DNA from: Roseobacter sp.
GTDB taxonomy: Bacteria; Pseudomonadota; Alphaproteobacteria; Rhodobacterales; Rhodobacteraceae
Direction: 5' to 3'
NCBI GenBank assembly: GCA_015665415.1
Contig: JADFAE010000014.1
Coordinates: 1-64,000 of the forward strand
DNA: 64,000 nt
The translations under genes and the position numbers were made by a program. Under the pieces are notes generated by a model. The model was not told the DNA's origin, made no database searches, and was given only the letters and a program-made list of their open reading frames with translations. Shown piece after piece: positions 1 to 64,000 of this stretch (the stretch's first letter is position 1; the number at the start of each line of letters is the position of its first letter).

Positions 1-182
1 TTGGACCACATGTCCTGCACCGCCGCCTTGGTCAGTTGGTAGATATCTTCTGCGTCGCGCACGCCGTAAGGGGCCCGCGCGCTGTCGGCATAATACAGGA
101 ACTCCACATCAGGCAGACGGGATTGGGCGGCATTCAGGACGGTCAGTCCGCCGAGGCCAGAATCAAAGATGCCAACAGCCAT
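1..182 (-). CDS. murI: Glutamate racemase, N-terminal part (cut by window edge)
   Basis: Reading the minus strand from the ATG at 182-180 gives about 60 residues opening with [16 protein letters not shown] and later [11 protein letters not shown]. These match the N-terminal substrate-binding core of glutamate racemase (FDSGxGG, then ADSxxxPYG), which interconverts L- and D-glutamate for peptidoglycan in the cytoplasm. The Asp and Ser of FDSG include the first catalytic-side residues; the two catalytic cysteines lie partly outside the window. A weak purine-rich GTGAG stands just upstream of the ATG. The gene runs off the left edge, so length and integrity cannot be judged. Confidence 0.88.
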
Positions 183-503
183 GGTCTCACTTTCAGGCGC
201 ATTCAGGCGCGATGTTTTCCTCAAACTCAACCCCGTAGCTACAGGATTTGAGTGGCTTTGGGGAGAGCTCATACGTGGCTTTGCGCAGGAAATCCATCCT
301 TCCTTTTGTCTCCTCCATCACGGGGCCCAATCTGTCGCGCCCGAGCGACCCAGCGAAGACACAGCAACGGAGGTTCTGACAGGCGACGCAAGATGCCGTC
401 TCCAACCTGCCGCCAGATCCGTTGGCATTGCTGGCCCTTATCACAGCTGCGGTACCAGAAAAATGACGACCTGCAGCACTTGTCGCGATTTCGTCAGTCG
501 ATG
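183..503. other. Intergenic stretch without a recognisable gene
   Basis: About 320 bases between the murI start and the terminator of the indolepyruvate oxidoreductase gene. Open frames exist on both strands but none has a ribosome site, a recognisable motif or a sensible composition. The murI promoter should lie here, near 190-260, but I cannot pick its boxes with confidence. Confidence 0.5.
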
Positions 504-536
504 AAAAAAGCGCCACACAACATGCGTGGCGCTTTT
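504..536 (-). terminator. Rho-independent terminator of the indolepyruvate oxidoreductase gene
   Basis: A perfect 11-bp stem (506-516 with 526-536, arm AAAAGCGCCAC) with a 9-nt loop. Read on the minus strand it is followed by a run of T at 510-504. It lies about 38 bases past the stop codon at 574. It could act in both directions. Confidence 0.85.
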
Positions 537-573
537 CTTTTGTTTGGACCAAGATCCGCAGGGGCGCCAGGTT

Positions 574-3500
574 TTATTCCGCCGCATCCTTGAGGTCGGC
601 CCCGCCCTGGCCCAAGGCCACCAACAGCTCTTCGCGCCGCTTGGCCGCCTTGGCCTCGCTCTCCAGCTTGACCGGCCCAAAACCGCGGATCTGCAGCGGC
701 AGCTCAGCCAGGGCGATCAGGGCGGCAGGATCCACCGCATCTGCCTTGGGCAGCCATTCTTTCATGTCGCGCTCATACTGTTTGATCAGAGCACGCTCCA
801 TCTTGCGTTCCGCCGTGTAGCCAAACACATCCAGCGGCGTGCCGCGCAGAAGCTTCATCTTGGCCAAAAGACGCAGCCAGCGTGTCATGCCGGGGCCAAA
901 TTTGCGCTTTTGCGGACGACCATTGACAAGCTTGCCCCCCAAGACCGGCGGTGCCAGATTGTAGGAGACCTTGAGATCACCCTCGAACTCGGCTGCCAGT
1001 TTTTCGTGACTGGAGAGCAGGAGCCGGGCGACCTCATATTCGTCCTTATACGCCAAAAGCTTGTGATAGCCCTTTGCCACGGCCTCTTTCAGGGCCTTGT
1101 CGGAAATCTTGTCCAGCAATTTGGCATAGCGCCTGGCCAGGCCCTGCCCCTGGAAATCCACCAGCTGATCGCTACGGAAGGCAATTTTTTCCTCCAGCGA
1201 TTTTGGCAAGGCCTCCACATTGGCGGGTTTGGCCAGTTTGGCGGCCTCCGCGGGTTCAACCACCGCCCAGCGACCAATTTCAAAGGCGCGCAGATTGCGC
1301 TCAACCGCCGCGCCATTCAGCGCGATGGCCTCGGCAATTGCGGCATGGCTGACCGGGATCAACCCCTGCTGCCAGGCTGCGCCAAAGACCATCATGTTCG
1401 AGAAAATGGAATCGCCCATGGTGGCGCGGGCCAGCTCTGAGGCGTCAAACAGCGACAGGTCCTCGCGCAAGCGCGCTTGAAGTGCGACTTGCAAGCGGTC
1501 GGTAGGCAACTGAAAATTGGTGTCGCGGGTGAAATCCCCGGTGATGATTTCGTGGCTGTTGACCACGCCGCCGGTGCGGCCAGTTTTCATCAAACCAATG
1601 GTCTTGGCCCCGGCACTCACCACCAGATCGCCACCGATCAGCGCGTCGGCCTCGCCGGTGGCGACCCGGATGGCGCTGATATCTTCGGGGCGTTTGGCCA
1701 GACGGCAGTGGATATGCACCGCACCGCCTTTTTGCGCGAGACCCGCCATCTCCATCATGCCGGCCCCCAGACCATCTATCTGCGCGGCCTGCGCCAGCAC
1801 CGCACCGATAGTCACAACCCCGGTGCCACCAACCCCGGTGATCACCACGTTATGGGTGCCGTCGATCTGGGGCAATGTGGGTTCGGGCAGGTCGGGCAGG
1901 TTCAGCTCAGCGGTGGCCTCCTTGCGGATCTTGGCCCCCTCAACCGTGAGAAACGAGGGGCAAAACCCGTTGACGCAAGAGAAATCCTTGTTGCAGGAGC
2001 TTTGATCAATCGCCCGTTTGCGGCCCAGCTCGGTCTCTTTGGGAACGATCGACACGCAGTTGGATTGGATACCGCAATCGCCGCAGCCTTCGCAGACATC
2101 CGGGTTGATAAAGACCCGCTGATCCGGATCCGGGAACAGACCACGCTTGCGGCGGCGGCGTTTTTCAGCGGCACAGGTCTGGATATAGAGGATCGCCGAG
2201 ACGCCCTCGACCTGCTCGAATTCGCGCTGCACATCCATCAATTCCGCCCGTTCATGCATGCGCATGCCCGCCGGGAACAGCTTGGCGTCGACATCTTCCT
2301 TGTCATCATAGACCACGGCAATGGTTTTCATCCCCATCGCCTTGAGTTCATGGGCGATCTGTGGCGCTGTCAGCCCGCCTTCGGCCTGCTGACCACCGGT
2401 CATGGCAACCGCGTCGTTATACAGGATTTTATAGGTCATATTGGTGCCCTCAGCGAGGGCCGCCCGGATCGCCTGCACACCAGAATGGTTATAGGTGCCA
2501 TCGCCGAGGTTCTGGAACACATGGGTCCGCTTGGAGAAGGGTGCTTCACCAATCCAGTTGGCACCTTCCCCGCCCATATGAGTAAAGCCGGTGGTCTCGC
2601 GGTCCATCCACTGCACCATGAAATGACAGCCAATGCCGGCATAGGCGCGGCTGCCTTCGGGCAGTTTGGTCGAGGAATTATGCGGACAGCCGGAACAGAA
2701 ATAGGGCAGACGCGCAGCGATCTCTTCGGCGTTATCCGCCCGCTTGGCCTCGTCCAGGGCTGCCAGTCCCGCCTTGATCGCCTCTGTGTCGCGGCCTTCC
2801 TCGATGAGGATATCGCCGAGCTTTTCGGCAATCATGATCGGATCAAGCGCAAATTTGGTTGGAAACAGCTCTTCGCGGTGCAGAGAGCCGGCGCCCCCCT
2901 TGTACCAGCCATAGACCCGACGCCCTTGCCGATCATCAAAGATCGCCTCTTTGATCTGGATCTCGATCAGCTTGCGCTTTTCCTCAACAACCACAATCAA
3001 ATCAAGCCCTTCGGCCCAGGCGTTAAAGCCCTTCATATCCATCGGCCAGGTCTGCCCGACCTTGTAGGTGGTGATGCCCAGACGTTCGGCCATGGTTGCG
3101 TCGATGTTCAAGAGCGACAGCGCATGGGTCAGATCTAGCCAGTTCTTGCCAGCAGCAACAAAGCCGATCTTGGCGCCGGGTTTACCCCAGACCCGTTTGT
3201 CCATCTTGTTGGCGTGACTAAAGGCCTCTGCGGCGAAGCGCTTGTAATCGATGATCCGGTCTTCCTGTTGGAAGCGGTCATCGGCCAAACGGATATTGAG
3301 CCCATCAGAGGGCATTTCAAACTCAGGCCGGACGATCTTCATCCGCTCCGGATCCCCATCCACAACCGAGGTCACCTCGATGGTGTCCTTCATCGTCTTG
3401 AGGCCGACCCAAAGACCAGAAAAACGACTAAGTTCATAGCCGTAGGCGCCATAGTCCAGAATTTCCTGCACCCCTGCCGGGCTGACAATGGGGAGGTAGC

Positions 3501-3996
3501 AATCCAACAGCGACCATTCGGATTGATGCAGCACGGTAGAGCTCTCGCCGGTATGGTCATCACCCATCGCCACCAGCACGCCGCCGTGTTTGGAGCTACC
3601 GGCCATATTGGCATGACGCAGCGCGTCACCTGAGCGATCAACACCGGGCCCCTTGCCGTACCACAGGCCAAAGACCCCGTCATATTTGCCCTCGCCCCGG
3701 ATTTCGGCCTGTTGTGCCCCCCAAAGCTGGGTCACGGCCAAATCTTCGTTCAGTCCAAATTGAAAGGTGACATCCGACTCGCTCAGCTGCTTTTCAGCGC
3801 GCTGCATCTGCATGTCCACAGCCCCCAAAGGCGAGCCACGGTACCCGGTTACCAGTCCGGCCGTATTCAAACCCGCAGCCCTGTCGCGGGCCTTTTGCAT
3901 CAGCATCAGACGCACCAGCGCCTGGGTTCCGTTCAACATCACGGGCGATTTGCTCAGGTCATATTTGTCATTCAGAGAGATCTTTGGCGTGCTCAT
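574..3996 (-). CDS. Indolepyruvate ferredoxin oxidoreductase, fused alpha/beta type
   Basis: A 1140-residue enzyme that oxidatively decarboxylates aryl pyruvates from aromatic amino acid transamination (for example indolepyruvate) to the acyl-CoA, passing electrons to ferredoxin. The N-terminal 600 residues carry the pyruvate-binding and TPP regions (GYRGSPLGAVD near the start; a GEGANWIGEAPF stretch near residue 470). Around residues 630-665 there is a cysteine-rich Fe-S segment (CEGCGDCG followed by further Cys), and around 715-895 a PFOR gamma-type domain beginning VVITGVGGTGVVTIGAVLAQ. The fused single-chain layout is usual in alphaproteobacteria. The ATG at 3996 is chosen because GGGAGGA stands five bases before it; a longer reading to 4224 has no support. 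It is divergent from a LysR gene with a palindrome between them. Confidence 0.9.
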   Translation of the reverse strand: MSTPKISLNDKYDLSKSPVMLNGTQALVRLMLMQKARDRAAGLNTAGLVTGYRGSPLGAVDMQMQRAEKQLSESDVTFQFGLNEDLAVTQLWGAQQAEIRGEGKYDGVFGLWYGKGPGVDRSGDALRHANMAGSSKHGGVLVAMGDDHTGESSTVLHQSEWSLLDCYLPIVSPAGVQEILDYGAYGYELSRFSGLWVGLKTMKDTIEVTSVVDGDPERMKIVRPEFEMPSDGLNIRLADDRFQQEDRIIDYKRFAAEAFSHANKMDKRVWGKPGAKIGFVAAGKNWLDLTHALSLLNIDATMAERLGITTYKVGQTWPMDMKGFNAWAEGLDLIVVVEEKRKLIEIQIKEAIFDDRQGRRVYGWYKGGAGSLHREELFPTKFALDPIMIAEKLGDILIEEGRDTEAIKAGLAALDEAKRADNAEEIAARLPYFCSGCPHNSSTKLPEGSRAYAGIGCHFMVQWMDRETTGFTHMGGEGANWIGEAPFSKRTHVFQNLGDGTYNHSGVQAIRAALAEGTNMTYKILYNDAVAMTGGQQAEGGLTAPQIAHELKAMGMKTIAVVYDDKEDVDAKLFPAGMRMHERAELMDVQREFEQVEGVSAILYIQTCAAEKRRRRKRGLFPDPDQRVFINPDVCEGCGDCGIQSNCVSIVPKETELGRKRAIDQSSCNKDFSCVNGFCPSFLTVEGAKIRKEATAELNLPDLPEPTLPQIDGTHNVVITGVGGTGVVTIGAVLAQAAQIDGLGAGMMEMAGLAQKGGAVHIHCRLAKRPEDISAIRVATGEADALIGGDLVVSAGAKTIGLMKTGRTGGVVNSHEIITGDFTRDTNFQLPTDRLQVALQARLREDLSLFDASELARATMGDSIFSNMMVFGAAWQQGLIPVSHAAIAEAIALNGAAVERNLRAFEIGRWAVVEPAEAAKLAKPANVEALPKSLEEKIAFRSDQLVDFQGQGLARRYAKLLDKISDKALKEAVAKGYHKLLAYKDEYEVARLLLSSHEKLAAEFEGDLKVSYNLAPPVLGGKLVNGRPQKRKFGPGMTRWLRLLAKMKLLRGTPLDVFGYTAERKMERALIKQYERDMKEWLPKADAVDPAALIALAELPLQIRGFGPVKLESEAKAAKRREELLVALGQGGADLKDAAE

Positions 3997-4042
3997 CCGG
4001 TCCTCCCAACCTAAATTAGCTTGCAGTGTTGCAACCGATAAT

Positions 4043-4061
4043 AGGTCACAATTACTGACCT
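4043..4061. promoter_or_regulatory. Palindrome AGGTCA-N7-TGACCT between ior and lysR genes
   Basis: A perfect 6-7-6 inverted repeat sits 47 bases upstream of the oxidoreductase start and 95 bases upstream of the LysR start. Perfect dyads of this size in a LysR-divergent region are typical of LysR-type operators, so the adjacent regulator probably binds here and controls both genes. Regulation is inferred; only the dyad is seen. Confidence 0.55.
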
Positions 4062-4155
4062 GTATAGTCGATTTTTTTGCACTTTTCCCTCGCGCTGTTC
4101 TAGAAAATTGATAAAAGCCTATGATTTCATATAGTCTGCTACAGACATTTCGAAA

Positions 4156-5070
4156 GTGACGGATATGGATTGGGACAAGCTCAGAATATTTCACGCGGTG
4201 GCCGATGCAGGCAGCCTGACCCATGCCGGGGACAAGCTGAATCTGTCACAATCCGCTGTCAGCCGACAGGTGCGCGCGCTTGAAGAGAGCCTCAACACCA
4301 CCCTGTTTCATCGCCATGCGCGCGGATTGATTCTCACCGAACAGGGAGAACTGCTGTTTGACGCCACCAAATCCATGTCAGGGCGGTTGGAGGCGGCCTC
4401 AGCCCGCATTCGCGACAGCGAGGAAGAGGTCTTTGGAGAGCTGCGGGTCACCACTACGTTTGGTTTTGGCACCCTCTGGCTGGCCCCGCGTCTGACCAAA
4501 CTGTTTGAACAATACCCCAACCTCAAGATCGATCTGATGCTCGAGGAACGGGTCTTGGATCTGCCGATGCGCGAAGCTGATGTTGCCATCCGCATGAAAG
4601 AGCCGAGCCAAGCGGATCTGGTGCGCAAGCGTCTGATGACAGTGCAGATGAAGCTCTATGCCTCGCGCAAATATCTGGATCAGCATGGCACCCCCGAAGC
4701 CGTGGCCGATATCAAGGATCACCGGCTGATCTGCCAGAACCAGCGCTCCGCCCAGGTCGGATCGGCCTCGGTTCTGGTGCAGCGCCTGCTGACCCATAAC
4801 CCTGGCTCTTTGCTGACGGTGAACAACTATTTTGGGGTGTTGCAGGGCGTACTGCATGATCTTGGCATCGGCATTCTGCCCGATTACGTCACCGAGGATT
4901 TTCCCGATCTGGTCGAAATTCTGCCCAATGAGGAAAACAACGCCGTGCCGGTCTATCTGGCCTACCCCGAAGAGCTGCGACATTCCCAGCGGGTTTCCGC
5001 CTTCCGTGACTTTGTGCAGACAGAAATCATGGCCCACCGCAAACACATGAAAGAGCTCGGAAAACTTTAG
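4156..5070 (+). CDS. LysR-family transcriptional regulator, probable regulator of the oxidoreductase gene
   Basis: 304 residues. The N-terminal winged helix-turn-helix (residues about 4-63) reads KLRIFHAVADAGSLTHAG then NLSQSAVSRQVRALEE, the LysR signature. The rest is the periplasmic-binding-protein-like effector domain with typical FGFGTLWLAP and GIGILPDYV segments. Translation can begin at GTG 4156 or at the ATG at 4165; neither has a strong ribosome site. It is divergent from the indolepyruvate oxidoreductase gene with a shared 159-base intergenic region. The effector is unknown; an aryl pyruvate or aromatic amino acid is a reasonable guess from the neighbour only. Confidence 0.88.
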   Translation: MTDMDWDKLRIFHAVADAGSLTHAGDKLNLSQSAVSRQVRALEESLNTTLFHRHARGLILTEQGELLFDATKSMSGRLEAASARIRDSEEEVFGELRVTTTFGFGTLWLAPRLTKLFEQYPNLKIDLMLEERVLDLPMREADVAIRMKEPSQADLVRKRLMTVQMKLYASRKYLDQHGTPEAVADIKDHRLICQNQRSAQVGSASVLVQRLLTHNPGSLLTVNNYFGVLQGVLHDLGIGILPDYVTEDFPDLVEILPNEENNAVPVYLAYPEELRHSQRVSAFRDFVQTEIMAHRKHMKELGKL

Positions 5071-5152
5071 TCGCAGCTGAAATCGCCCAAGCCATGCAAT
5101 TTTCGCATAACGGCAATGCCATTATGAATGCGTTAAACATCTTGAAGGGTCC

Positions 5153-5253
5153 GCATCATGACCCTAAATGGGATGCATGAAGACGGAGGCGCGAGCCTCT
5201 CTTCATACCTCCCTGTTGGACTTCGGCCGAGCTTAGTGCTCGGCCTTTTTTTT
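5153..5253 (+). ncRNA. Candidate trans-acting small RNA (MmgR/suhB-like?)
   Basis: Three stem-loops lie in a row between lysR and purL with no reading frame: a short one (GCATC 5153-5157 with GATGC 5172-5176, plus CCC/GGG inside), a long one (ATGAAGA 5177-5183 and GAGGC 5186-5190 with GCCTC 5195-5199 and TCTTCAT 5200-5206), and a Rho-independent terminator (GGCCGAGC 5225-5232 with GCTCGGCC 5238-5245, eight T). Between the last two is a single-stranded linker with ACCTCCCTGTTGGAC, a pyrimidine-rich anti-ribosome-site motif. From memory this layout resembles the alphaproteobacterial MmgR (Rfam suhB, alpha-r8) family; the family name is tentative. The 5' end is a guess. The terminator could instead belong to the lysR transcript. 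Confidence 0.6.
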
Positions 5254-5636
5254 GGCTCAACATCCACGGGACCACAAGCCCCACGGCACACATCCCCCCT
5301 GTCGGTCTGCCGATGCCCAAATTTAGGGCAGCCGCAATAGTCAGCCGACCACTTGATGAGCAAGCTGCAAAGCGCCGAGCCATGACAGACACAGATTTTG
5401 TTGCGCGCTGCTCCGTTGACCTGCCCCTGCCAGACTCAAGGAATTTGATCGTCTGTCTCTCAGGCCAGTTGCCAATGCGCGGCCCCATCGCATCATGTGT
5501 CTGGCCACCAGATGGCAAGCCTGACAGGCAATTGAGCTATTTCGACGCAATTCGGTGGTTAGAAACCCCCTTCCCCATTTGGTATGGTTGCTCTAAAAGC
5601 CGCCACAGTAGCACCATGGGGGGCCCTATCAGCGCC
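5254..5636. other. purL upstream region, no gene recognised
   Basis: About 380 bases between the small-RNA terminator and the purL start. The purL frame stays open leftwards to 5313, but that extension is rich in Cys, Pro and Arg and unlike any PurL N-terminus. Probably untranslated leader plus promoter. I see no riboswitch-like conserved block. Confidence 0.45.
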
Positions 5637-7802
5637 ATGCAAGAACCAGCCATCACACCCGAACTGATCGCAAGCCACGGCTTGAACGCCGAAGAATACG
5701 ATATGATCCTCGAGATCATAGGTCGCGAACCCAGCTTCACCGAACTTGGCATCTTCTCGGCCATGTGGAATGAGCACTGCTCGTATAAATCGTCCAAGAA
5801 GTGGCTGCGCACCCTGCCCACCGAAGGTCCGCAAGTGATCTGTGGCCCGGGCGAGAACGCAGGTATCGTCGACATTGGCGATGGCGATGCGGTGGTCTTC
5901 AAGATGGAAAGCCACAATCACCCCTCCTACATCGAACCCTATCAAGGTGCCGCCACCGGTGTTGGCGGCATTTTGCGTGATGTCTTCACTATGGGCGCGC
6001 GCCCTATCGCTTCGATGAACTCGCTGTCCTTTGGCGAACCCTCCCACCCCAAGACCCGTCAGCTGGTCAACGGAGTGGTCGAAGGTATCGGCGGCTATGG
6101 CAACTGCTTTGGTGTGCCCTGTGCGGGCGGCGAAGTCCGCTTTCACCCGGCCTATAACGGCAACTGCCTGGTCAATGCCTTTGCAGCGGGCCTGGCCAAG
6201 ACCGACAGTATTTTCTACTCCGCCGCCTCAGGGGTTGGCATGCCCGTTGTCTACCTCGGTGCCAAGACCGGACGCGACGGCGTTGGCGGGGCCACCATGG
6301 CCTCAGCCGAATTTGACGACACCATCGAAGAAAAGCGCCCCACCGTTCAGGTCGGCGACCCCTTCACCGAAAAACGCCTGATGGAAGCCACGCTAGAGCT
6401 GATGCAGACCGGCGCGGTAATCTCGATCCAGGACATGGGTGCCGCCGGTCTGACCTGCTCTGCTGTGGAAATGGGCGACAAGGGCAAGCTGGGGATCAAA
6501 CTGAACCTCGAAGACGTACCCCAGCGCGAAGAAAACATGACCGCCTACGAGATGATGCTTTCGGAATCTCAGGAACGCATGTTGATGGTGCTGAAGCCCG
6601 AGCTCGAAGCCGATGCGCGCGCGGTGTTTGAAAAATGGGATTTGGATTTTGCCATTGTTGGCGAGACCATCGCCGAAGATCGCTTCCTGATCCTGCACAA
6701 CGATGAAGTCAAAGCCGACCTGGTCCTGTCGAAACTGGCCTCGACCGCGCCCGAATACGACCGCCCCTGGGTGGCCACCCCGGCGGCAGAACCGTTGACC
6801 GACGCCGATGTGCCCACAATTGATCCCATCGACGGGTTGAAGGCATTGCTGGCCTCGCCCAACTATGCGGGCAAACAATGGGTCTATGAGCAATATGACA
6901 CCACCGTGATGGGCGATACCGCCCGCCGTCCCGGTGTTGGCTCTGGCATCATCCGCGTGCATGGCACCGACAAGAGCCTCGCCTTCACCTCGGATGTGAC
7001 ACCGCGCTACGTCAAGGCCAACCCGATTGAAGGTGGCAAACAGGCCGTGGCCGAAGCCTATCGCAACCTGACAGCTGTGGGGGCCAAGCCCTTGGCCTCA
7101 ACCGACAACCTGAACTTTGGAAATCCCGAAAAACCCGAAATCATGGGGCAGTTCGTAGGCGCGCTTCAGGGCATCGGCGAGGCTGTCGCTGCATTGGATA
7201 TGCCAATCGTGTCCGGCAATGTCTCGCTGTACAATGAAACCGATGGTCAGGGCATCCTGCCCACGCCGACCATTGGTGCCGTTGGCCTGATTGCGGCCGG
7301 CGAAGAGGCCATCACCGGCGAAGCCCGCGAAGGCCATGTGGCGCTGTTGATCGGCGAAACCACGGGCCACCTGGGGCAATCCGCGCTATTGGCCGAGGTC
7401 TTCAACCGCGAAGACGGCGACGCCCCAAGCGTCGATCTCGAAGCTGAAAAGCGCAACGGTGACTTCATCCGCGCCAACCGCGAATGGATCAAGGTCTGCA
7501 CCGACCTCAGCGATGGAGGACTGGCGCTTGCCGCATTTGAACTGGCCGAAGAAGGCGGCGTTGGTGTCCAGATCGATGCCGGCGATACCCCGACGCTCTT
7601 TGGTGAAGATCAGGCCCGCTATCTGGTGGCCTGCAACTTTGATCAGGCCGAAGCCCTGATGCTGGCCGCGGGCCAAGCGGGCGTGAGCGTCACTTCGGTC
7701 GGTCGCTTCACCGGTGACAGCGTCAAAATTGGTAGCTCCGAGGCCCCCCTGGCTGAGCTGCAGGAGATCTTCCGCTCCGGCTTTGCCGCTGCGGTCGCCT
7801 GA
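5637..7802 (+). CDS. purL: Phosphoribosylformylglycinamidine synthase subunit PurL
   Basis: 721 residues, the length of the small, multi-subunit PurL that works with PurS and PurQ to convert FGAR to FGAM with ATP and glutamine in purine synthesis. Motifs: [15 protein letters not shown] near residue 40, the [10 protein letters not shown] nucleotide and metal-binding region near 90, and a duplicated AIRS-like fold with [15 protein letters not shown] in the second half. The ATG at 5637 gives [16 protein letters not shown], the usual family start; the in-frame ATG at 5616 is an alternative and the G-rich stretch just before 5637 is the only ribosome-site candidate. purS and purQ are not in the window. 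Confidence 0.95.
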
Positions 7803-7909
7803 TTGACAGAAATTTCCCTTTTCAGAGGGAACGAAGAAAACAAAACTATCTGTATCTGGGTGGGGTGGCATGTTCACCCCACCTTTCTTTTGAATGGGGA
7901 CCTTAGCCC

Positions 7910-8428
7910 TTGCAACTTCCGGATCTCAAAGAGGATTGCAGCCGCTGCGCGGCACTGTGCTGTCTTGCCTACCCTTTCGAGGCAGAGGAGAATTTTGCAA
8001 TTCTGAAAGAAGCAGACAGCCCCTGCCCCAACCTTGGACAGGATTTTCGCTGCAAGATCCATACAGATCTGATCCCCTGCGGTTTCGGCGGCTGTGTGGC
8101 TTATTCTTGTGCCGGTGCCGGGCAAAGAGTCACGCAGATCCTGTTTAAAGGCAAATCCTGGCAAGATGATCCAGACCTGCTACCTCATATGACCTATGCC
8201 CTGCGCCTGTTGCGCCCCATTCACGAGGCCCTGCTGGTGCTGCAAGAAATCGAGGCACTGGATCTGCCGCCAGAACTGCGTGCACAGTGTACAACCCTGA
8301 CCCTAGCCCTGTGCCCTGAAGACCCCAAAACCATTTGGGAATTCGAGGATAAAAACCTACAAGAGGCCCTGGCTGAGCTACCTGATTTTGTTGAAGCCAT
8401 CGCGCCTTTTGCACTGGACTCTGCCTAA
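7910..8428 (+). CDS. Cysteine-cluster protein of unknown function (YkgJ-like / pentapeptide-protein N-domain)
   Basis: 172 residues starting at TTG 7910, with GGGGA about ten bases upstream; there is no ATG in frame before the conserved part. The first 70 residues hold DCSRCAALCC, then CPNLGQDFRCKIH and GFGGCVAYSCAGAGQ. This pattern (CxxC, CC, spaced Cys and a His) resembles the domain placed before pentapeptide repeats in some bacterial proteins and, more loosely, YkgJ-type zinc/iron-chelating domains. No pentapeptide repeats follow; the C-terminal 100 residues look helical. Metal binding is inferred. The gene precedes bolA by 65 bases, which fits a link to Fe-S or redox functions but does not prove it. 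Confidence 0.7.
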   Translation: MQLPDLKEDCSRCAALCCLAYPFEAEENFAILKEADSPCPNLGQDFRCKIHTDLIPCGFGGCVAYSCAGAGQRVTQILFKGKSWQDDPDLLPHMTYALRLLRPIHEALLVLQEIEALDLPPELRAQCTTLTLALCPEDPKTIWEFEDKNLQEALAELPDFVEAIAPFALDSA

Positions 8429-8493
8429 TCCGACTTGCAGAGCCCCCCACAGCAACCTACATTTTTTGGAAATGAGTAAAAGGACGACCCCGG

Positions 8494-8730
8494 ATGCCAA
8501 TGCAAGCCCAAGAAATCGAAGATCTTCTGCGCGAGACCTTTCCGGATGCGGAAATTCAGGTCGCAGGCCATGACGGCGTGCACATGTCTGCCATGGTGGT
8601 GGATGAGAGCTTTCGGGGCAAAAACCGAGTCCAGCAGCAGCGCGCGGTCTATGCCGCCCTCAAGGGTAAGATGGATGGCTCCAACGGAGAGCTGCACGCC
8701 CTGGCCCTGACCACCAAAGCGCCAGAGTAA
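8494..8730 (+). CDS. BolA-family protein
   Basis: 78 residues, the size of the short BolA2/IbaG-like proteins. The class II KH-like fold carries a central GHDGVHMSAMVVDESFRGKNRVQQQRAVYAAL segment (split here: GHDGVHMSAMVV and the family signature FRGKNRVQQQRAVY). BolA proteins bind a [2Fe-2S] cluster together with a CGFS monothiol glutaredoxin and act in iron sensing or cluster delivery; exactly such a glutaredoxin lies 330 bases downstream. The ATG at 8494 has AAAGGA eleven bases upstream. It leaves one base before a small membrane-protein gene, so the three genes are probably co-transcribed. Confidence 0.92.
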   Translation: MPMQAQEIEDLLRETFPDAEIQVAGHDGVHMSAMVVDESFRGKNRVQQQRAVYAALKGKMDGSNGELHALALTTKAPE

Positions 8731-8731
8731 A

Positions 8732-8911
8732 ATGACATCAACATGGCTCCTATGGCTCGGCTTACTGCTTTGGCCTACCGTAGTACTAGGAGCCATGTTG
8801 TTTCTGAAACGCAAGGACAAGCCCCCGAGACGGGAAATGCCCTTTGTGCCTCTGGACGGGAAACATCCTGAACTGGAGGCAGAGCTGGAGCTGGAAAAGA
8901 AGAGCACATGA
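8732..8911 (+). CDS. Small single-pass membrane protein between bolA and grxD
   Basis: A 59-residue frame starts two bases after the bolA stop (ATG 8732) and ends at TGA 8909-8911. The N-terminal 25 residues (TSTWLLWLGLLLWPTVVLGA) form one membrane segment, then a basic FLKRKDKPPRR patch and an acidic, Glu/Leu-rich tail of about 20 residues that may form a helix. The tight coupling to bolA and position before the glutaredoxin suggest a real gene of that operon. I do not recognise a family and assign no function. A further 16-codon frame overlaps its stop (ATGA at 8908) but is too short to judge. Confidence 0.7.
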   Translation: MTSTWLLWLGLLLWPTVVLGAMLFLKRKDKPPRREMPFVPLDGKHPELEAELELEKKST

Positions 8912-9061
8912 CTGAGATGAACCTGGGTAACTTCAAAAGATTCTTGAACCGGTTCTAACCTTAGCCCCAACGGCCTTGCATGCAGGGCTTACTTTCCTAA
9001 AGCTTCTCCCCTATATCCAAACCAAATCGCGACCGGCAGCTACGACAGAAGGAACAAATCT

Positions 9062-9424
9062 ATGAGCGACGCACAGAGCCGCATCGACGAAACCGTAAAA
9101 GCCAATGACGTTGTGCTCTTCATGAAGGGCAACAAGGATATGCCGCAGTGTGGCTTCTCCTCGCGTGTGGCTGGCGTGCTGAACTATATCGGCGTCGACT
9201 ACACCGATGTGAATGTTCTCGCCGACGAAGAAATTCGCGCCGGCATCAAGGAATATTCCGACTGGCCCACCATCCCCCAGCTTTACATCAAAGGTGAGTT
9301 TGTAGGGGGATGCGACATCATCACAGAGATGACCCTTTCGGGTGAGCTGGACGGCATGTTCGCTGACAACGGCGTTGCCTTTGACAAGGACGCCGCCGAC
9401 AAGATCCGCGAAGCCAACGGTTAA
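9062..9424 (+). CDS. grxD: Monothiol glutaredoxin, Grx4/GrxD type
   Basis: 120 residues with the CGFS active site in [12 protein letters not shown] (Cys about residue 30) and the glutathione-binding [19 protein letters not shown] stretch (in parts WPTIPQLYI and GEFVGGCD). Such monothiol glutaredoxins bind a glutathione-ligated [2Fe-2S] cluster, move clusters and signal iron status with BolA, the gene just upstream. AAGGAAC lies shortly before the ATG. A Rho-independent terminator follows at 9464. Confidence 0.96.
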
Positions 9425-9463
9425 GCCCGGCCCGCCTTTGTCTGGCGGCCATACGCACAAGAT

Positions 9464-9503
9464 AGCAAAGCCCCCGGCCAAGTGGTTCGGGGGCTTTGCT
9501 TTT
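9464..9503 (+). terminator. Rho-independent terminator after grxD
   Basis: A perfect 13-bp stem (9464-9476 with 9488-9500, arm AGCAAAGCCCCCG) with an 11-nt loop and a short T tract. The right arm can also pair with CAAAGCCCCC at 9543-9552, so the convergent zapA transcript may use a related structure. Confidence 0.8.
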
Positions 9504-9643
9504 GCATCTCCGCGGGCTCTGGCTGCGCCTGCAGGCCGCGACCAAAGCCCCCCCCCTGTTGCCCCCCTGGGCCACAAAGAAAAACCGCGCGCGCAGTCAC
9601 CTGGGCACACGGTTCGATTTACTGACTGCCGACGATCTCAGAT

Positions 9644-10042
9644 CTATTCGGTGGCGGTTTTCTCATCCAGCTGCTGCGCCAGCGCCTCAGCACGTGCTGC
9701 CAGCTCTGCCAGGGTTTCTGGCACCTGCGGTGGGATCACGGGAACCTCGATACGCTCCGGCTCGGGGGCGGGCGTATTTTTCAACGTTTCCAGCTCTGCC
9801 TCGCGTTCGGCCAGCTCTGCCTCGACTTCCTTGATCCTGTCCTCGACCGCAGCGGTCTTGTCCGCCAGCATCAGCCCCGCCATCAACAGCATCCGCGCCT
9901 CGGGCATGCGCCCGATCTGGTCCGACAACACCTGTGCCTCGTCGTCGAGCATTTTGGCAGCCGAATGCAGGTAGCTTTCTTCGCCCAGCTGGCACGAGAC
10001 TTCAAAGCCACGACCGCCGATATGAATGGTTACCTCGGGCAT
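9644..10042 (-). CDS. zapA: Cell division protein ZapA
   Basis: 132 residues. The N-terminal globular part (PEVTIHIGGRGFEVSC, then EESYLHSAAKMLDDEAQ) is the ZapA head, followed by a helix with RMLLMAGLMLADK and a coiled coil to the end. ZapA binds FtsZ and stabilises the Z-ring. The C-terminal extension (APEPERIEVPVIPPQVPETL and a second helix) makes it longer than the roughly 110 residues of gammaproteobacterial ZapA. The start overlaps the stop of the upstream coiled-coil gene by one base (TGATG), so the two are translationally coupled. Confidence 0.9.
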   Translation of the reverse strand: MPEVTIHIGGRGFEVSCQLGEESYLHSAAKMLDDEAQVLSDQIGRMPEARMLLMAGLMLADKTAAVEDRIKEVEAELAEREAELETLKNTPAPEPERIEVPVIPPQVPETLAELAARAEALAQQLDEKTATE

Positions 10043-10905
10043 CAGACTTCCTCCCCTTCCGGCAGATTTTGGGCATTGGCCAACAGGGGCTCCAGCTTGG
10101 CAAGCACGGCATTGACCTGGGCCTGATCACTGGCCTGGGCGGCGCGCAGACCTTCGACTTCTGCAGACAGGGAGGCATTGATCAGATCGGCGTCAGCCAC
10201 CCCTTCGGCATTGGCCGCACGCAGCGCCGCGTTGGAGCTGCGCAGCTGTTCATTGGCATGGCGTAGTTTTTGCAGCTCTGCATCCAGGCGCACCAGCGTT
10301 TCCGCATCACCGCCAGTTTGTCCCGCCGGGACAACAGCATCCTGCGCAGCCGCAAGCTGTTCTTTCAGCGCGGCAATTTCGGCCTCAAGCGCGGCTTGAT
10401 CAACCGCATCTCCCAGATCATCACTCCAGACGCCCGGCTGTTCTTGGGATTGTGAGGCAAGGTTTTGGTTTGCTTCGGTAAGTTCAGCCACCTTGGTTTC
10501 AAGATCCTGCTTTTCAGCGGCGAGCCCGTTGCCCAGGCTTTCCAGCTCCCCCTTGAGACGCGTGACCTCCTGCTTCAAGGCGTCCTTTTCGTCGGTGTTT
10601 CCGACCTCATTGCGCAGCAGCTCCAGCTCTGCTTGCAGGGCCGCCATATCGCCGCCATCTGCCGCAGCGGCAGGCGCAGATTGCTCAGCCTCCTTGAGGC
10701 GCGCATGCAGCACCTTGACCCGCTCTTCGAGCTGCGTATTGGCGGTTTTCTCCTCCTCCAGAGCTTGCTCCAGAACCGAGGTGTCAGCGGCAGCCAGGGC
10801 TTCTTCCTTGGCTGCGGCATGGGCCTTTTCCAGTTTCCCGACCCCAGAGCTGATGCGCTCCATGGCGGTCAGAATACGACCCTGCAACTCTTCGATTTGC
10901 GTCAT
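10042..10905 (-). CDS. Coiled-coil protein, probable cell-division partner of ZapA
   Basis: 287 residues, nearly all heptad-like coiled coil (EEELQ-, LEALxxE- and LKxELxxL-type runs) with an Ala/Gly-rich break near residue 90-100 and another near 185-200. No signal peptide or membrane segment. It is translationally coupled to zapA, suggesting the products work together at the division site; a ZapB-like scaffold role is inference from context. No sequence family is recognised. Confidence 0.75.
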   Translation of the reverse strand: MTQIEELQGRILTAMERISSGVGKLEKAHAAAKEEALAAADTSVLEQALEEEKTANTQLEERVKVLHARLKEAEQSAPAAAADGGDMAALQAELELLRNEVGNTDEKDALKQEVTRLKGELESLGNGLAAEKQDLETKVAELTEANQNLASQSQEQPGVWSDDLGDAVDQAALEAEIAALKEQLAAAQDAVVPAGQTGGDAETLVRLDAELQKLRHANEQLRSSNAALRAANAEGVADADLINASLSAEVEGLRAAQASDQAQVNAVLAKLEPLLANAQNLPEGEEV

Positions 10906-11171
10906 GCCTGTCCCTCGTCCCTCATCAGTTCTGCCGCCATCTTTTTATAACTGTTCACCCTGCACCCGTTGGTCGTGGGCGCGAATCGCTTTTTCCCGTT
11001 GAACTCGTCAGCAGCTTAACGGAAGCAGGAGTAAAACACCCCCTCTTTGCTTTCAAGCACTTGCAGCCCTGACTTCGTGCTACCGGCAGGGAATGGCGCA
11101 GAAAGCTTGATCTTTGGGCTGTCACTGCTATTGAGCGGCTAACCAGCCTGGTAACCCAAAGGAAGACTTCA

Positions 11172-13193
11172 GTGGATCTGACAGCCCTGCGCACCGCTAA
11201 TCCCGATCATTGGAACAAAGCCGCGGCCATCCGCGCCCTCGCCCTTGATGCCGTCGCCGCCGCCAATTCCGGCCATACCGGCATGCCCATCGGCATGGCC
11301 GATGTCGCCACCGTGTTGTTTGAAAAACACCTGAAGTTCGATGTTGCGGCACCGCAGTGGCCTGACCGCGATCGCTTTATCCTGTCGGCCGGCCATGGGT
11401 CGATGCTGATCTATTCCCTGTTGTACCTCTGTGGGGACAAGCAGGTCACGCTGGATCAGATCAAGAACTTCCGTCAGATGGGCGCGCTGACTGCGGGTCA
11501 TCCGGAAAACTTCCTGCTGGATGCCGTTGAAACCACCACCGGCCCGCTGGGCCAGGGGATTTCCAACGCCGTAGGCTTTGCCATGGCCGAAGAAATGCAG
11601 CGGGCCCAGTATGGCCGCAAGATCGTGGATCACCACACCTATGTCATCGCCGGCGACGGCTGCCTGATGGAAGGCATCAGCCAAGAGGCCATCGGCCTGG
11701 CCGGCCGTCACTCCCTGGGCAAGCTGATCGTGCTGTGGGACAACAACAACATCACCATCGACGGCACCGTTGAACTGTCGGACCGCACCAACCAGGTGCA
11801 GCGGTTCAAGGCGTCCGGCTGGCAGGTGATCGAAATCGACGGCCACGACCCCCTCGCCATCGATGAAGCGCTGACAGCGGCCAAGAAATCGAAGAAACCT
11901 TCGATGATTGCCTGCAAGACCCATATCGCTTTGGGTCATGCGGCGCAGGATACCTCCAAGGGTCACGGCGCATTGACAGACGCCGCGCAGATGGCCGCCG
12001 CCAAAGAGGCCTATGGCTGGACTTCTGGCCCGTTTGAAGTGCCTGCCGACATCAAATCCCAGTGGGAGGCCATTGGTGCCCGCGGCGCCGAAGATCGCGC
12101 CGCCTGGGAGGCCCGCTTTGGCGAAGTCTCCGAGCAAAAGCAGAACCGTTTCAATCGCGCCTATGCGCTGGACGCCCCCAAGAAACTGTCGGCTGCGATC
12201 AAGGCGCTGAAAAAACAGGTCTCCGAAGAGCAGCCCAAAGTTGCCACCCGCAAAGCTTCCGAGATGGCGCTGGCGGTGATCAACCCGATCATGCCTGAAA
12301 CCGTTGGGGGATCTGCGGATCTCACCGGCTCCAACAACACGCTGACCGGCGATCTGGGTGTGTTTGACACGGATAATCGCAAGGGCCGCTATGTCTACTG
12401 GGGCATCCGCGAGCACGGCATGGCTGCAGCAATGAACGGCATGGTGCTGCACGGCGGCATCCGCGCCTATGGCGGCACCTTCTTTTGCTTCACCGACTAT
12501 GCCCGCCCCGCCATGCGTCTGGCCGCCCTGTCCAAGATCCCGACTGTCTTTGTGATGACCCACGACAGCATCGGCGTTGGCGAAGATGGCCCGACCCACC
12601 AGCCGGTTGAGCATCTGGCGATTTGCCGCGCCACCCCCAATACGCTGGTGTTCCGCCCTGCAGATGCGGTCGAGGCGGCAGAGGCCTGGGAAGTGGCGCT
12701 CACCGAGAAGGAAACCCCTTCGGTGATGACCCTGACCCGTCAGAACCTGCCCACCCTGCGCACCGAGCATAAGCTCAGCAACCTCACCTCCAAAGGCGCC
12801 TATGTTCTGGCCGAGGCCGAAGGCAAGCGTCAGGCGATCCTGATCGCAACAGGCTCTGAGGTCTCGCTGGCGATGGAGGCCAAGGCCAAGCTGGAGGCCG
12901 AAGGCATCGGCACCCGCGTGGTCTCCATGCCCTGCATGGAGCTGTTTGCGGCCCAGGACGAAGCCTACCGCCGCAAGGTCCTGCCCGCAGGGCCCGTACG
13001 CGTCGGCATCGAGGCCGCCATGCGCGCCGGTGGCTGGGACCGCTGGCTGATGGGTGAGCGCGGCCAGGACAAAAAGGCGGGTTTCATCGGCATGGACCGC
13101 TTTGGCGCCTCTGCGCCCGCGGGTGAGTTGTTCGAGAAATTCGGCATCACCGCCGAGGCGACTGTGGCCAAGGTGAAAGAGCTGCTGGGCTAA
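11172..13193 (+). CDS. tkt: Transketolase
   Basis: 673 residues, normal for bacterial transketolase, which moves two-carbon ketol units in the non-oxidative pentose phosphate pathway using TPP. The TPP/Mg motif [18 protein letters not shown] lies near residue 160, NNNITIDG a little further on, and the pyrimidine-domain segment [18 protein letters not shown] near 410; the C-terminal domain ends [17 protein letters not shown]. Translation begins at GTG 11172 with AAAGGAAG ten bases upstream. A partial second copy of its 3' end lies at 14284. Confidence 0.96.
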
Positions 13194-13219
13194 GCGCCTG
13201 GCAAAGTGCAGAAATGATG

Positions 13220-13246
13220 AGGGGCGCCAATCAGGTGCCCCTTTTT
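13220..13246 (+). terminator. Rho-independent terminator after tkt
   Basis: AGGGGCGCC (13220-13228) pairs with GGTGCCCCT (13234-13242) over a 5-nt loop, followed by five T. A similar hairpin follows the tkt remnant at 14461. Confidence 0.78.
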
Positions 13247-13265
13247 CATGGAAACTGACGTTTCA

Positions 13266-14066
13266 CTACATAAAGATCACCACCGATTGCATGGCATCAG
13301 CGACCAACTGCCCGTCCTGGTTCCAGATCCGCATCACCTGCGAGCTATAGCCATTCTCGGCGGCCGTCAGCTCACTCTCCAACATGTACCAGCCATCCCT
13401 TGTCGCGATGTCCTCGACCATAAGATTGAACATCCAATTGATGGAGGAGTTCACCCCCAGGACGCTGCATTTGGCAAAAATGGCCGGTGGCAAGGCATCC
13501 CCCAGACAAAACAACCCCTCCAGAGTGCCACGGCTGGCCACATCCTTGTGCCGACACCAGACCCGCATCTTGCCCTTCTCTGCCCCCATAAAGGGCAAGG
13601 ACCCCTCAATCAGTTTGATCTCAAAATTGTGGAAAAACCGCGCGGGCAAGCGTTTCATCTCTTTCGGAAAGAACGAAGGCGTGTCCTCGGGTGCAGGCGC
13701 ATCTGGAGCAGGGAAAACCTCGCTGACATGGCTGTCCTGGGCCGCGCCAAAGGAGAAGGTCCCGGTTGCGGCCACCTTCCCTTCGACTTCTGCGCGGGTC
13801 AATGCGGTGGTGACATTGCGCCCCTGACGCAGGGTCTCGACAGAGATGTGCGGCGGCGCGGACAGGGGACCGGTGAAATTGATCATCGCCGAGCGCAGCG
13901 GCGCATGATCCGGCAGCGCCCGCCGGGTCGCCGCCAAAAGCAGGGTCGCAGTATAGCCACCAAAGGCGGTTCGTCCCTGGGCCCAGTTTTCAGCCACTGG
14001 AGCGGTGAACCCAGCCTTGCTCTCCACCATCTGATCCAGCACCGCGCTGAGGGTCAATTCTGTCAT
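13266..14066 (-). CDS. Acyl-CoA thioesterase-like double-hotdog protein
   Basis: 266 residues. The N-terminal ENWAQGRTAFGGYTATLLLAA segment (in parts NWAQGRTAFGGY and TATLLLAATRRALPD) and the later SSINWMFNLMVED are typical of TesB-like thioesterase family proteins with two fused hotdog folds, which hydrolyse acyl-CoA. The physiological substrate cannot be read from sequence. ATG 14066 is preferred over TTG 14069 because AAAGGGA sits seven bases before the ATG. It is convergent with tkt and stands alone. Confidence 0.78.
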   Translation of the reverse strand: MTELTLSAVLDQMVESKAGFTAPVAENWAQGRTAFGGYTATLLLAATRRALPDHAPLRSAMINFTGPLSAPPHISVETLRQGRNVTTALTRAEVEGKVAATGTFSFGAAQDSHVSEVFPAPDAPAPEDTPSFFPKEMKRLPARFFHNFEIKLIEGSLPFMGAEKGKMRVWCRHKDVASRGTLEGLFCLGDALPPAIFAKCSVLGVNSSINWMFNLMVEDIATRDGWYMLESELTAAENGYSSQVMRIWNQDGQLVADAMQSVVIFM

Positions 14067-14283
14067 CAAGCTCCCTTTCGTTCTAATGGGGTGAGCCTAG
14101 CAATCCCTGTCGACCCAATCAGCGAGAACCTGACGTCAGAAACTTGCAACACCAGAGGCCACGCACAGGTGCACACCCGGTCAAGAATGAACGGCCAGAA
14201 AACCCAGACCTTCTGCTGAGAGTTTCGACCTACAGGATAAGTCCGCATCGGCCTCAGGGCTGCCAATTGCGTCGACAGGCGTC

Positions 14284-14438
14284 ACCGCTGGCTGAGGGAT
14301 GAGCGCTGCCAGGACAAAAAGGCCGGTTTCATCGGCATGGACCACTTTGGGGCCTCCGCGCCGGCGGGTGAGTTTTTCGAGAACTTCGGCATCACCGCTG
14401 AGGCCACTGTGGCCAAAGTGAAAGAGCTGATGGGTTAA
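14284..14438 (+). pseudogene. 3' remnant of a second transketolase gene
   Basis: From 14284 the sequence aligns without gaps in frame to the last 50 or so codons of tkt (13039-13193). Translation gives [19 protein letters not shown], then [16 protein letters not shown] and the end VAKVKELMG-stop. Many differences are silent, and several change residues (MG to RD, R to H, K to N). No start codon or upstream tkt sequence is present. It looks like the relic of a duplication, lost except for its last 150 bases and terminator. Confidence 0.88.
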
Positions 14439-14460
14439 GCCCTAAAATCTCATGAATTAG

Positions 14461-14490
14461 AAAGGGCACCCATTGGGGTGCCCTTTTTCT
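14461..14490 (+). terminator. Terminator of the lost transketolase copy
   Basis: A perfect 11-bp stem (AAAGGGCACCC, 14461-14471 with 14476-14486) with a 4-nt loop and T tract, 22 bases past the remnant's stop codon. It parallels the tkt terminator. Confidence 0.8.
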
Positions 14491-14557
14491 TTTAGAGGAT
14501 GGCAGCCGTGCGGGGCGAAACAGTCCTTTTAATCAGACGTCAATGCGAGTTTGATTG

Positions 14558-14956
14558 CTAACTAAGTTTGGTTTTGGGTTTTGGGGAATTCAAAATTGAT
14601 AAGTCAAAAAAGCTAGAAAACACTAGCATTGGCAAACCCGCCCAAAGCGCATCACCGGGATCAACAACCACCTGAAAAATCCCTAGTAAACCGATGATCA
14701 AAACTACGAACCACCCAAAAATAGTAGCCCATCTACCGATAGGTCTGCCTCGAAAATTCTGATAAAGAATGAAGGAAGTTAGAACAAATGGAATAGACGC
14801 CACAACGACGACAGAAACACCCAGAAATACATCGGTGGCACTACCTTGCCCGGAACCCAAGCAGTCGCTCATCCCACACAGACCAAGCCAGCCAAACGAC
14901 AAAAACAGCAGTAGCGAAGCAAAGAGCGTAGGGACTACGAAAAGCAAGAATTTCAA
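14558..14956 (-). CDS. Small integral membrane protein of unknown function
   Basis: 132 residues with four hydrophobic segments (start of the protein, near 45-65, near 78-98, near 105-120). There is a CGMSDCLGSG loop after the first segment. The start is TTG 14956 (MKFLLFVVPTLFASLLLF); no ATG fits. Base composition is more AT-rich than the flanking genes, and it lies in the gap that also holds the tkt remnant, so it may be an acquired gene. No family recognised. Confidence 0.5.
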   Translation of the reverse strand: MKFLLFVVPTLFASLLLFLSFGWLGLCGMSDCLGSGQGSATDVFLGVSVVVVASIPFVLTSFILYQNFRGRPIGRWATIFGWFVVLIIGLLGIFQVVVDPGDALWAGLPMLVFSSFFDLSILNSPKPKTKLS

Positions 14957-15059
14957 GATTTCAATCCTTTGTTGATCCGACTACTTTTTCTGCGGCCAAT
15001 TCAAAGTAGCTTTTCATCATCACTTTGGAAGCACTGAGGCCCTTCGCTAGACAGAATCT

Positions 15060-16028
15060 TTACAGTCTTAATTGGCGAGTGAACACCCCCATCACCGGCC
15101 CGATCACCTTGGTCGCAACCGGGATCAACACCAATCCCCAGGCGACGCCAAAGACGCCGTCCATCGTGGCCTTGGCGGTCCATTCCACAAAACCAGCCCA
15201 GGCCGCAGGCACCATATGACCCACCGCATAGGCGAGGTCATGGATATGGTGGCCCAGCCAGGTAAAGCCCAGAACCTCCAGCCCGTGGATGATGATGGAG
15301 CCCCCCACCCAGAGCATGGCCGCGGTGCCGACCACCGACAGGATCCACATCAGCATCGGCATGAATTTGACCAAGCTACGACCCAGCCCACGGCCCACGG
15401 GCGTTGGCGCATTCTTGGTGAGATACAGCCCCACATCGTCCATTTTGACGATCAGCGCCACAGAGCCATAGACGGCGATGGTGACGCCGATGCCCACAAC
15501 CGCCAGCGTTGCTGCCTGCATCCAGACATTGGGCACCTCGATCGCGGCCAGGGCGATAGTCATGATCTCAGCTGACAGGATGAAATCGGTCTTGATCGCC
15601 CCCTTGATCTTTTGCTCTTCCAGATGACCGGGATCCTTGATGCTCATGTCTTCTTCGATGGCCTGGCTGCCATGAGGAAAGAGCACGTGAAAGATCTTCT
15701 CCGCGCCTTCAAAGCACAGATAGCTGCCGCCCAGCATCAACAGAGGCGTGATGGCCCAGGGCGCAAAATTGGCCAGCAACATCGCCACCGGCAACAGCAG
15801 GATGATCTTGTTGAACAATGAGCCGCGGGTGATGCGCCAGATGATCGGCAGCTCGCGCGCGGGCGCAAAGCCCTGCACGTATTTTGGCGTCACCGCAGCG
15901 TCGTCGATGATCACGCCTGCGGTCTTGGCCCCGGCCTTGCCCGCCGCCGCCGCCACATCATCAACCGAGGCTGCCGCCACCTTGGCAATCGCTGCCACAT
16001 CATCCAGCAACGCCAGCAAACCACTCAT
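15060..16028 (-). CDS. DUF808 (YedI-type) inner membrane protein
   Basis: 322 residues from ATG 16028, which has GAGGAT nine bases upstream. The opening MSGLLALLDDVAAIAKVAA and KTAGVIIDDAAVTPKYVQGF are the DUF808 signature, followed by six to eight membrane segments and KMDDVGLYL in a central loop. The family is widespread and without an assigned function. The gene lies alone, divergent from gap. Confidence 0.88.
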   Translation of the reverse strand: MSGLLALLDDVAAIAKVAAASVDDVAAAAGKAGAKTAGVIIDDAAVTPKYVQGFAPARELPIIWRITRGSLFNKIILLLPVAMLLANFAPWAITPLLMLGGSYLCFEGAEKIFHVLFPHGSQAIEEDMSIKDPGHLEEQKIKGAIKTDFILSAEIMTIALAAIEVPNVWMQAATLAVVGIGVTIAVYGSVALIVKMDDVGLYLTKNAPTPVGRGLGRSLVKFMPMLMWILSVVGTAAMLWVGGSIIIHGLEVLGFTWLGHHIHDLAYAVGHMVPAAWAGFVEWTAKATMDGVFGVAWGLVLIPVATKVIGPVMGVFTRQLRL

Positions 16029-16092
16029 CTCGAAATCCTCACCCTGGGCAGATCTTTTGTCGCAACCTACCCGATCTGTGGCGCGAGACAAG

Positions 16093-16163
16093 CGTTAGCG
16101 CCATCGACAACCGGCGCAAGAAATCCGTTACCGCCACCGGTGCAAATCGTTATCGCCACCGGT
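16093..16163. promoter_or_regulatory. Three phased CGTTANCGCCA repeats upstream of gap
   Basis: CGTTAGCGCCA at 16093, CGTTACCGCCACCGGT at 16126 and CGTTATCGCCACCGGT at 16148, spaced 33 and 22 bases, i.e. whole helical turns. An opposite-strand TGTTAGCGC lies at about 16172-16181. GTTANCG is close to half-sites of LacI-family regulators of central carbon genes such as alphaproteobacterial CceR; that assignment is inference. The repeats sit 105-175 bases before the gap start. Confidence 0.55.
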
Positions 16164-16268
16164 CTGGTTTTGCGCTAACATGCTGGGTTTTAGCCGTTTT
16201 TGCCCCTTTAGAAGGAAACAAATGACGTCTATATGCGGCACAAGATTTGCTCGCCAGGAGAGATGCTC

Positions 16269-17270
16269 ATGACCATCAAAGTCGGGATCAACGGATTTGG
16301 CCGCATCGGCCGCTGCACCCTGTCTCATATCGCCGCCTCAGGCCGCGACGACATCGAAGTGATCAAGGTGAATGCCACCGGCCCGCTGGAGACCGCAGCG
16401 CACCTGATCAAATACGACTCCGTGCATGGCCGTTTCCCCGGCGAAGTCACCATCGGCGACGGCACCATGAACCTGGGCCGTGGCGACATGCAGATGTTCT
16501 CGACCTATAACATGGAAGAGCTGGACTGGTCCGATTGTGACGTGGTTTTGGAATGCACCGGCAAGTTCAACGACGGTGAAAAGGCCAAGGCGCATCTGCA
16601 GCGCGGGGCCAATAAGGTTCTGCTCTCCGCGCCTGGCAAAAATGTTGACAAGACCATCGTCTTTGGCGTCAACGACGCTGAACTCAAGGCTGAGCACAGC
16701 ATGATCTCCAACGGCTCCTGCACCACCAACTGCCTGGCACCGCTGGCCAAGGTGCTGGATGAGGCCTTTGGCATCGAGCATGGCATCATGACCACGATCC
16801 ACGCCTATACCGGTGATCAGCCCACCCTGGACCGCCGCCATAGCGATCTGTACCGCGCCCGCGCGGCCGCAATGTCGATGATCCCCACCTCCACCGGTGC
16901 GGCCAAAGCCCTGGGCGAGGTTCTGCCCAACCTGAAGGGCCGTCTGGATGGCTCTGCGATCCGCGTACCCACGCCAAATGTATCGGCTGTGGATCTGACC
17001 TTCCGTGCCGGTCGCGATGTGACCGCCGAGCAGGTCAATGCTGCGATGCAGGAAGCGGCTGCAGGCCCAATGAAGGGCGTTCTGGGCTATGAGCCGGCGC
17101 CCTTGGTTTCCACCGATTTCAACCACTCCCCCGAAAGCTCGATCTTTGCGCCCGACCAGACCCGCGTCGTAGATGATCGCCTGGTCCGGGTTCTGGCCTG
17201 GTACGACAACGAATGGGGGTTCTCGGTGCGCATGGCAGATGTGGCCGTTGCCATGGGCCGTCTCGGCTAA
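16269..17270 (+). CDS. gap: Glyceraldehyde-3-phosphate dehydrogenase, GapB-like
   Basis: 333 residues from ATG 16269, preceded by AGGAGA seven bases away. NAD(P)-binding INGFGRIGRCTL opens the protein, and the catalytic cysteine is Cys151 in SNGSCTTNCLAPLAK. The enzyme interconverts glyceraldehyde-3-phosphate and 1,3-bisphosphoglycerate. At the second beta strand the sequence is VNATGPLETAAHLIKYDS: the Asp that recognises NAD in glycolytic GapA (usually VNDLTD) is replaced by Ala, as in Bacillus GapB, which favours NADP and works in gluconeogenesis. Cofactor preference is therefore inferred as NADP or dual. tkt lies nearby, consistent with a sugar-phosphate region. Confidence 0.95.
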   Translation: MTIKVGINGFGRIGRCTLSHIAASGRDDIEVIKVNATGPLETAAHLIKYDSVHGRFPGEVTIGDGTMNLGRGDMQMFSTYNMEELDWSDCDVVLECTGKFNDGEKAKAHLQRGANKVLLSAPGKNVDKTIVFGVNDAELKAEHSMISNGSCTTNCLAPLAKVLDEAFGIEHGIMTTIHAYTGDQPTLDRRHSDLYRARAAAMSMIPTSTGAAKALGEVLPNLKGRLDGSAIRVPTPNVSAVDLTFRAGRDVTAEQVNAAMQEAAAGPMKGVLGYEPAPLVSTDFNHSPESSIFAPDQTRVVDDRLVRVLAWYDNEWGFSVRMADVAVAMGRLG

Positions 17271-17307
17271 CCCAAGGCTAAGCCAACCTGACACTTGAGA
17301 TTTCTCG

Positions 17308-17337
17308 CCCGCTCAGGCATATCTGAGCGGGTGTTTT
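17308..17337 (+). terminator. Hairpin terminator between gap and the small downstream gene
   Basis: CCCGCTCAG (17308-17316) pairs with CTGAGCGGG (17323-17331) over six bases, followed by TGTTTT. It probably ends or attenuates the gap transcript just before the small membrane-protein gene. Confidence 0.7.
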
Positions 17338-17354
17338 CATTCTGGCGGAGCCCT

Positions 17355-17498
17355 ATGACCAACAAGATTGCCATCTGGCTGGGCCTGATCCTGATCGCTG
17401 GAATTCTCGCAGACCTTACCCTGACGGGCGGGGCCAATCTGCGGTTTCTGGGCAAGCGTTTGTTTGAACTGATCGACTGGATTGCCTTTTGGCGATAG
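17355..17498 (+). CDS. Small membrane protein downstream of gap
   Basis: 47 residues from ATG 17355 with GGCGGAG a few bases upstream. One hydrophobic helix (IAIWLGLILIAGILADL), a Gly-rich turn, then a basic amphipathic end LRFLGKRLFELIDWIAFWR. No family name is known to me. The compact well-formed reading frame, ribosome site and membrane pattern argue for a real gene; function unknown. Confidence 0.7.
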   Translation: MTNKIAIWLGLILIAGILADLTLTGGANLRFLGKRLFELIDWIAFWR

Positions 17499-17596
17499 GC
17501 CCTCTTGCAGATCTTCGGCTGACTGGTTTTGGGCTGACTGGCCTTCCCTGGTACGGAGACCAAAAACCTGCGACCAAAGACCAGCCTTGCACGAAC

Positions 17597-17626
17597 AAAG
17601 GGCGCAGCTGAAACCAGCTCCGCCCT
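17597..17626 (-). terminator. Terminator of coaD
   Basis: On the minus strand GGGCGGAGCTG pairs with CAGCTGCGCCC around a GTTT loop with one mismatch, followed by TTTGTT. It lies 29 bases after the coaD stop. Confidence 0.65.
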
Positions 17627-17654
17627 TGTCAATCCAATCTTGTCGCTGCCGTAC

Positions 17655-18152
17655 TCAGCTCTTGCCGAGCCGCTTTGTCAGATTATCCAGCACCAGCGGA
17701 GTGACGAATTTTGAGACGTCACCATCGAGCCGGGCAATCTCCTTGACCAGCTTGGAGGCAATTGCCTGATGGCGTGCTTCGGCCATCAGGAACACCGTCT
17801 CGACAGAGCTATCCAACGCGCGGTTCATGCCAACCATCTGATATTCATATTCAAAATCAGCCACAGCCCGTAACCCGCGGACAATGATCTGGGCCCCGAC
17901 ATCGCGGGCACAATCGATCAGAAGGTTCTCAAAAGGATGGGCAACGATTTCGGTGCCCGTCTGCTCACTCAATTTGGCACATTCTGCCTCGATCATCGCC
18001 ACCCGCTCTTCCAGCGTGAACAGGGGCCCCTTGTCGCGGTTGATCGCAACCCCGATGACCAATTTGTCCACCAATGCGCTGGCGCGGCGAATGATGTCGA
18101 TATGTCCCAATGTGATCGGGTCAAAAGTACCTGGATACAAGCCGATACGCAT
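17655..18152 (-). CDS. coaD: Pantetheine-phosphate adenylyltransferase
   Basis: 165 residues, typical for CoaD, which transfers AMP from ATP to 4'-phosphopantetheine in coenzyme A synthesis. The nucleotidyltransferase motif GTFDPITLGHIDII is at residues 8-21 (family TxGH), and IIVRGLRAVADFEYE and MAEARHQAIASKLVKEIA are the substrate-pocket and ISSS/T-like segments. ATG 18152 has GGAGAGG before it. Stands alone on the minus strand. Confidence 0.96.
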   Translation of the reverse strand: MRIGLYPGTFDPITLGHIDIIRRASALVDKLVIGVAINRDKGPLFTLEERVAMIEAECAKLSEQTGTEIVAHPFENLLIDCARDVGAQIIVRGLRAVADFEYEYQMVGMNRALDSSVETVFLMAEARHQAIASKLVKEIARLDGDVSKFVTPLVLDNLTKRLGKS

Positions 18153-18349
18153 AGGCCTCTCCTACCGGATAGTTTTCTGTCTAAGGTCTTGCGCAGGCAA
18201 TCATATTTCCTTTGGAACTTGCAAGAGGGGAAAAATACGGACTGCGCGCTTGCGCGACGTCATCTTGTCGCAACCCTGGATCACCAAGATCGATGGGCGC
18301 AGCCCCGCTTCAATCCCTGCCGAGAAGTGCCGAATGGAAGATCACAGGC

Positions 18350-18784
18350 CTAATGCCCCATGATCATGCCTTCCAGCGCGTCTTTCTCCATGGCAATTTC
18401 CGCCAGCTGTGCCTTGACCACATCGCCAAGCGACACCAGGCCGACCATCTTGCCATCCTCCAGCACCGGCATGTGGCGGAACCGTCCGGTGGTCATTTGC
18501 TTGAGCACGTCTTCCACGTTGGACTGGCTGGAACAGGTCACCAATTTTGTGGTCATATAGGTGCTTACAGGCTCGCTCAGGCAGCCGGAGCCGCTTTTGC
18601 CAAGTTCGCGCACGATATCGCGTTCCGACAGGATGCCATCAGCGGATTCCCCGTCTCCTGAGACCACCACGGTACCGATCCCTTTGTCCGACAGCAGGTT
18701 AGCCGCGTCCGCAACCGAGGCCTCTGGCTTGATCGTTACAACTGCGGCACCTGCCTTGGACTTCAGAATCAATTGAACCAGCAT
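18350..18784 (-). CDS. CBS-domain pair protein
   Basis: 144 residues comprising two CBS motifs: AADANLLSDKGIGTVVVSG-type in the first half (KGIGTVVVS, GILSERDIVREL) and TTGRFRHMPVLEDGKMVGLVS in the second (FRHMPVLEDGKMVGLVSLGD). CBS pairs bind adenosine ligands and act as energy or redox sensors. No catalytic domain is attached. ATG 18784 has GGAGGAG five bases upstream. Confidence 0.88.
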   Translation of the reverse strand: MLVQLILKSKAGAAVVTIKPEASVADAANLLSDKGIGTVVVSGDGESADGILSERDIVRELGKSGSGCLSEPVSTYMTTKLVTCSSQSNVEDVLKQMTTGRFRHMPVLEDGKMVGLVSLGDVVKAQLAEIAMEKDALEGMIMGH

Positions 18785-18840
18785 TTGCTCTCCTCCGGGT
18801 AATATTATTGCCTAGGGACAAGGTTTGCCGCAACGCCGCA

Positions 18841-19737
18841 TCAAGTCAAGGCCTCCAGACGGGCCACCTCGTCGCGGATCCCCTTTGTGAGCGCCCTGGC
18901 AAACCGGTTGAGCCGCTCGCTGCGCTGATCTCCCTGGTGGCGAACCAGATAGAAACTGCGGGTCAGGCTGATCTGATCCGTCAACACCTTGCGCAAGACC
19001 CGATGCGCAGGCAGCGAGAAATCATGCGCCACGCAGAGCGCCGTGCCCTGGGCTGCCAGCTTGATCTGCACCGAGACCGAATTGGAGGCCAGTGCCACAC
19101 GCTCTACCCCGAGATTGCTGATGTAATCCAGCTCGCGGTCAAAAATCATGTCCGGGATATATCCGATCATCTTGTGACCTTTGAGGTCCTCCAGCTTTTC
19201 GATCGGCGGGTGTTGGCGCAGATAGTGGTGGGATCCAACCATGTGCAGCTTGTAGTCGGTGAGTTTCTGCACCAGCAGCTGCCCGGCAGTGGGGGCACTC
19301 ACAGTGATGGCCATATCGGCCTCTCGGCGGCTGAGGTTGATCACCCGCGGCAGGGCAACAATTTGAATATCGAGATCCGGATGGTCCTCGCAAATTTGAG
19401 CGCAGACCTGGGGCAGGATGTAATTGGCGCTGCCATCGGGCGCGCCAATGCGGATCTGTCCCGACAGGGTGTCGCTGGGCCCTGTCAGCGCCTCGGCACC
19501 GGCCCGCATCGCCTGTTCCGCGGCCTCAGCATGGACCAACAGCCGGTCTCCCGGCGCGCTCAGGGCATAGCCCTGCGGGGATTTGACAAAAAGCGGAGTT
19601 TCCAATGCCGCTTCAAACCGGGCAATGCGTCGACCCACTGTGGCAGGATCCATCTTTAGAATGCGCCCCGCGCCTGACAGGCTCGTTTCGCGGGCCACTG
19701 CCAAAAACACTTTCATATCATCCCATTGCGCATCCAT
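18841..19737 (-). CDS. LysR-family regulator, divergent from mmsA
   Basis: 298 residues from ATG 19737 (AAGGGA seven bases upstream). Winged helix at residues 4-62 (WDDMKVFLAVARETSLSGAG, DPATVGRRIARFEAAL), then an effector domain with GAPDGSANYILPQV. The HTH recognition helix ATVGRRIARFE resembles GcvA/AmpR-like LysR members that lack the usual SQSAVSRQI. Divergent from mmsA across 145 bases with a small palindrome, so it may control mmsA; the effector is unknown. Confidence 0.87.
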   Translation of the reverse strand: MDAQWDDMKVFLAVARETSLSGAGRILKMDPATVGRRIARFEAALETPLFVKSPQGYALSAPGDRLLVHAEAAEQAMRAGAEALTGPSDTLSGQIRIGAPDGSANYILPQVCAQICEDHPDLDIQIVALPRVINLSRREADMAITVSAPTAGQLLVQKLTDYKLHMVGSHHYLRQHPPIEKLEDLKGHKMIGYIPDMIFDRELDYISNLGVERVALASNSVSVQIKLAAQGTALCVAHDFSLPAHRVLRKVLTDQISLTRSFYLVRHQGDQRSERLNRFARALTKGIRDEVARLEALT

Positions 19738-19786
19738 CCGACCGATCCCTTTTGCCCACCGCACAGCTTTCACGATGCGTTCACCA

Positions 19787-19802
19787 TTTGCGTTCCTGCA
19801 AA
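19787..19802. promoter_or_regulatory. Palindrome TTTGC-N6-GCAAA before mmsA
   Basis: A perfect short dyad midway between the LysR and mmsA start codons. It is a plausible regulator site for both genes, but dyads this short also arise by chance. Confidence 0.35.
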
Positions 19803-19882
19803 CCCTGTTTGAAATCTTTCCTCTTTTCCACCTCTTTTTGCAAGACTAAGCTTTGGGCAAGTGATCCAGAGGAGGTTTTCTG

Positions 19883-21382
19883 ATGCAAGAGCTCACCCAT
19901 TACATCAACGGCGAACACGTCACCGGCACATCCGGCCGCTTCTCCGATGTCTTCAACCCCGCCACTGGCGAAGTGCAGGCAAAATGCCCGCTGGCCAGCA
20001 AGGAAGAAATGGCCCATGCCGTGGCCGTGGCCGCCAAGGCCCAGCCTGCTTGGGAAAAGGTCAACCCCCAGCGTCGCGCCCGGGTGATGATGAAATTCGT
20101 CGACCTGCTGAACCGCGACATGGATAAGCTGGCCGAAGCGCTGTCGCGCGAGCACGGCAAGACCTTCCCCGACGCCAAAGGCGACATCCAACGTGGTCTG
20201 GAAGTTGTGGAATATTGCATCGGCGCGCCACAGATGCTGAAAGGTGAATTCACCGACAGCGCCGGCCCCGGCATCGACATGTATTCCATGCGTCAGGCCT
20301 TGGGTGTGACCGCGGGCATCACCCCGTTCAACTTCCCGGCGATGATCCCGATGTGGATGTTTGCCCCAGCCATCGTCTGTGGCAACGCCTTTATCCTGAA
20401 GCCCTCTGAGCGCGACCCTTCGGTGCCTCTGATGCTGGCGGAACTGCTGGAAGAAGCAGGCCTGCCCAAAGGCATCATCCAGGTGGTGAACGGCGACAAG
20501 GAAGCGGTTGATGCGATCCTGTTCGACGACACCATCCAGTCGGTTGGCTTTGTCGGCTCCACCCCAATCGCCGAATATATCTACGGCACAGGCTGTGCCC
20601 AGGGTAAGCGCGTTCAGTGCTTTGGTGGCGCCAAGAACCACATGATCATCATGCCCGATGCGGATCTCGACCAGGCGGCTGACGCCCTGATCGGGGCTGG
20701 CTACGGTGCGGCAGGCGAACGCTGCATGGCAATCTCGGTTGCGGTTCCTGTTGGCAAGGAGACTGCCGACAAGCTGATCGAAAAGCTGATCCCCCGCGTC
20801 GAGACCCTCAAGGTTGGTCCCTACACCGCCGGTGACGATGTTGACTATGGTCCGGTTGTGACCGCAGCCGCCAAAGCCAATATCGAACGTCTGGTGCAGA
20901 CCGGTGTTGATCAAGGAGCGGATCTGGTTGTTGATGGCCGTGACTTCAAACTGCAGGGCTATGAGGATGGTTTCTTTGTCGGCCCAAGCCTGTTTGACAA
21001 TGTCACCACCGACATGGACATCTACAAGCAAGAGATCTTTGGCCCGGTTCTGTCGACCGTACGCGCAGAGACCTATGAAGAAGCGCTGTCCTACGCGATG
21101 GATCACGAATATGGCAACGGCACCGCGATCTATACCCGCGATGGCGACACTGCCCGTGATTTTGCCAACCGCATCAACATCGGCATGATCGGCATCAACG
21201 TGCCAATCCCCGTGCCACTGGCCTATCACACCTTTGGTGGTTGGAAAAAATCCGCCTTTGGCGATTTGAACCAGCACGGCCCCGATGCCTTCAAGTTCTA
21301 CACCCGCACAAAAACCATCACCTCGCGCTGGCCCTCGGGCATCCGCGAAGGCGGTGAGTTCAACTTCAAGGCAATGGACTAA
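19883..21382 (+). CDS. mmsA: Methylmalonate-semialdehyde dehydrogenase (CoA-acylating)
   Basis: 499 residues. Aldehyde dehydrogenase fold with ITPFNFPAMIPMWMFAPAI, the Rossmann GFVGSTPIAEYIY, and the catalytic cysteine Cys281 in GAAGERCMAIS. The CoA-acylating branch (MmsA) is recognised by the PFNFPAMIPMWM motif and by QCFGGAKNHMIIMPDAD. It converts methylmalonate semialdehyde to propionyl-CoA in valine and myo-inositol breakdown. GAGGAGG lies nine bases before the ATG. Monocistronic, with its own terminator. Confidence 0.95.
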   Translation: MQELTHYINGEHVTGTSGRFSDVFNPATGEVQAKCPLASKEEMAHAVAVAAKAQPAWEKVNPQRRARVMMKFVDLLNRDMDKLAEALSREHGKTFPDAKGDIQRGLEVVEYCIGAPQMLKGEFTDSAGPGIDMYSMRQALGVTAGITPFNFPAMIPMWMFAPAIVCGNAFILKPSERDPSVPLMLAELLEEAGLPKGIIQVVNGDKEAVDAILFDDTIQSVGFVGSTPIAEYIYGTGCAQGKRVQCFGGAKNHMIIMPDADLDQAADALIGAGYGAAGERCMAISVAVPVGKETADKLIEKLIPRVETLKVGPYTAGDDVDYGPVVTAAAKANIERLVQTGVDQGADLVVDGRDFKLQGYEDGFFVGPSLFDNVTTDMDIYKQEIFGPVLSTVRAETYEEALSYAMDHEYGNGTAIYTRDGDTARDFANRINIGMIGINVPIPVPLAYHTFGGWKKSAFGDLNQHGPDAFKFYTRTKTITSRWPSGIREGGEFNFKAMD

Positions 21383-21409
21383 CCTCCTGCTGCGACGTGA
21401 CGAACAAGA

Positions 21410-21437
21410 AGAGCCCCGATGCATTTCGGGGCTCTTT
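21410..21437 (+). terminator. Rho-independent terminator after mmsA
   Basis: AGAGCCCCG (21410-21418) with CGGGGCTCT (21427-21435), 8-nt loop, T-rich tail, 28 bases after the stop codon. Confidence 0.8.
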
Positions 21438-21601
21438 CTGTTTGGATTTTGGCACCGGTGCAGGGACAAATCTCATTGGCAAAATTCAGCGCAAACCCGA
21501 CCTGATACGCAAATGTGATGCGGCAGGGGCTTTCATCCCCGACGCAAAGGCACCTATGTGTGGAAACAAATTCGCTTTCTCTCATTCGTGGGGCTTTCCT
21601 G

Positions 21602-22201
21602 ATGACATCAAAGCTGATCACCCGTCGCGCCGCCCTGATGGGATTGGGGGCGAGCCTTGCCAGCCCCCCCCTGTTGCGGGCGCAATCCTCAGACGCCTTT
21701 CCCCAGAGTGAAGAGGCGATCTCGGATCAGCCCGCCGTTCAGCGCAATATATCCTCCTTCAGACAACAGAAATGGCAGGATCATTTTGACGCATTGGGGG
21801 TCGGCTGCCTGCTGGCTGACGTGGCCTCGCGAGCGGTCCATTACTGGGGGGAGGATGGCGAAACCTATCGGCTGTACCCGTCTTCGGTTCCAATGTCGGA
21901 AGAGCTGACCAAACGTGGCTACACAGAGGTGGTCCGCAAGGCCAAGAACCCCAGGTGGACGCCAACCGCCTCGATGCGCGAACGTGACCCAAGCCTGCCG
22001 CAACGTCTGGAGGGGGGAGCCGGCAACCCCTTGGGCACCCGTGGGATGTACCTCAGTTGGCCCGCCTATCTGGTGCATGGCACCCATGATACCCGCAAGA
22101 TTGGTCGGCAAAGCTCATCGGGCTGTATCGGGCTATACAATCAGCATGTCGAGCAGCTGTATGAGCTGGTCAAAATCGGCACCAAGGTCCGGATCCTCTG
22201 A
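21602..22201 (+). CDS. Tat-exported L,D-transpeptidase (YkuD domain)
   Basis: 199 residues from ATG 21602. The N-terminus TRRAALMGLGASLASPPLLRAQ (twin Arg then a hydrophobic stretch) is a Tat signal. The YkuD catalytic region includes HGTHDTRKIG followed by SSSGCIGLYNQHV, with catalytic Cys175 in SGCIGL. Such enzymes form 3-3 peptidoglycan cross-links or attach lipoproteins in the periplasm. The upstream in-frame extension to 21515 is unlike a signal sequence and is excluded. Confidence 0.9.
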   Translation: MTSKLITRRAALMGLGASLASPPLLRAQSSDAFPQSEEAISDQPAVQRNISSFRQQKWQDHFDALGVGCLLADVASRAVHYWGEDGETYRLYPSSVPMSEELTKRGYTEVVRKAKNPRWTPTASMRERDPSLPQRLEGGAGNPLGTRGMYLSWPAYLVHGTHDTRKIGRQSSSGCIGLYNQHVEQLYELVKIGTKVRIL

Positions 22202-22244
22202 TTAAAGTCAACACCGCCCTCAGAGCAGAGGGCACAGCACAGGT

Positions 22245-22272
22245 AACAAAGGCCCCGGCACGATCGGGGCCT
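22245..22272 (-). terminator. Terminator of the glycosyltransferase remnant
   Basis: AGGCCCCG/CGGGGCCT stem (22250-22257 with 22265-22272) with a TTTGTT tail on the minus strand. It lies just past the end of the remnant at 22299. Confidence 0.6.
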
Positions 22273-22298
22273 GCAACCTTGATTGAGGTTTGATTGCG

Positions 22299-22622
22299 CT
22301 ATGCCGGCGGCTTCAACATCAGATGCTTTGGTTTGTCACCCGCATCATGACGCACGATCGCCATCTCCATCAAGTCTTCGAAATCGCGGACATATTTCTC
22401 TGAATCATAGAGCGGCTTTGTCATGAGATTGTCCTGCAACTTCTGGCGTATTTCAGCCAAAGCAGCGGGATCCGTCGCAAGCTTGAGCGCCAGGGCCTTG
22501 TAGTCTTCGACCGTCTCCACAGAGAGCTCGGAGCAACCAATCGCACAGACGATGGATGAGCAAACCCGGGCTGCAAATTGGCTCCCGGCTTTTGTCACAA
22601 TGGGCAATCCAACTCTGGGCAC
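22299..22622 (-). pseudogene. C-terminal remnant of an O-GlcNAc-transferase-like (TPR/GT41) glycosyltransferase
   Basis: About 100 residues read VGLPIVTKAGSQFAARVCSS, then SELSVETVEDYKALALKLATDP and LAEIRQKLQDN. This is the end of the GT41/SPINDLY catalytic domain, where a GxPVLT-G-xFASRV pattern and a DYxxLAxxLAxDxxxLxxLR helix end the fold. The preceding 400 or more residues with the nucleotide-sugar site and TPRs are absent; the sequence upstream of 22622 does not match the family. A truncated relic with its own terminator; translation is doubtful. Confidence 0.75.
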
Positions 22623-23538
22623 AAACCCGCTTTGGCCGCTAACGTAAGATTGCTTTGAAGGGGAGCGCCAATTACCTGAGCGTTGTAGCCGACCATATTT
22701 CCCCTTTTAGGGGTATTTAATGCGGTAGAAAAGCTAGGAAGGCATTGTCGTTCAAAACGACCTAATCGCTCGAACCAAGACAACAGTCGATTTTGCGACA
22801 CTTTGCCTTTCAAACTCCCCTCCTCTACTACAGCCCTTAAAAATGCGCCTCCCGGGCCCGAGGTGTCCGGCAAGGTTCATTTCTCGACTTTCGAACTAGG
22901 AACTAGACCGCGCTGAGGCGCTCCCGTTCCTAGAAAAGGATTCTGCTATTGATGGCAATCTCTTGATGAATTTGGCAAGGCTGAACCGCGCCGCGAACTA
23001 GGAACAGATTTTGGCAGTGTGAAAGGGGTACTCTCCCCCCTGCCCTGCAGCACCAAATAGACCAGTAGGTCTGCAAATTTAGGAATGCCGCCGTTCTGGG
23101 GCGCAATCGGATCAGAACCACTGAGATGCAATACGCCAAACCCTCGTTCGCTACGGCAGCAAAGATACAGGCCGTGCGAACTCACACATTGCGGACTTTG
23201 CTGCCTTTTGCTGATGCGGCCATTGCTGGCGCCGCAATTGTTTGCAGGTGCGGCAGTATTCTTTTCGAACCGTTGTTTCGCCGCACCCGAGGTGCAAAAC
23301 AGCCATTGTAGCCAGACTGAGGCACGTCTAAAATCGTCCTTATACTTGCCAGCCGTCATTTACTTTGGTGCCATAACCTGTCCTAGGCAGAATAGAGTTA
23401 GGGCAATAAAGACCGCATGAATTTGCGGCGCATCGAGTATTCTGTATTGGTTCTTTTCTCGTAGCTTAAGCGTGACCTTGCCATCACTATTCAAGCAACC
23501 TCAGGAGTAGCACTGGTCCAAGGCTCAAGTAGGATTCT
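22623..23538. other. 916-base stretch with no recognisable gene
   Basis: Frames on both strands are short, overlapping and rich in Cys/Arg/Pro, with no motif. Segments around 23160-23260 (CGGACTTTGCTGCC and similar) resemble fragments seen again near 28010-28090 and 35390-35480, suggesting degraded repeated material. It follows a truncated gene and probably marks an old insertion/deletion junction. Confidence 0.4.
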
Positions 23539-23955
23539 TTATGCGGGTGTATGAAAGTATTTTTCTCGCACTTGATCATAAAGCCAATTGAAAATCATCG
23601 CATAGAGGAAGAAGAACACCACAGCGCCAATATCCCAAACCAAAACTTGCAGAAAGCTCTCCTGCAATGCCCACATAAGCAACGGGAAACTCGTTATCAC
23701 CATACCGGCCTCAAAGCCGATCCCGTGCAGCAGTCGGGTCAAAAAGGACCGGGCAATACGATTTTCGCCAAACGCTAGATCAAAACCCCAATTGTATAGA
23801 AAATTCCAGATCATCGCGATCAGGGTCATTGCAACAGCCAGGCCAGCCATTGTTTCGGCTCCCCGGTTGGTGAAATACATCGAGATCGGAATGAAGATGA
23901 TCAAGGCAAGGATCTCAAACAAGATCATGTGCAAAATGCGTTCTTTTATAGTCAT
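23539..23955 (-). CDS. PACE-family (AceI-like) efflux transporter
   Basis: 138 residues with four membrane segments arranged as two BTP (bacterial transmembrane pair) repeats: residues 10-30 and 36-60, then 78-100 and 105-130. NRGAETMAGLAVAMTLIAM followed by WNFLYNWGFDLAFG in the first pair and WALQESFLQVL, then FNWLYDQVREKYF in the second, are the PACE pattern, including the conserved acidic residue in helix 1-2 and WNxxYNxxFD. PACE pumps export chlorhexidine and short polyamines by proton antiport. ATG 23955. No LysR partner is adjacent, unlike many PACE loci. Confidence 0.88.
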   Translation of the reverse strand: MTIKERILHMILFEILALIIFIPISMYFTNRGAETMAGLAVAMTLIAMIWNFLYNWGFDLAFGENRIARSFLTRLLHGIGFEAGMVITSFPLLMWALQESFLQVLVWDIGAVVFFFLYAMIFNWLYDQVREKYFHTPA

Positions 23956-24037
23956 ATTGAGCTTCGATACCTGAAGATTGCGCAGCTTGGGGATTCCGGA
24001 GCGGTGTCAGGACCGCTCCGGCAGGGACGAACCGGAC

Positions 24038-24937
24038 TTAACCGCGCGGCCAGCTGGCGATGTGATCCTCAAGGGACGTCAGCTGCACCCCAAAAGTGGA
24101 TTCCACATCAGTTGTGTTCACTTCCATATCGGTGGCATCCATCTTGGCCAGGGCTCCGTACAGATCGCCAAGGGCAAAGCCAACACCGGGATTGTTGAAG
24201 GCTTCTCCGACACGCTGGCCGAGCTCTGGAGCTGTGATCGGGGCAAAGTCCACGTCCTTGCCGACCCAACCTGAAAGTTTCCCGGCCAGTTCCGACCCCG
24301 TAAGCGCGCCGGGGGTGCCGATTTCGTAGGCCTTGCCAGCCAAATCCGGGCGCGACAGGGCCGCGGCGGCAATCTTGGCCTGATCCAGATGCGAGGTCCA
24401 CTGGAACTTCAGCGTTGCCGGAACGGGCGGGTAGTCCAAAACCGCGTCGCTCTGCAGTCTGGGGGTCAGGAAGGGCGCCATCAGGTTTTCCAGATAGACC
24501 GCTGGCTGCAATGCAATCGCCGGAATGCCACAGCCAAGGATTGCCCCCAGACCTGCGGTGCCGCCGTCGATGACCGTCGAGTTTGGATAGCGATCTCCAG
24601 CTGGGCCGCTGGTAGTATAGACGACCAGAGGCAGCGAAACCCGGTGGGCCGCATTGATGAACGCGGTAAGCCAGGTGATCGGATCTTCGGGGTTATGCGG
24701 CATCGGCAAGTGCAAAAAGGCCGCGTCTACGCCCTCCAGCGCGGCGGCGATGGCGTTTTCATCGGTCAGGTCTGCGGCCATCGGGGTGGCTTCGGGGTGC
24801 AGCTTGGCAATGGTCGCGGTGTCACGCCCAATGGCACGCACGTTCAGGCCGCGTGCCAAAGCCTGGGTGACGACAGGTCCGCCCTGGGCTCCGGTGGCGC
24901 CAAAGATGGCAACAGTCTGTTGTTTCTGGTCGGTCAT
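24038..24937 (-). CDS. NmrA-like NAD(P)-binding oxidoreductase
   Basis: 299 residues. N-terminal Rossmann motif AIFGATGAQGGPVVTQAL (GxxGxxG) followed by VRAIGRD; no YxxxK catalytic pair typical of SDR enzymes is evident. This fits the NmrA/HSCARG or quinone-reductase-2-like atypical SDRs that sense NAD(P) or reduce quinones. HxlR-family regulators often control such genes, and this one shares a promoter block with the HxlR locus 1.3 kb away (24967-25019 and 26243-26295). Confidence 0.85.
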   Translation of the reverse strand: MTDQKQQTVAIFGATGAQGGPVVTQALARGLNVRAIGRDTATIAKLHPEATPMAADLTDENAIAAALEGVDAAFLHLPMPHNPEDPITWLTAFINAAHRVSLPLVVYTTSGPAGDRYPNSTVIDGGTAGLGAILGCGIPAIALQPAVYLENLMAPFLTPRLQSDAVLDYPPVPATLKFQWTSHLDQAKIAAAALSRPDLAGKAYEIGTPGALTGSELAGKLSGWVGKDVDFAPITAPELGQRVGEAFNNPGVGFALGDLYGALAKMDATDMEVNTTDVESTFGVQLTSLEDHIASWPRG

Positions 24938-24966
24938 GATGTCTACTCCTGATGTGTTCTGAGAAA

Positions 24967-25019
24967 GATATAGGAGCCCTCAAAACAGCTATCTACATGC
25001 AAATAAGTGAGCTACTTAC
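24967..25019. promoter_or_regulatory. Promoter/operator block shared with the HxlR locus (copy 1)
   Basis: GATATAG at 24967, then TCTACATGCAAATAAGTGAG at 24992, with GCTACTTAC to 25019. The block at 26243-26295 shows the same elements at the same distance (25 bases between GATATAG and TCTACATGCAA), including AAGTGnGCTnCTnAC. Read toward the NmrA-like gene it contains CTATATC near the expected -10. Binding by the HxlR regulator is inferred. Confidence 0.7.
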
Positions 25020-25181
25020 AAACTTGTTATCCCCGTGCTTTACGAAGATTATCAGATTTTATTGTTTAAATACAAAGATATACCTGAATGCAATCAGGCC
25101 CGCGCCAGTTTCCACCAACAAGGGCCTGAAAAATAAATTCGCTTTTTTGAGCCCCGTGCCTTTTGGCTGGGCGCATCAAAG

Positions 25182-26213
25182 TCAGTGCTTGTGGAAATAC
25201 GCCAGATTCGAGGTCATGACCTCGACGTGGCTGCGCATCGCCGCGTCAAAACGACGGTCTTCACCATATTTGGGGCGCAGTGTTTCAATTGCCTGTTCTG
25301 CAACGGCATCATGGAATGCGTTCACCCAAACCAGGACATCTGTCGCCGGATTGATGAACTGCTCAAATTTGATCTGCCCCAAGGCGGCACCGGTCGCATT
25401 GCGAACGTCAGCCACCAGTTCCAGGTGTTTGTCGATATCTGCACGCGAACCGACGTTACCGTGACCGGCATTCAAAAAGTCCCATTCCAGGGTTTTGACA
25501 TAGCGCAAGGTCTCTTCCATTGGGGCAATGTCCAGCAGACCGACAAAACGGAAGTAGGGCAGGAAATCTTCGGGTTCGACCGTATCCAGATAGTGCAGAA
25601 CGCGCTCCTGTTCGAGCAGGAACAGGGTGTTGTCGATGCTGTGCGTATCAGCAGTACCTTCGACATAGACTGTCAGCCCTTCAAAGGAGAAAGACCCGGG
25701 ATCGTTTTCGACCACATCGGTGGGAACTGGGATGACATTGCCGTATTTCTCAACCTGGCTGGCGACGGCAGCGGGTGCGATAATCCGCAGATCAGCGCCC
25801 TTGGCAGCGGCTGCATCAACAAAAAGCTGTGCGTCCCCCAGGTGATCGAGGTGATAGTGTGAATAGACCAGGTCGGTCACTGGCAGATCGGTGATCGAAC
25901 TGATGGCGTCAAGAACGCCCTGACCATAGCCGTAGGACAGCGGATCAAAGACCAGAACGCCTGCGTCGCCGACATAGACAGTTGCGTTATGGGTGCTGAC
26001 CGACACCATATAGGTGCGGTCGGTCAGTTGCTGCACAACGAAGGGCTCAGTATAGCGCCGCATCGCCAGGTTTTCTACATATTGACCGGGCTGCAACTTG
26101 CTGCTGGTCTCAGCATGCGACAAAGACGGCGTCGTAAGTAGCGTAGCGGCGGTCAGAACCGCGAAAGAGGTTGCGCCCAAGAGCGCCCGGGTTTGCGAAA
26201 AGAGACGTGGCAT
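25182..26213 (-). CDS. Exported metallo-beta-lactamase-fold hydrolase
   Basis: 343 residues from ATG 26213, which has AGGAGA seven bases upstream. The first 34 residues are a Sec signal peptide (basic LFSQTR region, hydrophobic core, SLSHAE cleavage site). The MBL zinc motif is SHYHLDHLGDAQLF near residue 115, with GTADTHSIDNT and LNAGHGNVG supplying further metal-site histidines. Substrate unknown; periplasmic location is inferred. Divergent from hxlR with 101 bases between. Confidence 0.86.
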   Translation of the reverse strand: MPRLFSQTRALLGATSFAVLTAATLLTTPSLSHAETSSKLQPGQYVENLAMRRYTEPFVVQQLTDRTYMVSVSTHNATVYVGDAGVLVFDPLSYGYGQGVLDAISSITDLPVTDLVYSHYHLDHLGDAQLFVDAAAAKGADLRIIAPAAVASQVEKYGNVIPVPTDVVENDPGSFSFEGLTVYVEGTADTHSIDNTLFLLEQERVLHYLDTVEPEDFLPYFRFVGLLDIAPMEETLRYVKTLEWDFLNAGHGNVGSRADIDKHLELVADVRNATGAALGQIKFEQFINPATDVLVWVNAFHDAVAEQAIETLRPKYGEDRRFDAAMRSHVEVMTSNLAYFHKH

Positions 26214-26242
26214 TTTTATTCTCCTGATTGTCATGAGAATCG

Positions 26243-26295
26243 GATATAGTTACCTGAAGAACATCTCTCTACATGCAAGAAAGTGTGCTGCTAAC
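26243..26295. promoter_or_regulatory. Promoter/operator block shared with the NmrA-like gene (copy 2)
   Basis: GATATAG at 26243 and TCTACATGCAAGAAAGTGTG from 26268, ending GCTGCTAAC. It lies between the exported MBL gene and hxlR and matches the block at 24967-25019 in content and spacing. It probably serves the MBL gene as promoter and both genes as operator. Confidence 0.7.
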
Positions 26296-26314
26296 ATGAA
26301 TGTAAGGACGTAAA

Positions 26315-26659
26315 ATGACCGCAGAAAAAATGGCTGCAGAAATGAATCTCGGACCTGTTGACCGTTGCCCAGTGGAAACCACAGTCGAGATTATTGGCGG
26401 CAAGTGGAAGACGGTTTTGATGTATCATTTGGTTTCGGGCGAAAAGCGCTATTCGGAACTGCAACGGCTCGCCCCGCAGGCCTCGGACCGTATGCTCTCG
26501 CGGTCGTTGAAGGAATTGGAAGAAGACGGGCTGGTGCGGCGTCAAGTCTTTGCTGAAGTCCCGGTTCGGGTAGAATACAGTCTGACCCAAGATGGTGAAA
26601 CGCTTGTCCCGATCTTGAACGCGATGGGAGAATGGGGCAGCAATCGAACAAATCGCTAG
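26315..26659 (+). CDS. HxlR-family redox-responsive regulator
   Basis: 114 residues. The HxlR winged-helix signature is clear: CPVETTVEIIGGKWKTVLMYHL followed by FSELxxxxPxAS-type RYSELQRLAPQASDRMLSRSL, and a wing VRRQVFAEVPVRVEYSLT. Cys18, just before PVE, is the conserved redox or electrophile-sensing cysteine of this family. The divergent MBL and nearby NmrA-like genes carry the shared promoter block and are the likely regulon. Confidence 0.93.
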   Translation: MTAEKMAAEMNLGPVDRCPVETTVEIIGGKWKTVLMYHLVSGEKRYSELQRLAPQASDRMLSRSLKELEEDGLVRRQVFAEVPVRVEYSLTQDGETLVPILNAMGEWGSNRTNR

Positions 26660-27096
26660 TTGTACGTTCTTGTACGAGTCACTTGCTAGAAAACGATTTG
26701 CTTTGAACGAACATCTACGGCTCGACAAAGTTGTTGCAATTGCTTTATGCTAGGTCGGAGTGTTTTGACACTAAGCAAGGCAAGACAGCCGATTTGGTTG
26801 ACCGCTGAAACGTTGATAAATAGGTCTAGTTCTGATCCAGGAAGTCAAAATCCGCAAAGATTCCTGCACCATTGATCAAAGGCCGAGGCATCCGTGACCG
26901 TGACGCACAAGTCATGCAGCATGGCAGCACCTAAAATTTCCGCTCCTGCGGCGTTTCTCCTGCAGTGAGCGCACGCAGCGAGAAAATTCAAGGTACAGGT
27001 TGGGCTTGATCCGAACCACTGCTGCGGCGCGAATGCAGGTCCGGTCCGGAATGGCGTGCGGCACTTGCCGCACGTCAACCTGGCTCAAATGTCAAT
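26660..27096. other. Intergenic stretch after hxlR, no gene recognised
   Basis: About 440 bases holding only short frames without motifs. The left 150 bases are AT-rich; the right part adjoins the integrase pseudogene and may be part of the old integrated element's attachment end, but no direct repeat or tRNA fragment is visible. Confidence 0.4.
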
Positions 27097-27717
27097 TTAC
27101 TCGGCGATGCTCTGCGCATCTTTAAGTTCGACGCCAAGGTATCTGACAGTGCTGTCAACCTTTGTGTATCCGAGCAGCAGTTGAACCGCTCTGAGATTTC
27201 CTGCTTTTCGGTAAGTCTCCGCTGCTTTGGTCCTACGCAGCGAATGGGTGCCATATCCACTAGGTTCCAGCCCAATCGTGGCCACTCAATCCCGCACGAG
27301 CCGGCCATATTAGCGCGTAGAGATATGCGGGCGGTCGTGAAACCGGCTGGGAAACATGAAGCGGCAGCCGATCATTTCCGGCGACTTGATCCACGCGGCA
27401 AAGGTATCCCGCGTGTTTTCAGAGAGTTCGAACTGAACGGGTCGCTTGGTTTTGCTCTGGATCACGGAAACCCTTTCGCGAACGCGACAATCCCTGACCA
27501 GGTCAGTGACGGCCAGTTACACCAAATCGCATCCGCGAAGCTTGCTATCAATTGCCACGTTGAACAGTGCAAGATCGTACAGGTTGCCCGTCAGTTCGAG
27601 CCGCCCTCGGATCGCCCAGACCTGTTTCGGAAACAGTGGTCGTTTCTGGCCGATGATCCGGCCCTTGTTCCAAGCTATTCCTTTCGGGGTGACAGCGGTA
27701 AGTTGGACTCTTGGCAT
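27097..27717 (-). pseudogene. Tyrosine recombinase (phage-type integrase), three in-frame stops
   Basis: One reading frame from ATG 27717 (MPRVQLTAVTPKG) runs to 27097 with no frameshift. It includes NKGRIIGQKRPLFPKQVWAI, then LFNVAIDSKLRGCDLV, QSKTKRPVQFELSENT, YGTHSLRRTKA, NLRAVQLLLGYTKVDSTVRY and ends DAQSIAE. The frame is broken by TAA at 27517-27519, TAA at 27310-27312 and TGA at 27286-27288. The catalytic Arg of HSLRR and Tyr of VRYLG remain, while the LLLGHT histidine has become Tyr. The enzyme is dead; it marks a former integrated element. Confidence 0.9.
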
Positions 27718-28096
27718 TGTGCGCCCTCCAATCCTCCCGCCAAACCCAGACATCAGCACAGCGCTGACGCCTTAGTTTACTGGTGGTTTGAATGGCTACT
27801 GTCAGGGTGCTTTTTCTTTGGGAAACGCCGCAGAAGCATTGGGCAGCAGAGCGCCCACCTTGCCGGATTTCTGTGCCGCAGCGGATGTCTGGTCTGGGGA
27901 ATTTGATAAATTCTACCTGGAAATTTCGCACCCGATGAGCCACTCAATTGCACCTAACGTTCCCTCATTGCAGCCCGCCAAAGCATCGGTCATGTTGTGT
28001 GCAGTATTGGCGAGAGTATGCTCAGCTTGCCGGGATTTCCAGCCTTTGCGGTGGACGGCCCAGTGGGTTTTTTCCGTGAGAGAATGCCAGCGCCGC
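27718..28096. other. Intergenic stretch beside the integrase relic
   Basis: About 380 bases without a convincing frame. The segment around 28010-28090 resembles non-coding material near 23160 and 35390. I see no att-like direct repeat. Confidence 0.4.
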
Positions 28097-28903
28097 TCAG
28101 CCGCCTATACCTGCAAGCCGGAACGCGCCTTCAGGGTGGTTGGTGTCGCCACCAAGGCCTCTCCGCAGGCATTCCAGAAGATAGACCTCATAGTGTTCAA
28201 CGTTGGCGAGGTTCACTTCTGTGCCCAGCGTCGACACCATCTTTGACGCCATCTTGTGTTTCATCGCGTCCGTAATGCCGGGGAGAATATTCACTGGCAG
28301 TTCAAAAATCAGAGCCTCGGCCGGGAAAGTGTCTGATAACTTTCGGATCAGCGCCTCGCGTGCTGTTTCGCCGTCAAAGATTTCGGCAGCTTCCAGATAG
28401 ACCGATGACGCGCCAGCATTGAGATAGGTCTCGACGTCAGCCATGATTTCATCATCCGTCATCTCGCCTTCCTTGCGGCCCACTTCACCCAGAACAGTTA
28501 GCCCGTAGTTCTCTTTTGCGTGGCGCACCGCATTTGTTTTTTCCGACGCGCTCAGTGGTTCAAGGTTTTCCGACACCTCAACGGAATCAAAACCCAATTC
28601 CGCCATCTCGGACAGCATTTCGTTGTAAGTGCCTTGCTTCAGGGTCAGTTCGGTGAACAACCCCCCGTTAGCTGTCGAAATCCCTGCGGCGCGATAAGCC
28701 GCCAGTTTCCGTTTCAGCAAATTCACTGGCATGAAACGAGGAATGCCCGCAGCAATTTTTGCCTTGTCAATCAAGTGCCCCTGCGCTGCAATGATATCCG
28801 CTTGCTGTGCCTCGGGGATGCCCCAGTCGATCATCATCGTGAGGCCTCGGTTGCGTGGCTTTACTTGCCGCTCGGGCACGGCGATCTGAGAGAATGCTGT
28901 CAT
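28097..28903 (-). CDS. ComA-like (phosphosulfolactate synthase family) protein
   Basis: 268 residues from ATG 28903. Segments KPRNRGLTMMIDWGIP, HLIDKAKIAAGIPRFMP, GGLFTELTLKQGTYNEML and GFDSVEVSENLEPLS match the ComA TIM-barrel family, whose archetype joins sulfite and phosphoenolpyruvate in coenzyme M synthesis; plant HSA32 and various bacterial members have other or unknown roles. The start overlaps the end of tctA by four bases (ATGA), so it is translated as part of the transporter operon. With a sulfatase in the divergent operon a sulfonate- or sulfite-linked reaction is a reasonable hypothesis, not shown. Confidence 0.8.
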   Translation of the reverse strand: MTAFSQIAVPERQVKPRNRGLTMMIDWGIPEAQQADIIAAQGHLIDKAKIAAGIPRFMPVNLLKRKLAAYRAAGISTANGGLFTELTLKQGTYNEMLSEMAELGFDSVEVSENLEPLSASEKTNAVRHAKENYGLTVLGEVGRKEGEMTDDEIMADVETYLNAGASSVYLEAAEIFDGETAREALIRKLSDTFPAEALIFELPVNILPGITDAMKHKMASKMVSTLGTEVNLANVEHYEVYLLECLRRGLGGDTNHPEGAFRLAGIGG

Positions 28904-30489
28904 AGTGTGGGTGTCTTTCTGCGAGCAGAATACAAGATAATCCCGACCGAAGCGGCCATGAACGCGGCGGCGATGGGGTGGGTGAACAGGAACCATGGGT
29001 CGCCGCCCGTGGCGGCAAATGCTTGGCGCGCACTGTCTTCCAGCTTGGACCCGAGGATAAACGCGATCACGAAAGGCAGAGGCGATATATTCAGTGTGCG
29101 CATTAGATACCCCAGCACACCGAAGCCAAGCGTGAACCAGATTGCCTCCATGCGGGTTTCCTGTACATAAATCGCAGTCAGTGTGAGCAAAAGAACGCTC
29201 GGCAACAGGATGTGCTTGGGAATTCGAACCATGACCCCCATCGACCGCATGAACACCCCACCAATGGTCCAGTTCAGCAAGTTAGCAATCATCATCGCCG
29301 TAAATAGCCCAAAGGCCACTACAAGCTCAGGGTTCACCTCATCTGCTGTAAATCGAAAAACGGACGGCCCAGGGTTGAACCCCCCGATGCTCTCGGCCGC
29401 CAGGATCAAAAATACCGCTGCTGCGTTGCCCGGGATACCAAGGCTGAGGACTGGAATCAGATTTGCCCCGGAGACCGAAGAGTTAGCGGCTTCGGTGGCA
29501 GCGATCCCTTCGGCTGCACCTTTGCCAAAGTCGGGCGCATCAGGGCGTTTGAGCTTGGCATAACGTGATCGCCCGACCGTGTAGCCCAGCGTTGCTGCCA
29601 GAGTTGACCCGATGCCAGGCAAAGCACCAATAACGGTGCCGATCACAGCTGAGCGCCCGATGAAGGGAAGCAACCTGCGGATGTCAGCCCAGTGAAGGCG
29701 CTGATCTCCTTCGTCCCTTTGTCTTGGAACGGTGCCGCTGGTGCGTTTCTGAAACCAGAGATCCTGAAGCTCTTTCAGAACGGCTCCGATGATCAGGACA
29801 CCCAGAATTGCCGTCGAAATCGGAAACCCCCGACTTAGGGTCTGGCTGTCCATCGACAAACGCGGATAGAAATCTTCGCCGGTGCCTATGAAGACGGCCA
29901 ATAGGCCAAGGCCCGTTGAAATTAGCCCTTTGGCCGGGGAACCGCCAATCACAGTGGCAATGAAGCTGAGCGACAGAATCAACAGTGCCGTTTTTTCAGG
30001 CAAGTCCAGATAGGCTTCAACCAGCAGCGCCAGGAACGGCGCGCAAACAAACAGGACAATGTCGGAAAACGTATCCCCTGAGGCCGAGGAAAAATGTGCC
30101 ACCCGCAACGCTTTCTTGGCTTTGCCACGTTGGGTCATTGGGTAGCCGTCCAGCGTGGTCATAAAGGCGTCTGGCGTTCCCGGGGTGTTGAACAGAATGG
30201 CAGGCACTGCGCCACCAATTGTGGCTCCTTTCATGACACCGATAAGGAAGCCGAGAACCGGCAACAAAGCATCAGGTGTATATCCAAAGACGGAAATCAG
30301 AATTGGCAATGCGATTGCCATGGCGATCGGTCCGGCCAATCCAGGCGTCGCACCAACAGCAATCCCGATCAGGAACCCCGCAAAAATCATGACCAAAGTG
30401 ACGGATACTGGCAGGCCGAGAATGGAGAACAGTTCGGGGCCCTGAAAAACAGACAGGATCCCCATCCAGATATAGTCGAGAGTACCCAT
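28900..30489 (-). CDS. tctA: Tripartite tricarboxylate transporter, large membrane subunit TctA
   Basis: 529 residues, about 12 membrane segments. Family motifs: VGATPGLAGPIAMAIALPI near residue 45, KGATIGGAVPAILFNTPGTP near 88, and the internal repeat IGALPGIGSTLAATLGY, then GIAATEAANSSVSGANLIP and LSLGIPGNAAAVFL. TctA forms the channel of TTT systems, which import carboxylates or sulfonated and other organic acids using a periplasmic receptor. Coupled to tctB (one-base overlap) and the ComA-like gene. Confidence 0.95.
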   Translation of the reverse strand: MGTLDYIWMGILSVFQGPELFSILGLPVSVTLVMIFAGFLIGIAVGATPGLAGPIAMAIALPILISVFGYTPDALLPVLGFLIGVMKGATIGGAVPAILFNTPGTPDAFMTTLDGYPMTQRGKAKKALRVAHFSSASGDTFSDIVLFVCAPFLALLVEAYLDLPEKTALLILSLSFIATVIGGSPAKGLISTGLGLLAVFIGTGEDFYPRLSMDSQTLSRGFPISTAILGVLIIGAVLKELQDLWFQKRTSGTVPRQRDEGDQRLHWADIRRLLPFIGRSAVIGTVIGALPGIGSTLAATLGYTVGRSRYAKLKRPDAPDFGKGAAEGIAATEAANSSVSGANLIPVLSLGIPGNAAAVFLILAAESIGGFNPGPSVFRFTADEVNPELVVAFGLFTAMMIANLLNWTIGGVFMRSMGVMVRIPKHILLPSVLLLTLTAIYVQETRMEAIWFTLGFGVLGYLMRTLNISPLPFVIAFILGSKLEDSARQAFAATGGDPWFLFTHPIAAAFMAASVGIILYSARRKTPTL

Positions 30490-31055
30490 TAAACGTCTCC
30501 GTTGGGAGGCAGCAGCAAGTCATCGAAAGGTACGTCGTAGACGAAGATCATTGCGATCACCGCTGCAACGGCAATCAGAATCGCACGGAGGCGAAGCTGG
30601 CCTTCGACCAGTCCTACCAAGCCGGATATCATCATTGTGCCACCAAGAAGAAAGCCAAGGTATTTCCACGGTGCATTGTCCCGAAGCAAGCGGTATTCCA
30701 GATCTCCGCCTTGCAAAGCATTGACCATCCAAACCGCCAAGGGGCCGGTCCAACGCATCACGATCAGGCTTGCCGCAATGATAAAGATAGCGGCAGATGC
30801 GAATATCAAACCGCTCATGGAAGATGTTGATTGACCGGGCGCATTGCGTTCTGTGAGGATCAAAAGCAGGCCACCAACTATCAGGAATAGTCCTGCGACG
30901 GTGGGTGCCAGAGCATCCCCGATGGTCACCTGCCGTCGCACCTTTTCTATCAGACCGGTCTGGGTATCCATCGGTATCCAGACAGTAAGAAGAATGAGCG
31001 CAAAGCTCAGAGTGAACAGACCCAAATAGAGATTGTTCTTGGAAGGGGCAGGCAT
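30489..31055 (-). CDS. tctB: Tripartite tricarboxylate transporter, small membrane subunit TctB
   Basis: 188 residues with four hydrophobic segments (near 10-30, 48-68, 80-105, 130-180 as two close helices), the TctB profile. ATG 31055 has AGGAG six bases upstream. Sequence conservation in TctB is poor, so the call leans on topology and on position between tctC and tctA. Confidence 0.88.
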   Translation of the reverse strand: MPAPSKNNLYLGLFTLSFALILLTVWIPMDTQTGLIEKVRRQVTIGDALAPTVAGLFLIVGGLLLILTERNAPGQSTSSMSGLIFASAAIFIIAASLIVMRWTGPLAVWMVNALQGGDLEYRLLRDNAPWKYLGFLLGGTMMISGLVGLVEGQLRLRAILIAVAAVIAMIFVYDVPFDDLLLPPNGDV

Positions 31056-31078
31056 GCAGATCTCCTGTCACAAACAAA

Positions 31079-31108
31079 ACGGCCGGGCTCCCGTGTTGAG
31101 GAAGCCCG
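31079..31108 (-). terminator. Attenuating hairpin between tctC and tctB
   Basis: On the minus strand CGGGCTTCC pairs imperfectly with GGGAGCCCG (31108-31100 with 31092-31084), followed by a T-rich GTTTTGTTTG. It probably lets the receptor tctC be made in excess over the membrane subunits. Confidence 0.5.
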
Positions 31109-31123
31109 ACAAGTCGGGATTGA

Positions 31124-32074
31124 TTATTCGGATGCCGCTTCCATCAAAGTGCCAGAGCTGGCGAACTCGGATGCCATCAACTTGGAGAGAGCTTCGCCAG
31201 ATATTGTCGCAGCACCTCCAAAGGCCCTTTTTATCAGGCCGCCTGCCTTGGTGTTCTCATCACTAACGACATCCGAGATCGCCTTGCTCAAGGCATCACG
31301 TGCCTCGGCAGGCATGCCAGCGGGGCCAACGAATACAAAGTAACCATTGGCGTTGAAATTGACACCAAGGTCAGCAAGCGTTGGCGCGTCGGGTGTTTGG
31401 ATCAGAGGTGTCGACAAGCCTGAGGCCAGGTTCACCAGATCGCCAGCGGCCACGCCCTTGGCCTGAATGCCAGCCATAAAGCCGATATCAATGTCGCCAG
31501 CGTTGACGCCGTTTAAAACAGCTTTGCCGCCCTTGACCGACACGATGTTGAACTCGACGCCCTGCGATTTTCCAAGGAGATAAGCAAGATCGGCCAGTTT
31601 CGGGCTCATCACACCAAAACGAATACTCTGTCCACTTTTGGCAGCAGCGATCATGTCGTCGAAACTGTTCCAGCCCTTGGAGGCCGGGGCGACCACACCC
31701 ATCTGAAACCCAGCCGTGGTGGTCAATCCGGTGAAATCTTCGGGTGACATGCCCGCATTTGCGGCAGCCATGTTGTAGCCAAAGGTTTCGGTGACTGCCA
31801 GTCCTATGGCGGTGCCATCATTGGGTTGGCTCTTTAGCGCGTTGGCCATGTTCAGGCCACCCTTGCCAGTTACTTGCTCTGGAATGAACTTCCACCCCAT
31901 GCGGTTTTCCAGCTCTTCTGCAATCAGCCGCGCTTGCGTGTCCGCGCCGCCTCCCGCCCTGAATGCGATCATCAGTTTGATCGGCCCGGGAGGGGTCCAG
32001 TCGGAGGCCAGAGCCCCAGTTGCCATCAAAGCTACGCCAAGTGCTGCAATGCCTGATTTGATTAAATGTTTCAT
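31124..32074 (-). CDS. tctC: Tripartite tricarboxylate transporter receptor TctC
   Basis: 316 residues with a signal peptide cleaved after ATGALA (residue about 23). PIKLMIAFRAGGGADTQARL is the usual TctC N-terminal ligand motif, followed by NGVNAGDIDIGF and late FVGPAGMPAEARDAL. The typical carboxylate-binding aspartate or serine positions cannot be mapped reliably by eye. GGGAGGA sits just before ATG 32074. The gene is first in the operon and its promoter overlaps the paired MarR-type palindromes at 32122-32156. Confidence 0.94.
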   Translation of the reverse strand: MKHLIKSGIAALGVALMATGALASDWTPPGPIKLMIAFRAGGGADTQARLIAEELENRMGWKFIPEQVTGKGGLNMANALKSQPNDGTAIGLAVTETFGYNMAAANAGMSPEDFTGLTTTAGFQMGVVAPASKGWNSFDDMIAAAKSGQSIRFGVMSPKLADLAYLLGKSQGVEFNIVSVKGGKAVLNGVNAGDIDIGFMAGIQAKGVAAGDLVNLASGLSTPLIQTPDAPTLADLGVNFNANGYFVFVGPAGMPAEARDALSKAISDVVSDENTKAGGLIKRAFGGAATISGEALSKLMASEFASSGTLMEAASE

Positions 32075-32121
32075 ATCGTCCTCCCTGAACGTGGTATTTC
32101 ATCAAGCTTGCGTTTACTTTG

Positions 32122-32156
32122 GTTGATCCGTCAACAAAAAAGTTGACCTATCAACT
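32122..32156. promoter_or_regulatory. Tandem palindromes GTTGA-N4-TCAAC, probable MarR operators
   Basis: GTTGATCCGTCAAC at 32122-32135 and AGTTGACCTATCAACT at 32141-32156 are both perfect dyads with a 4-base centre. Their centres are 20 bases apart, about two helical turns, so two dimers could bind one face. They lie 48 bases upstream of tctC and 42 bases upstream of marR. The adjacent MarR protein is the obvious binder; that is inferred. Confidence 0.8.
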
Positions 32157-32197
32157 TGCTACTGCCAAGTTGGAGTAAGAAACGAGGAGGACGCTTT

Positions 32198-32674
32198 ATG
32201 GCTGACAGCATGTTGGACGAGTCCATTTTGGACATGCCGCTGGAGCAGATGGTGACATTTCGCGTGTCTCGCTTGCACGCAAAAATGAGCGCTCAAGCGT
32301 CCAATATCCTAAAGAATTCCGCTGGAATTTCTCTGATGCAATGGCGTGTGTTTGTGATGCTTGAAACCCACGGTAAACTAACTCCAGCGGCCATTGTACG
32401 GCGGACGGAACTGGACAAGGGGCAATTGAGCCGCGCTATCAAAGGCATGGTAAACGCAGGGCTGATCAGCAGCGCACCATCCGAATCAGATCAACGAGCA
32501 CATGTCATCGACTTTACCGAAAAGGGCCTTGAGGTCTTTCATCTGGCCCGACCGCATATGCGGCAGCGCCAGACGCGCCTGCTCAATTCGATGACCGCCG
32601 CTGAGCGCGAGGCCCTGTTTGGTGCGATGGAAAAACTCGATGCTGTTGTGGATGAACTGGAGGCGGAACAATGA
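32198..32674 (+). CDS. MarR-family regulator of the TTT/sulfatase cluster
   Basis: 158 residues from ATG 32198 (GAGGAGG eight bases upstream). Winged helix in residues about 45-115: GISLMQWRVFVMLETHGKLT, RRTELDKGQLSRAIKGMVNAG, then wing SAPSESDQRAHVIDFTEKG. A MarR dimer typically binds short palindromes such as those at 32122-32156 and releases them on binding a small acid. Its last four bases overlap the sulfatase start (ATGA), so it belongs to the sulfatase operon and probably represses both divergent operons. Confidence 0.92.
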   Translation: MADSMLDESILDMPLEQMVTFRVSRLHAKMSAQASNILKNSAGISLMQWRVFVMLETHGKLTPAAIVRRTELDKGQLSRAIKGMVNAGLISSAPSESDQRAHVIDFTEKGLEVFHLARPHMRQRQTRLLNSMTAAEREALFGAMEKLDAVVDELEAEQ

Positions 32675-34113
32675 CCTCGAACCTGCTGATCCTCATGTCC
32701 GACGAACACCAGGCCCGAGCCATGGGCTGTGCGGGCCATCCGCTGGCGCAAACCCCAAATCTTGATGCATTGGCAGCGCGGGGTACCCGTTTCACCGATG
32801 CCTATACGCCATCGCCAATCTGTGTCCCAGCTAGGGCGAGTTTCGCCACTGGACGGTATGCCCATCAGACACGCCTTTGGGACAACGCAATGCCCTATGA
32901 TGGGACAATTCCCGGATGGGGGCAGGCTCTGCAAAGTCAGGGGGTGTCAGTGGAAAGTATAGGCAAATTGCACTATCGCGCCGAAGAAGACCCCGCCGGA
33001 TTTGACACTGAGCACTTGCCGATGATGGTTTCCGGTGGTGTAGGCATGGTCTGGGCTTCCATTCGCAAAGAAGATGAACGGATCATCGGCAAAGGCCGGA
33101 TGCTGGGCGATTACATCGGTCCCGGCCACAGCAAGTACACAGACTATGATGCGGCGGTGACGTCCCGCACCCGACAATGGTTCGCGGATCGCGCGGCAGG
33201 AGAGAATAATCAGCCGTGGTGTCTCTATGTTGGCCTTGTCGCGCCGCATTTCCCTTTGGTTGTGCCTCAGGAATTCTTTGATCTCTACCCGCTCGACAGC
33301 TTGCCGGATTCAAAATTGCATCCCCGCGACGGTTATGCCCGACACCCTTGGGTCGAGAAACAGAACAGATTCATGGACAACGAAGCCAAGTTCGAAAGCG
33401 AAGAAGAGCGGAAAGTCGCGCTTGCCAGTTATTTTGGGTTGTGTTCGTGGCTGGACTACAATGTCGGAGAGATCCTCGCCGGTCTCAAAGAGGCTGGCTA
33501 TGGGGATGATACCACCATCGTCTATACCTCGGATCACGGCGACAATCTTGGCGCACGCGGCCTATGGGGCAAATCCAACCTCTATCAGGAAAGCGTCGCT
33601 GTGCCGATGATCATGGCAGGGCCAGACATACCAATAGGCACCTGCGAAACACCGGTCAGTCTGTTGGATTTGTCGCAAAGTATCTGCACCCATTTTGGCG
33701 CTCAACTGGATGGTGCAGAAGGCCTTTGCGCGCTCCCTGATGTCATCAAAGCTCCGGAAGACCCAGACCGCATGATCTTTTCTGAATACCATGCTGCCGG
33801 TGCCGTTTCGGGCGCATTCCTGGTTCGAAAGGGGCGCTGGAAGTACCATCATTACATCGGTTTTCCTCCAGAGTTGTTTGATCTGGAAACTGATCCTGAA
33901 GAAACGACTAATCTGGCTCGGAATAGCGATTTCGCCGACATATTGGCGATGATGGAACAGAGTTTGCGGGAGATTTGCAATCCTGAGGCCACCGATGCTC
34001 AGGCTTTCGCCGATCAAGCTGCCCTGATTGAAAAACATGGCGGGCGCGATGCCGCCCTCAAACTTGGCGCCCCCGGCGCAACCCCTCCCCCTTCCTTGGA
34101 GACACCCAAATGA
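32671..34113 (+). CDS. Type I sulfatase (choline-sulfatase-like alkaline phosphatase superfamily)
   Basis: 480 residues. Formylglycine signature SPICVPARASFATGRY puts the modifiable Cys51 and Arg55 in the CxPxR motif; Asp11/Glu12 in LMSDEHQARA and DHGDNLGARGLWGK (around residue 290) supply metal ligands. Sulfatases hydrolyse sulfate esters; relatives with this core also cleave phosphonate or phosphate monoesters, so the substrate is open. No signal peptide, so action in the cytoplasm on an imported compound is likely, in line with the divergent TTT importer. Needs a formylglycine-generating enzyme, not in this window. Overlaps the MarR gene and the next MBL gene by four bases each. Confidence 0.9.
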   Translation: MTSNLLILMSDEHQARAMGCAGHPLAQTPNLDALAARGTRFTDAYTPSPICVPARASFATGRYAHQTRLWDNAMPYDGTIPGWGQALQSQGVSVESIGKLHYRAEEDPAGFDTEHLPMMVSGGVGMVWASIRKEDERIIGKGRMLGDYIGPGHSKYTDYDAAVTSRTRQWFADRAAGENNQPWCLYVGLVAPHFPLVVPQEFFDLYPLDSLPDSKLHPRDGYARHPWVEKQNRFMDNEAKFESEEERKVALASYFGLCSWLDYNVGEILAGLKEAGYGDDTTIVYTSDHGDNLGARGLWGKSNLYQESVAVPMIMAGPDIPIGTCETPVSLLDLSQSICTHFGAQLDGAEGLCALPDVIKAPEDPDRMIFSEYHAAGAVSGAFLVRKGRWKYHHYIGFPPELFDLETDPEETTNLARNSDFADILAMMEQSLREICNPEATDAQAFADQAALIEKHGGRDAALKLGAPGATPPPSLETPK

Positions 34114-34958
34114 AATTGACCATTCTCGGATCCGGATCACCAGAAGCCTATATTCGGCGCGCCTCTACAGGGTATCTCCTGGAAACTGGTGACGATAAAA
34201 TTCTGTTCGACTGCGGCGGTGGGGTGGTCGATAACCTCATTCGCTCAGGCCGTTTGCCAAAAGACATCACGCATCTGTTTTTCACCCATCTGCATACTGA
34301 TCACATGATGGACTATGCGCGTCTGGTTCATGCAGCCTGGGATGAGGGAGCGCCACCGTTGAAGGTTTGGGGGCCGGCGCCCATTGCTCGCCAGACTGAA
34401 TTACTGTTCGGCAGGGATGGCGTGCTGTCGCCTGATCTGGTCGCCCGAACTGAACTGCCCCCCAGCCAACAGGTCTGGGTAGCACGTGGTGGCACGCTTC
34501 CACGTGCCTGGCCCACACCCGAGGTGACTGAAGTGAAGCCGGGATTCTCATTCGAGGGGAACGGCTGGGTTTTGAAAAGCTGCGAGGTGCCACACGCACA
34601 GCCTGCCTTTGATTGTATGGCTTTTTCAGTGGAAGCAGTTGGCAAGAAATTCGTTTACTCTGGAGATGCAGGCATCTGCAACGATCTTAGCTCTTTACAG
34701 CAGGATGCCGACCTGCTGATCCATTGGTGTTACCGCCTCTCCATCGACAATATCCATCCTGCAATCGCTGAATTCTCACCGACCCCTGCCGACATCGCCA
34801 AAGCGGCGCAAGCGGCGAGCGTTAAACGTCTGCTCATTACCCATTTCCGCATTCATATGGACAGCGAAGAAGGGCATGCCAGCGCAAACGCTGAACTTTC
34901 TCAGCATTTCGATGGCCAGGCCAATATTGTCGAGGATTTGGATGTTTACACAATCTGA
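34110..34958 (+). CDS. Metallo-beta-lactamase-fold hydrolase, RNase Z/AtsA-like, coupled to the sulfatase
   Basis: 282 residues. MKLTILGSGSPEAYIRRAST opens the MBL fold, HLFFTHLHTDHMMDY gives the HxHxDH dizinc motif near residue 58-64, SGDAGICNDLS and LLITHFRI give later metal ligands. The group includes RNase Z-like hydrolases and AtsA-type arylsulfatases. No signal peptide. Co-translation with the sulfatase (ATGA overlap) implies a step in the same pathway, perhaps on the desulfated product or as a second esterase; specificity unknown. Confidence 0.88.
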   Translation: MKLTILGSGSPEAYIRRASTGYLLETGDDKILFDCGGGVVDNLIRSGRLPKDITHLFFTHLHTDHMMDYARLVHAAWDEGAPPLKVWGPAPIARQTELLFGRDGVLSPDLVARTELPPSQQVWVARGGTLPRAWPTPEVTEVKPGFSFEGNGWVLKSCEVPHAQPAFDCMAFSVEAVGKKFVYSGDAGICNDLSSLQQDADLLIHWCYRLSIDNIHPAIAEFSPTPADIAKAAQAASVKRLLITHFRIHMDSEEGHASANAELSQHFDGQANIVEDLDVYTI

Positions 34959-35604
34959 TTTCACACTTCTCGGAGCACAAGGCGATTGGCTCGAACCAGC
35001 CGCTTCTTGATAGAGCGGCCAAGGTCGGCCCCCTGTCGTCCATATCAGATGCGGTACCGGCGAAACCAGACACCCGCAGCGCAGGTTAGGAAAGTCCCGC
35101 GTTGTGTGGATTCGCGGGTTACTTGAATGCGCAGCTGCGGTGCCGCCCGGAATGCCGGGCGGCACCGCAGCATAATGGAAGTGCGCTGGATGTCGGCTTG
35201 GGGCCGTTCACCCCTTCAAGGTGGCCCGCTGACCACGACTTTGCAAGCTACGCTTTCTGGGCATAGCCGCCTTTGCCCATGTGCCGCGATGATTGCGCGA
35301 GCCTTCAAGGGAGGTGGATGACTGCTGTCAGCCCAAACCTGACATCTGTCTAACAACCGTCCGTCCAAGACCACCAAAGCAAAGCAGACGTGGCTCCAAA
35401 GCCCGCTATAGTGAAAGCGGACCTTCGTGCAGGCCGGTAGCATCGATCATATTGCGGACTTAGTGTGCCGTCGCTGCAAATACTCACATTCGTCTGGGTA
35501 TCGCGAAAAGGTGACATTCAAGGGCGCGAGTCTTCAGACGGTACGAACCCACAATCCATTGGTTGGACTGCATCAAATTAGAGCCCACCTTAATGATAAT
35601 CGCA
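34959..35604. other. 646-base intergenic region with a strong hairpin
   Basis: No convincing gene. It contains the 17-bp perfect inverted repeat at 35134-35171. The part 35380-35480 (CGGACCTTCGTGCAGG and similar) resembles non-coding bits near 23160 and 38640, consistent with worn-down repeated DNA. Confidence 0.4.
35134..35171. repeat. Perfect 17-bp GC-rich inverted repeat, 4-base loop
   Basis: GCTGCGGTGCCGCCCGG (35134-35150) and its exact complement (35155-35171) flank AATG. There is no T tract on either side, so it is not a normal Rho-independent terminator for the MBL gene ending 176 bases before or the MORN gene ending 434 bases after. It could form a very stable RNA hairpin or a cruciform. 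Confidence 0.85.
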
Positions 35605-36480
35605 CTATTTGAACTGATAGCGACCATCTGCCGATGAAAAACACCGGGTAGATGAAGTATTGCCTCCTGCCGTTCCCTCGCCAATCATGTGGCCGTCACG
35701 CCAAAGGCCTGTACATGTTTTTCCACTGGTGAAGCGTATTGACCCAGAGCCATGTTTTTTGCCGTTCTTCCACATTCCCGTATGTCGCTGCCCGGAAACC
35801 GAGGCTTGTATTCCGTAACCGTGGCGTTTCCCATTGCGAAACTGACCAACATAGATACGGCCAAGATCCATCCAATAATACGTTCCAAGTCCATCCCGGT
35901 AGGCGCAATCCTCAGTCAACTCTCCGACGTAATATCTCGGTTTTTCCGCGGTGCTAACTGTTGGAGCATTTTTGTGACATGCATCATCCCATTCTGTGAA
36001 TTTATTGGTGATGCCTTGCTGCCTGACCAGAATATCGAGTTCCCGCTTCAAGTTTGCAATCCCAACTTCTATGGCCTGTCTCTCTTCTTCCTCCGCGTGG
36101 CGTTGTGCTTCCGCAATCTGGCGTTCTTTTTCGGACTGCATCTGTTTTTGTGCGTTCAAATATAGGCCGAGAGCGCTTTGGTAGAATTCTCCAGATGATC
36201 CAACGGCGTTAATGTAGCTTTCTAGCATCGTCATGGAGGTTTCGAACTGCCTCGCCTTCAAAGCAGTTTTGCCATAGTGAAACAGGAAGGCCTCAGGCTT
36301 GGGCACCTCCAGCGCCGACAAGGCATCAAAATACCGCATAGCCGCGCTATAGTCGCCCTCTTCAATCGCTTCGATAGCCTGGATAAGCAGCAAGTCGGCT
36401 TGCACTTCGGGTGACAGTGCCCTTGATGGTGGTGCCGAAAAGACCAGCATAGTGGCAATCAGATATAGAATGCGAAACAT
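35605..36480 (-). CDS. Secreted MORN-repeat protein with TPR-like and coiled-coil parts
   Basis: 291 residues. A signal peptide (FRILYLIATMLVFSAPPSRA) is followed by a TPR-like helical region (residues 25-110, EEGDYSAAMRYFDALSAL), a charged coiled coil (112-150, EKERQIAEAQRHAEEEERQA) and at least three MORN repeats from about 205: YVGQFRNGKRHGYGIQ, HTGMWKNGKKHGSGSI, CTGLWRDGHMIGEG. MORN repeats bind lipids or proteins. Starts six bases after the stop of the vWA gene, so the two form an operon. Function unknown. Confidence 0.82.
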   Translation of the reverse strand: MFRILYLIATMLVFSAPPSRALSPEVQADLLLIQAIEAIEEGDYSAAMRYFDALSALEVPKPEAFLFHYGKTALKARQFETSMTMLESYINAVGSSGEFYQSALGLYLNAQKQMQSEKERQIAEAQRHAEEEERQAIEVGIANLKRELDILVRQQGITNKFTEWDDACHKNAPTVSTAEKPRYYVGELTEDCAYRDGLGTYYWMDLGRIYVGQFRNGKRHGYGIQASVSGQRHTGMWKNGKKHGSGSIRFTSGKTCTGLWRDGHMIGEGTAGGNTSSTRCFSSADGRYQFK

Positions 36481-36486
36481 GATTTC

Positions 36487-38298
36487 CTACTTCAATTGGT
36501 CCCAAAGAGACGAGGGCTTGCTGGCCGTAGATGATCGCACCCCTGAGCCAAATTGGCCAAGCATTCGGGCAATTGCCATATTCTCAAAAGCATCCTTAAA
36601 GGCGCGTCTCAAATGCTTTGGATCACTGGCGTTGTGGTAGCCTCCTGCGGTGCGGTCAGCGATGGCGTTCAGCTGTTGTACAGCCTGGGAACCACTGTCG
36701 ATCCCAAGGCCCACGGCCTCGTGACGGTATAATATGTTCCGCCGCGAGAGGTCATCTAGCACATTATCTACGTTTCCGCAGCTGTCGTTCCCATCGGCCA
36801 AAAGCACAATGGCCTGTGACAAAGAGCTCGGTGCCTTGTTGTCATGCAAAAACTGGTTGGCATGGGCAAGCGCCGTTGCCAATGGTGTTCCGCCGCTTGC
36901 CCCAATTTCGGAGATGAGGTTTTCCAATGACATGGCGTCCATCGAGAAAGGATGAGAAAAGGACACTGGAGATGTACAATCCCCCGAGAAACCGAGGATA
37001 GCGACCTCGGAACCGCTTTTGATACTGGCACGCATGTTTTCCAGGGCCGCTTCCTTTGCCGCCTCTATTTTAGCGCCGGCCATGCTTCCGGAGGTGTCAA
37101 TCAGGAACAGGATGCTGCTTTGAGCAGTGACTGTGGCGGGAACAGCAACAGGATTTTGCAAGGGCGTGTCATCAAACTGAGCAGCGAAACCAGCAGCGAA
37201 TTGGCTAGGATCGGGATCAGGGCTTGTCCAGGCTTCTGCCCGTGCAATTCGCTCATCGTATTGGTGTTTTGCTACAAAATTCACTTGGAGAAAGGCCTCA
37301 TAATCCGCAGAACTGTGAAAATCTACCGTCTTCAAGGCAAGGAGATTGTCAGCCAATTCAGTGAACAAACTCTCGGATGCAATCCTCCAATAGTTTTGAT
37401 CGCGCCCTCCCTGTTCAAAAATCACGCCAATACCAGTTGCCCGTCTCGCCTCTATTTCTGCATTGGAGCCCACCTCTAACAGATGAGCAAAGCTCCAGCC
37501 ACTCCAGGTCAGGTTCAGCACCAACCCCAGATCCTCAACCTTATTCCGGACCTCATCTGCAAACTGCTCCAGAGCATTGAAGCGGGTTCGAGAGGTGGTT
37601 TTTCGGTACCATTGGTGCAGCTTGTACGATGTAAAGTTGCCAGGGATAATCCAAGCGTCCAACAAAGTTGGTTCGCTTCTCATAACCTCCCTTGCCTCTT
37701 CTTCGCTCAGATAGATTCTGTGATCTGTCCAATTTGTGTTTGCGTGGTGCTCGGTGCGGTATGGGGAATAAAGCTGGGACCAGTCCGGAGATCCCGGTAC
37801 GTTAAAAGACCATTCTTGACCGTCTCCGTCTGCCAGGACACCTACGTCTTGTACTAGTACGACATCTTGACCAAAAGCCGAGGACGAGAATCTAAAAACA
37901 ACCTTGAATTCGGTAAAGCCAATTTTGCTCACAGCTTCAGGTCCAAGATCTCCCAAGGGGACTAAAACCATCCCAGGCGTTGCACCGCCCAGGCTTGGCA
38001 CAGATACTGTCGAGCCGAACGGATCAATTTGCCACAACATTTCGGTGCTGGTGACAGGCTCACCCAAGAGCGTTCCAATATGCAGCTTCAAGGCATAGTC
38101 AAAGTAGATATTGTCGTGAAACAAGTGCAGATTTCCAGACGGACCAGAGTCTTCTCCGCCCCCAAGGTCATATCTCATTTTCATGGCGCTTGCGGTGGTG
38201 GCAAAGCCTACCAGAGCTATGGCAATCAGTGATAGAAAGGTCGGCAAAACTGCCAAGTAACTTAGAAACTGCCGAATTTTCTTCATCAAGTAATACAT
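36487..38298 (-). CDS. Secreted von Willebrand factor A (vWA) protein
   Basis: 603 residues with an N-terminal signal or anchor (LAVLPTFLSLIAIALVGFA). Residues 40-390 match nothing I know. The vWA domain starts near residue 393: ILFLIDTSGSMAG holds the MIDAS DxSxS motif at Asp401, SGGTPLATALAHAN gives the MIDAS Thr and LLADGNDSCGN the MIDAS Asp, so metal binding should be intact. MIDAS domains mediate protein contacts. The start could be ATG 38298 or the internal ATG at 38286 (MKKIRQF); neither has a good ribosome site. First gene of a two-gene operon with the MORN protein. Confidence 0.85.
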   Translation of the reverse strand: MYYLMKKIRQFLSYLAVLPTFLSLIAIALVGFATTASAMKMRYDLGGGEDSGPSGNLHLFHDNIYFDYALKLHIGTLLGEPVTSTEMLWQIDPFGSTVSVPSLGGATPGMVLVPLGDLGPEAVSKIGFTEFKVVFRFSSSAFGQDVVLVQDVGVLADGDGQEWSFNVPGSPDWSQLYSPYRTEHHANTNWTDHRIYLSEEEAREVMRSEPTLLDAWIIPGNFTSYKLHQWYRKTTSRTRFNALEQFADEVRNKVEDLGLVLNLTWSGWSFAHLLEVGSNAEIEARRATGIGVIFEQGGRDQNYWRIASESLFTELADNLLALKTVDFHSSADYEAFLQVNFVAKHQYDERIARAEAWTSPDPDPSQFAAGFAAQFDDTPLQNPVAVPATVTAQSSILFLIDTSGSMAGAKIEAAKEAALENMRASIKSGSEVAILGFSGDCTSPVSFSHPFSMDAMSLENLISEIGASGGTPLATALAHANQFLHDNKAPSSLSQAIVLLADGNDSCGNVDNVLDDLSRRNILYRHEAVGLGIDSGSQAVQQLNAIADRTAGGYHNASDPKHLRRAFKDAFENMAIARMLGQFGSGVRSSTASKPSSLWDQLK

Positions 38299-39030
38299 CC
38301 GCGAGAAATGAGCTTTGTTGCGCTGATCTACTTGAGCACAGGTTTACCCTAGTTCCAGTCGACGCCATCCTGTGTCAACATTATGGGGCAAATCAAGTGC
38401 GGTGTCGCCAAGAGGATAATGTCACTGTTCAGAGAGCCGCTAAAACAGCCCTTTTCCACTGTTGTGAAATCGATACGTTGGCAGATTGCGCCTGCGCTGC
38501 GATCGGTAACTTAGTCATGCCCAGCCATCCATTGGACCAAGCATCCCTGCCGAAGGTTCGAATGGCAGCTTTCAAGATGATTGCCGCCAGGCATTGATCG
38601 GCCTGTGCCTGGTCCGCACACAAGACTTTGCAAAGCGTGCTATCTGCGCATAGCTGCCGCTGGTGCTGACTGCAGCATTGGCGACCCAACGCTAGGGTGG
38701 TTCAATGACTGCTTTCGGGAGACCGGCCCGCAAATCTCGCAACTGCGGCATTGATGGCGTGGCACTCTCTATCGATGACCGCTTAGGGCTGCGAGCGGTC
38801 TCGTGCGCTCGCAGCATTCAGACGGCCAGGCAGTGACCACAGTGGGCTCCAACCGGTCATCCGACAACATCAGTCAGGAAAAATTGCGATTTTAAGGCTC
38901 TAAGGATGGCAACGCGGACGAAGCATCAATTCACTGAATCAGATGCTAATGACAGCTTTTTCGTCGACACAGGCTGGAAATCATTAGTTTGCAAAAGCAG
39001 AGTTTTTGAAAAGACAAACAAAGAACACCA
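38299..39030. other. 732-base stretch between the vWA gene and a LysR gene
   Basis: Contains the vWA promoter side and otherwise short frames without motifs. The minus-strand frame at 38429-38689 has a helical, Cys-containing translation but no recognisable family or ribosome site. Pieces near 38640-38860 resemble worn intergenic material elsewhere in the window. Confidence 0.4.
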
Positions 39031-39945
39031 TTACCCATCTCCTCTGAGACGCTTGCCACCGGCGCTTGAATCAACCAACAGGTCAATGAGGCCAAGTGCC
39101 GTACGAGGTAAAGTTTCGCGGTCTCTTACCAAGACCGATCTGGTCCGGATTGCCCAATTATCGCACAGGTTGAGCAAGGCGATATCCATCGTCTTCTCAT
39201 GGCGTTTGGCTGCAGTTTCCGGGACCACCCCGATCCCGACGCCCGCTTCGACAAGCCGGCACATGGCTTCGAAACTTCGAACTTGAATGCGCAGGCTGCG
39301 ATCGTAGCCACTACGCCGAAACTGCCGACGCAGAAAGTCCAGCAATGTACTGCCCTCGTGCAAACTTATGTGTTCGAATTCCAGTGTTTTCCCAAATTGC
39401 ACCTGTTTGCGGAGCGCAAGCGGGTGATCGCTTGGCGTTGCTAATACAAGACGATCCGTCGAAAACGGTATGACCTGCAGCCCTTCGTCCTCAATGTCGC
39501 CCGAAATGATGCCAAGATCCGCGGTACCATCGACAACAGATCGCACAATCTCATTTGTCAGCCGTTCCTGAAGATCCACCGTCACGCCGGGACGCTCGGA
39601 CAGGAATTGCGCAAGCAGCTCAGGCAGAAACTCGGTTATGGCGGTTGTGTTTGCGTACAGTCTTATGTGGCCATCCACTGCGTTGGACATCTCATCCTTG
39701 AGGAAATCGAACTGCCGCAGCACCAGACGCGCTTGTTTCAGAAACAGCTCTCCGGGCCGGGTCAGCGTGACACCTTTGTTGCCCCGATTGAAAAGCTGTT
39801 GGCCAATTTCCAGTTCCAGCGATTTCATCCGCGCACTGGCAGAAGGCGGCGAAAGATAGGATCTCTCTGCGCCACGCGTGAGGTTGCCGCATTCGGCCAC
39901 GTTCACAAAGAGTCTGAGATCAACAAATTCAATATTCATCTGCAT
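39031..39945 (-). CDS. LysR-family regulator of the itaconate-type cluster
   Basis: 304 residues. HTH region residues 5-63: DLRLFVNVAECGNLTRGAER, then SPPSASARMKSLELEIGQQL, and effector domain with ITEFLPELLAQFL and GIGVVPE. Start could be 39945 or ATG 39939. It is divergent from four acyl-CoA genes across 95 bases that hold a CTGAAA-N7-TTTCAG dyad. A LysR gene divergent from MaoC hydratase, dehydrogenase, CoA-transferase and lyase genes is the arrangement of the Pseudomonas itaconate (rip/ict-ich-ccl) locus; the inducer is probably itaconate or its CoA ester (inference). Confidence 0.88.
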   Translation of the reverse strand: MQMNIEFVDLRLFVNVAECGNLTRGAERSYLSPPSASARMKSLELEIGQQLFNRGNKGVTLTRPGELFLKQARLVLRQFDFLKDEMSNAVDGHIRLYANTTAITEFLPELLAQFLSERPGVTVDLQERLTNEIVRSVVDGTADLGIISGDIEDEGLQVIPFSTDRLVLATPSDHPLALRKQVQFGKTLEFEHISLHEGSTLLDFLRRQFRRSGYDRSLRIQVRSFEAMCRLVEAGVGIGVVPETAAKRHEKTMDIALLNLCDNWAIRTRSVLVRDRETLPRTALGLIDLLVDSSAGGKRLRGDG

Positions 39946-39969
39946 TCGCCTATCACGAACGCCGCATTA

Positions 39970-39988
39970 CTGAAATACGAATTTTCAG
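39970..39988. promoter_or_regulatory. Palindrome CTGAAA-N7-TTTCAG, probable LysR operator
   Basis: A perfect 6-7-6 dyad lies 25 bases upstream of the LysR start and 52 bases upstream of the hydratase gene start. It resembles in size the dyad between the first LysR gene and the oxidoreductase gene (4043). Binding by this LysR protein is inferred. Confidence 0.6.
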
Positions 39989-40040
39989 AACACGACGAAT
40001 TTGACACAGATGGGCACAGAGTTACGAAAGCGAGGCGAAG

Positions 40041-40889
40041 ATGGACATTGCGCAATTGGAAAAGTGGATCGGCAAGTCTGAATCCCACGTCGAGCGGATC
40101 GCTCCCTTTCCATCAAACGCTCTTGCAGCAACGCTGGATCGCGATGATCCGCACTATACAGACGGAACACCCCTGCCGCCGCTCTGGCACTGGATGCATT
40201 TCCTTCAACTCTTCAATCTGTCAGAGGCCGGGTATGATGGCCATGCCGCACTCGGAGGCTTCCTGCCTCCGGTGCCACTGCCGCGGCGCATGTGGGCCGG
40301 AAGTCGCCTGAATTTCCTCGCGCCGCTGTCAATCGGCAGTGAGTTGAAAAAGGTTTCAACGATCAAATCTGTAAAAGCCAAGGATGGCCGTTCCGGGAAA
40401 CTGGTTTTTGTCACCGTTGGACATCAGATGTTTGACGGCGACACGCTCGGCATCGATGAAGAACATGACATCGTTTATCGTGAAGAGCCCCGCCAAGACG
40501 CGCCTGTACAAACGCCGCCACCTGCGCCTGCGCAATGGGATTTCTCGCGCGATATTGATCCCTCCCCGGTGCTTCTGTTTCGCTATTCCGCTCTGACCTT
40601 CAATGGTCATCGCATTCATTATGACCAGCCGTTCTGCGTTGGGTCCGAGGGATATCAGGGCCTTGTTGTGCATGGGCCGCTGCTTGCCACGCTGCTTCTT
40701 GATTTGTTGCGTCGCGAAGCTCCCGAAGCAATCGTTCGTAGTTTTGAATTCCGTGCCGTGTCCACGGTTTTCGACAATGAAACATTTTCGGTTCATGGCG
40801 CAGCCGAACAAGATGGAAAAACGTTCCAACTTTGGGCGCGGCGCAAAGACGGTGCATTGGCAATGAACGCCAAAGCAATCATCAAGTGA
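40041..40889 (+). CDS. ich: MaoC-type hydratase, probable itaconyl-CoA hydratase
   Basis: 282 residues made of two hotdog halves. The N-terminal half has LPPLWHWMHFLQ and GGFLPPVPLPRRMWAGSRLNF (in parts), the C-terminal half holds the MaoC-like core with YSALTFNGHRIHYDQPF and VHGPLLATLLLDLL, in which Asp/His of NxHRIHYD serve as catalytic pair. FAS1-like dehydratases of this architecture include mesaconyl-C4-CoA hydratase and the itaconyl-CoA hydratase of itaconate catabolism. Its place as first gene after the divergent LysR gene, before dehydrogenase, CoA-transferase and lyase, favours the itaconate role. Confidence 0.8.
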   Translation: MDIAQLEKWIGKSESHVERIAPFPSNALAATLDRDDPHYTDGTPLPPLWHWMHFLQLFNLSEAGYDGHAALGGFLPPVPLPRRMWAGSRLNFLAPLSIGSELKKVSTIKSVKAKDGRSGKLVFVTVGHQMFDGDTLGIDEEHDIVYREEPRQDAPVQTPPPAPAQWDFSRDIDPSPVLLFRYSALTFNGHRIHYDQPFCVGSEGYQGLVVHGPLLATLLLDLLRREAPEAIVRSFEFRAVSTVFDNETFSVHGAAEQDGKTFQLWARRKDGALAMNAKAIIK

Positions 40890-40898
40890 GGACAAGCT

Positions 40899-42050
40899 AT
40901 GGATTTTGATCACCAAGATATCCGAGATGCCGTTCAAGCACTATGCGCAACCTACCCGCCCGAATACCACCGCAAGATTGATGAAAAGCGTGGCTACCCG
41001 GAGGAATTTGTCGACGCTTTGACCGAAGCAGGCTGGCTCGCGGCCATGATCCCGGAAGAATACGGCGGCTCGGGGCTTGGCCTCACCGAGGCCAGCATCA
41101 TCATGGAGGAAATCAACCGGGCGGGTGGCAACTCCGGTGCCTGCCACGGCCAGATGTATAATATGGGCACTTTGCTGCGCCACGGTTCTGAGGAACAGAA
41201 GCAACGCTACCTGCCCCGTATTGCAAGCGGCGAACTGCGCCTGCAATCCATGGCTGTCACTGAACCCACAACCGGAACTGACACCACCAAGATCAAGACC
41301 ACAGCGGTGCGCAAAGGGGATCGCTATGTAGTCAACGGCCAAAAGGTCTGGATCAGCCGCGTGCAGCATTCCGATCTGATGATCCTGTTGGCGAGGACCA
41401 CGCCATTGGATCAGGTCATGAAAAAGTCGCTTGGGATGTCCATTTTCATTGTGGATCTGCAGGATGCCATCGGCAACGGGCTGGAGGTTAAACCCATTCC
41501 TAACATGGTCAATCACGAGACCAACGAGCTGTTCTTCGATAATCTTGAAATTCCCACCAAAAATCTGATCGGTGAAGAGGGGATGGGCTTTCACTACATT
41601 CTGGATGGCCTCAATGCCGAGCGCACATTGATTGCGGCGGAATGTATTGGTGACGGCTATTGGTTCATCGACAAGGTGACCAATTACGTCAAAGAACGTG
41701 AAGTCTTTGGGCGGCCTATTGGCCAAAACCAAGGCGTCCAGTTCCCGATCGCGGAGGCCAAGATCGAATTGGAGGCCGCAAACCTGATGCGGTTCCAAGC
41801 GTGTGCGCTTTTCGACGCGGGCCAAGCATGCGGCACCGAAGCCAATATGGCGAAATATCTAGCTGCCAAAGCCAGTTGGGAGGCGGCGAATGCGTGCCTA
41901 CAGTTTCATGGCGGATATGGATTCGCTGACGAATACGACGTCGAGCGAAAGTTCCGCGAAACGCGACTTTATCAGGTCGCGCCGATCTCAACCAATCTCA
42001 TCCTGTCTTATGTCGCCGAGCATGTTCTCGGCCTGCCGAGGTCTTTCTGA
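40899..42050 (+). CDS. Acyl-CoA dehydrogenase with IVD-like catalytic Glu position
   Basis: 383 residues. FAD and substrate motifs: AVTEPTTGTDTTKIKTTA, GQKVWISRVQHSDLM, EVFGRPIGQNQGVQFPIAEA, and LQFHGGYGFADEYDVERKFRE. The usual catalytic Glu (YEG near the C-terminus) is absent; the same place reads LYQVAPIS. In the alpha-G helix GLNAERTLIAAE carries Glu241 where isovaleryl-CoA dehydrogenase has its base (GLDLERLVL), so this enzyme probably uses that alternate position. A dehydrogenase stands at the same place in the Pseudomonas itaconate locus, with role unsettled. ATGs and stops overlap the next gene by one base (TGATG). Confidence 0.9.
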   Translation: MDFDHQDIRDAVQALCATYPPEYHRKIDEKRGYPEEFVDALTEAGWLAAMIPEEYGGSGLGLTEASIIMEEINRAGGNSGACHGQMYNMGTLLRHGSEEQKQRYLPRIASGELRLQSMAVTEPTTGTDTTKIKTTAVRKGDRYVVNGQKVWISRVQHSDLMILLARTTPLDQVMKKSLGMSIFIVDLQDAIGNGLEVKPIPNMVNHETNELFFDNLEIPTKNLIGEEGMGFHYILDGLNAERTLIAAECIGDGYWFIDKVTNYVKEREVFGRPIGQNQGVQFPIAEAKIELEAANLMRFQACALFDAGQACGTEANMAKYLAAKASWEAANACLQFHGGYGFADEYDVERKFRETRLYQVAPISTNLILSYVAEHVLGLPRSF

Positions 42051-43225
42051 TGCTGCCACTTAAAGGAATTACTGTTGTTAGCCTTGAACACGCGATTGCA
42101 GCGCCTTTTGCCACGCGGCAACTGGCGGACCTGGGTGCGCGGGTTATCAAAATCGAACGTCCCGGTGTTGGGGATTTTGCTCGGAATTATGACAGCCGCG
42201 TCAATGGGATGGCGTCGCATTTCGTCTGGACCAACCGTTCCAAGGAAAGCCTGACGCTGGATGTCAAACACGCTGAAGGTGCTACGATCTTGAAAAAGCT
42301 GGCAGCAGAGGCCGACGTCGTTGTGCAAAACCTCGCACCCGGGGCCGCCGCGCGGCTTGGCTTGGGGTATGAAGAGCTGTCGAAAGAAAACCCCAGTGTT
42401 ATCGTTTGCAATATTTCCGGATATGGAACGGGCGGCCCTGATGAGAAACGCAAAGCCTATGACCTTCTGATACAGTCAGAAGCGGGTTTTCTCACAACGA
42501 CGGGCACCCCGGACAGCCCAAGCAAAGCAGGGATCTCGATCGCCGACATTGCTGCGGGAATGTATGCCTATACCAATATTCTTGCGGCCCTTATGCAACG
42601 CGGACAAACAGGCAAAGGCTGTCAGGTCGACCTGTCGATGCTTGATGCGATGACCGAGTGGATGGGTTACCCGCTCTACTATTCCTACGAAGGTGCCGAG
42701 CCACCGGCACGTGCTGGTGCCAGCCATGCAACGATCTTTCCCTATGGGCCTTTTACCGTTGGTGACGGGCGCACGGTTATTCTTGGTCTGCAAAACGAAC
42801 GCGAATGGAAAGCGTTTTGCGATGTTGTGCTTGAAGAGCCAAAGCTGACCGCCGACCCGCAGTTTTCGTCAAACAGCCTGCGTGCCAAGAACAAAGTGGT
42901 GCTGACGGAGATTATCACCGGTAGTTTTTCAGATTTGACCACCGAGAATGTCATCGCGCGGCTGGATCGCGCGGGCATCGCCAATGCGAATATGAATGAG
43001 ATGGCAGACGTCTGGAACCACGTCCAGTTCGAAGCCCGCAATCGTTGGCGCGAAATTGACACTCCAGCCGGGCGGGTTCCGGCACTTCTTCCTCCGGGGG
43101 GTATTGGGACCGAACCACGCATGGATGCTGTGCCCGCGCTGGGAGAGCACTCGCCCGCGCTACTGGCCGAGATCGGATACTCCAAAGAAGACATTGCTAA
43201 ACTACTTGAAGAAAAGGTCATCTGA
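42050..43225 (+). CDS. ict: CaiB/BaiF (family III) CoA-transferase, probable itaconate CoA-transferase
   Basis: 391 residues. PLKGITVVSLEHAIAAPFATRQLADLGARVIKIE opens the family III fold (given in parts), then SKESLTLDVK, NISGYGTGGP and the catalytic Asp in GISIADIAAGMYAYTN. It would move CoA from a dicarboxylic acyl-CoA (succinyl-CoA) to itaconate. Overlaps both neighbours by one base (TGATG), so all three are co-translated. Related CoA-transferases act on other C4-C5 acids; assignment to itaconate rests on gene order. Confidence 0.83.
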   Translation: MLPLKGITVVSLEHAIAAPFATRQLADLGARVIKIERPGVGDFARNYDSRVNGMASHFVWTNRSKESLTLDVKHAEGATILKKLAAEADVVVQNLAPGAAARLGLGYEELSKENPSVIVCNISGYGTGGPDEKRKAYDLLIQSEAGFLTTTGTPDSPSKAGISIADIAAGMYAYTNILAALMQRGQTGKGCQVDLSMLDAMTEWMGYPLYYSYEGAEPPARAGASHATIFPYGPFTVGDGRTVILGLQNEREWKAFCDVVLEEPKLTADPQFSSNSLRAKNKVVLTEIITGSFSDLTTENVIARLDRAGIANANMNEMADVWNHVQFEARNRWREIDTPAGRVPALLPPGGIGTEPRMDAVPALGEHSPALLAEIGYSKEDIAKLLEEKVI

Positions 43226-44052
43226 TGACTGATCTAACATCTGCCCGCAGTTTTCTATTTGTTCCCGGCGACCGCCCTGAGCGTTTTGGAAAAGCGGCAG
43301 CATCCGGTGCGCATGCAATTATCATTGATCTTGAAGATGCAGTTGCGCCCGAGGCCAAGATGAAGGCGCGCCATCACGCCAAAAAATTCCTTGATCAAGT
43401 GACGGTTGAGAAAGTTCTTGTGCGGATTAATGGCATTGAGAGCGCATTTTTCGAAGCGGATTTAGCCTTATCCAACCATCCAAGCTTGTCTGGCGTAATA
43501 CTCCCCAAGGCGGATGCGGAGAGTTGTTCGAAAGTTGTCCAGAAACTGGAAAACCCAGTCTGGCCCCTGATCGAAACCGTGCGAGGCCTTGTTGATCTTA
43601 GAGAAATCGTGAGCCTATCGGACCTCGGCCGGCTTCTTTTGGGAACGATTGACCTATCTCTGGATCTTGGTCTGGAAATGGACCATCCCGGCGGGCAAAC
43701 GGCCTTGGACGCAGCGCGTTTTATGTTGGTGACAAACTCACGTCTGGGCGATCTGCCACCACCGATCGATGGCGTGTTCACAAATTTGGACGACACGACC
43801 GGACTTCAAAACGCAACAGAGCACGCATGTGCATCAGGCATGGGTGGCATGATGTGCATACACCCGCGCCAAACATCAGTTGTCCATGCTGCGTTTGCCC
43901 CAAGTGAGGCGGAAGTGGAGTGGGCGCAGGCCGTTGTCTTGGCTTCCGAAGAGCAGAAGGGAAGCTTCCAGTTTCGCGGAAAAATGGTGGATAAACCTGT
44001 GCTGGATCGAGCTCAGAGCACCCTTGTTGCCCTTCAAGATCACCGACCATGA
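43225..44052 (+). CDS. ccl: CitE-like lyase, probable citramalyl-CoA lyase
   Basis: 275 residues of the HpcH/HpaI-CitE family: SFLFVPGDRPERFGKAAASG near the start, IIIDLEDAVAPEAK with metal-binding Asp/Glu, RINGIES with the conserved Arg, PLIETVRGL, and GMMCIHPRQTSVVHAAF. In itaconate catabolism the matching enzyme splits (S)-citramalyl-CoA to acetyl-CoA and pyruvate; its length (about 275) agrees with the Pseudomonas enzyme. Its stop overlaps by four bases the start of a truncated fifth gene. Confidence 0.83.
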   Translation: MTDLTSARSFLFVPGDRPERFGKAAASGAHAIIIDLEDAVAPEAKMKARHHAKKFLDQVTVEKVLVRINGIESAFFEADLALSNHPSLSGVILPKADAESCSKVVQKLENPVWPLIETVRGLVDLREIVSLSDLGRLLLGTIDLSLDLGLEMDHPGGQTALDAARFMLVTNSRLGDLPPPIDGVFTNLDDTTGLQNATEHACASGMGGMMCIHPRQTSVVHAAFAPSEAEVEWAQAVVLASEEQKGSFQFRGKMVDKPVLDRAQSTLVALQDHRP

Positions 44053-44147
44053 GCGGCCTCAAACTCAATCGCCTGCCAGAAGTCAGGGTCATGACCTACC
44101 CGCCGAGCACAAGACCTGACGCGGGCATTGTTGCACAAATCGGTTGA
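44049..44147 (+). pseudogene. Fifth gene of the itaconate-type operon, truncated by the IS element
   Basis: An ATG at 44049 overlaps the lyase stop (ATGA), the coupling seen throughout this operon. The frame reads SGLKLNRLPEVRVMTYPPS and TRPDAG, then enters the left end of the IS5-type element near 44123 and ends at a stop inside it (44145). About 25 native codons remain; nothing of the rest is visible on the far side of the element. The product's family cannot be told from so little. Confidence 0.7.
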
Positions 44148-45176
44148 AGGGCGCTCTTCCCCTTATACCCCTGACGGATTTAGGCTAAGGGCTCAGTGAT
44201 AGGTATGCCAAGAGCAGTGTAGCGGTTCAGCACCGCGATGCGGATTTGGATTTCGGCGACCTGCCTTTCAAAGTCCCGCGCCATTAACGATTGGCCGAGT
44301 AGTTTCATACAATGCATCTTCGTTTCGACGCGGCTCCGACGGTGGTATCCGCTCCAGCGTCGCCAGACTGTGCGGCCCAGGTACCGTTGCGCATTGACCG
44401 CATCGTTGCGGGCAATTGCTCCGACGCTTGTAGGCTTCCAGGGCTTTGCATTCTTACGTGGCGGGATAACTGCATGGGCATCTCGGGCGGCAATCGCCTC
44501 GTGGCATTTACGGGTATCATACGCTCCATCCGCAATGACGCAGCCGATGTCCTGATCGGGAGGGATTTGGTTCAGTAACTCGGGTAGCATGGGAGCATCA
44601 CCGATGTTGCTGCTGGTGACTTCAACGGCCCGAACCTCGAGTGTTTCCTCGTCGATGCCTATGTGTATCTTGCGCCAGATGCGGCGTTTGGAACCGCCAT
44701 GCTTGCGCGCATTCCACTCGCCTTCACCTTCGGCCTTGATGCCAGTGCTGTCGATAAGGAGGTTCAGTGGGCCATTGGATCCACGATAAGGCAGACTTAC
44801 GTTCATCGCCTTCTGGCGTCGACATAAGGTGCTGAAATAAGGTGCCGCCCAATCTAACCCGACCAAACGCAGCAAGCTCTGGACGAACCCAGTTGTCTGA
44901 CGGAGCGGCATGCCAAACAGGACCTTCAGGGTCAGGCAAGCCTGAATAGCCGCCTCACTGAACTGATGTTGTCGACCGCGTTTGCCATTTGGCGGCGGCG
45001 TCCAAACCATCTCCGGGTCAAACCAGATCGACAGCGATCCGCGCCGCTTCAAGCTGTCATTGTAAGACGACCAATTCTTGGTCTTGTACTTCGTAGGGGT
45101 CCAGCTGCTCATACCCTCAGCTATCACGCTGGATTCATACAGTGAATCCCATCAGTCTATTTGTGTAACAAAGCCC
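44123..45176. mobile_element. IS5-family insertion sequence
   Basis: About 1054 bases bounded by imperfect inverted repeats: left GGGCATTGTTGCACAAATCG (44123-44142) and right, read inward, GGGCTTTGTTACACAAATAG (45176-45157), 17 of 20 matching. The terminal TTGTTnCACAAAT is typical of the IS5/IS903-like group. One transposase gene fills it. No target duplication flanks it, which fits a deletion or rearrangement at insertion, consistent with the missing rest of the truncated gene on its left. Confidence 0.88.
44180..45112 (-). CDS. IS5-family transposase
   Basis: 310 residues from ATG 45112 (GTG 45127 possible). N-terminal TPTKYKTKNWSSYNDSLKRRG and WFDPEMVWTPPPNGKRGR match the IS5-type leader. 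DDE catalytic residues sit in LLIDSTGIKAEGEGEW, CVIADGAYDTRKCH and RSRVETKMHCMKLLG. All three acidic residues and the length are intact, so the element may still move. Confidence 0.93.
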   Translation of the reverse strand: MSSWTPTKYKTKNWSSYNDSLKRRGSLSIWFDPEMVWTPPPNGKRGRQHQFSEAAIQACLTLKVLFGMPLRQTTGFVQSLLRLVGLDWAAPYFSTLCRRQKAMNVSLPYRGSNGPLNLLIDSTGIKAEGEGEWNARKHGGSKRRIWRKIHIGIDEETLEVRAVEVTSSNIGDAPMLPELLNQIPPDQDIGCVIADGAYDTRKCHEAIAARDAHAVIPPRKNAKPWKPTSVGAIARNDAVNAQRYLGRTVWRRWSGYHRRSRVETKMHCMKLLGQSLMARDFERQVAEIQIRIAVLNRYTALGIPITEPLA

Positions 45177-45394
45177 TTAGAGCCGCAAATTTAAAAAATG
45201 AACTCGGGGTGGAAAAGGCGATGTTTCAAGCTTCCAAATAACTCCGAAACGGTGAGTCAAAGGAACCTTCGGGCTCTACCGCCCGCTGGCCCGAAACAGC
45301 TTCACTATTTGAGGGTTACGCTGATTCGGGCCAGCTAGTAGCTGAAGTTCCTACACAACAAGAATTTCTGGTCTCGTCGCACGTGTAGGCGCTT

Positions 45395-45661
45395 TTAATT
45401 CATGCCCAAGGCGTCTTTGTACATTTCCAGAACCGCTTCTTCTTCGGCGATATCGTCTTTGTCGCGCTTGCGCAGGGCGATCACTTTGCGGATCACCTTG
45501 GTGTCGTAGCCGCGCGCCTTTGCTTCGGCCATGACCTCTTTTTGCTGTTCGGCGATATCTTTCTTTTCAGCATCCAGGCGTTCAAAACGCTCGATAAACT
45601 GGCGCAGCTCTCCGGCGGTCACCCGGTAGTTTTCGCTCTTTTCGTCTTCGGTCAGATCCAT
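45395..45661 (-). CDS. gapR: GapR/DUF2312 nucleoid-associated protein
   Basis: 88 residues from ATG 45661, chosen because GGAG lies seven bases before it; ATG 45685 would add eight residues. The sequence ELRQFIERFERLDAEKKDIA, then QQKEVMAEAKARGYDTKVIRKVIALRKRD is the conserved alphaproteobacterial DUF2312 core. In Caulobacter, GapR forms rings that bind overtwisted AT-rich DNA ahead of replication and transcription forks. Near-identical length to the Caulobacter protein supports the name. Confidence 0.9.
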   Translation of the reverse strand: MDLTEDEKSENYRVTAGELRQFIERFERLDAEKKDIAEQQKEVMAEAKARGYDTKVIRKVIALRKRDKDDIAEEEAVLEMYKDALGMN

Positions 45662-45947
45662 GTTTGGCTCCGTCTGCGCAGGCATATGACTGCCATCGTG
45701 TGATTGGGGTTGCGGCAAGGAGATAGCGGCAGTGCGGCCCTATCGCAAGTGATGAAAACCATCAACGGCAAGAAGCGGCGAAACCGGGTTCTGAGTTTTC
45801 AAATATTGTTAGGCGTCGGAGTGGACTGCCGATTCAGGCATAGCGACCTTTGCCCGCCACAGGTTGGGCTGAACAGCTTTGTCGCCCTTGTACCGAAAGC
45901 AGCATTCCGCTAGTCGCTATGCAGCCAAATTCTCGCAGGAGCCTGCC

Positions 45948-46166
45948 ATGTTTGATATTCTCGTCTGGGTCGGAGCCGCCCTTTCGGTAGCAGGTCTGAT
46001 CGGCCTGCTTTGGTGCATCCTGCACGTCGTCAAGGCGCGTAGTAGAAAACTGGACGACGAGGCGCTACGAGCCGTCGTACAATCCGTATTGCCCTATAAT
46101 CTGGGTGCCTTGTTTCTGTCTGTTCTGGGGTTGATGCTGGTTATGGTTGGAATCTTTTTAGGCTGA
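45948..46166 (+). CDS. Small two-helix membrane protein
   Basis: 72 residues from ATG 45948 with AGGAG eight bases upstream. Two hydrophobic helices (FDILVWVGAALSVAGLIGLL and LGALFLSVLGLMLVMVGIFL) enclose a basic/acidic loop ARSRKLDDEALRAVVQSVLP. A good ribosome site and clean pattern favour a real gene; no family or function known to me. Divergent from gapR. Confidence 0.65.
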   Translation: MFDILVWVGAALSVAGLIGLLWCILHVVKARSRKLDDEALRAVVQSVLPYNLGALFLSVLGLMLVMVGIFLG

Positions 46167-46223
46167 AATCGGCAGCGGCGGGCCAAGCTGTCGCCAGCTG
46201 AGTTGCTGCCTATTGGCCCTGAA

Positions 46224-46583
46224 CTAGTGAAGCAAAAACGGATGCCCGCCCTTTGCAACCAATGCGGCAGGTGCCACCAAAACGGCAGGCGGAGTGGCCA
46301 AAACGCCAGAGATTGCGGTCTGCCTTTTGTCTTCCATCGCGGCATCCACCCAAGCGCCATGACCAACAATCTTAAGATGCATTGTAACTCGGTACCCAAA
46401 CAGCTCACCCAACGCCAGACCGATGTCCTTGAGGCAAGCCGCCAGGTTGCGCGTCCAGCCCGTTGCAAGCCCAGCCCCCGCACCTTTGGCACCGGCGACG
46501 TTACCCGAAATGAACCCGTCGGTCGGATTTTTGTCCGGAGCAGGGAAGACAATGAGGTCAGGGCTAAGCAGAGCGTGTTTCAA
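46224..46583 (-). CDS. Hypothetical protein, possible partner of the 71-residue frame
   Basis: 119 residues from TTG 46583 with AAGGA ten bases before, starting 31 bases after the stop of the next gene upstream (46615). Composition is protein-like with a Gly/Ala-rich GNVAGAKGAGAGLATGWTRN and a more hydrophobic second half. The same frame stays open further upstream without a start codon, so the true start is uncertain and it may be a truncated gene. No family recognised. Confidence 0.4.
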   Translation of the reverse strand: MKHALLSPDLIVFPAPDKNPTDGFISGNVAGAKGAGAGLATGWTRNLAACLKDIGLALGELFGYRVTMHLKIVGHGAWVDAAMEDKRQTAISGVLATPPAVLVAPAALVAKGGHPFLLH

Positions 46584-46614
46584 GGGAGGAAAGTCCTTTT
46601 GGCTGCTATCGGTG

Positions 46615-46830
46615 TCAAATCGGAATATTGTCGAACTGGCGTTCTACTTCTTCATCACTCAGCTCAGCATCCAACTGTAGCAAAGCTCGCGGAACCGGCT
46701 GACCCAGAATCCGCAAGCTGCTGAGCAGGCGCGAGAACTCCGGGCGATGGGCCAGCCGCTTTTCCCCGGTCTCCCTACGGATTTCTGCTGCCAATCGCTG
46801 GGCCCGCTGTTGGATCTCTAGTGTTGTCAT
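46615..46830 (-). CDS. Hypothetical small helical protein
   Basis: 71 residues from ATG 46830. Charged and helical: TTLEIQQRAQRLAAEIRRET, then RPEFSRLLSSLRILG and ELSDEEVERQFDNIPI. The ribosome site is weak (GTGAGAATG). The two-gene layout with 46224-46583 recalls toxin-antitoxin or other small operons but nothing in either sequence supports that. Unknown function. Confidence 0.45.
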   Translation of the reverse strand: MTTLEIQQRAQRLAAEIRRETGEKRLAHRPEFSRLLSSLRILGQPVPRALLQLDAELSDEEVERQFDNIPI

Positions 46831-47082
46831 TTTTTCATTCTCACATGCGTTCAGCACTTTCAGGCCCACCCCGCAGCAGATTTTGACCGCACAACTTCGG
46901 GAGTCGGGACTCCTTGATACTACCATAAGTTGAATTTCTTCCAAAAATCTCCATCAAAAATTGCATGTTCAGGTTGTGCAAACCATCTAGCGATCCTGGA
47001 CAGATCCTACCTATGCGCCACCACATTTCTGAACAGATCTGTGATCGCGGCAGAAACCATGGCAGGTTTTCTGCATGAGAGC

Positions 47083-47112
47083 TTGAAACACATTCTGAAT
47101 TTTGTATATAAT
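47083..47112 (+). promoter_or_regulatory. Strong sigma-70-type promoter for the persulfide module
   Basis: TTGAAA at 47083-47088 and TATAAT at 47107-47112 are 18 bases apart, close to consensus, with the start codon at 47138. AT-rich symmetric stretches (ATTCTGAAT, ATATAATAT) overlap it and could be an ArsR/BigR-type repressor site, but no such regulator lies next to it. Confidence 0.6.
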
Positions 47113-47137
47113 ATTTCAAACCTAGGGAGCGCCAAAA

Positions 47138-48001
47138 ATGAACCCCACCGTCAAGGCCTTTTTCGACGAGGCCACCAATACCGTATCCTATGTATTGCGC
47201 GATCCAAACGGGTCGACCTGTGCGGTGATCGATTCCGTTTTGGATTTTGACCACGCTTCTGGACGGACCAGCACCAACTCCGCAGATGAGATCATCGCCT
47301 GGATTGTGTCCCAAGGTCTGACCTGTGCCTGGATTCTCGAAAGTCACGTGCATGCAGATCACCTGTCGGCGGCGCCCTATCTGCAGGACCATCTGGGCGG
47401 CAAGATCGGCATCGGTGCCAATATCACCCTTATCCAGGATACATTTGGCAAGGTCTTCAACGAGGGCACCGCCTTTCAGCGCGACGGCAGCCAGTTTGAT
47501 GCCCTATTCAGCGATGGCGACAGTTTCATGATTGGTCAGTTGCGCGGCGAAGTACTGCATACCCCGGGCCATACCCCCGCCTGTCTGACCTATGTGATCG
47601 GCGATGCTGCCTTTGTCGGCGACACCCTGTTCATGCCCGACTTTGGCACCGCGCGCTGCGATTTTCCCGGTGGATCGTCGGAAATGCTCTATAATTCGAT
47701 CCAGAAAATCCTCGCTCTGCCCGAAGAAACCCGCATCTTTGTCGGCCATGACTACAAGGCCCCGGGGCGCGATGATTTCGCCTGGGAGACCACCGTTGGA
47801 GAGCAAAAGGCGCTCAACGTGCATATCGGCGAAGGCCGCCCACTGGAGGATTTCACCGCCATGCGCGATGCCCGCGACGCCACATTGGGGATGCCCCGTC
47901 TGATCCTGCCATCCTTGCAGGTCAATATGCGCGCCGGTCAGATGCCGGAGCCCGACGATCAGGGCGATGTCTTCTTGAAACTTCCAATCAACAAACTCTA
48001 G
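47138..48001 (+). CDS. blh: MBL-fold persulfide dioxygenase-like protein (Blh/ETHE1 group)
   Basis: 287 residues. HVHADHLSAAPYLQDHLGGK gives the HxHxDH metal motif, HTPGHTPACLTYVIGD the second ligand and VGDTLFMPDFGTARCDFPGG the third with the Asp bridge; FVGHDYKAPGRD ends the site. ETHE1/Blh enzymes oxidise glutathione persulfide to sulfite in sulfide detoxification. Followed by two sulfur-permease halves and a DUF442 protein, the set seen in bigR operons. Confidence 0.9.
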   Translation: MNPTVKAFFDEATNTVSYVLRDPNGSTCAVIDSVLDFDHASGRTSTNSADEIIAWIVSQGLTCAWILESHVHADHLSAAPYLQDHLGGKIGIGANITLIQDTFGKVFNEGTAFQRDGSQFDALFSDGDSFMIGQLRGEVLHTPGHTPACLTYVIGDAAFVGDTLFMPDFGTARCDFPGGSSEMLYNSIQKILALPEETRIFVGHDYKAPGRDDFAWETTVGEQKALNVHIGEGRPLEDFTAMRDARDATLGMPRLILPSLQVNMRAGQMPEPDDQGDVFLKLPINKL

Positions 48002-48125
48002 CACATCTGATCGTTCTGAATTGCGCGGTACAGTCCATCACATCAACCGCAGACCTCAGACTTCAGGACCGGGGTTCATTGACCCTGCCTGCGATCACCA
48101 CAACTGGATAAGGACAGGCACGAAA

Positions 48126-48554
48126 ATGGAAACGGATTGGATCTGGGGGCTTGTCGGCGGCGGCCTCATCGGCCTAGGCGGCGCAGTCTTCCTGCTTGGC
48201 AATGGCCGCATCATGGGCGCCAGCGGCATTCTTGGCGGGCTGGTGGATGGCTCTGGCTGGCACAACGCGGCGGAACGGTTGGTCTTTCTGCTTGGAGTGA
48301 TTGCCATGCCGGTGCTGCTGCTGCCCTATTATGAGGGCGAGATCGGCACTCATATGACTTCGAACACAGTGGTCATCATCATCGCCGGTCTGTTGGTTGG
48401 CCTCGGCACCCGTATCGCCAATGGCTGCACCTCCGGACATGGGGTCTGCGGCATTTCCCGCCTGTCCCTGCGCGGCATTGTCGCCACTGTCTTTTATATC
48501 CTGGCGGGTGGGCTCACCATTGCCATGATGCGTCATGTTTTGGGAGTGATCTGA
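48126..48554 (+). CDS. YeeE/YedE-family sulfur transporter, first half (PmpA-like)
   Basis: 142 residues from ATG 48126 with AAGGACAGG ten bases upstream. Four membrane segments; [20 protein letters not shown] and the signature [23 protein letters not shown] contain the conserved Cys of YeeE/YedE channels, which transport thiosulfate or other sulfur species. Overlaps the next gene by one base (TGATG). Half-length subunits working as a pair are typical for these operons. Confidence 0.9.
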
Positions 48555-48988
48555 TGCAGCGTTTGTTTCTCTCACTCCTCGCAGGGGCACTGTTTGGCAC
48601 CGGGCTGCTTGTGTCTGGCATGACCGATACCACCAAGGTTCAGGGCTGGCTGGACGTCTTTGGCAAGTGGGATCCCACCCTAGCCTTTGTCATGGGCGGC
48701 GCCATCGTGCCGATGTTTTTTGCCTGGCGTCTGACCAGGGGCCGCAGTCCCTTGGTTGGCGGCAGCTTCCCCAGTGTCCCCCGTCCGCAGATGGATCACC
48801 GACTGATCACCGGCTCTGTGCTGTTTGGCATGGGTTGGGGGCTTGCTGGACTGTGCCCCGGTCCCGCCATTGCGTCTCTCAGCTACAACGGAATCGGCGG
48901 TCTCATCTTTTTGGCAGCGATGCTTTTGGGCATGCTTGCAGCGCCAAAAGCTGGACGACAGCTGGACCGGCTCGCCACAAATGTTTAA
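48554..48988 (+). CDS. YeeE/YedE-family sulfur transporter, second half (PmpB-like)
   Basis: 144 residues, four hydrophobic segments, with LLAGALFGTGLLVSGMTDTTKV and MGWGLAGLCPGPAIASLSYNG carrying the second conserved Cys. It pairs with the preceding half-channel, with which it is translationally coupled. Confidence 0.9.
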   Translation: MQRLFLSLLAGALFGTGLLVSGMTDTTKVQGWLDVFGKWDPTLAFVMGGAIVPMFFAWRLTRGRSPLVGGSFPSVPRPQMDHRLITGSVLFGMGWGLAGLCPGPAIASLSYNGIGGLIFLAAMLLGMLAAPKAGRQLDRLATNV

Positions 48989-48998
48989 AGGATCGGGC

Positions 48999-49424
48999 AT
49001 GGATGCACGAGTGATCACCCCCCGCTACGCCGTCTCGCCGCAGATCTCGGTCGAAGACATGCCCGCCATCGTTGCTGCTGGCTTCACAACGGTGATTTGC
49101 AATCGCCCCGATAGCGAAGTGCCCCCCAGCCATCAGGCCGCAGCCATTCGCGCTGCAGCCGAAGCCGCCGGGCTCATCTTTCAGGAATTGCCGCTCACCC
49201 ATCAGACCATGACCCCAGAGAATGTCGCCAAACAGCGCTCAATGTATGAGACCAACGATGGGCCGGTCCTGGCTTATTGCGCCTCCGGCACCCGGTGCTC
49301 GGTAGTCTGGTCGCTTGGGGTGGCAAAGGACATGAGCCCGGATGAGATCCTCAGCAAGACCAGCGCGGCCGGCTACCAGTTGGACACCCTGCGCCCAACC
49401 CTCGAAAGCCTCGCCACCTCCTGA
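48999..49424 (+). CDS. DUF442/TIGR01244 sulfur transferase-like protein
   Basis: 141 residues from ATG 48999 (AAAGGA eight bases before). PRYAVSPQISVEDMPAIVAAGF is the family opening; YCASGTRCSVVWSLGVA near the C-terminus contains the reactive Cys in a dual-specificity-phosphatase-like loop. In other genomes this domain is fused to Blh; here it is a separate last gene of the persulfide module, supporting a role in sulfur transfer. Confidence 0.9.
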   Translation: MDARVITPRYAVSPQISVEDMPAIVAAGFTTVICNRPDSEVPPSHQAAAIRAAAEAAGLIFQELPLTHQTMTPENVAKQRSMYETNDGPVLAYCASGTRCSVVWSLGVAKDMSPDEILSKTSAAGYQLDTLRPTLESLATS

Positions 49425-49561
49425 ACCTGGCAAATCGATGCCCCGAGGGCGAAGGTCTATAATCCGCAGGACTATGACTGGATATTAGGCTGCGGACTGG
49501 GCGGCACGCCCGCTGATTTGCAACGGGCCAGATCGATCGTACAAGTAGATCAAAAACAATA

Positions 49562-49585
49562 CCCCGCCCGCTTGCGCGGTCGGGG
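49562..49585 (-). terminator. Terminator of the FliM/FliN-like gene
   Basis: On the minus strand CCCCGACCGCGC pairs with GCGGGCGGGG with one bulge, followed by TATTGTTTTT. It lies 53 bases past the stop codon. Confidence 0.65.
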
Positions 49586-49637
49586 CGATGCCGGATTGGC
49601 ATGATAGTCGCAAATCGCGTTGCTTAGCGGGCCTTGA

Positions 49638-50924
49638 TCAAAGCCCCTGCGCCGGATCCCCTTCAAGCCCCGCAAGTTTGGAGATTTCCGCCATCGCGTC
49701 ATCGGGGTTGAACTGATCCAATCCCTCTCCCAGACCATCGCCCAGGCTGTTGTTCAGATCAGGGAAGTCTCCCATCGGGGCTGCCCCCATACCCAGATCG
49801 CCGCCCAGATCACCACCCAGGCCTGCGCCCAAATCACCTCCGAGATCGCCCCCCAGGCCCGCGCCCAGGTCCAGATCTACAGGAGCCGCAAGCCCCATTG
49901 CATCATCCAGCGGATCCTGCAGGTCCTGCGCTGCAATACCAAGGTCAAGCGAAGCAGGCTCTTCCATCATCGGCAAGGCTGGCACCTCGCCAGCAACGCC
50001 ATCTGCAAAAACCGCGTCCGACGGGGCGTCCAACTCCTTGGCTTTGCCCTCGTTCAGACGGACCGCTCTTGCCCCATTCAGCTGCCCCAGACGTCCCTTG
50101 GCGACCGATTGCCCGCCAATGCTGATCAGATCAGTCTCATAAAGAAAGGCAGAATCCAATGACAAAAGCTCACCGACTTTGAGCGATGACAACTCGTTCA
50201 GCGGCACCCGGACCTTGCATAGAACCGCCGAAAGCTCGGCCCGCATGGCCCCCATGCTATGTGCCAGGGACGGGCCCGTAGCTCCGCCTCCCAGGCCCAG
50301 CTGCTCTGCAGTGGGTTCGGGCAGGATCAGGTTTATCACCCCCTGCATGGCCCCAACGGCCAGATCCAGGGTCAGCGTGATCAGCCGGTAGTCTTCCGCC
50401 TCCAGCCCCAGCACCAGAGAGCGCACATTTTCGATCTGGGCGCCGTAGCGATAGCCGGAAAAGATCACCTGATCCGATTGGCCTTCGAGCATGGCAACCA
50501 CTTTGCCAAAGGTCTTTTCGAGAAACTCGGCAGTCATGGCCGCATCGGTGGGGGTGTAATTGCGCTCCGACGGGGCTTTGCCCATGATCTGCCCGATGGT
50601 CTGTTTCTGGATCAAAGCCGTCACCAGGGCGGCATCCATGCTCACGGCGCCAATGCGCCCGTCCGGTCCGTCCAGAACCACCAGCAGATCTTTGTCGGAG
50701 AGGGATTCGGCCAGGTCCTCGGGCGCGCGATTGCATTGCCGCCCTGCCAGAACCGCCAATGGCAGCTCGCATTGCTCAGAAGCCGCGCGCGCAAGCGAGC
50801 GACGCAAAGCCTTGAGCGTCAAGGACCCATTGGGACCCGAAGCCCCTTCCTTGGACGCCAGTAGCTTGCGCGCGAGTCCACCCGACCCGCCGCTTCCGGC
50901 CTGCTTGTTTTTTGCCTCAGACAT
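49638..50924 (-). CDS. FliM/FliN-family motor-switch protein with Gly-Asp repeat tail
   Basis: 428 residues. Residues about 225-300 form a SpoA/FliMN C-terminal domain (AELSAVLCKVRVPLNELSSL, VGELLSLD, SIGGQSVAKGRLGQLNGARAVR). The N-terminal half (EMxxEF-like MTAEFLEKTFGKVVAMLEG and EDYRLITLTLDL) is a FliM-like middle domain without the CheY-binding start. The last 130 residues include the repeat region 49790-49872. No other flagellar gene lies in the window. It may be a divergent FliM of the fla set found elsewhere in Rhodobacterales genomes, or a secretion-type SpoA protein. Confidence 0.8.
   Translation of the reverse strand: MSEAKNKQAGSGGSGGLARKLLASKEGASGPNGSLTLKALRRSLARAASEQCELPLAVLAGRQCNRAPEDLAESLSDKDLLVVLDGPDGRIGAVSMDAALVTALIQKQTIGQIMGKAPSERNYTPTDAAMTAEFLEKTFGKVVAMLEGQSDQVIFSGYRYGAQIENVRSLVLGLEAEDYRLITLTLDLAVGAMQGVINLILPEPTAEQLGLGGGATGPSLAHSMGAMRAELSAVLCKVRVPLNELSSLKVGELLSLDSAFLYETDLISIGGQSVAKGRLGQLNGARAVRLNEGKAKELDAPSDAVFADGVAGEVPALPMMEEPASLDLGIAAQDLQDPLDDAMGLAAPVDLDLGAGLGGDLGGDLGAGLGGDLGGDLGMGAAPMGDFPDLNNSLGDGLGEGLDQFNPDDAMAEISKLAGLEGDPAQGL
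49790..49872 (-). repeat. In-frame repeats encoding GLGGDLGGDLGA-type units
   Basis: The DNA repeats a unit coding for about 12 residues (AGLGGDLGGDLG twice, then GMG). Such Gly/Asp/Leu repeats are prone to copy-number change. They lie in the C-terminal tail of the FliM/FliN-like protein, outside the folded domain. Confidence 0.75.
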
Positions 50925-50992
50925 CAGTCATCAACCCGCACGTTTCGCGCTCCCTTTTTATTTGTATTAACGACCGATGGTTACCAAGACCT

Positions 50993-53686
50993 TTAAATGT
51001 GCGACTGAGAGAGGTTTTTCCCCTCTACCGGCAAGGAAATTCGAAAACTGCCGCCGCCCTGCCCAGCGAGGTAAGAAATATCACCACCGAGGCGCTGCAT
51101 GATTTCGCGGCAAATCGCCAAACCCAGTCCGGCCCCGCCCGCTCTCTCGGGGCTAACACGCGAGAATTTCTCGAAAATCAACTGTTGGTGGTCCTGTGGC
51201 ACGCCGCTGCCATTGTCGATGAAATCAATCCAGATCTGGCCCAATCCGCGGCTCACGCGAATGGTCAGTTCCGGAGATTTTGCGTCGCAATACTTCTGCG
51301 CATTGGCGATCAGATTGATAAAGACCTGAGCCAGACGATCCAGATCCGAAGAGATCCTCAGGGCCTCTGAATCTGGCGTCCGATTGACCTTCATCGGATG
51401 CTCGGAACCGGCCAAAGCGGTGTTGACCGCGTGATCCATCACCTCATCCAGCTGGCCCGCTGACATGTTCAAACTCACCTGTCCGCTTTCCAATACGCTC
51501 AGATCCAGCAAATCATTCAACAGCCGGGTCAGCCGCAGCGCCTCATCGTGAATGATGGTGGCGTAACGGTTTTTATCCGCAAGCGGCATGTCGGCATCAT
51601 CACGCAGGATCTCGGAAAAGGCGCGAATGGAGGTCATCGGCGTGCGCAATTCGTGGCTCACCTGACTGAGGAAGGCATCTTTTTGCTGCGAAATCTGGGT
51701 CAGTTTTTCATTGGTGACCCGCAATTGACGGGCCGTGCGCGACAGTTCTTCGGATTTCTCTTCCAGCTTGTTGGAATACTCCAACATCTGCGCAGTCTCA
51801 TCAGCCACCGCCAGCAGATCCTGCACCGAAACAGAGGAGCCCCCGACGATCTGGCCGATCATCGCATGTGCCGCCGCCGCACCGATCGAGGCACCGAGCT
51901 CGCGCTCCAGACGTTCCAGAAACATCGGGGTTGGATCCGGCAAGGGGCCCCGCCCTCCCTGATGTTCCAACTCCCGCTGGAAAAAGGCCTGGGCCTCGGT
52001 GGCCCCCAGAATGCGCTGCGACATCACCATCAGATCCTCGCATTGCGCCACCGACCCGGTCCAGCCCCGCGGCCCGGAGGAATGCTCAAAGACATTGACG
52101 AATTGCGCCCCCTGCAGCCGTTCCAGCGGGCTGGGGAATGTCATCAGCGAGACCAGACAAAAGGCGATGGCATTGAGGCTCAGCGACCAAAGCACCGCAT
52201 GCACGATGGAATCCAGCCCTTCGATGCCAAACAGAGCTTGGGGCCGCAACCAGGACAGCCCAAACAGCCCTTCCGCCAGCACCTGATCCGGCACCAATCC
52301 GCCCCCCAGCGCAGGCAACAGCATGGTATAAACCCAGAGCGCATAGCCAACCGTGAGCCCGGCCAAGGCTCCGCTGCGGGTGGCTCCGCGCCAGAACAAC
52401 CCGCCCACAAGGGCCGGCAACATCTGGGAAATTCCCACAAAGGAGATCAGCCCCACAGAGGCAAGGGCCGCGCCGCCACCCGAGAGCGTATAGTAGAAAT
52501 ACCCCAGCGCCATGATCACGGCGATGGAGATGCGGCGGGCAAACAGCACCACATTGCGCACATCCCCCGACACCGAGGCCCCAGCCGCCCCCTGCAGCCG
52601 CAGCCAAATCGGCATAACCATATGGTTCGACACCATGGTCGAAAGCGCCATCGCCGCCACGATCACCATCGAGGTGGCAGAAGAGAACCCGCCCAGAAAA
52701 GACAGCATCGCCAATCCCTGCTGCCCCTGTGACAAGGGCACGGTCAGCACAAACATATCCGGATTGGAGCCAACCGGCATCAGCTCCAGCCCAATGGCTG
52801 CAATGGGCAGGACAAACATCGAAATCAGCAGCAGATAGAGCGGAAAAGCCCAGGCTGCGACCCGCAGATGGCGCTCGTCCTCGTTCTCGACCACCATGAC
52901 CTGAAACATCCGCGGCAGACAGACAAAGGCCGCCGCCGACAAAAAGGTGATCGCAGTCCAGCGCCCGCCATCCACCCGCCATTCGCCGATCCGCGAGGCA
53001 TCGATCCGCTGCAGGGTCTCGCCAATGCCGCCAGAGATGCCCCAGACCACAAAAATGCCAACCGCCAGCAAGGCCACCAGTTTCACGATGGCCTCCAGGG
53101 CAATGGCGGTGACCACCCCATGGTGGCGCTCGTTGGCGTTGAGATTGCGGGTGCCAAAGAGAATGGCAAAACTGGCCAGCCCTACGGTGACCCAGAACAC
53201 CGTGGTGGTTTCATGGTAGCTGCGCAGCGGATCGGCTTCGGCAAAGATCGCAAAGCTCAGTGTAATCGACTGAAGTTGCAAGGAAATATAAGGGGTAATC
53301 CCAATCACTGCGAGAATGGTCACGCCAATCGCCAGGGCATTGGATTTGCCGTAGCGGGCAGACAAAAGATCCGCAATAGAGGTGACGCGTTGACTGCGCC
53401 CGACCCGCACCAGCTTGCGCAGGCCCCACCACCAGCCCACCATGACCAGGGTCGGCCCCAGATAGATCGTCAGAAATTCCAATCCAGAGCGGGCCGCATA
53501 CCCCACGGCGCCATAAAAGGTCCAGGCGGTGCAATAGATCGACAGCGACAGCGTATAGATCAGCGGCGAGCGCATCCAGGCCGCACTTCTGCCCTGCGCC
53601 GCCCGGCGATCGGCCAGAAAGGCGACAAAGAACAACAGCGCCACATAGCCAAGACAGACCAGCGCCAGCATATTGAGCGAGGCCAT
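50993..53686 (-). CDS. Sodium:solute symporter / histidine kinase hybrid (CbrA/CrbS-like)
   Basis: 897 residues from ATG 53686. Residues 1-560 form an SSS transporter domain with about 13 membrane segments (WTFYGAVGYAARSG, FSSATSMVIVAAMALSTMVSN, SGGGAALASVGLISF). Then a linker and a kinase: His678 in QVSHELRTPMTSIRAFSEIL, N-box INLIANAQKYCD, DFIDNGSGVP and GGAGLGLAICREIM. CbrA/CrbS proteins sense or transport amino acids or acetate and phosphorylate response regulators. Coupled to the upstream small membrane gene by one-base overlap; the response regulator comes before that. Confidence 0.93.
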   Translation of the reverse strand: MASLNMLALVCLGYVALLFFVAFLADRRAAQGRSAAWMRSPLIYTLSLSIYCTAWTFYGAVGYAARSGLEFLTIYLGPTLVMVGWWWGLRKLVRVGRSQRVTSIADLLSARYGKSNALAIGVTILAVIGITPYISLQLQSITLSFAIFAEADPLRSYHETTTVFWVTVGLASFAILFGTRNLNANERHHGVVTAIALEAIVKLVALLAVGIFVVWGISGGIGETLQRIDASRIGEWRVDGGRWTAITFLSAAAFVCLPRMFQVMVVENEDERHLRVAAWAFPLYLLLISMFVLPIAAIGLELMPVGSNPDMFVLTVPLSQGQQGLAMLSFLGGFSSATSMVIVAAMALSTMVSNHMVMPIWLRLQGAAGASVSGDVRNVVLFARRISIAVIMALGYFYYTLSGGGAALASVGLISFVGISQMLPALVGGLFWRGATRSGALAGLTVGYALWVYTMLLPALGGGLVPDQVLAEGLFGLSWLRPQALFGIEGLDSIVHAVLWSLSLNAIAFCLVSLMTFPSPLERLQGAQFVNVFEHSSGPRGWTGSVAQCEDLMVMSQRILGATEAQAFFQRELEHQGGRGPLPDPTPMFLERLERELGASIGAAAAHAMIGQIVGGSSVSVQDLLAVADETAQMLEYSNKLEEKSEELSRTARQLRVTNEKLTQISQQKDAFLSQVSHELRTPMTSIRAFSEILRDDADMPLADKNRYATIIHDEALRLTRLLNDLLDLSVLESGQVSLNMSAGQLDEVMDHAVNTALAGSEHPMKVNRTPDSEALRISSDLDRLAQVFINLIANAQKYCDAKSPELTIRVSRGLGQIWIDFIDNGSGVPQDHQQLIFEKFSRVSPERAGGAGLGLAICREIMQRLGGDISYLAGQGGGSFRISLPVEGKNLSQSHI

Positions 53687-54009
53687 CAGCGCGGCTCGTC
53701 CTGGGGGCCACCCTCGGTCCAATGCCCAGCCCAGAGCTTCACCGCAACCCCAAAGGCAAAGGTGGCCGCGATCAGCCCGGTCCAAACCACAAAGATATAG
53801 GTAATGGCCACAGAGGTCGCCATGCCGCTCTGAGAACCCGGGGCCGGATAAGGATCAGGGTTGGGCCAAAGCAGCGGTATGGTAAGCAGCAGCGCCCCCA
53901 GCAAAGGCAACAACCGGGCGATATCCATCAGGCGACGCCGCCGATAGGTCCGCCGTTCGACAAAGGGGGAGTTGGGCTCATCCCGGTGCCCTGCCCCGTC
54001 GCCGCGCAT
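53686..54009 (-). CDS. Small two-helix membrane protein between response regulator and symporter-kinase
   Basis: 107 residues from ATG 54009. A basic N-terminus (VERRTYRRRRLMDIAR) precedes two helices (LLPLLGALLLTIPLLW and ITYIFVVWTGLIAATFAFGVA). It overlaps the symporter-kinase by one base (TGATG) and follows the response regulator by 13 bases. Other CbrA-like loci also carry a small membrane protein just before the sensor, which supports a role as accessory subunit; that is inference. Confidence 0.8.
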   Translation of the reverse strand: MRGDGAGHRDEPNSPFVERRTYRRRRLMDIARLLPLLGALLLTIPLLWPNPDPYPAPGSQSGMATSVAITYIFVVWTGLIAATFAFGVAVKLWAGHWTEGGPQDEPR

Positions 54010-54022
54010 TAGAGCGGCCAGT

Positions 54023-54439
54023 TCATGACGGCACCTGCCCGCTGTCAGCCCGCGCCGGATCCAGCTGCCCGGCCTGGGCATGCAGATCGCGCACCGCAGT
54101 CAGCACCTCCGCATTGGAGAAGGGTTTGGTCATGAACCGGGTCACCCCGGCCCGTTCGGCCATTTCGCGATCCTTGAGCTGCCCGCGCGCGGTCAGCATC
54201 AGCACCGGCAGCGCCTGCAGTCCGGCCACCGCCCGCAGCTCTGCAATCACCTCAAGGCCGCTTTTGCCCGGCAACATCAAATCCAGAATCACCAGGTCAG
54301 GATCGGCGGCCCGGATCACATCGACCGCATCCGCCCCATCCCCATGGACATCGACCTGCCATTTGTCCCGGGTTAAAAGGAATCGAATGGCCTCTGCAAT
54401 ATTGGGCTCATCTTCGATCAAAACTACATGTCTGCTCAT
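54023..54439 (-). CDS. Single-domain response regulator (CheY-like)
   Basis: 138 residues comprising a receiver domain only: VVLIEDEPNIAEAIRFLL, Asp53 as phosphoacceptor in DLVILDLMLPGKSGL, Thr in MLTARG and FMTKPFS with the conserved Lys. No output domain is attached, so it probably acts on a protein partner. First gene of the operon with the small membrane protein and symporter-kinase. Confidence 0.9.
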   Translation of the reverse strand: MSRHVVLIEDEPNIAEAIRFLLTRDKWQVDVHGDGADAVDVIRAADPDLVILDLMLPGKSGLEVIAELRAVAGLQALPVLMLTARGQLKDREMAERAGVTRFMTKPFSNAEVLTAVRDLHAQAGQLDPARADSGQVPS

Positions 54440-54536
54440 TCGCAGAACCCCCTCCCAGCGCGGCTCTGACAGGCAAATTCACCTGAGGCCGCGTTCTCAT
54501 CCCTTGCGCGACATTAGCCCTGCGACGCCGGGACTG

Positions 54537-55835
54537 TCAAAACTCTTCCTTCAGGATCGAAGGCTCACGACGCGCCTCGCAGGCCTGTCGCGGACAGATA
54601 CGGCAACTGGCCCCCACCGGCTGCGCATCCTGCGACACCTCCCGGCGCGGCAGAATCAACATCACCGCATGGTATTGCGGATCGTGATCGAAAGAGGCCG
54701 CAACATGGGTCCAGGCCACGGCCAGACATTCAAACCCCAACACGCTGCGTCCCTGCTGCACCACGTTGCGCCGCAGCGGCATGTCGGGCCGTTGCAATGC
54801 GGTGTAGACCGGCCATAACGGACAAGACGCGCCAAAGCGCGGCAGAGCAAAACCCGTCACCGGTTTGCGAAACAGAATAGAACCCGAAGCATCGCAGATC
54901 ACCAACCCGGCCTCCTGTCCCAGAATGTCCGGCGGCAGCACCCCCAAACGGCGCAACACCACAGGCAGGCTGGTGTGAAACCGCCGCGCCAGAGCAGAAG
55001 GCTCCGGCCCATATGTTGTGATCTCTTTGGCCATTTCGGTCAGCGGCATCTGGCGGGCATCGCTTTGGTATTGTTCCAACGCGCTTTTGGCGATGAGACG
55101 CGCTGCATCACTGACCAGCTGAGGTGCCTCAGCAACCAGCGCCTGGGGCGTCTGCTGATCCGATTCCAGATCGGGAAAATGAAAGCCATGCGCCAGAAAA
55201 AACGCCTCAACCTCTTCCTGCGGCACGCCGCGACGCTCTGCGCTGGTGTCGCTTTCGTCGAGAAAATTCACCAAAGCCCGGCTGCTTTCGGCCAGGCGCA
55301 GGGAATCCTCATTGAGGTTCTTGTGAAACCGATCCCGCCACTCTGCCTCCAGCTCGCCGGTTTCCGCCAGGATCGACGCGGTCGAGCGGATCGCCGCCGC
55401 CGTCGACAGCACCTCATGCAAAGAGGCCGCCAGATGTGGGTCATGGGTCAGTCGATCCGACAGGGTTTCCACCGTGCGCTCAAGCCGAGAGATGCGCTGA
55501 TGGTTGCTGGCCAGAACTTCGGCCCAACCGGGGAACCGTCCGGCAAATTCATCTGTCCGGTCCAGCTCTGCTACCGGGGTGCCACTGTCAGCGGCGGCTT
55601 CTCGCAGCGCTGCAATCAGCGCGGCTTCGGCCCCCTCGGTCAACATCGAGGGCTCCACCCCCAGCACCTGCGCCAGATCCACCAGAAGCTTACCACCGAT
55701 TCTGCGTCGGTTGTGTTCGATCAAATTGAGGTAGGAGGCGGAAATACCCGCTTGCCGCGCCAATTCCGCCTGACGGATCCCCAGGATCATCCGCCGGTCG
55801 CGAATGCGGCTGCCTGTTAGCGTGTCACGCCCCAT
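54537..55835 (-). CDS. XRE-family short-chain fatty acid regulator (RamB/ShdR/ScfR-like)
   Basis: 432 residues. N-terminal HTH_3 (residues 8-65: GSRIRDRRMILGIRQAELAR, then SASYLNLIEHNRRRIGGKLL), long helical middle, and a C-terminal DUF2083-like domain with FGASCPLWPVYTALQRPD. Near the end CRICPRQACEARREPSIL is a Cys cluster that may hold metal or Fe-S. Relatives control acetate, propionate and glyoxylate genes in response to acyl-CoA. Divergent from the ABC-type receptor gene with four TTTACA-like motifs between. Confidence 0.9.
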   Translation of the reverse strand: MGRDTLTGSRIRDRRMILGIRQAELARQAGISASYLNLIEHNRRRIGGKLLVDLAQVLGVEPSMLTEGAEAALIAALREAAADSGTPVAELDRTDEFAGRFPGWAEVLASNHQRISRLERTVETLSDRLTHDPHLAASLHEVLSTAAAIRSTASILAETGELEAEWRDRFHKNLNEDSLRLAESSRALVNFLDESDTSAERRGVPQEEVEAFFLAHGFHFPDLESDQQTPQALVAEAPQLVSDAARLIAKSALEQYQSDARQMPLTEMAKEITTYGPEPSALARRFHTSLPVVLRRLGVLPPDILGQEAGLVICDASGSILFRKPVTGFALPRFGASCPLWPVYTALQRPDMPLRRNVVQQGRSVLGFECLAVAWTHVAASFDHDPQYHAVMLILPRREVSQDAQPVGASCRICPRQACEARREPSILKEEF

Positions 55836-55897
55836 GGGCTACCTCCCTTCCAAAGTTCCGCCTTTTCAATGGCTTTCTGCAACGCAACATAAGAAAC

Positions 55898-56005
55898 TTT
55901 ACAAAACCCCGTCAATCTCTGTTCATTTGTTTACAGAATAGATCTTCATTTCAAGGGATTTATTGCGCAATTTTACAAGTCCCTCCCATACTGATTTTGC
56001 ACAAA
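55898..56005. promoter_or_regulatory. Cluster of TTTACA/TTTGCA motifs between the XRE regulator and the ABC operon
   Basis: TTTACAAAA at 55898, TTTACAGAA at 55930, TTTACAAG at 55972 and TTTGCACAAA at 55996. RamB-type regulators bind AAA/TTTGCAAA-like boxes, so the repeated motif in this 232-base divergent region is a plausible operator set for the XRE regulator. Binding is inferred. Confidence 0.5.
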
Positions 56006-56067
56006 TCGTGCGAATGCTGCGCAGAAGTGAGGAGCTGTTCGGCATTTTTCACATAAGGGAGGATTAA

Positions 56068-57414
56068 ATGTCCAAGTCAGATCTCTCGCGTCGCGGAGTA
56101 CTGAAATCCGGCGCTCTTGCAGGCACCGGCCTTGCGCTTCCAACTATTTTCACTGCGTCTTCCGCAGCCGCATTCACCAATGAGCCTACCGGCAGTTCGG
56201 TAACTCTGGGCTTCAACGTACCACAAACCGGCCCCTATGCCGATGAAGGTGCCGATGAGCTGCGCGCCTATCAGCTGGCCGTCGAGCACCTGAACGGTGG
56301 CGGCGATGGTGGCATGATGAACACCTTCTCGTCCAAGGCGTTGCAGGGCAACGGCATCCTGGGCAAAGAGGTGAAATTCGTCACCGGTGATACCCAGACC
56401 AAATCCGATGCCGCCCGTGCCTCGGCCAAATCGATGATCGAAAAAGACGGCGCTGTGATGATCACTGGTGGGTCGTCCTCCGGTGTGGCCATTGCTGTTC
56501 AAGGTCTGTGCCAGGAAGCTGGCGTGATCTTCATGGCCGGCCTGACCCATTCCAACGACACCACCGGCAAGGACAAGAAAGCCAATGGCTTCCGTCACTT
56601 CTTTAACGGTTACATGTCGGGTGCCGCGCTGGCACCGGTTCTCAAGAACCTCTATGGCACCGATCGGAATGCCTATCACCTGACCGCCGACTACACCTGG
56701 GGCTGGACCCAGGAAGAGTCGATCGCGGCCGCCACCGAAGCCCTGGGCTGGAACACCGTGAACAAGGTGCGCACGCCGCTGGCCGCCACCGATTTCTCGT
56801 CCTATATCGCCCCGGTTCTGAACTCCGGTGCCGACGTGCTGGTGCTGAACCACTATGGCGGCAACATGGTGAACTCGCTGACCAACGCGGTTCAGTTCGG
56901 CCTGCGTGAGAAGGTCGTCAACGGCAAGGATTTCGAGATCGTTGTTCCGCTGTATTCGCGTCTGATGGCCAAAGGTGCCGGTGCCAACGTCAAAGGCATC
57001 CATGGCTCCACCAACTGGCACTGGTCGCTGCAGGACGAAGGCTCCGCCGCCTTTGTGCGCTCGTTTGGCACCAAATACGGCTTCCCGCCCAGCCAGGCGG
57101 CCCATACCGTTTACTGCCAGACCCTGCTTTATGCAGATGCGGTGTCGCGGGCCGGCTCTTTCAACCCCTGCGCCGTTGCCGAAGCCCTGGAAGGCTTTGA
57201 ATTCGACGGGTTGGGCAATGGCAAGACGCTGTATCGCGCCGAAGATCACCAGTGCTTCAAGGACGTTTTGGTTGTGCGCGGGAAAGAAAACCCGACCTCC
57301 GAGTTCGACCTTCTCGAAGTGGTGGAAGTCACCCCTGCGGCCCAGGTCACCTATCCAGCCGACCACCCGATGTTTGCGGGCGGCGCGCTTGGTAGCTGTA
57401 ACTCAGGCGCCTAA
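56068..57414 (+). CDS. Branched-chain-amino-acid-type ABC substrate-binding protein, Tat-exported
   Basis: 448 residues. The leader SRRGVLKSGALAGTGLALP is a Tat signal (twin Arg). The mature part is a type I periplasmic binding protein of the LivJ/urea/amide group: LGFNVPQTGPYADEGADELR, ITGGSSSGVAIAVQGLCQEA and HLTADYTWGWTQEESIAAA. The ligand cannot be told; long (about 410 mature) members bind amino acids, amides or short carboxylic acids. GGAGG lies eight bases before the ATG. First of a five-gene transport operon. Confidence 0.92.
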   Translation: MSKSDLSRRGVLKSGALAGTGLALPTIFTASSAAAFTNEPTGSSVTLGFNVPQTGPYADEGADELRAYQLAVEHLNGGGDGGMMNTFSSKALQGNGILGKEVKFVTGDTQTKSDAARASAKSMIEKDGAVMITGGSSSGVAIAVQGLCQEAGVIFMAGLTHSNDTTGKDKKANGFRHFFNGYMSGAALAPVLKNLYGTDRNAYHLTADYTWGWTQEESIAAATEALGWNTVNKVRTPLAATDFSSYIAPVLNSGADVLVLNHYGGNMVNSLTNAVQFGLREKVVNGKDFEIVVPLYSRLMAKGAGANVKGIHGSTNWHWSLQDEGSAAFVRSFGTKYGFPPSQAAHTVYCQTLLYADAVSRAGSFNPCAVAEALEGFEFDGLGNGKTLYRAEDHQCFKDVLVVRGKENPTSEFDLLEVVEVTPAAQVTYPADHPMFAGGALGSCNSGA

Positions 57415-57443
57415 TTCAGGCCCTCCTGTTTCAGGACCCCGGT

Positions 57444-57466
57444 GTCGGGCGCCACGCGCGCCCGAC
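57444..57466 (+). terminator. Intercistronic hairpin after the substrate-binding gene
   Basis: GTCGGGCGC/GCGCCCGAC (57444-57452 with 57458-57466), 5-nt loop, no clear T tract. Such hairpins after receptor genes usually stabilise the upstream message or lower downstream transcription. Confidence 0.55.
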
Positions 57467-57573
57467 CCTCAATCTCTATTTCGACTGAAACGCGCGCGCC
57501 GTGAGATCGGGCATCCGCCCCGGCAGAGTCGAAATCCACCACTTCCACATCGAAGAACCCAAGGGTGGGGACT

Positions 57574-58596
57574 ATGGACGCAATCCTATTGCAAATCTTA
57601 AACGGGCTCGACAAGGGCTCTGCCTATGCGCTGATCGCGCTGGGTCTGACACTTATTTTTGGCACCTTGGGCGTGGTGAACTTTGCCCATGGCGCCCTGT
57701 TCATGATTGGTGCCTTCTGCGCCGTCACCGTACAGCGGCTGCTGAGCCTCAGCTACGAGCTGGTTGACGAGACCCAGAAGGATTTCCTCGGCAACCCGTT
57801 GAAAGTCAAGACACCCTATGTGGAGAGTTGGTTCGGCCCTGAAATGGGCGGTGCGATCATAGATTGGGCGGTGCCCATCGCGATCCTCTTTGCCATCCCG
57901 ATCATGATCGGCGTCGGCTATGTGATGGAACGCGGGCTGATCAAGCACTTCTACAAGCGTCCCCACGCGGATCAGATCCTGGTGACCTTTGGTCTGGCCA
58001 TCGTGTTGCAGGAAGTGATCAAATATTTCTACGGTGCCAACCCGATCCAGACCCCCTCCCCCCAAGCGTTGAGCGGTGTTGCCAATGTCGGGGCGCTCTT
58101 TGGCATGGATATCGTCTATCCAGTCTGGCGTATCGTCTATTTCTTCTTCTCTGTGGTAATCATCGGCGGCATCTTTTCCTTCCTGCAATTCACCACCTTT
58201 GGCATGGTTGTTCGGGCCGGCATGGCAGATCGCGAGACCGTGGGTCTGCTGGGGATCAATATCGACCGACGCTTTACCATCATGTTTGGCATTGCGGCTG
58301 CGGTCGCAGGCCTGGCAGGGGTGATGTACACCCCGATCAATTCACCCAACTATCACATGGGTATGGATTTTCTGGTGCTGAGCTTTGTGGTGGTGGTTGT
58401 TGGCGGCATGGGCTCGCTTCCGGGCGCGGTGCTGGCCGGCTTCCTCTTGGGTATTCTTGAGAGCTTTGCCTCGATGAACGAGATCAAATCCATCCTTCCC
58501 GGTATCGACCAAATCATCATCTACGTCGTTGCGATCATAATTCTGCTCACCCGTCCGCGGGGTCTCATGGGCCGCAAAGGTGTGATGGAGGAATAA
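57574..58596 (+). CDS. ABC transporter permease, LivH type
   Basis: 340 residues from ATG 57574, with AAGGGTGGGG just before it. [30 protein letters not shown] near the N-terminus is the LivH signature; [13 protein letters not shown] and [21 protein letters not shown] near the C-terminus hold the EAA-like coupling loop. A long loop between helices 2 and 3 ([19 protein letters not shown]) is larger than in amino acid LivH. Forms the membrane channel with the LivM-type protein. Confidence 0.92.
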
Positions 58597-58600
58597 GCAC

Positions 58601-59803
58601 ATGTTCGGACTAGACAATAAAGACACTCGGATGCTGCTCGTGGTGGCTGTGCTGACGCTCTGCGCCCCCTTCATCCTGAACCCCTTCCCAACCGACAGCG
58701 CCATGGCGCAGTTCAACGCGGGCTACCCGGATCTGATGCAACGCTTTGTGATCTTTGGTATCTTTGCCGTGGGCTTCAACATTCTCTTTGGCCTCACCGG
58801 CTATCTCTCTTTTGGTCACGCCGCCTTCCTGGGTGTCGGCTCCTACTCTGCGGTCTGGATGTTCAAACTTCTGAGCATGAACGTGGTGCCCGCCATCTTG
58901 CTTTCTGTAGTGATCTCGGGGTTGTTCGCGCTGGTTATCGGCTTTGTCAGCCTGCGGCGCTCTGGCATCTACTTTTCGATCCTGACGCTGGCCTTTGCGC
59001 AGATGTCATTCAACCTCGCCTATTCGGTGCTGACCCCGATCACCAATGGCGAAACCGGTCTGCAGCTGACGTTGGATGATCCGCGGATCCTGGGGGTGTC
59101 GGCCACAGCTGACGGCTCGATCCCGGTGACCAGCCTCTTTGGCCTCGAGATGCGCTCCACATTTGAGATGGTTGTCGGCCCTTGGGCCTTTCAGTTCAAC
59201 GCCGGATACTATCTTTGTGCGCTGATCCTGCTGGCGGCCTTTTACCTGTCGATCCGCATCTTCCGCTCGCCCTTTGGCATGATGCTGCGGGCGGTGAAAT
59301 CGAACCAGCAGCGGATGAATTACACCGGCCTCAACACCAAGCCCTACACCCTTGCCGCCTTTGTGATTTCCGGCATGTATGCAGGTCTGGCCGGTGGTCT
59401 GATGGCCTCGATGGATCCCCTTGCAGGCGCCGAGCGCATGCAATGGACTGCCTCTGGTGAAGTGGTTCTGATGACCATCCTCGGCGGTGCCGGCACCCTG
59501 ATCGGCCCGGTCCTGGGCGCAGGCTTCATCAAATACTTCGAGAACATCTTCTCCAAGATCAACGACAACGTGCTGCACAGCTGGTTCAGCTTTATGCCCG
59601 ATGGGATTGAGGATTTTGTGGTCTTCATCATTCACCCCTTCATCGGCAAGGGCTGGCATCTGACCCTGGGCATCCTGTTCATGCTGGTTGTGGTCTTCCT
59701 GCCCGGCGGCCTCGTTGAGGGCGGTCAGCGCATCGCCAAATGGGCCAAGAAGCGCAAAGGCAAAGACAGCGCCACCCCTGGCAAAACAACCCCCGCGGAA
59801 TAA
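58601..59803 (+). CDS. ABC transporter permease, LivM type
   Basis: 400 residues. [22 protein letters not shown] is the LivM signature and [23 protein letters not shown] the coupling loop; the C-terminal tail is Lys-rich. Starts four bases after the LivH-type stop. About ten membrane segments. Confidence 0.92.
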
Positions 59804-59815
59804 GGAGACGGATTG

Positions 59816-60571
59816 ATGGGTATTCTTGAAGTCAAAAACGTGGGCAAACGCTTTGGTGGCCTGCAGGCGCTGGGGGATGTGAATCTCAGCGTCAAGGAAA
59901 ACACCGTCCACGCCATTATCGGTCCCAATGGCGCGGGCAAATCCACCCTGCTGAACTGCCTGGTGGGCAAGCTGATCCCCGACACCGGATCGGTGATGTT
60001 CGACGGCCAGTCGGTGCTGGGGCGCAAACCCTATGAGATCAACCAGATGGGCATCAGCCGCGTTTTCCAAACCCCTGAGATCTTTGGCGATCTTTCGGTC
60101 TTGGAAAACATGATGATCCCCTGTTTCGCCAAACGGGATGGGGCCTTTGCACTCAATGCCATCCCAGCGGTGCTGGGACAAAAGGACGTGCTGGAAAAGG
60201 CCGAGCAGATGCTCGAGGAGATGAACATGGCCGACAAGCGGCACATGAATGCCGCCTCGATGTCACGCGGTGACAAGCGCCGCCTCGAGATCGGCATGTG
60301 TCTGTCTCAGGAACCCCGCCTGCTGCTGCTGGATGAACCAACTGCGGGTATGGCGCGGGCCGATACCAACAACACCATTGATCTTCTGAAGGAGATCAAG
60401 GAGCAGCGCGACATCACCATCGCCATTATCGAACATGACATGCATGTTGTGTTCTCATTGGCAGACCGCATCACCGTTCTGGCCCAGGGCACGCCCCTGG
60501 TCGAAGACGATCCGCAGAACATCCGCGGCAATCCCAAAGTGCGCGAAGCCTATCTCGGCGAGTCGGCGTAA
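59816..60571 (+). CDS. ABC transporter ATPase, LivG type, with altered signature motif
   Basis: 251 residues from ATG 59816 (AAGGAG eight bases before; TTG 59813 possible). Walker A GPNGAGKST, Q-loop in RVFQTPEIFGDLSV, Walker B LLLLDEPTAGM and H-loop IEHDMHVVF are normal. Where LivG usually has LSYGQQRRLE the protein reads MSRGDKRRLEIG (Met149-Ser150-Arg151-Gly152-Asp153), a clear departure from the LSGGQ signature, and the D-loop is AGMARAD. Whether ATP hydrolysis or partner exchange is altered is unknown. Confidence 0.92.
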   Translation: MGILEVKNVGKRFGGLQALGDVNLSVKENTVHAIIGPNGAGKSTLLNCLVGKLIPDTGSVMFDGQSVLGRKPYEINQMGISRVFQTPEIFGDLSVLENMMIPCFAKRDGAFALNAIPAVLGQKDVLEKAEQMLEEMNMADKRHMNAASMSRGDKRRLEIGMCLSQEPRLLLLDEPTAGMARADTNNTIDLLKEIKEQRDITIAIIEHDMHVVFSLADRITVLAQGTPLVEDDPQNIRGNPKVREAYLGESA

Positions 60572-60583
60572 AGGAGAACACCC

Positions 60584-61339
60584 ATGAACGTCAAACCCGA
60601 CTTTTCCAAAAGCGCCAACAAGGCCACAACCGCCCCCGCCTTTCTGTCGGTCTGGGACCTGCATGCCTATTACGGCGAGAGCTACATCGTGCAGGGCATC
60701 AACTTCAACGTCCACGAAGGCGAAATCCTGGCGCTGCTGGGCCGCAATGGTGCAGGCAAAACCTCGACCCTGCGCTCGATTGCGCGCATTGGTGATCCGC
60801 AGGTCACCCAGGGTGAAATCTGGTTGGACCACCAGCCGCTGCATCTGATGGAAAGCCACGAAGCCGCCACAGCCGGTCTGGGTCTGGTGCCTGAGGATCG
60901 CCGCATCATTCCCGGCCTCACCGTCGAGGAAAACCTGGAACTGGCGCAGATTGCCCCGCCCATCGGCTGGTCCATTGATCGCCTCTATGATCTGTTCCCG
61001 CGTCTGGGGGAACGCCGCAAACAAGAGGGCGTCACCCTCTCCGGCGGCGAACAACAGATGCTGGCCATCGCACGCGCCCTGGCCCGCGACATCAAGGTGC
61101 TGCTGCTGGACGAACCCTACGAGGGTCTGGCCCCGGTGATCGTAGATGAGATCGAAAAGACCCTCATCCACGTCAAGGAACAGGGCATGACAACCATTCT
61201 GGTGGAACAGAACGCTGTGCGGGCGCTGGAACTGGCAGATCGCGCCGTGATCCTGGACACCGGCGGCATCGTCTTTGACGGCACCGCCGCCGAGGTGCTT
61301 GAGAACGCTGAGCTGCGGGCGGAGTATCTGGCGATTTGA
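60584..61339 (+). CDS. ABC transporter ATPase, LivF type
   Basis: 251 residues. Walker A GRNGAGKTS, signature VTLSGGEQQMLAIARAL (canonical), Walker B VLLLDEPYEGLAP and H-loop VEQNAVRAL. The N-terminal 20 residues (NVKPDFSKSANKATTAPA) extend beyond the usual LivF start. With a normal signature here and an altered one in the LivG-type subunit, the two ATP sites of the heterodimer are unequal. Confidence 0.93.
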   Translation: MNVKPDFSKSANKATTAPAFLSVWDLHAYYGESYIVQGINFNVHEGEILALLGRNGAGKTSTLRSIARIGDPQVTQGEIWLDHQPLHLMESHEAATAGLGLVPEDRRIIPGLTVEENLELAQIAPPIGWSIDRLYDLFPRLGERRKQEGVTLSGGEQQMLAIARALARDIKVLLLDEPYEGLAPVIVDEIEKTLIHVKEQGMTTILVEQNAVRALELADRAVILDTGGIVFDGTAAEVLENAELRAEYLAI

Positions 61340-61398
61340 TCCGGCGCGCCCATCGATTACATCTCGTTGCTCTGGTTTCGAGCTGTGACAACAACATC

Positions 61399-61437
61399 GG
61401 ACTGGCCAGCGTTCGCGCAGGCCAGTCCCTTTTTTTT
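61399..61437 (+). terminator. Terminator of the ABC transporter operon
   Basis: GGACTGGCC (61399-61407) with GGCCAGTCC (61420-61428), 12-nt loop and a run of eight T, 59 bases after the last ATPase stop. Confidence 0.88.
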
Positions 61438-61639
61438 GCTTCGGCTCTAGACCTGGAAAATCCGAGGGGGATAGAGTTTTCCCTTTTAAATCAGCCCTAA
61501 ACCAAAGGTATAGAAGGTGGAATTTTTCCATTTTCTATCTGCAGACCTATTTGGAAACGCGGCCCCCATTCGCAGATTGATCGCAAGGATGTGCCTCCTG
61601 CCATCCTGATCAACACTGACAAACGAATGGAGTACCCTC

Positions 61640-61939
61640 ATGTTCAACTATAAAAAGCCTCTTCTTGCTGTTGCCCTGATTCTGCCCGCAGCGGCCTTTG
61701 CCTCGGGCGTCACCCCGGCTTCCGAACCCAGCGCCGAAGTGGTCTCCCAAATCCATGAAATTCTCAGCGCCCAGGGCTATCTGGTCGAAGAAATCGAACT
61801 GGAAGACGGCGGTTTTGAGGTGGAGACCTCAAAAGACGGGGCGGCTTTCGAAGTCTACATGGATGCTGAGCTGAACATCCTGAAGACAGAAGAAGAAGAC
61901 GCGGGCACAGAAGCGCAGGACGAAAAAGACGACGACTGA
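61640..61939 (+). CDS. Small exported PepSY-domain protein
   Basis: 99 residues with a signal peptide ending AAAFAS (residue 22). VSQIHEILSAQGYLVEEIELEDGGFEVETSKDG (in parts) is a PepSY unit followed by an acidic tail. Small periplasmic PepSY proteins often lie beside cytochrome b561 genes and may regulate proteases or bind metal; here a cytochrome b561 gene follows by 96 bases. Confidence 0.85.
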   Translation: MFNYKKPLLAVALILPAAAFASGVTPASEPSAEVVSQIHEILSAQGYLVEEIELEDGGFEVETSKDGAAFEVYMDAELNILKTEEEDAGTEAQDEKDDD

Positions 61940-62035
61940 TATCGGCTTTTCCAGATCCCGATTACCTCCGTTGCACTGGCCTGCCCCAGCCTGGGGTGGG
62001 CCACTCTCCCCCCCTTTGCTTTCAAGAGGCTTATC

Positions 62036-62572
62036 ATGGCTCAGTTCCCTGTCTGGGACCCCTTTGTTCGCTTGTTTCACTGGAGTCTGGCCTTGCTCTT
62101 TGCGGCCAATGCCCTGGTGATTGATCCCGACACCCTCCTGCACAGCACCTTGGGGTATGTGATCACCCTCCTGATTGTCCTGCGGCTGATTTGGGGGCTG
62201 ATTGGCTCTCCCTGTGCGCGGTTCTCCAGCTTTCCCATTTCGCCCAGTGCCGCCTTAAAGCAACTGCGTGACATCTCCCTGTCGCGGCGCTTTGCCCACC
62301 GCGGACACAGCCCTCTGGGAGCCTTTATGATCTACAATTTGCTCATTAGTATTCTGGGCCTTGGTCTCAGCGGATATCTCATCACCCTGTCGGGTGGCGC
62401 TGGCTTTGCATGGGCCGAAGATCTGCACGAGGGCCTTGCCGCCTGGACGCAGTTTTCCATTGTCTTGCACATCGCTGCCGTGTTCTTTGAGAGCAAACGG
62501 ATCCGGGTCAATTTGGTCCGCGCCATGTTCACCGGCATCAAGGAGATCCCGCGCCACCGCGCCCGCGATTGA
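62036..62572 (+). CDS. Cytochrome b561-family membrane protein
   Basis: 178 residues with four membrane helices. WDPFVRLFHWSLALLFAANA (haem His in RLFHWSL), LHSTLGYVITLLIVLRLIWG, the second pair RGHSPLGAFMIYNLLIS and VLHIAAVFFESKRIR carry the haem ligands expected for bacterial CybB/HydC-like b561. Such proteins pass electrons in the membrane, often with a periplasmic partner such as the PepSY protein. Confidence 0.92.
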   Translation: MAQFPVWDPFVRLFHWSLALLFAANALVIDPDTLLHSTLGYVITLLIVLRLIWGLIGSPCARFSSFPISPSAALKQLRDISLSRRFAHRGHSPLGAFMIYNLLISILGLGLSGYLITLSGGAGFAWAEDLHEGLAAWTQFSIVLHIAAVFFESKRIRVNLVRAMFTGIKEIPRHRARD

Positions 62573-62661
62573 TCCAGAACAAGGCCACCGCCACAGGGCC
62601 GCAGGCACGGGATCTTGTACAACTGACCTTGCAAACGGGGTCCAGCACATAGAGGAAACCC

Positions 62662-63177
62662 ATGACCGATCCTGCCAAACCTTTGGTGCTTGTCCTTCTG
62701 ATCGCCGCACAAACGCTCTGCGCGGTGGTGTTCCTGGGTGATATCATCGCTGATTTCTTTGGCAACGCCGAGCACGAACCAGAAGGCAGCCATACCTATA
62801 TCGAGGCGCTGGCCACCTTTGCCCTGATTGCAGCGATTGCAGTTGAGATCCGCATTCTGATCTGGCTGCTGCGACGCAAGGCCCATCTGGAACAGGCCCT
62901 TAGCACCGCACAAAACGCCGTGCAGGAGGTGATCGATACTGAGCTGGACAGCTGGAACCTGACCCCGGCGGAACGCGATGTGGCCATGTTCCTGATCAAG
63001 GGGCTGTCGACCAGCGAAATCGCCGATATGCGCGGCAGCGCCGAGGGCACGGTCAAGGCGCAGCTGAACGCGATCTACCGCAAGTCGGGCTGCGGCAGCC
63101 GCACCGAGCTGATGAGCGCATTGGTTGATACGCTGATGGGCCAACGGGTGCGGCCCGGCACGGCCGTCCAGGGGTGA
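62662..63177 (+). CDS. Membrane-anchored LuxR-type HTH protein
   Basis: 171 residues. Two N-terminal membrane helices (PLVLVLLIAAQTLCAVVFLG and LATFALIAAIAVEIRILIWL), a short helical linker, then a LuxR/FixJ-type HTH from about residue 105: LTPAERDVAMFLIKGLSTSEIA and GTVKAQLNAIYRKSGCGSRTELM. A DNA-binding domain anchored to the membrane is unusual but seen in small regulators near redox genes. ATG 62662 has AGAGGAAAC upstream. Target unknown; the adjacent b561 gene is a candidate. Confidence 0.88.
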   Translation: MTDPAKPLVLVLLIAAQTLCAVVFLGDIIADFFGNAEHEPEGSHTYIEALATFALIAAIAVEIRILIWLLRRKAHLEQALSTAQNAVQEVIDTELDSWNLTPAERDVAMFLIKGLSTSEIADMRGSAEGTVKAQLNAIYRKSGCGSRTELMSALVDTLMGQRVRPGTAVQG

Positions 63178-63220
63178 TTGCACGCCTGCCTGCCCTCAGC
63201 CCTGATCCCCCGGTCCCGCG

Positions 63221-64000
63221 TCAGGTCTGGCCAGGTTTGACCAGACGCGCGCGCAGCTCGGTCTTCAGCACCTTGCCATAATTGTTCTTGGGCAGCTCAG
63301 CCACATGCATATAGGCCTTGGGGCATTTGAACCGCGCGATCAGGCCACGGCAATGGGCATCAAGATTGGCCTCCGTCACATCACCCACCACAAAGGCCAC
63401 CACCTCTTCCCCCCAATCCGCATGGGCCCGCCCCACCACCGAGACCTGTTGCACCTGCGGATGGGTCAACAGCGCCTCTTCGACCTCGCGTGGGTAGACG
63501 TTCGAGCCGCCAGAGATGATCAGATCCTTGGAGCGATCTGTGAGCGTCAGATAGCCCGCCGCATCCAGAACCCCCATATCGCCCGTGCGCAGCCAGCCCC
63601 CCTGCAGGGTTTCGGCGCTGGCCTCTGGATTGTTCCAATAGCCCGGCATCACCGCCTGACCGCTCACCATGATCTCGCCCATCTCGCCCACCGGTAATGG
63701 CTCCCCCGCCGCATCCCCGATGCGCAGCTCGACCCCGGCCTGGGCGCGGCCAACCCCGGCCAGACGGCCTTGCCAATCGGGATGGCTGCGATCACTGACC
63801 TCTTCGCGCCGTAGAACGGTGATCCCCATCGGGCATTCCCCCTGCCCGTAGATCTGAATGAAGATCGGGCCAAAATGCGCCTCGGCTTCGATGATATCGG
63901 CCAGATACATCGGCCCGCCCGCATAGATCACGCTGCGCAGGCCGCGCCCGCTGCGCCCCTCGGCCTTGGCCACCGCAGTCATCCGCGTCACCATGGTTGG
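63221..64000 (-). CDS. Acyl-CoA synthetase (AMP-binding), C-terminal part, cut by window edge
   Basis: The last 260 residues or so of an AMP-forming ligase: GGPMYLADIIEAEAHFG, YGQGECPMGITVL (A5 region), VMPGYWNNPEASAETLQGGW, TGDMGVLDAAGYLTLTDRSKDLIISGG (A7-A8, in parts) and PKNNYGKVLKTELR with the catalytic Lys (A10). Such enzymes activate fatty or aryl acids to acyl-CoA. The N-terminal half lies beyond 64000, so substrate class cannot be fixed. Confidence 0.9.
   Translation of the reverse strand, partial: PTMVTRMTAVAKAEGRSGRGLRSVIYAGGPMYLADIIEAEAHFGPIFIQIYGQGECPMGITVLRREEVSDRSHPDWQGRLAGVGRAQAGVELRIGDAAGEPLPVGEMGEIMVSGQAVMPGYWNNPEASAETLQGGWLRTGDMGVLDAAGYLTLTDRSKDLIISGGSNVYPREVEEALLTHPQVQQVSVVGRAHADWGEEVVAFVVGDVTEANLDAHCRGLIARFKCPKAYMHVAELPKNNYGKVLKTELRARLVKPGQT

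Follow-up and report, generated by a model that had tools for sequence, protein, structure and literature searches.

A ComA-like gene in the place of a second sulfatase gene in a Rhodobacterales TTT-importer cassette

Closest described systems and layout of the locus

In the canonical ComA reaction, sulfite is added across the double bond of PEP, and SuyAB, which belongs to a different protein family, eliminates sulfite from sulfolactate by C-S cleavage in the cytoplasm. To our knowledge, the SlcHFG/SuyAB system contains no sulfatase, MBL or ComA-like protein. Its importer, SlcHFG, is a TTT importer for sulfolactate in Roseovarius nubinhibens and Chromohalobacter salexigens, according to the available text of PMC5812351. 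The cassette analysed here is likened to that system by description, not by sequence, through a presumed TTT import of a sulfonated hydroxy acid. The replacement of one enzyme family by another at a single step also has a parallel in the acesulfame sulfatase, which is of the MBL type in Bosea/Chelatococcus and of the formylglycine type in Shinella; substrate and genes are different there, and the available part of that text does not mention a ComA-like protein (PMC11500405). An acesulfame-type pathway was considered and set aside, as the 22 plasmid records matching the MBL of the locus include no Bosea or Chelatococcus.

In Rhodobacterales, the commoner form of the cassette is tctC-tctB-tctA-SULF2 facing marR-SULF1-MBL, SULF1 and SULF2 being its two sulfatases; no description of it was found in the literature searched (titles and abstract starts). 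The locus in the window, meaning the whole 64-kb stretch of DNA that was analysed, is a variant of this cassette. Importer, regulator, operator motif, SULF1 and MBL are alike, whereas the slot after tctA is filled by a ComA-like gene and not by SULF2. The seven genes proposed in the first-pass annotation are all present as ORFs, at or near the positions first assigned:

28097..28903, minus strand: comA-like gene, TIM-barrel protein of 268 aa (PF02679), in the SULF2 slot
28900..30489, minus strand: tctA, large permease of the TTT importer, 529 aa (PF01970)
30489..31055, minus strand: tctB, small membrane subunit, named by position and size
31124..32074, minus strand: tctC, periplasmic solute-binding protein of the TTT importer (PF03401)
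32122..32135, no strand: operator palindrome 1, GTTGATCCGTCAAC
32142..32155, no strand: operator palindrome 2, GTTGACCTATCAAC, 20 bp from palindrome 1
32198..32674, plus strand: marR-type regulator gene, 158 aa (MarR_2)
32671..34113, plus strand: SULF1, type I sulfatase-family hydrolase, 480 aa (PF00884; Cys51/Arg55)
34110..34958, plus strand: MBL, MBL-fold hydrolase of the RNase Z / YhfI / MBL-type arylsulfatase group, 282 aa (Lactamase_B_2)

Pfam E-values on the minus strand are 1.4e-50 (ComA, PF02679), 2.2e-96 (TctA, PF01970) and 1.3e-12 (TctC, PF03401), and those on the plus strand are 2.1e-14 (MarR_2), 7.7e-43 (Sulfatase, PF00884) and 8.4e-14 (Lactamase_B_2). The TTT importer is assigned from PF01970 and PF03401, both above cut-off, with a small membrane subunit between them; TctB, whose protein gives no match in the Pfam search, is placed by position only. 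The start of the comA-like gene is best set at 28903, because the ATG there shares 4 nt with the end of tctA (ATGA, stop codon included). The tctB and tctA genes overlap by 1 nt, marR and SULF1 by 4 nt, and SULF1 and MBL by 4 nt. Translational overlaps had been claimed for the entire cluster; the claim stands at these four junctions but not between tctC and tctB, which are separated by 68 nt.

The operator pair proposed at first pass is real. The palindrome GTTGAnnnnTCAAC has its sole two matches within the window at 32122-32135 and 32142-32155, against 0.07 expected from shuffled sequence. The pair recurs in four of the six other comA-type cassettes (L015, L024, L025, L026), and the remaining two (L018, L028) carry a single exact copy.

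Exchange of SULF2 and the ComA-like gene

Among 29 loci with tctA and SULF1, SULF2 is present in 20, ComA-like sequence (counted at ≥45% identity) in seven, neither in two (L054, L055) and both in none. Five of the seven ComA-like loci are apparently intact, one holds a remnant and one is split over contig ends. In the window clade, the ComA-like gene lies directly 3' of tctA, the position of SULF2 elsewhere. The same seven families are found in the window, L015, L024, L025 and L026, and in each of these five the ComA-like gene has its full length with no interruption (73-79% identity). L018 retains a comA-like remnant with an internal deletion and a stop. In Sulfitobacter brevis (L028/L027), the comA-like gene stands behind MBL and is split between the ends of two contigs; near tctA, 54 residues are left of SULF2 (70-76% identical). 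Because the gene is decayed in the former and split in the latter, the role of the ComA-like protein may be dispensable.

The first-pass reading of the cluster as one unit around a paired operator is supported by six further cassettes, one with the comA-like remnant and one with the split gene. At the level of sequence, the TTT importer, MarR with its paired operator, SULF1 and MBL are one conserved unit, beside which stands SULF2 or the ComA-like protein; none of the 29 loci compared has the two together. The ComA-like protein is an alternative to the second sulfatase of the commoner cassette, which the first-pass annotation had not foreseen. The exchange poses a directly testable question, since a single importer background is combined with two different enzymes.

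A sample independent of ComA starts from MBL relatives, present in 25 of 295 family genomes. Of these 25 genomes, 23 were examined; the two weakest, G040 and G185, were left out, as were the second MBL copies of G201 and G176. Cassettes with ComA-like sequence number 3, those with SULF2 16 and those with both none; the regions L102, L110, L113 and L116 are without tctA. There is no overlap between the 16 SULF2 genomes and the 10 genomes in which a ComA-like match occurs. The mutual exclusion rests on few evolutionary events, because all but one of the seven comA-type cassettes are closely related, and their clade (98/99) also takes in L100, which has SULF2 and no ComA-like gene; on the cassette tree, the ComA state requires at least two changes. 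In G1023, G1024 and G200, a SULF2-like gene (64-65%) is present at another genomic site, so the replacement is not genome-wide in them.

Uptake and handling of a sulfo-acid

The best explanation overall, with a probability of about 0.45, is that the locus is an inducible uptake-and-desulfation cassette. Uptake of a sulfo-acid by the cassette is likely, and the balance tips slightly towards the ComA-like protein as a functional alternative to SULF2. That an organic acid is imported and its sulfo group dealt with in the cytoplasm had been suggested before; this is supported, and the substrate class is sharpened by alpha-hydroxy-acid oxidase genes neighbouring some SULF2 loci. The order tctA-SULF2-alpha-hydroxy-acid oxidase occurs in five of 22 loci with tctA and SULF2 (L058, L059, L117, L120, L121), the oxidase is not seen in the other 17, and a GlcD-like gene lies directly 3' of SULF1 in L054 and L055. 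Given the oxidase gene after SULF2 in the five loci, the substrate would be a sulfated (or sulfonated) alpha-hydroxy acid. Zosteric acid was considered as a substrate and dropped, no link being found in the literature searched.

In the proposed mechanism, the TTT importer would bring in a small O-sulfated or C-sulfonated carboxylate, most probably one derived from an alpha-hydroxy acid, and MarR would be released by substrate or product. SULF1, in which no signal peptide is obvious on inspection by eye, would hydrolyse the sulfate ester in the cytoplasm, elsewhere together with SULF2. The freed hydroxy acid would be oxidised by an LldD- or GlcD-type oxidase, whose gene lies beside some sister cassettes, not the window's.

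A different reading, which we regard as unlikely, has the ComA-like protein act on an unrelated carboxylate as a lyase, isomerase or aldolase, the exclusion of SULF2 reflecting a shift of importer substrate. It draws on the non-canonical ComA-like genes, which lie beside varied acid catabolism (TTT with MmgE, PrpF or TcuA, TRAP, or M20 with RidA) with little in common except carboxylates. The window tctA, tctC and SULF1, however, stay close to those of the SULF2 cassette L100 (80%, 78% and 77% identity), which disfavours a wholly new substrate, and S. brevis provides a second case of the exchange. Among comA-type cassettes, the window tctA is 83-86% identical to those of L015, L018, L024, L025 and L026 and 69% to that of L028.

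SULF1 scores 147.3 bits against PF00884 and carries CVPAR at 51, which places it in the type I (S1) sulfatase family and confirms the Cys51/Arg55 pair noted at first pass. It resembles choline sulfatase BetC and S1 sulfatases in the CxPxR motif and the aligned catalytic set: on our reading, it shares D11, C51, R55, K99, H101, H193, D288, H289 and K301 with choline sulfatase, whose Gln is replaced by E12. Unlike BetC, it misses the cut-off of the choline sulfatase equivalog TIGR03417 (263.2 of 433.45 bits) and adjoins a TTT importer. The best solved relatives by sequence are choline sulfatase 6fny (9e-63) for SULF1 and carrageenan sulfatase 6pt4 (1.1e-47) for SULF2. These relatives and the nine identical residues argue against the improbable alternative of a cassette for the uptake of an organophosphorus acid, in which the sulfatase-family members would act as phosphodiesterases or phosphonate monoester hydrolases. 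In favour of that alternative are the promiscuity of the sulfatase superfamily, SULF1 matches to the PMH-type structures 4upk and 2w8s and the 'sulfatase family' entries 4upi/4upl, with PehA below cut-off, and the resemblance of MBL to RNase Z and, weakly, PhnP. The SULF1 residues alone are not decisive, because 4upi and 4upl have the K-x-H pair as well.

In MBL, the HxHxDH motif (60-65), H162, D186 and H245, which we take to be metal ligands, are invariant in all five aligned cassette MBLs, in agreement with the intact zinc motif described earlier. Its score against the RNase Z equivalog TIGR02651 misses the cut-off (94.8 of 292.95 bits), and the likeness to RNase Z is one of fold only; fold matches are no more than a guide here, because the MBL model is mediocre (pLDDT 71). 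The first impression that the enzymes look functional holds for the motifs of sulfatase and MBL but is incomplete as regards sulfatase maturation. In the genome itself, a 40-contig assembly, the formylglycine-generating enzyme (FGE) gives no match by family search (with controls) or by protein search (lacking a positive control), and anSME gives none. FGE is likewise not found in three of seven comA-cassette genomes and four of 16 SULF2 genomes. E. coli is suspected of having a third system for maturing sulfatases, according to the available text of PMC6189696.

The ComA-like protein and its relatives

A neutral passenger that landed after tctA and is already decaying would fit the damaged genes of L018 and S. 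brevis. This is quite improbable, as the gene is open and full-length in five cassettes, overlaps tctA by 4 nt in the window, and takes a different position in S. brevis. In addition, L088, from another family, pairs a 56% ComA-like relative with marR-, SULF1- and TctC-like genes; L088 and L089, which hold ComA-like and SULF1-like genes, lie outside the 36-locus cassette comparison.

The protein shares its Pfam family (172.4 bits against PF02679, cut-off 25.2), TIM-barrel and invariant core with ComA, including Bacillus subtilis YitD and the plasmid enzyme of Xanthobacter autotrophicus Py2, presumably XcbB1. Its AlphaFold model (pLDDT 83, pTM 0.82) matches 1QWG best (TM 0.81/0.86). It differs from ComA in clade, equivalog score, motif residues and neighbours. 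Against the NCBIfam equivalog TIGR03849 it reaches 145.2 of the 280 bits required, the model being one built for archaeal ComA. In a 45-row tree (the distant second row L023_1044 dropped here and in column counts, the L018 remnant and split S. brevis gene left out), the canonical clade of 8 rows (99/99) is distinct from the window group of 6 rows (99/99). No characterised protein is among the nearest rows, and the kinship with enzymes of known unrelated function that would have spoken against the first-pass proposal is not seen.

The canonical motifs E[AG]RESG and FEAPxKxxQ are replaced in all six window-group proteins, with the Arg of ExRESG and the Lys of the FEAPxKxxQ motif substituted in the window protein; two of eight canonical rows (L073, L074) keep the Arg while the rest of the first motif deviates. 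Arg170, Lys209 and Arg244 of M. jannaschii ComA are replaced in the window group, the alignment at the Lys209 column being uncertain because of an insert nearby. All six proteins keep 31 of 49 canonical near-invariant columns, including M. jannaschii Lys43 and Lys137, and the window protein retains Lys49, Glu140, Lys144 and Arg247. A ComB- or fumarate-lyase-type gene, the latter presumably XcbC, adjoins five of six canonical rows, none of which is within 8.5 kb of TTT/TRAP genes. Of the 37 non-canonical rows, L023_1044 included, 20 are within that distance, a count with no genome-wide background rate for comparison; without the cassettes L015/L024/L025/L026 it is 16 of 33. No ComB- or fumarate-lyase-type gene is labelled near any of the 37.

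Judged by its sequence, this protein is no phosphosulfolactate synthase, and its earlier interpretation through the known ComA reaction is not supported. The canonical role, joining sulfite and PEP into phosphosulfolactate for sulfonate/CoM synthesis with sulfur from the imported compound, has PF02679 membership and the 1QWG fold match in its favour and is rejected as very improbable on clade, motifs, half the equivalog score and gene context, and because sulfatases release sulfate, not sulfite. Plasmid records examined annotate PF02679-family proteins as 'phosphosulfolactate synthase'; of the rows beyond the canonical clade, however, about half are near acid importers and none near the CoM genes looked for. 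The literature searched holds no work pairing this name with TTT or with a sulfatase.

The place of the ComA-like protein in the SULF2 slot hints at an unrecognised way of removing a sulfur group. Tentatively, it would be a lyase that applies ComA-type chemistry to an unphosphorylated sulfo-acid and does the job of SULF2. In this most speculative step, a reverse-type reaction would eliminate sulfite (or sulfate) and leave an enol(pyruvate)-type product, comparable to what SuyAB does with sulfolactate; residues taken to bind phosphate or sulfite are absent, and the family-invariant core is kept. Such a desulfonating/desulfating lyase would, if true, be a new enzyme type in organosulfur turnover and correct a common annotation. 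Among the seven genes of the cassette, no sulfite oxidase or exporter is seen. The retention of SULF1 and MBL is left unexplained by the lyase reading.

A broader and rather doubtful proposal is that this branch of the ComA superfamily is a catabolic C-S (or C-OSO3) lyase recruited at least twice, reversing ComA chemistry on unphosphorylated sulfo-acids and replacing the second sulfatase in the uptake cassette. In the RidA-linked sister branch, an amino acid may lose sulfite or a different leaving group and become an aminoacrylate, which RidA would clear. PF02679 matches occur in 19 of 385 class genomes and 5 of 398 phylum genomes. In the sister branch, an M20 hydrolase and RidA accompany the ComA-like gene in two of three loci (L080, L082), and M20 alone is found in L083.

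Gene set and operator of the cassette

The seven-gene cluster proposed by the first-pass annotation is borne out by ORF calling and Pfam matches:

28097-34958, tctC-tctB-tctA-comA-like on the minus strand, facing marR-SULF1-MBL on the plus strand

TctA, TctB and TctC form a TTT importer, SULF1 is the type I sulfatase-family gene beside marR, and MBL encodes a metallo-beta-lactamase-fold hydrolase. The comA-like gene has its best start at 28903, overlapping the tctA stop by 4 nt (ATGA). Overlaps of 4 nt also join marR to SULF1 and SULF1 to MBL; tctB and tctA overlap by 1 nt, and a 68-nt gap separates tctC from tctB. The palindrome GTTGAnnnnTCAAC occurs twice between tctC and marR, 20 bp apart, with no further match in the 64 kb (0.07 expected). 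The exact operator pair recurs at loci L015 (genome G073), L024, L025 and L026, whereas L018 (genome G200) and L028 (Sulfitobacter brevis) have one exact copy each. Exact copies also occur in several cassettes with SULF2, the second sulfatase after tctA (L101, L103-L106, L115, L118). A separate two-gene unit at 25182-26659 contains a VarG-like MBL, under the VarG family cut-off and with an apparent signal sequence, divergent from an HxlR-type regulator.

ComA-like relatives are present in 10 of the 295 family genomes (E<=1e-3), own genome G000 counted, and only G073 (76%) and a remnant in G200 are close. The species-genome scan with the ComA-like protein as query yields 8 loci, comprising L024, L025, L026 and the S. 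brevis pair L027/L028, which are close, and L029-L031, which are distant. Importer, MarR, SULF1 and MBL are shared by the close loci, including L015 and L018. What is left of the comA-like gene in G200 has an internal deletion and a stop (L018:8205-8610), the other cassette genes matching at full length; in S. brevis it is broken across two contig ends.

SULF2 and the comA-like gene in related cassettes

A search with the MBL as query, blind to ComA, detects 25 of the 295 family genomes at E<=1e-40; beside G000, G073 and G200, 20 regions were fetched, with G040 and G185 omitted. The importer genes tctC-tctB-tctA together with SULF2 are found in 16 of the 20, mostly opposite marR-SULF1-MBL. The MBL occupies another place in L117 and L118, a marR match is absent at L111, and tctA is absent from four regions (L102, L110, L113, L116). 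This MBL-based sample alone contains three ComA-like cassettes, 16 with SULF2 and none with both. Among 36 loci compared, drawn in part from ComA- and sulfatase-based searches, 29 carry tctA and SULF1: 20 have SULF2 without the ComA-like gene, seven the ComA-like gene without a full SULF2, two neither (L054, L055), and none both.

A tree built from tctA, SULF1 and tctC combined requires at least two changes of the ComA state, and its best version three. S. brevis clusters with three SULF2 cassettes (100/100), and the SULF2 cassette L100 is nested in the window clade (98/99). In S. brevis, 54 residues of SULF2 survive as a remnant close to tctA (L028:2138-2299), and the comA-like gene stands behind the MBL. 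Genomes G1023, G1024 and G200 encode a SULF2-like gene (64-65%) at another site, which disfavours a full replacement of SULF2. In G000, G073, G1025 and G1026, the best long SULF2 matches among those listed reach 32-36%, with shorter pieces of up to 46% among the matches listed, beside the S. brevis remnant.

The ComA-like protein and its possible role

The ComA-like protein matches PF02679 and its fold matches ComA, with 1QWG at rank 1; its TIGR03849 score is 145 bits, below the cut-off of 280. In a 45-row tree, the canonical ComA/phosphosulfolactate synthase clade (8 rows) and the window group, which holds the window's ComA-like protein (6 rows), stand apart, each at 99/99; L080, L082 and L083 are the rows closest to the latter. 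All six window-group proteins keep 31 of the 49 columns that are near-invariant in canonical rows. They have other residues in place of M. jannaschii Arg170 and Arg244, and also of Lys209, where a nearby insert makes the column alignment uncertain; these three residues may bind phosphate or sulfite.

Neighbourhoods were labelled by local BLAST within 8.5 kb, some contigs being short. Read with no background rate for comparison, TTT or TRAP genes lie near 20 of 37 non-canonical rows (two of the 37 share a locus, and four belong to cassettes of the window's type) versus 0 of 6 canonical ComA rows, and a ComB- or fumarate-lyase-type gene near 5 of 6 canonical versus 0 of 37 non-canonical rows. 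The sister rows L080 (8167-10858) and L082 (7820-10511) show the order M20-comA-like-RidA, and in L083 (7066-9230) the M20 hydrolase gene alone is found beside the comA-like gene; none of these three 18-kb loci carries a TTT or sulfatase label.

An importer, a sulfatase and a regulator make up a known kind of system; a ComA relative in place of a sulfatase is unusual. Judged from sequence, the ComA-like protein might be a lyase with ComA-type chemistry doing the job of SULF2 (probability roughly 0.3). Slightly more doubtful still is the proposal that this branch of the ComA superfamily would be a catabolic C-S (or C-OSO3) lyase, reversing ComA chemistry on unphosphorylated sulfo-acids and recruited at least twice in replacement of SULF2, while the sister branch may split sulfite or another leaving group off an amino acid, RidA then clearing the aminoacrylate formed. 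Other ComA-like genes lie beside TTT importers and MmgE, some with PrpF or TcuA (L064, L065, L075, L076, L077, L090), and these clusters may represent a further, uncharacterised acid pathway.

Sulfatase maturation and probable substrate class

SULF1 is, among solved structures, most like choline sulfatase, yet falls under the choline sulfatase equivalog cut-off; relatives of the window MBL include YhfI, RNase Z and an arylsulfatase of MBL type, judged by resemblance. Four sulfatase-family genes are matched in G000, with no match there to the formylglycine-generating enzyme of sulfatase maturation (FGE; one search with controls, a second without) or to anSME. Matches to PF03781, the FGE family, some of them weak, occur in 4 of 7 genomes with a comA-type cassette and in 12 of 16 with SULF2; because the match is missing in other cassette genomes too, the lack of FGE recurs and does not set G000 apart. 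PMC6189696 describes low multiple-turnover activity retained by unmodified choline sulfatase, and maturation of Cys-type sulfatases in E. coli by an unidentified system.

An LldD-type alpha-hydroxy-acid oxidase gene follows SULF2 in 5 of 22 tctA+SULF2 loci (L058, L059, L117, L120, L121), of which L058 and L059 are near-copies and L120 and L121 are without a SULF1 match. A GlcD-like gene follows SULF1 in L054 and L055, and FGE genes adjoin some of the oxidase- or GlcD-bearing sets. Since such oxidase genes adjoin sulfatases in some cassettes, the product of desulfation would be an alpha-hydroxy acid. In Sulfitobacter mediterraneus (L061:1-17404), a SULF1/SULF2/TTT/FGE set adjoins homogentisate-pathway genes, neighbours that hint at aromatic sulfates as substrates.
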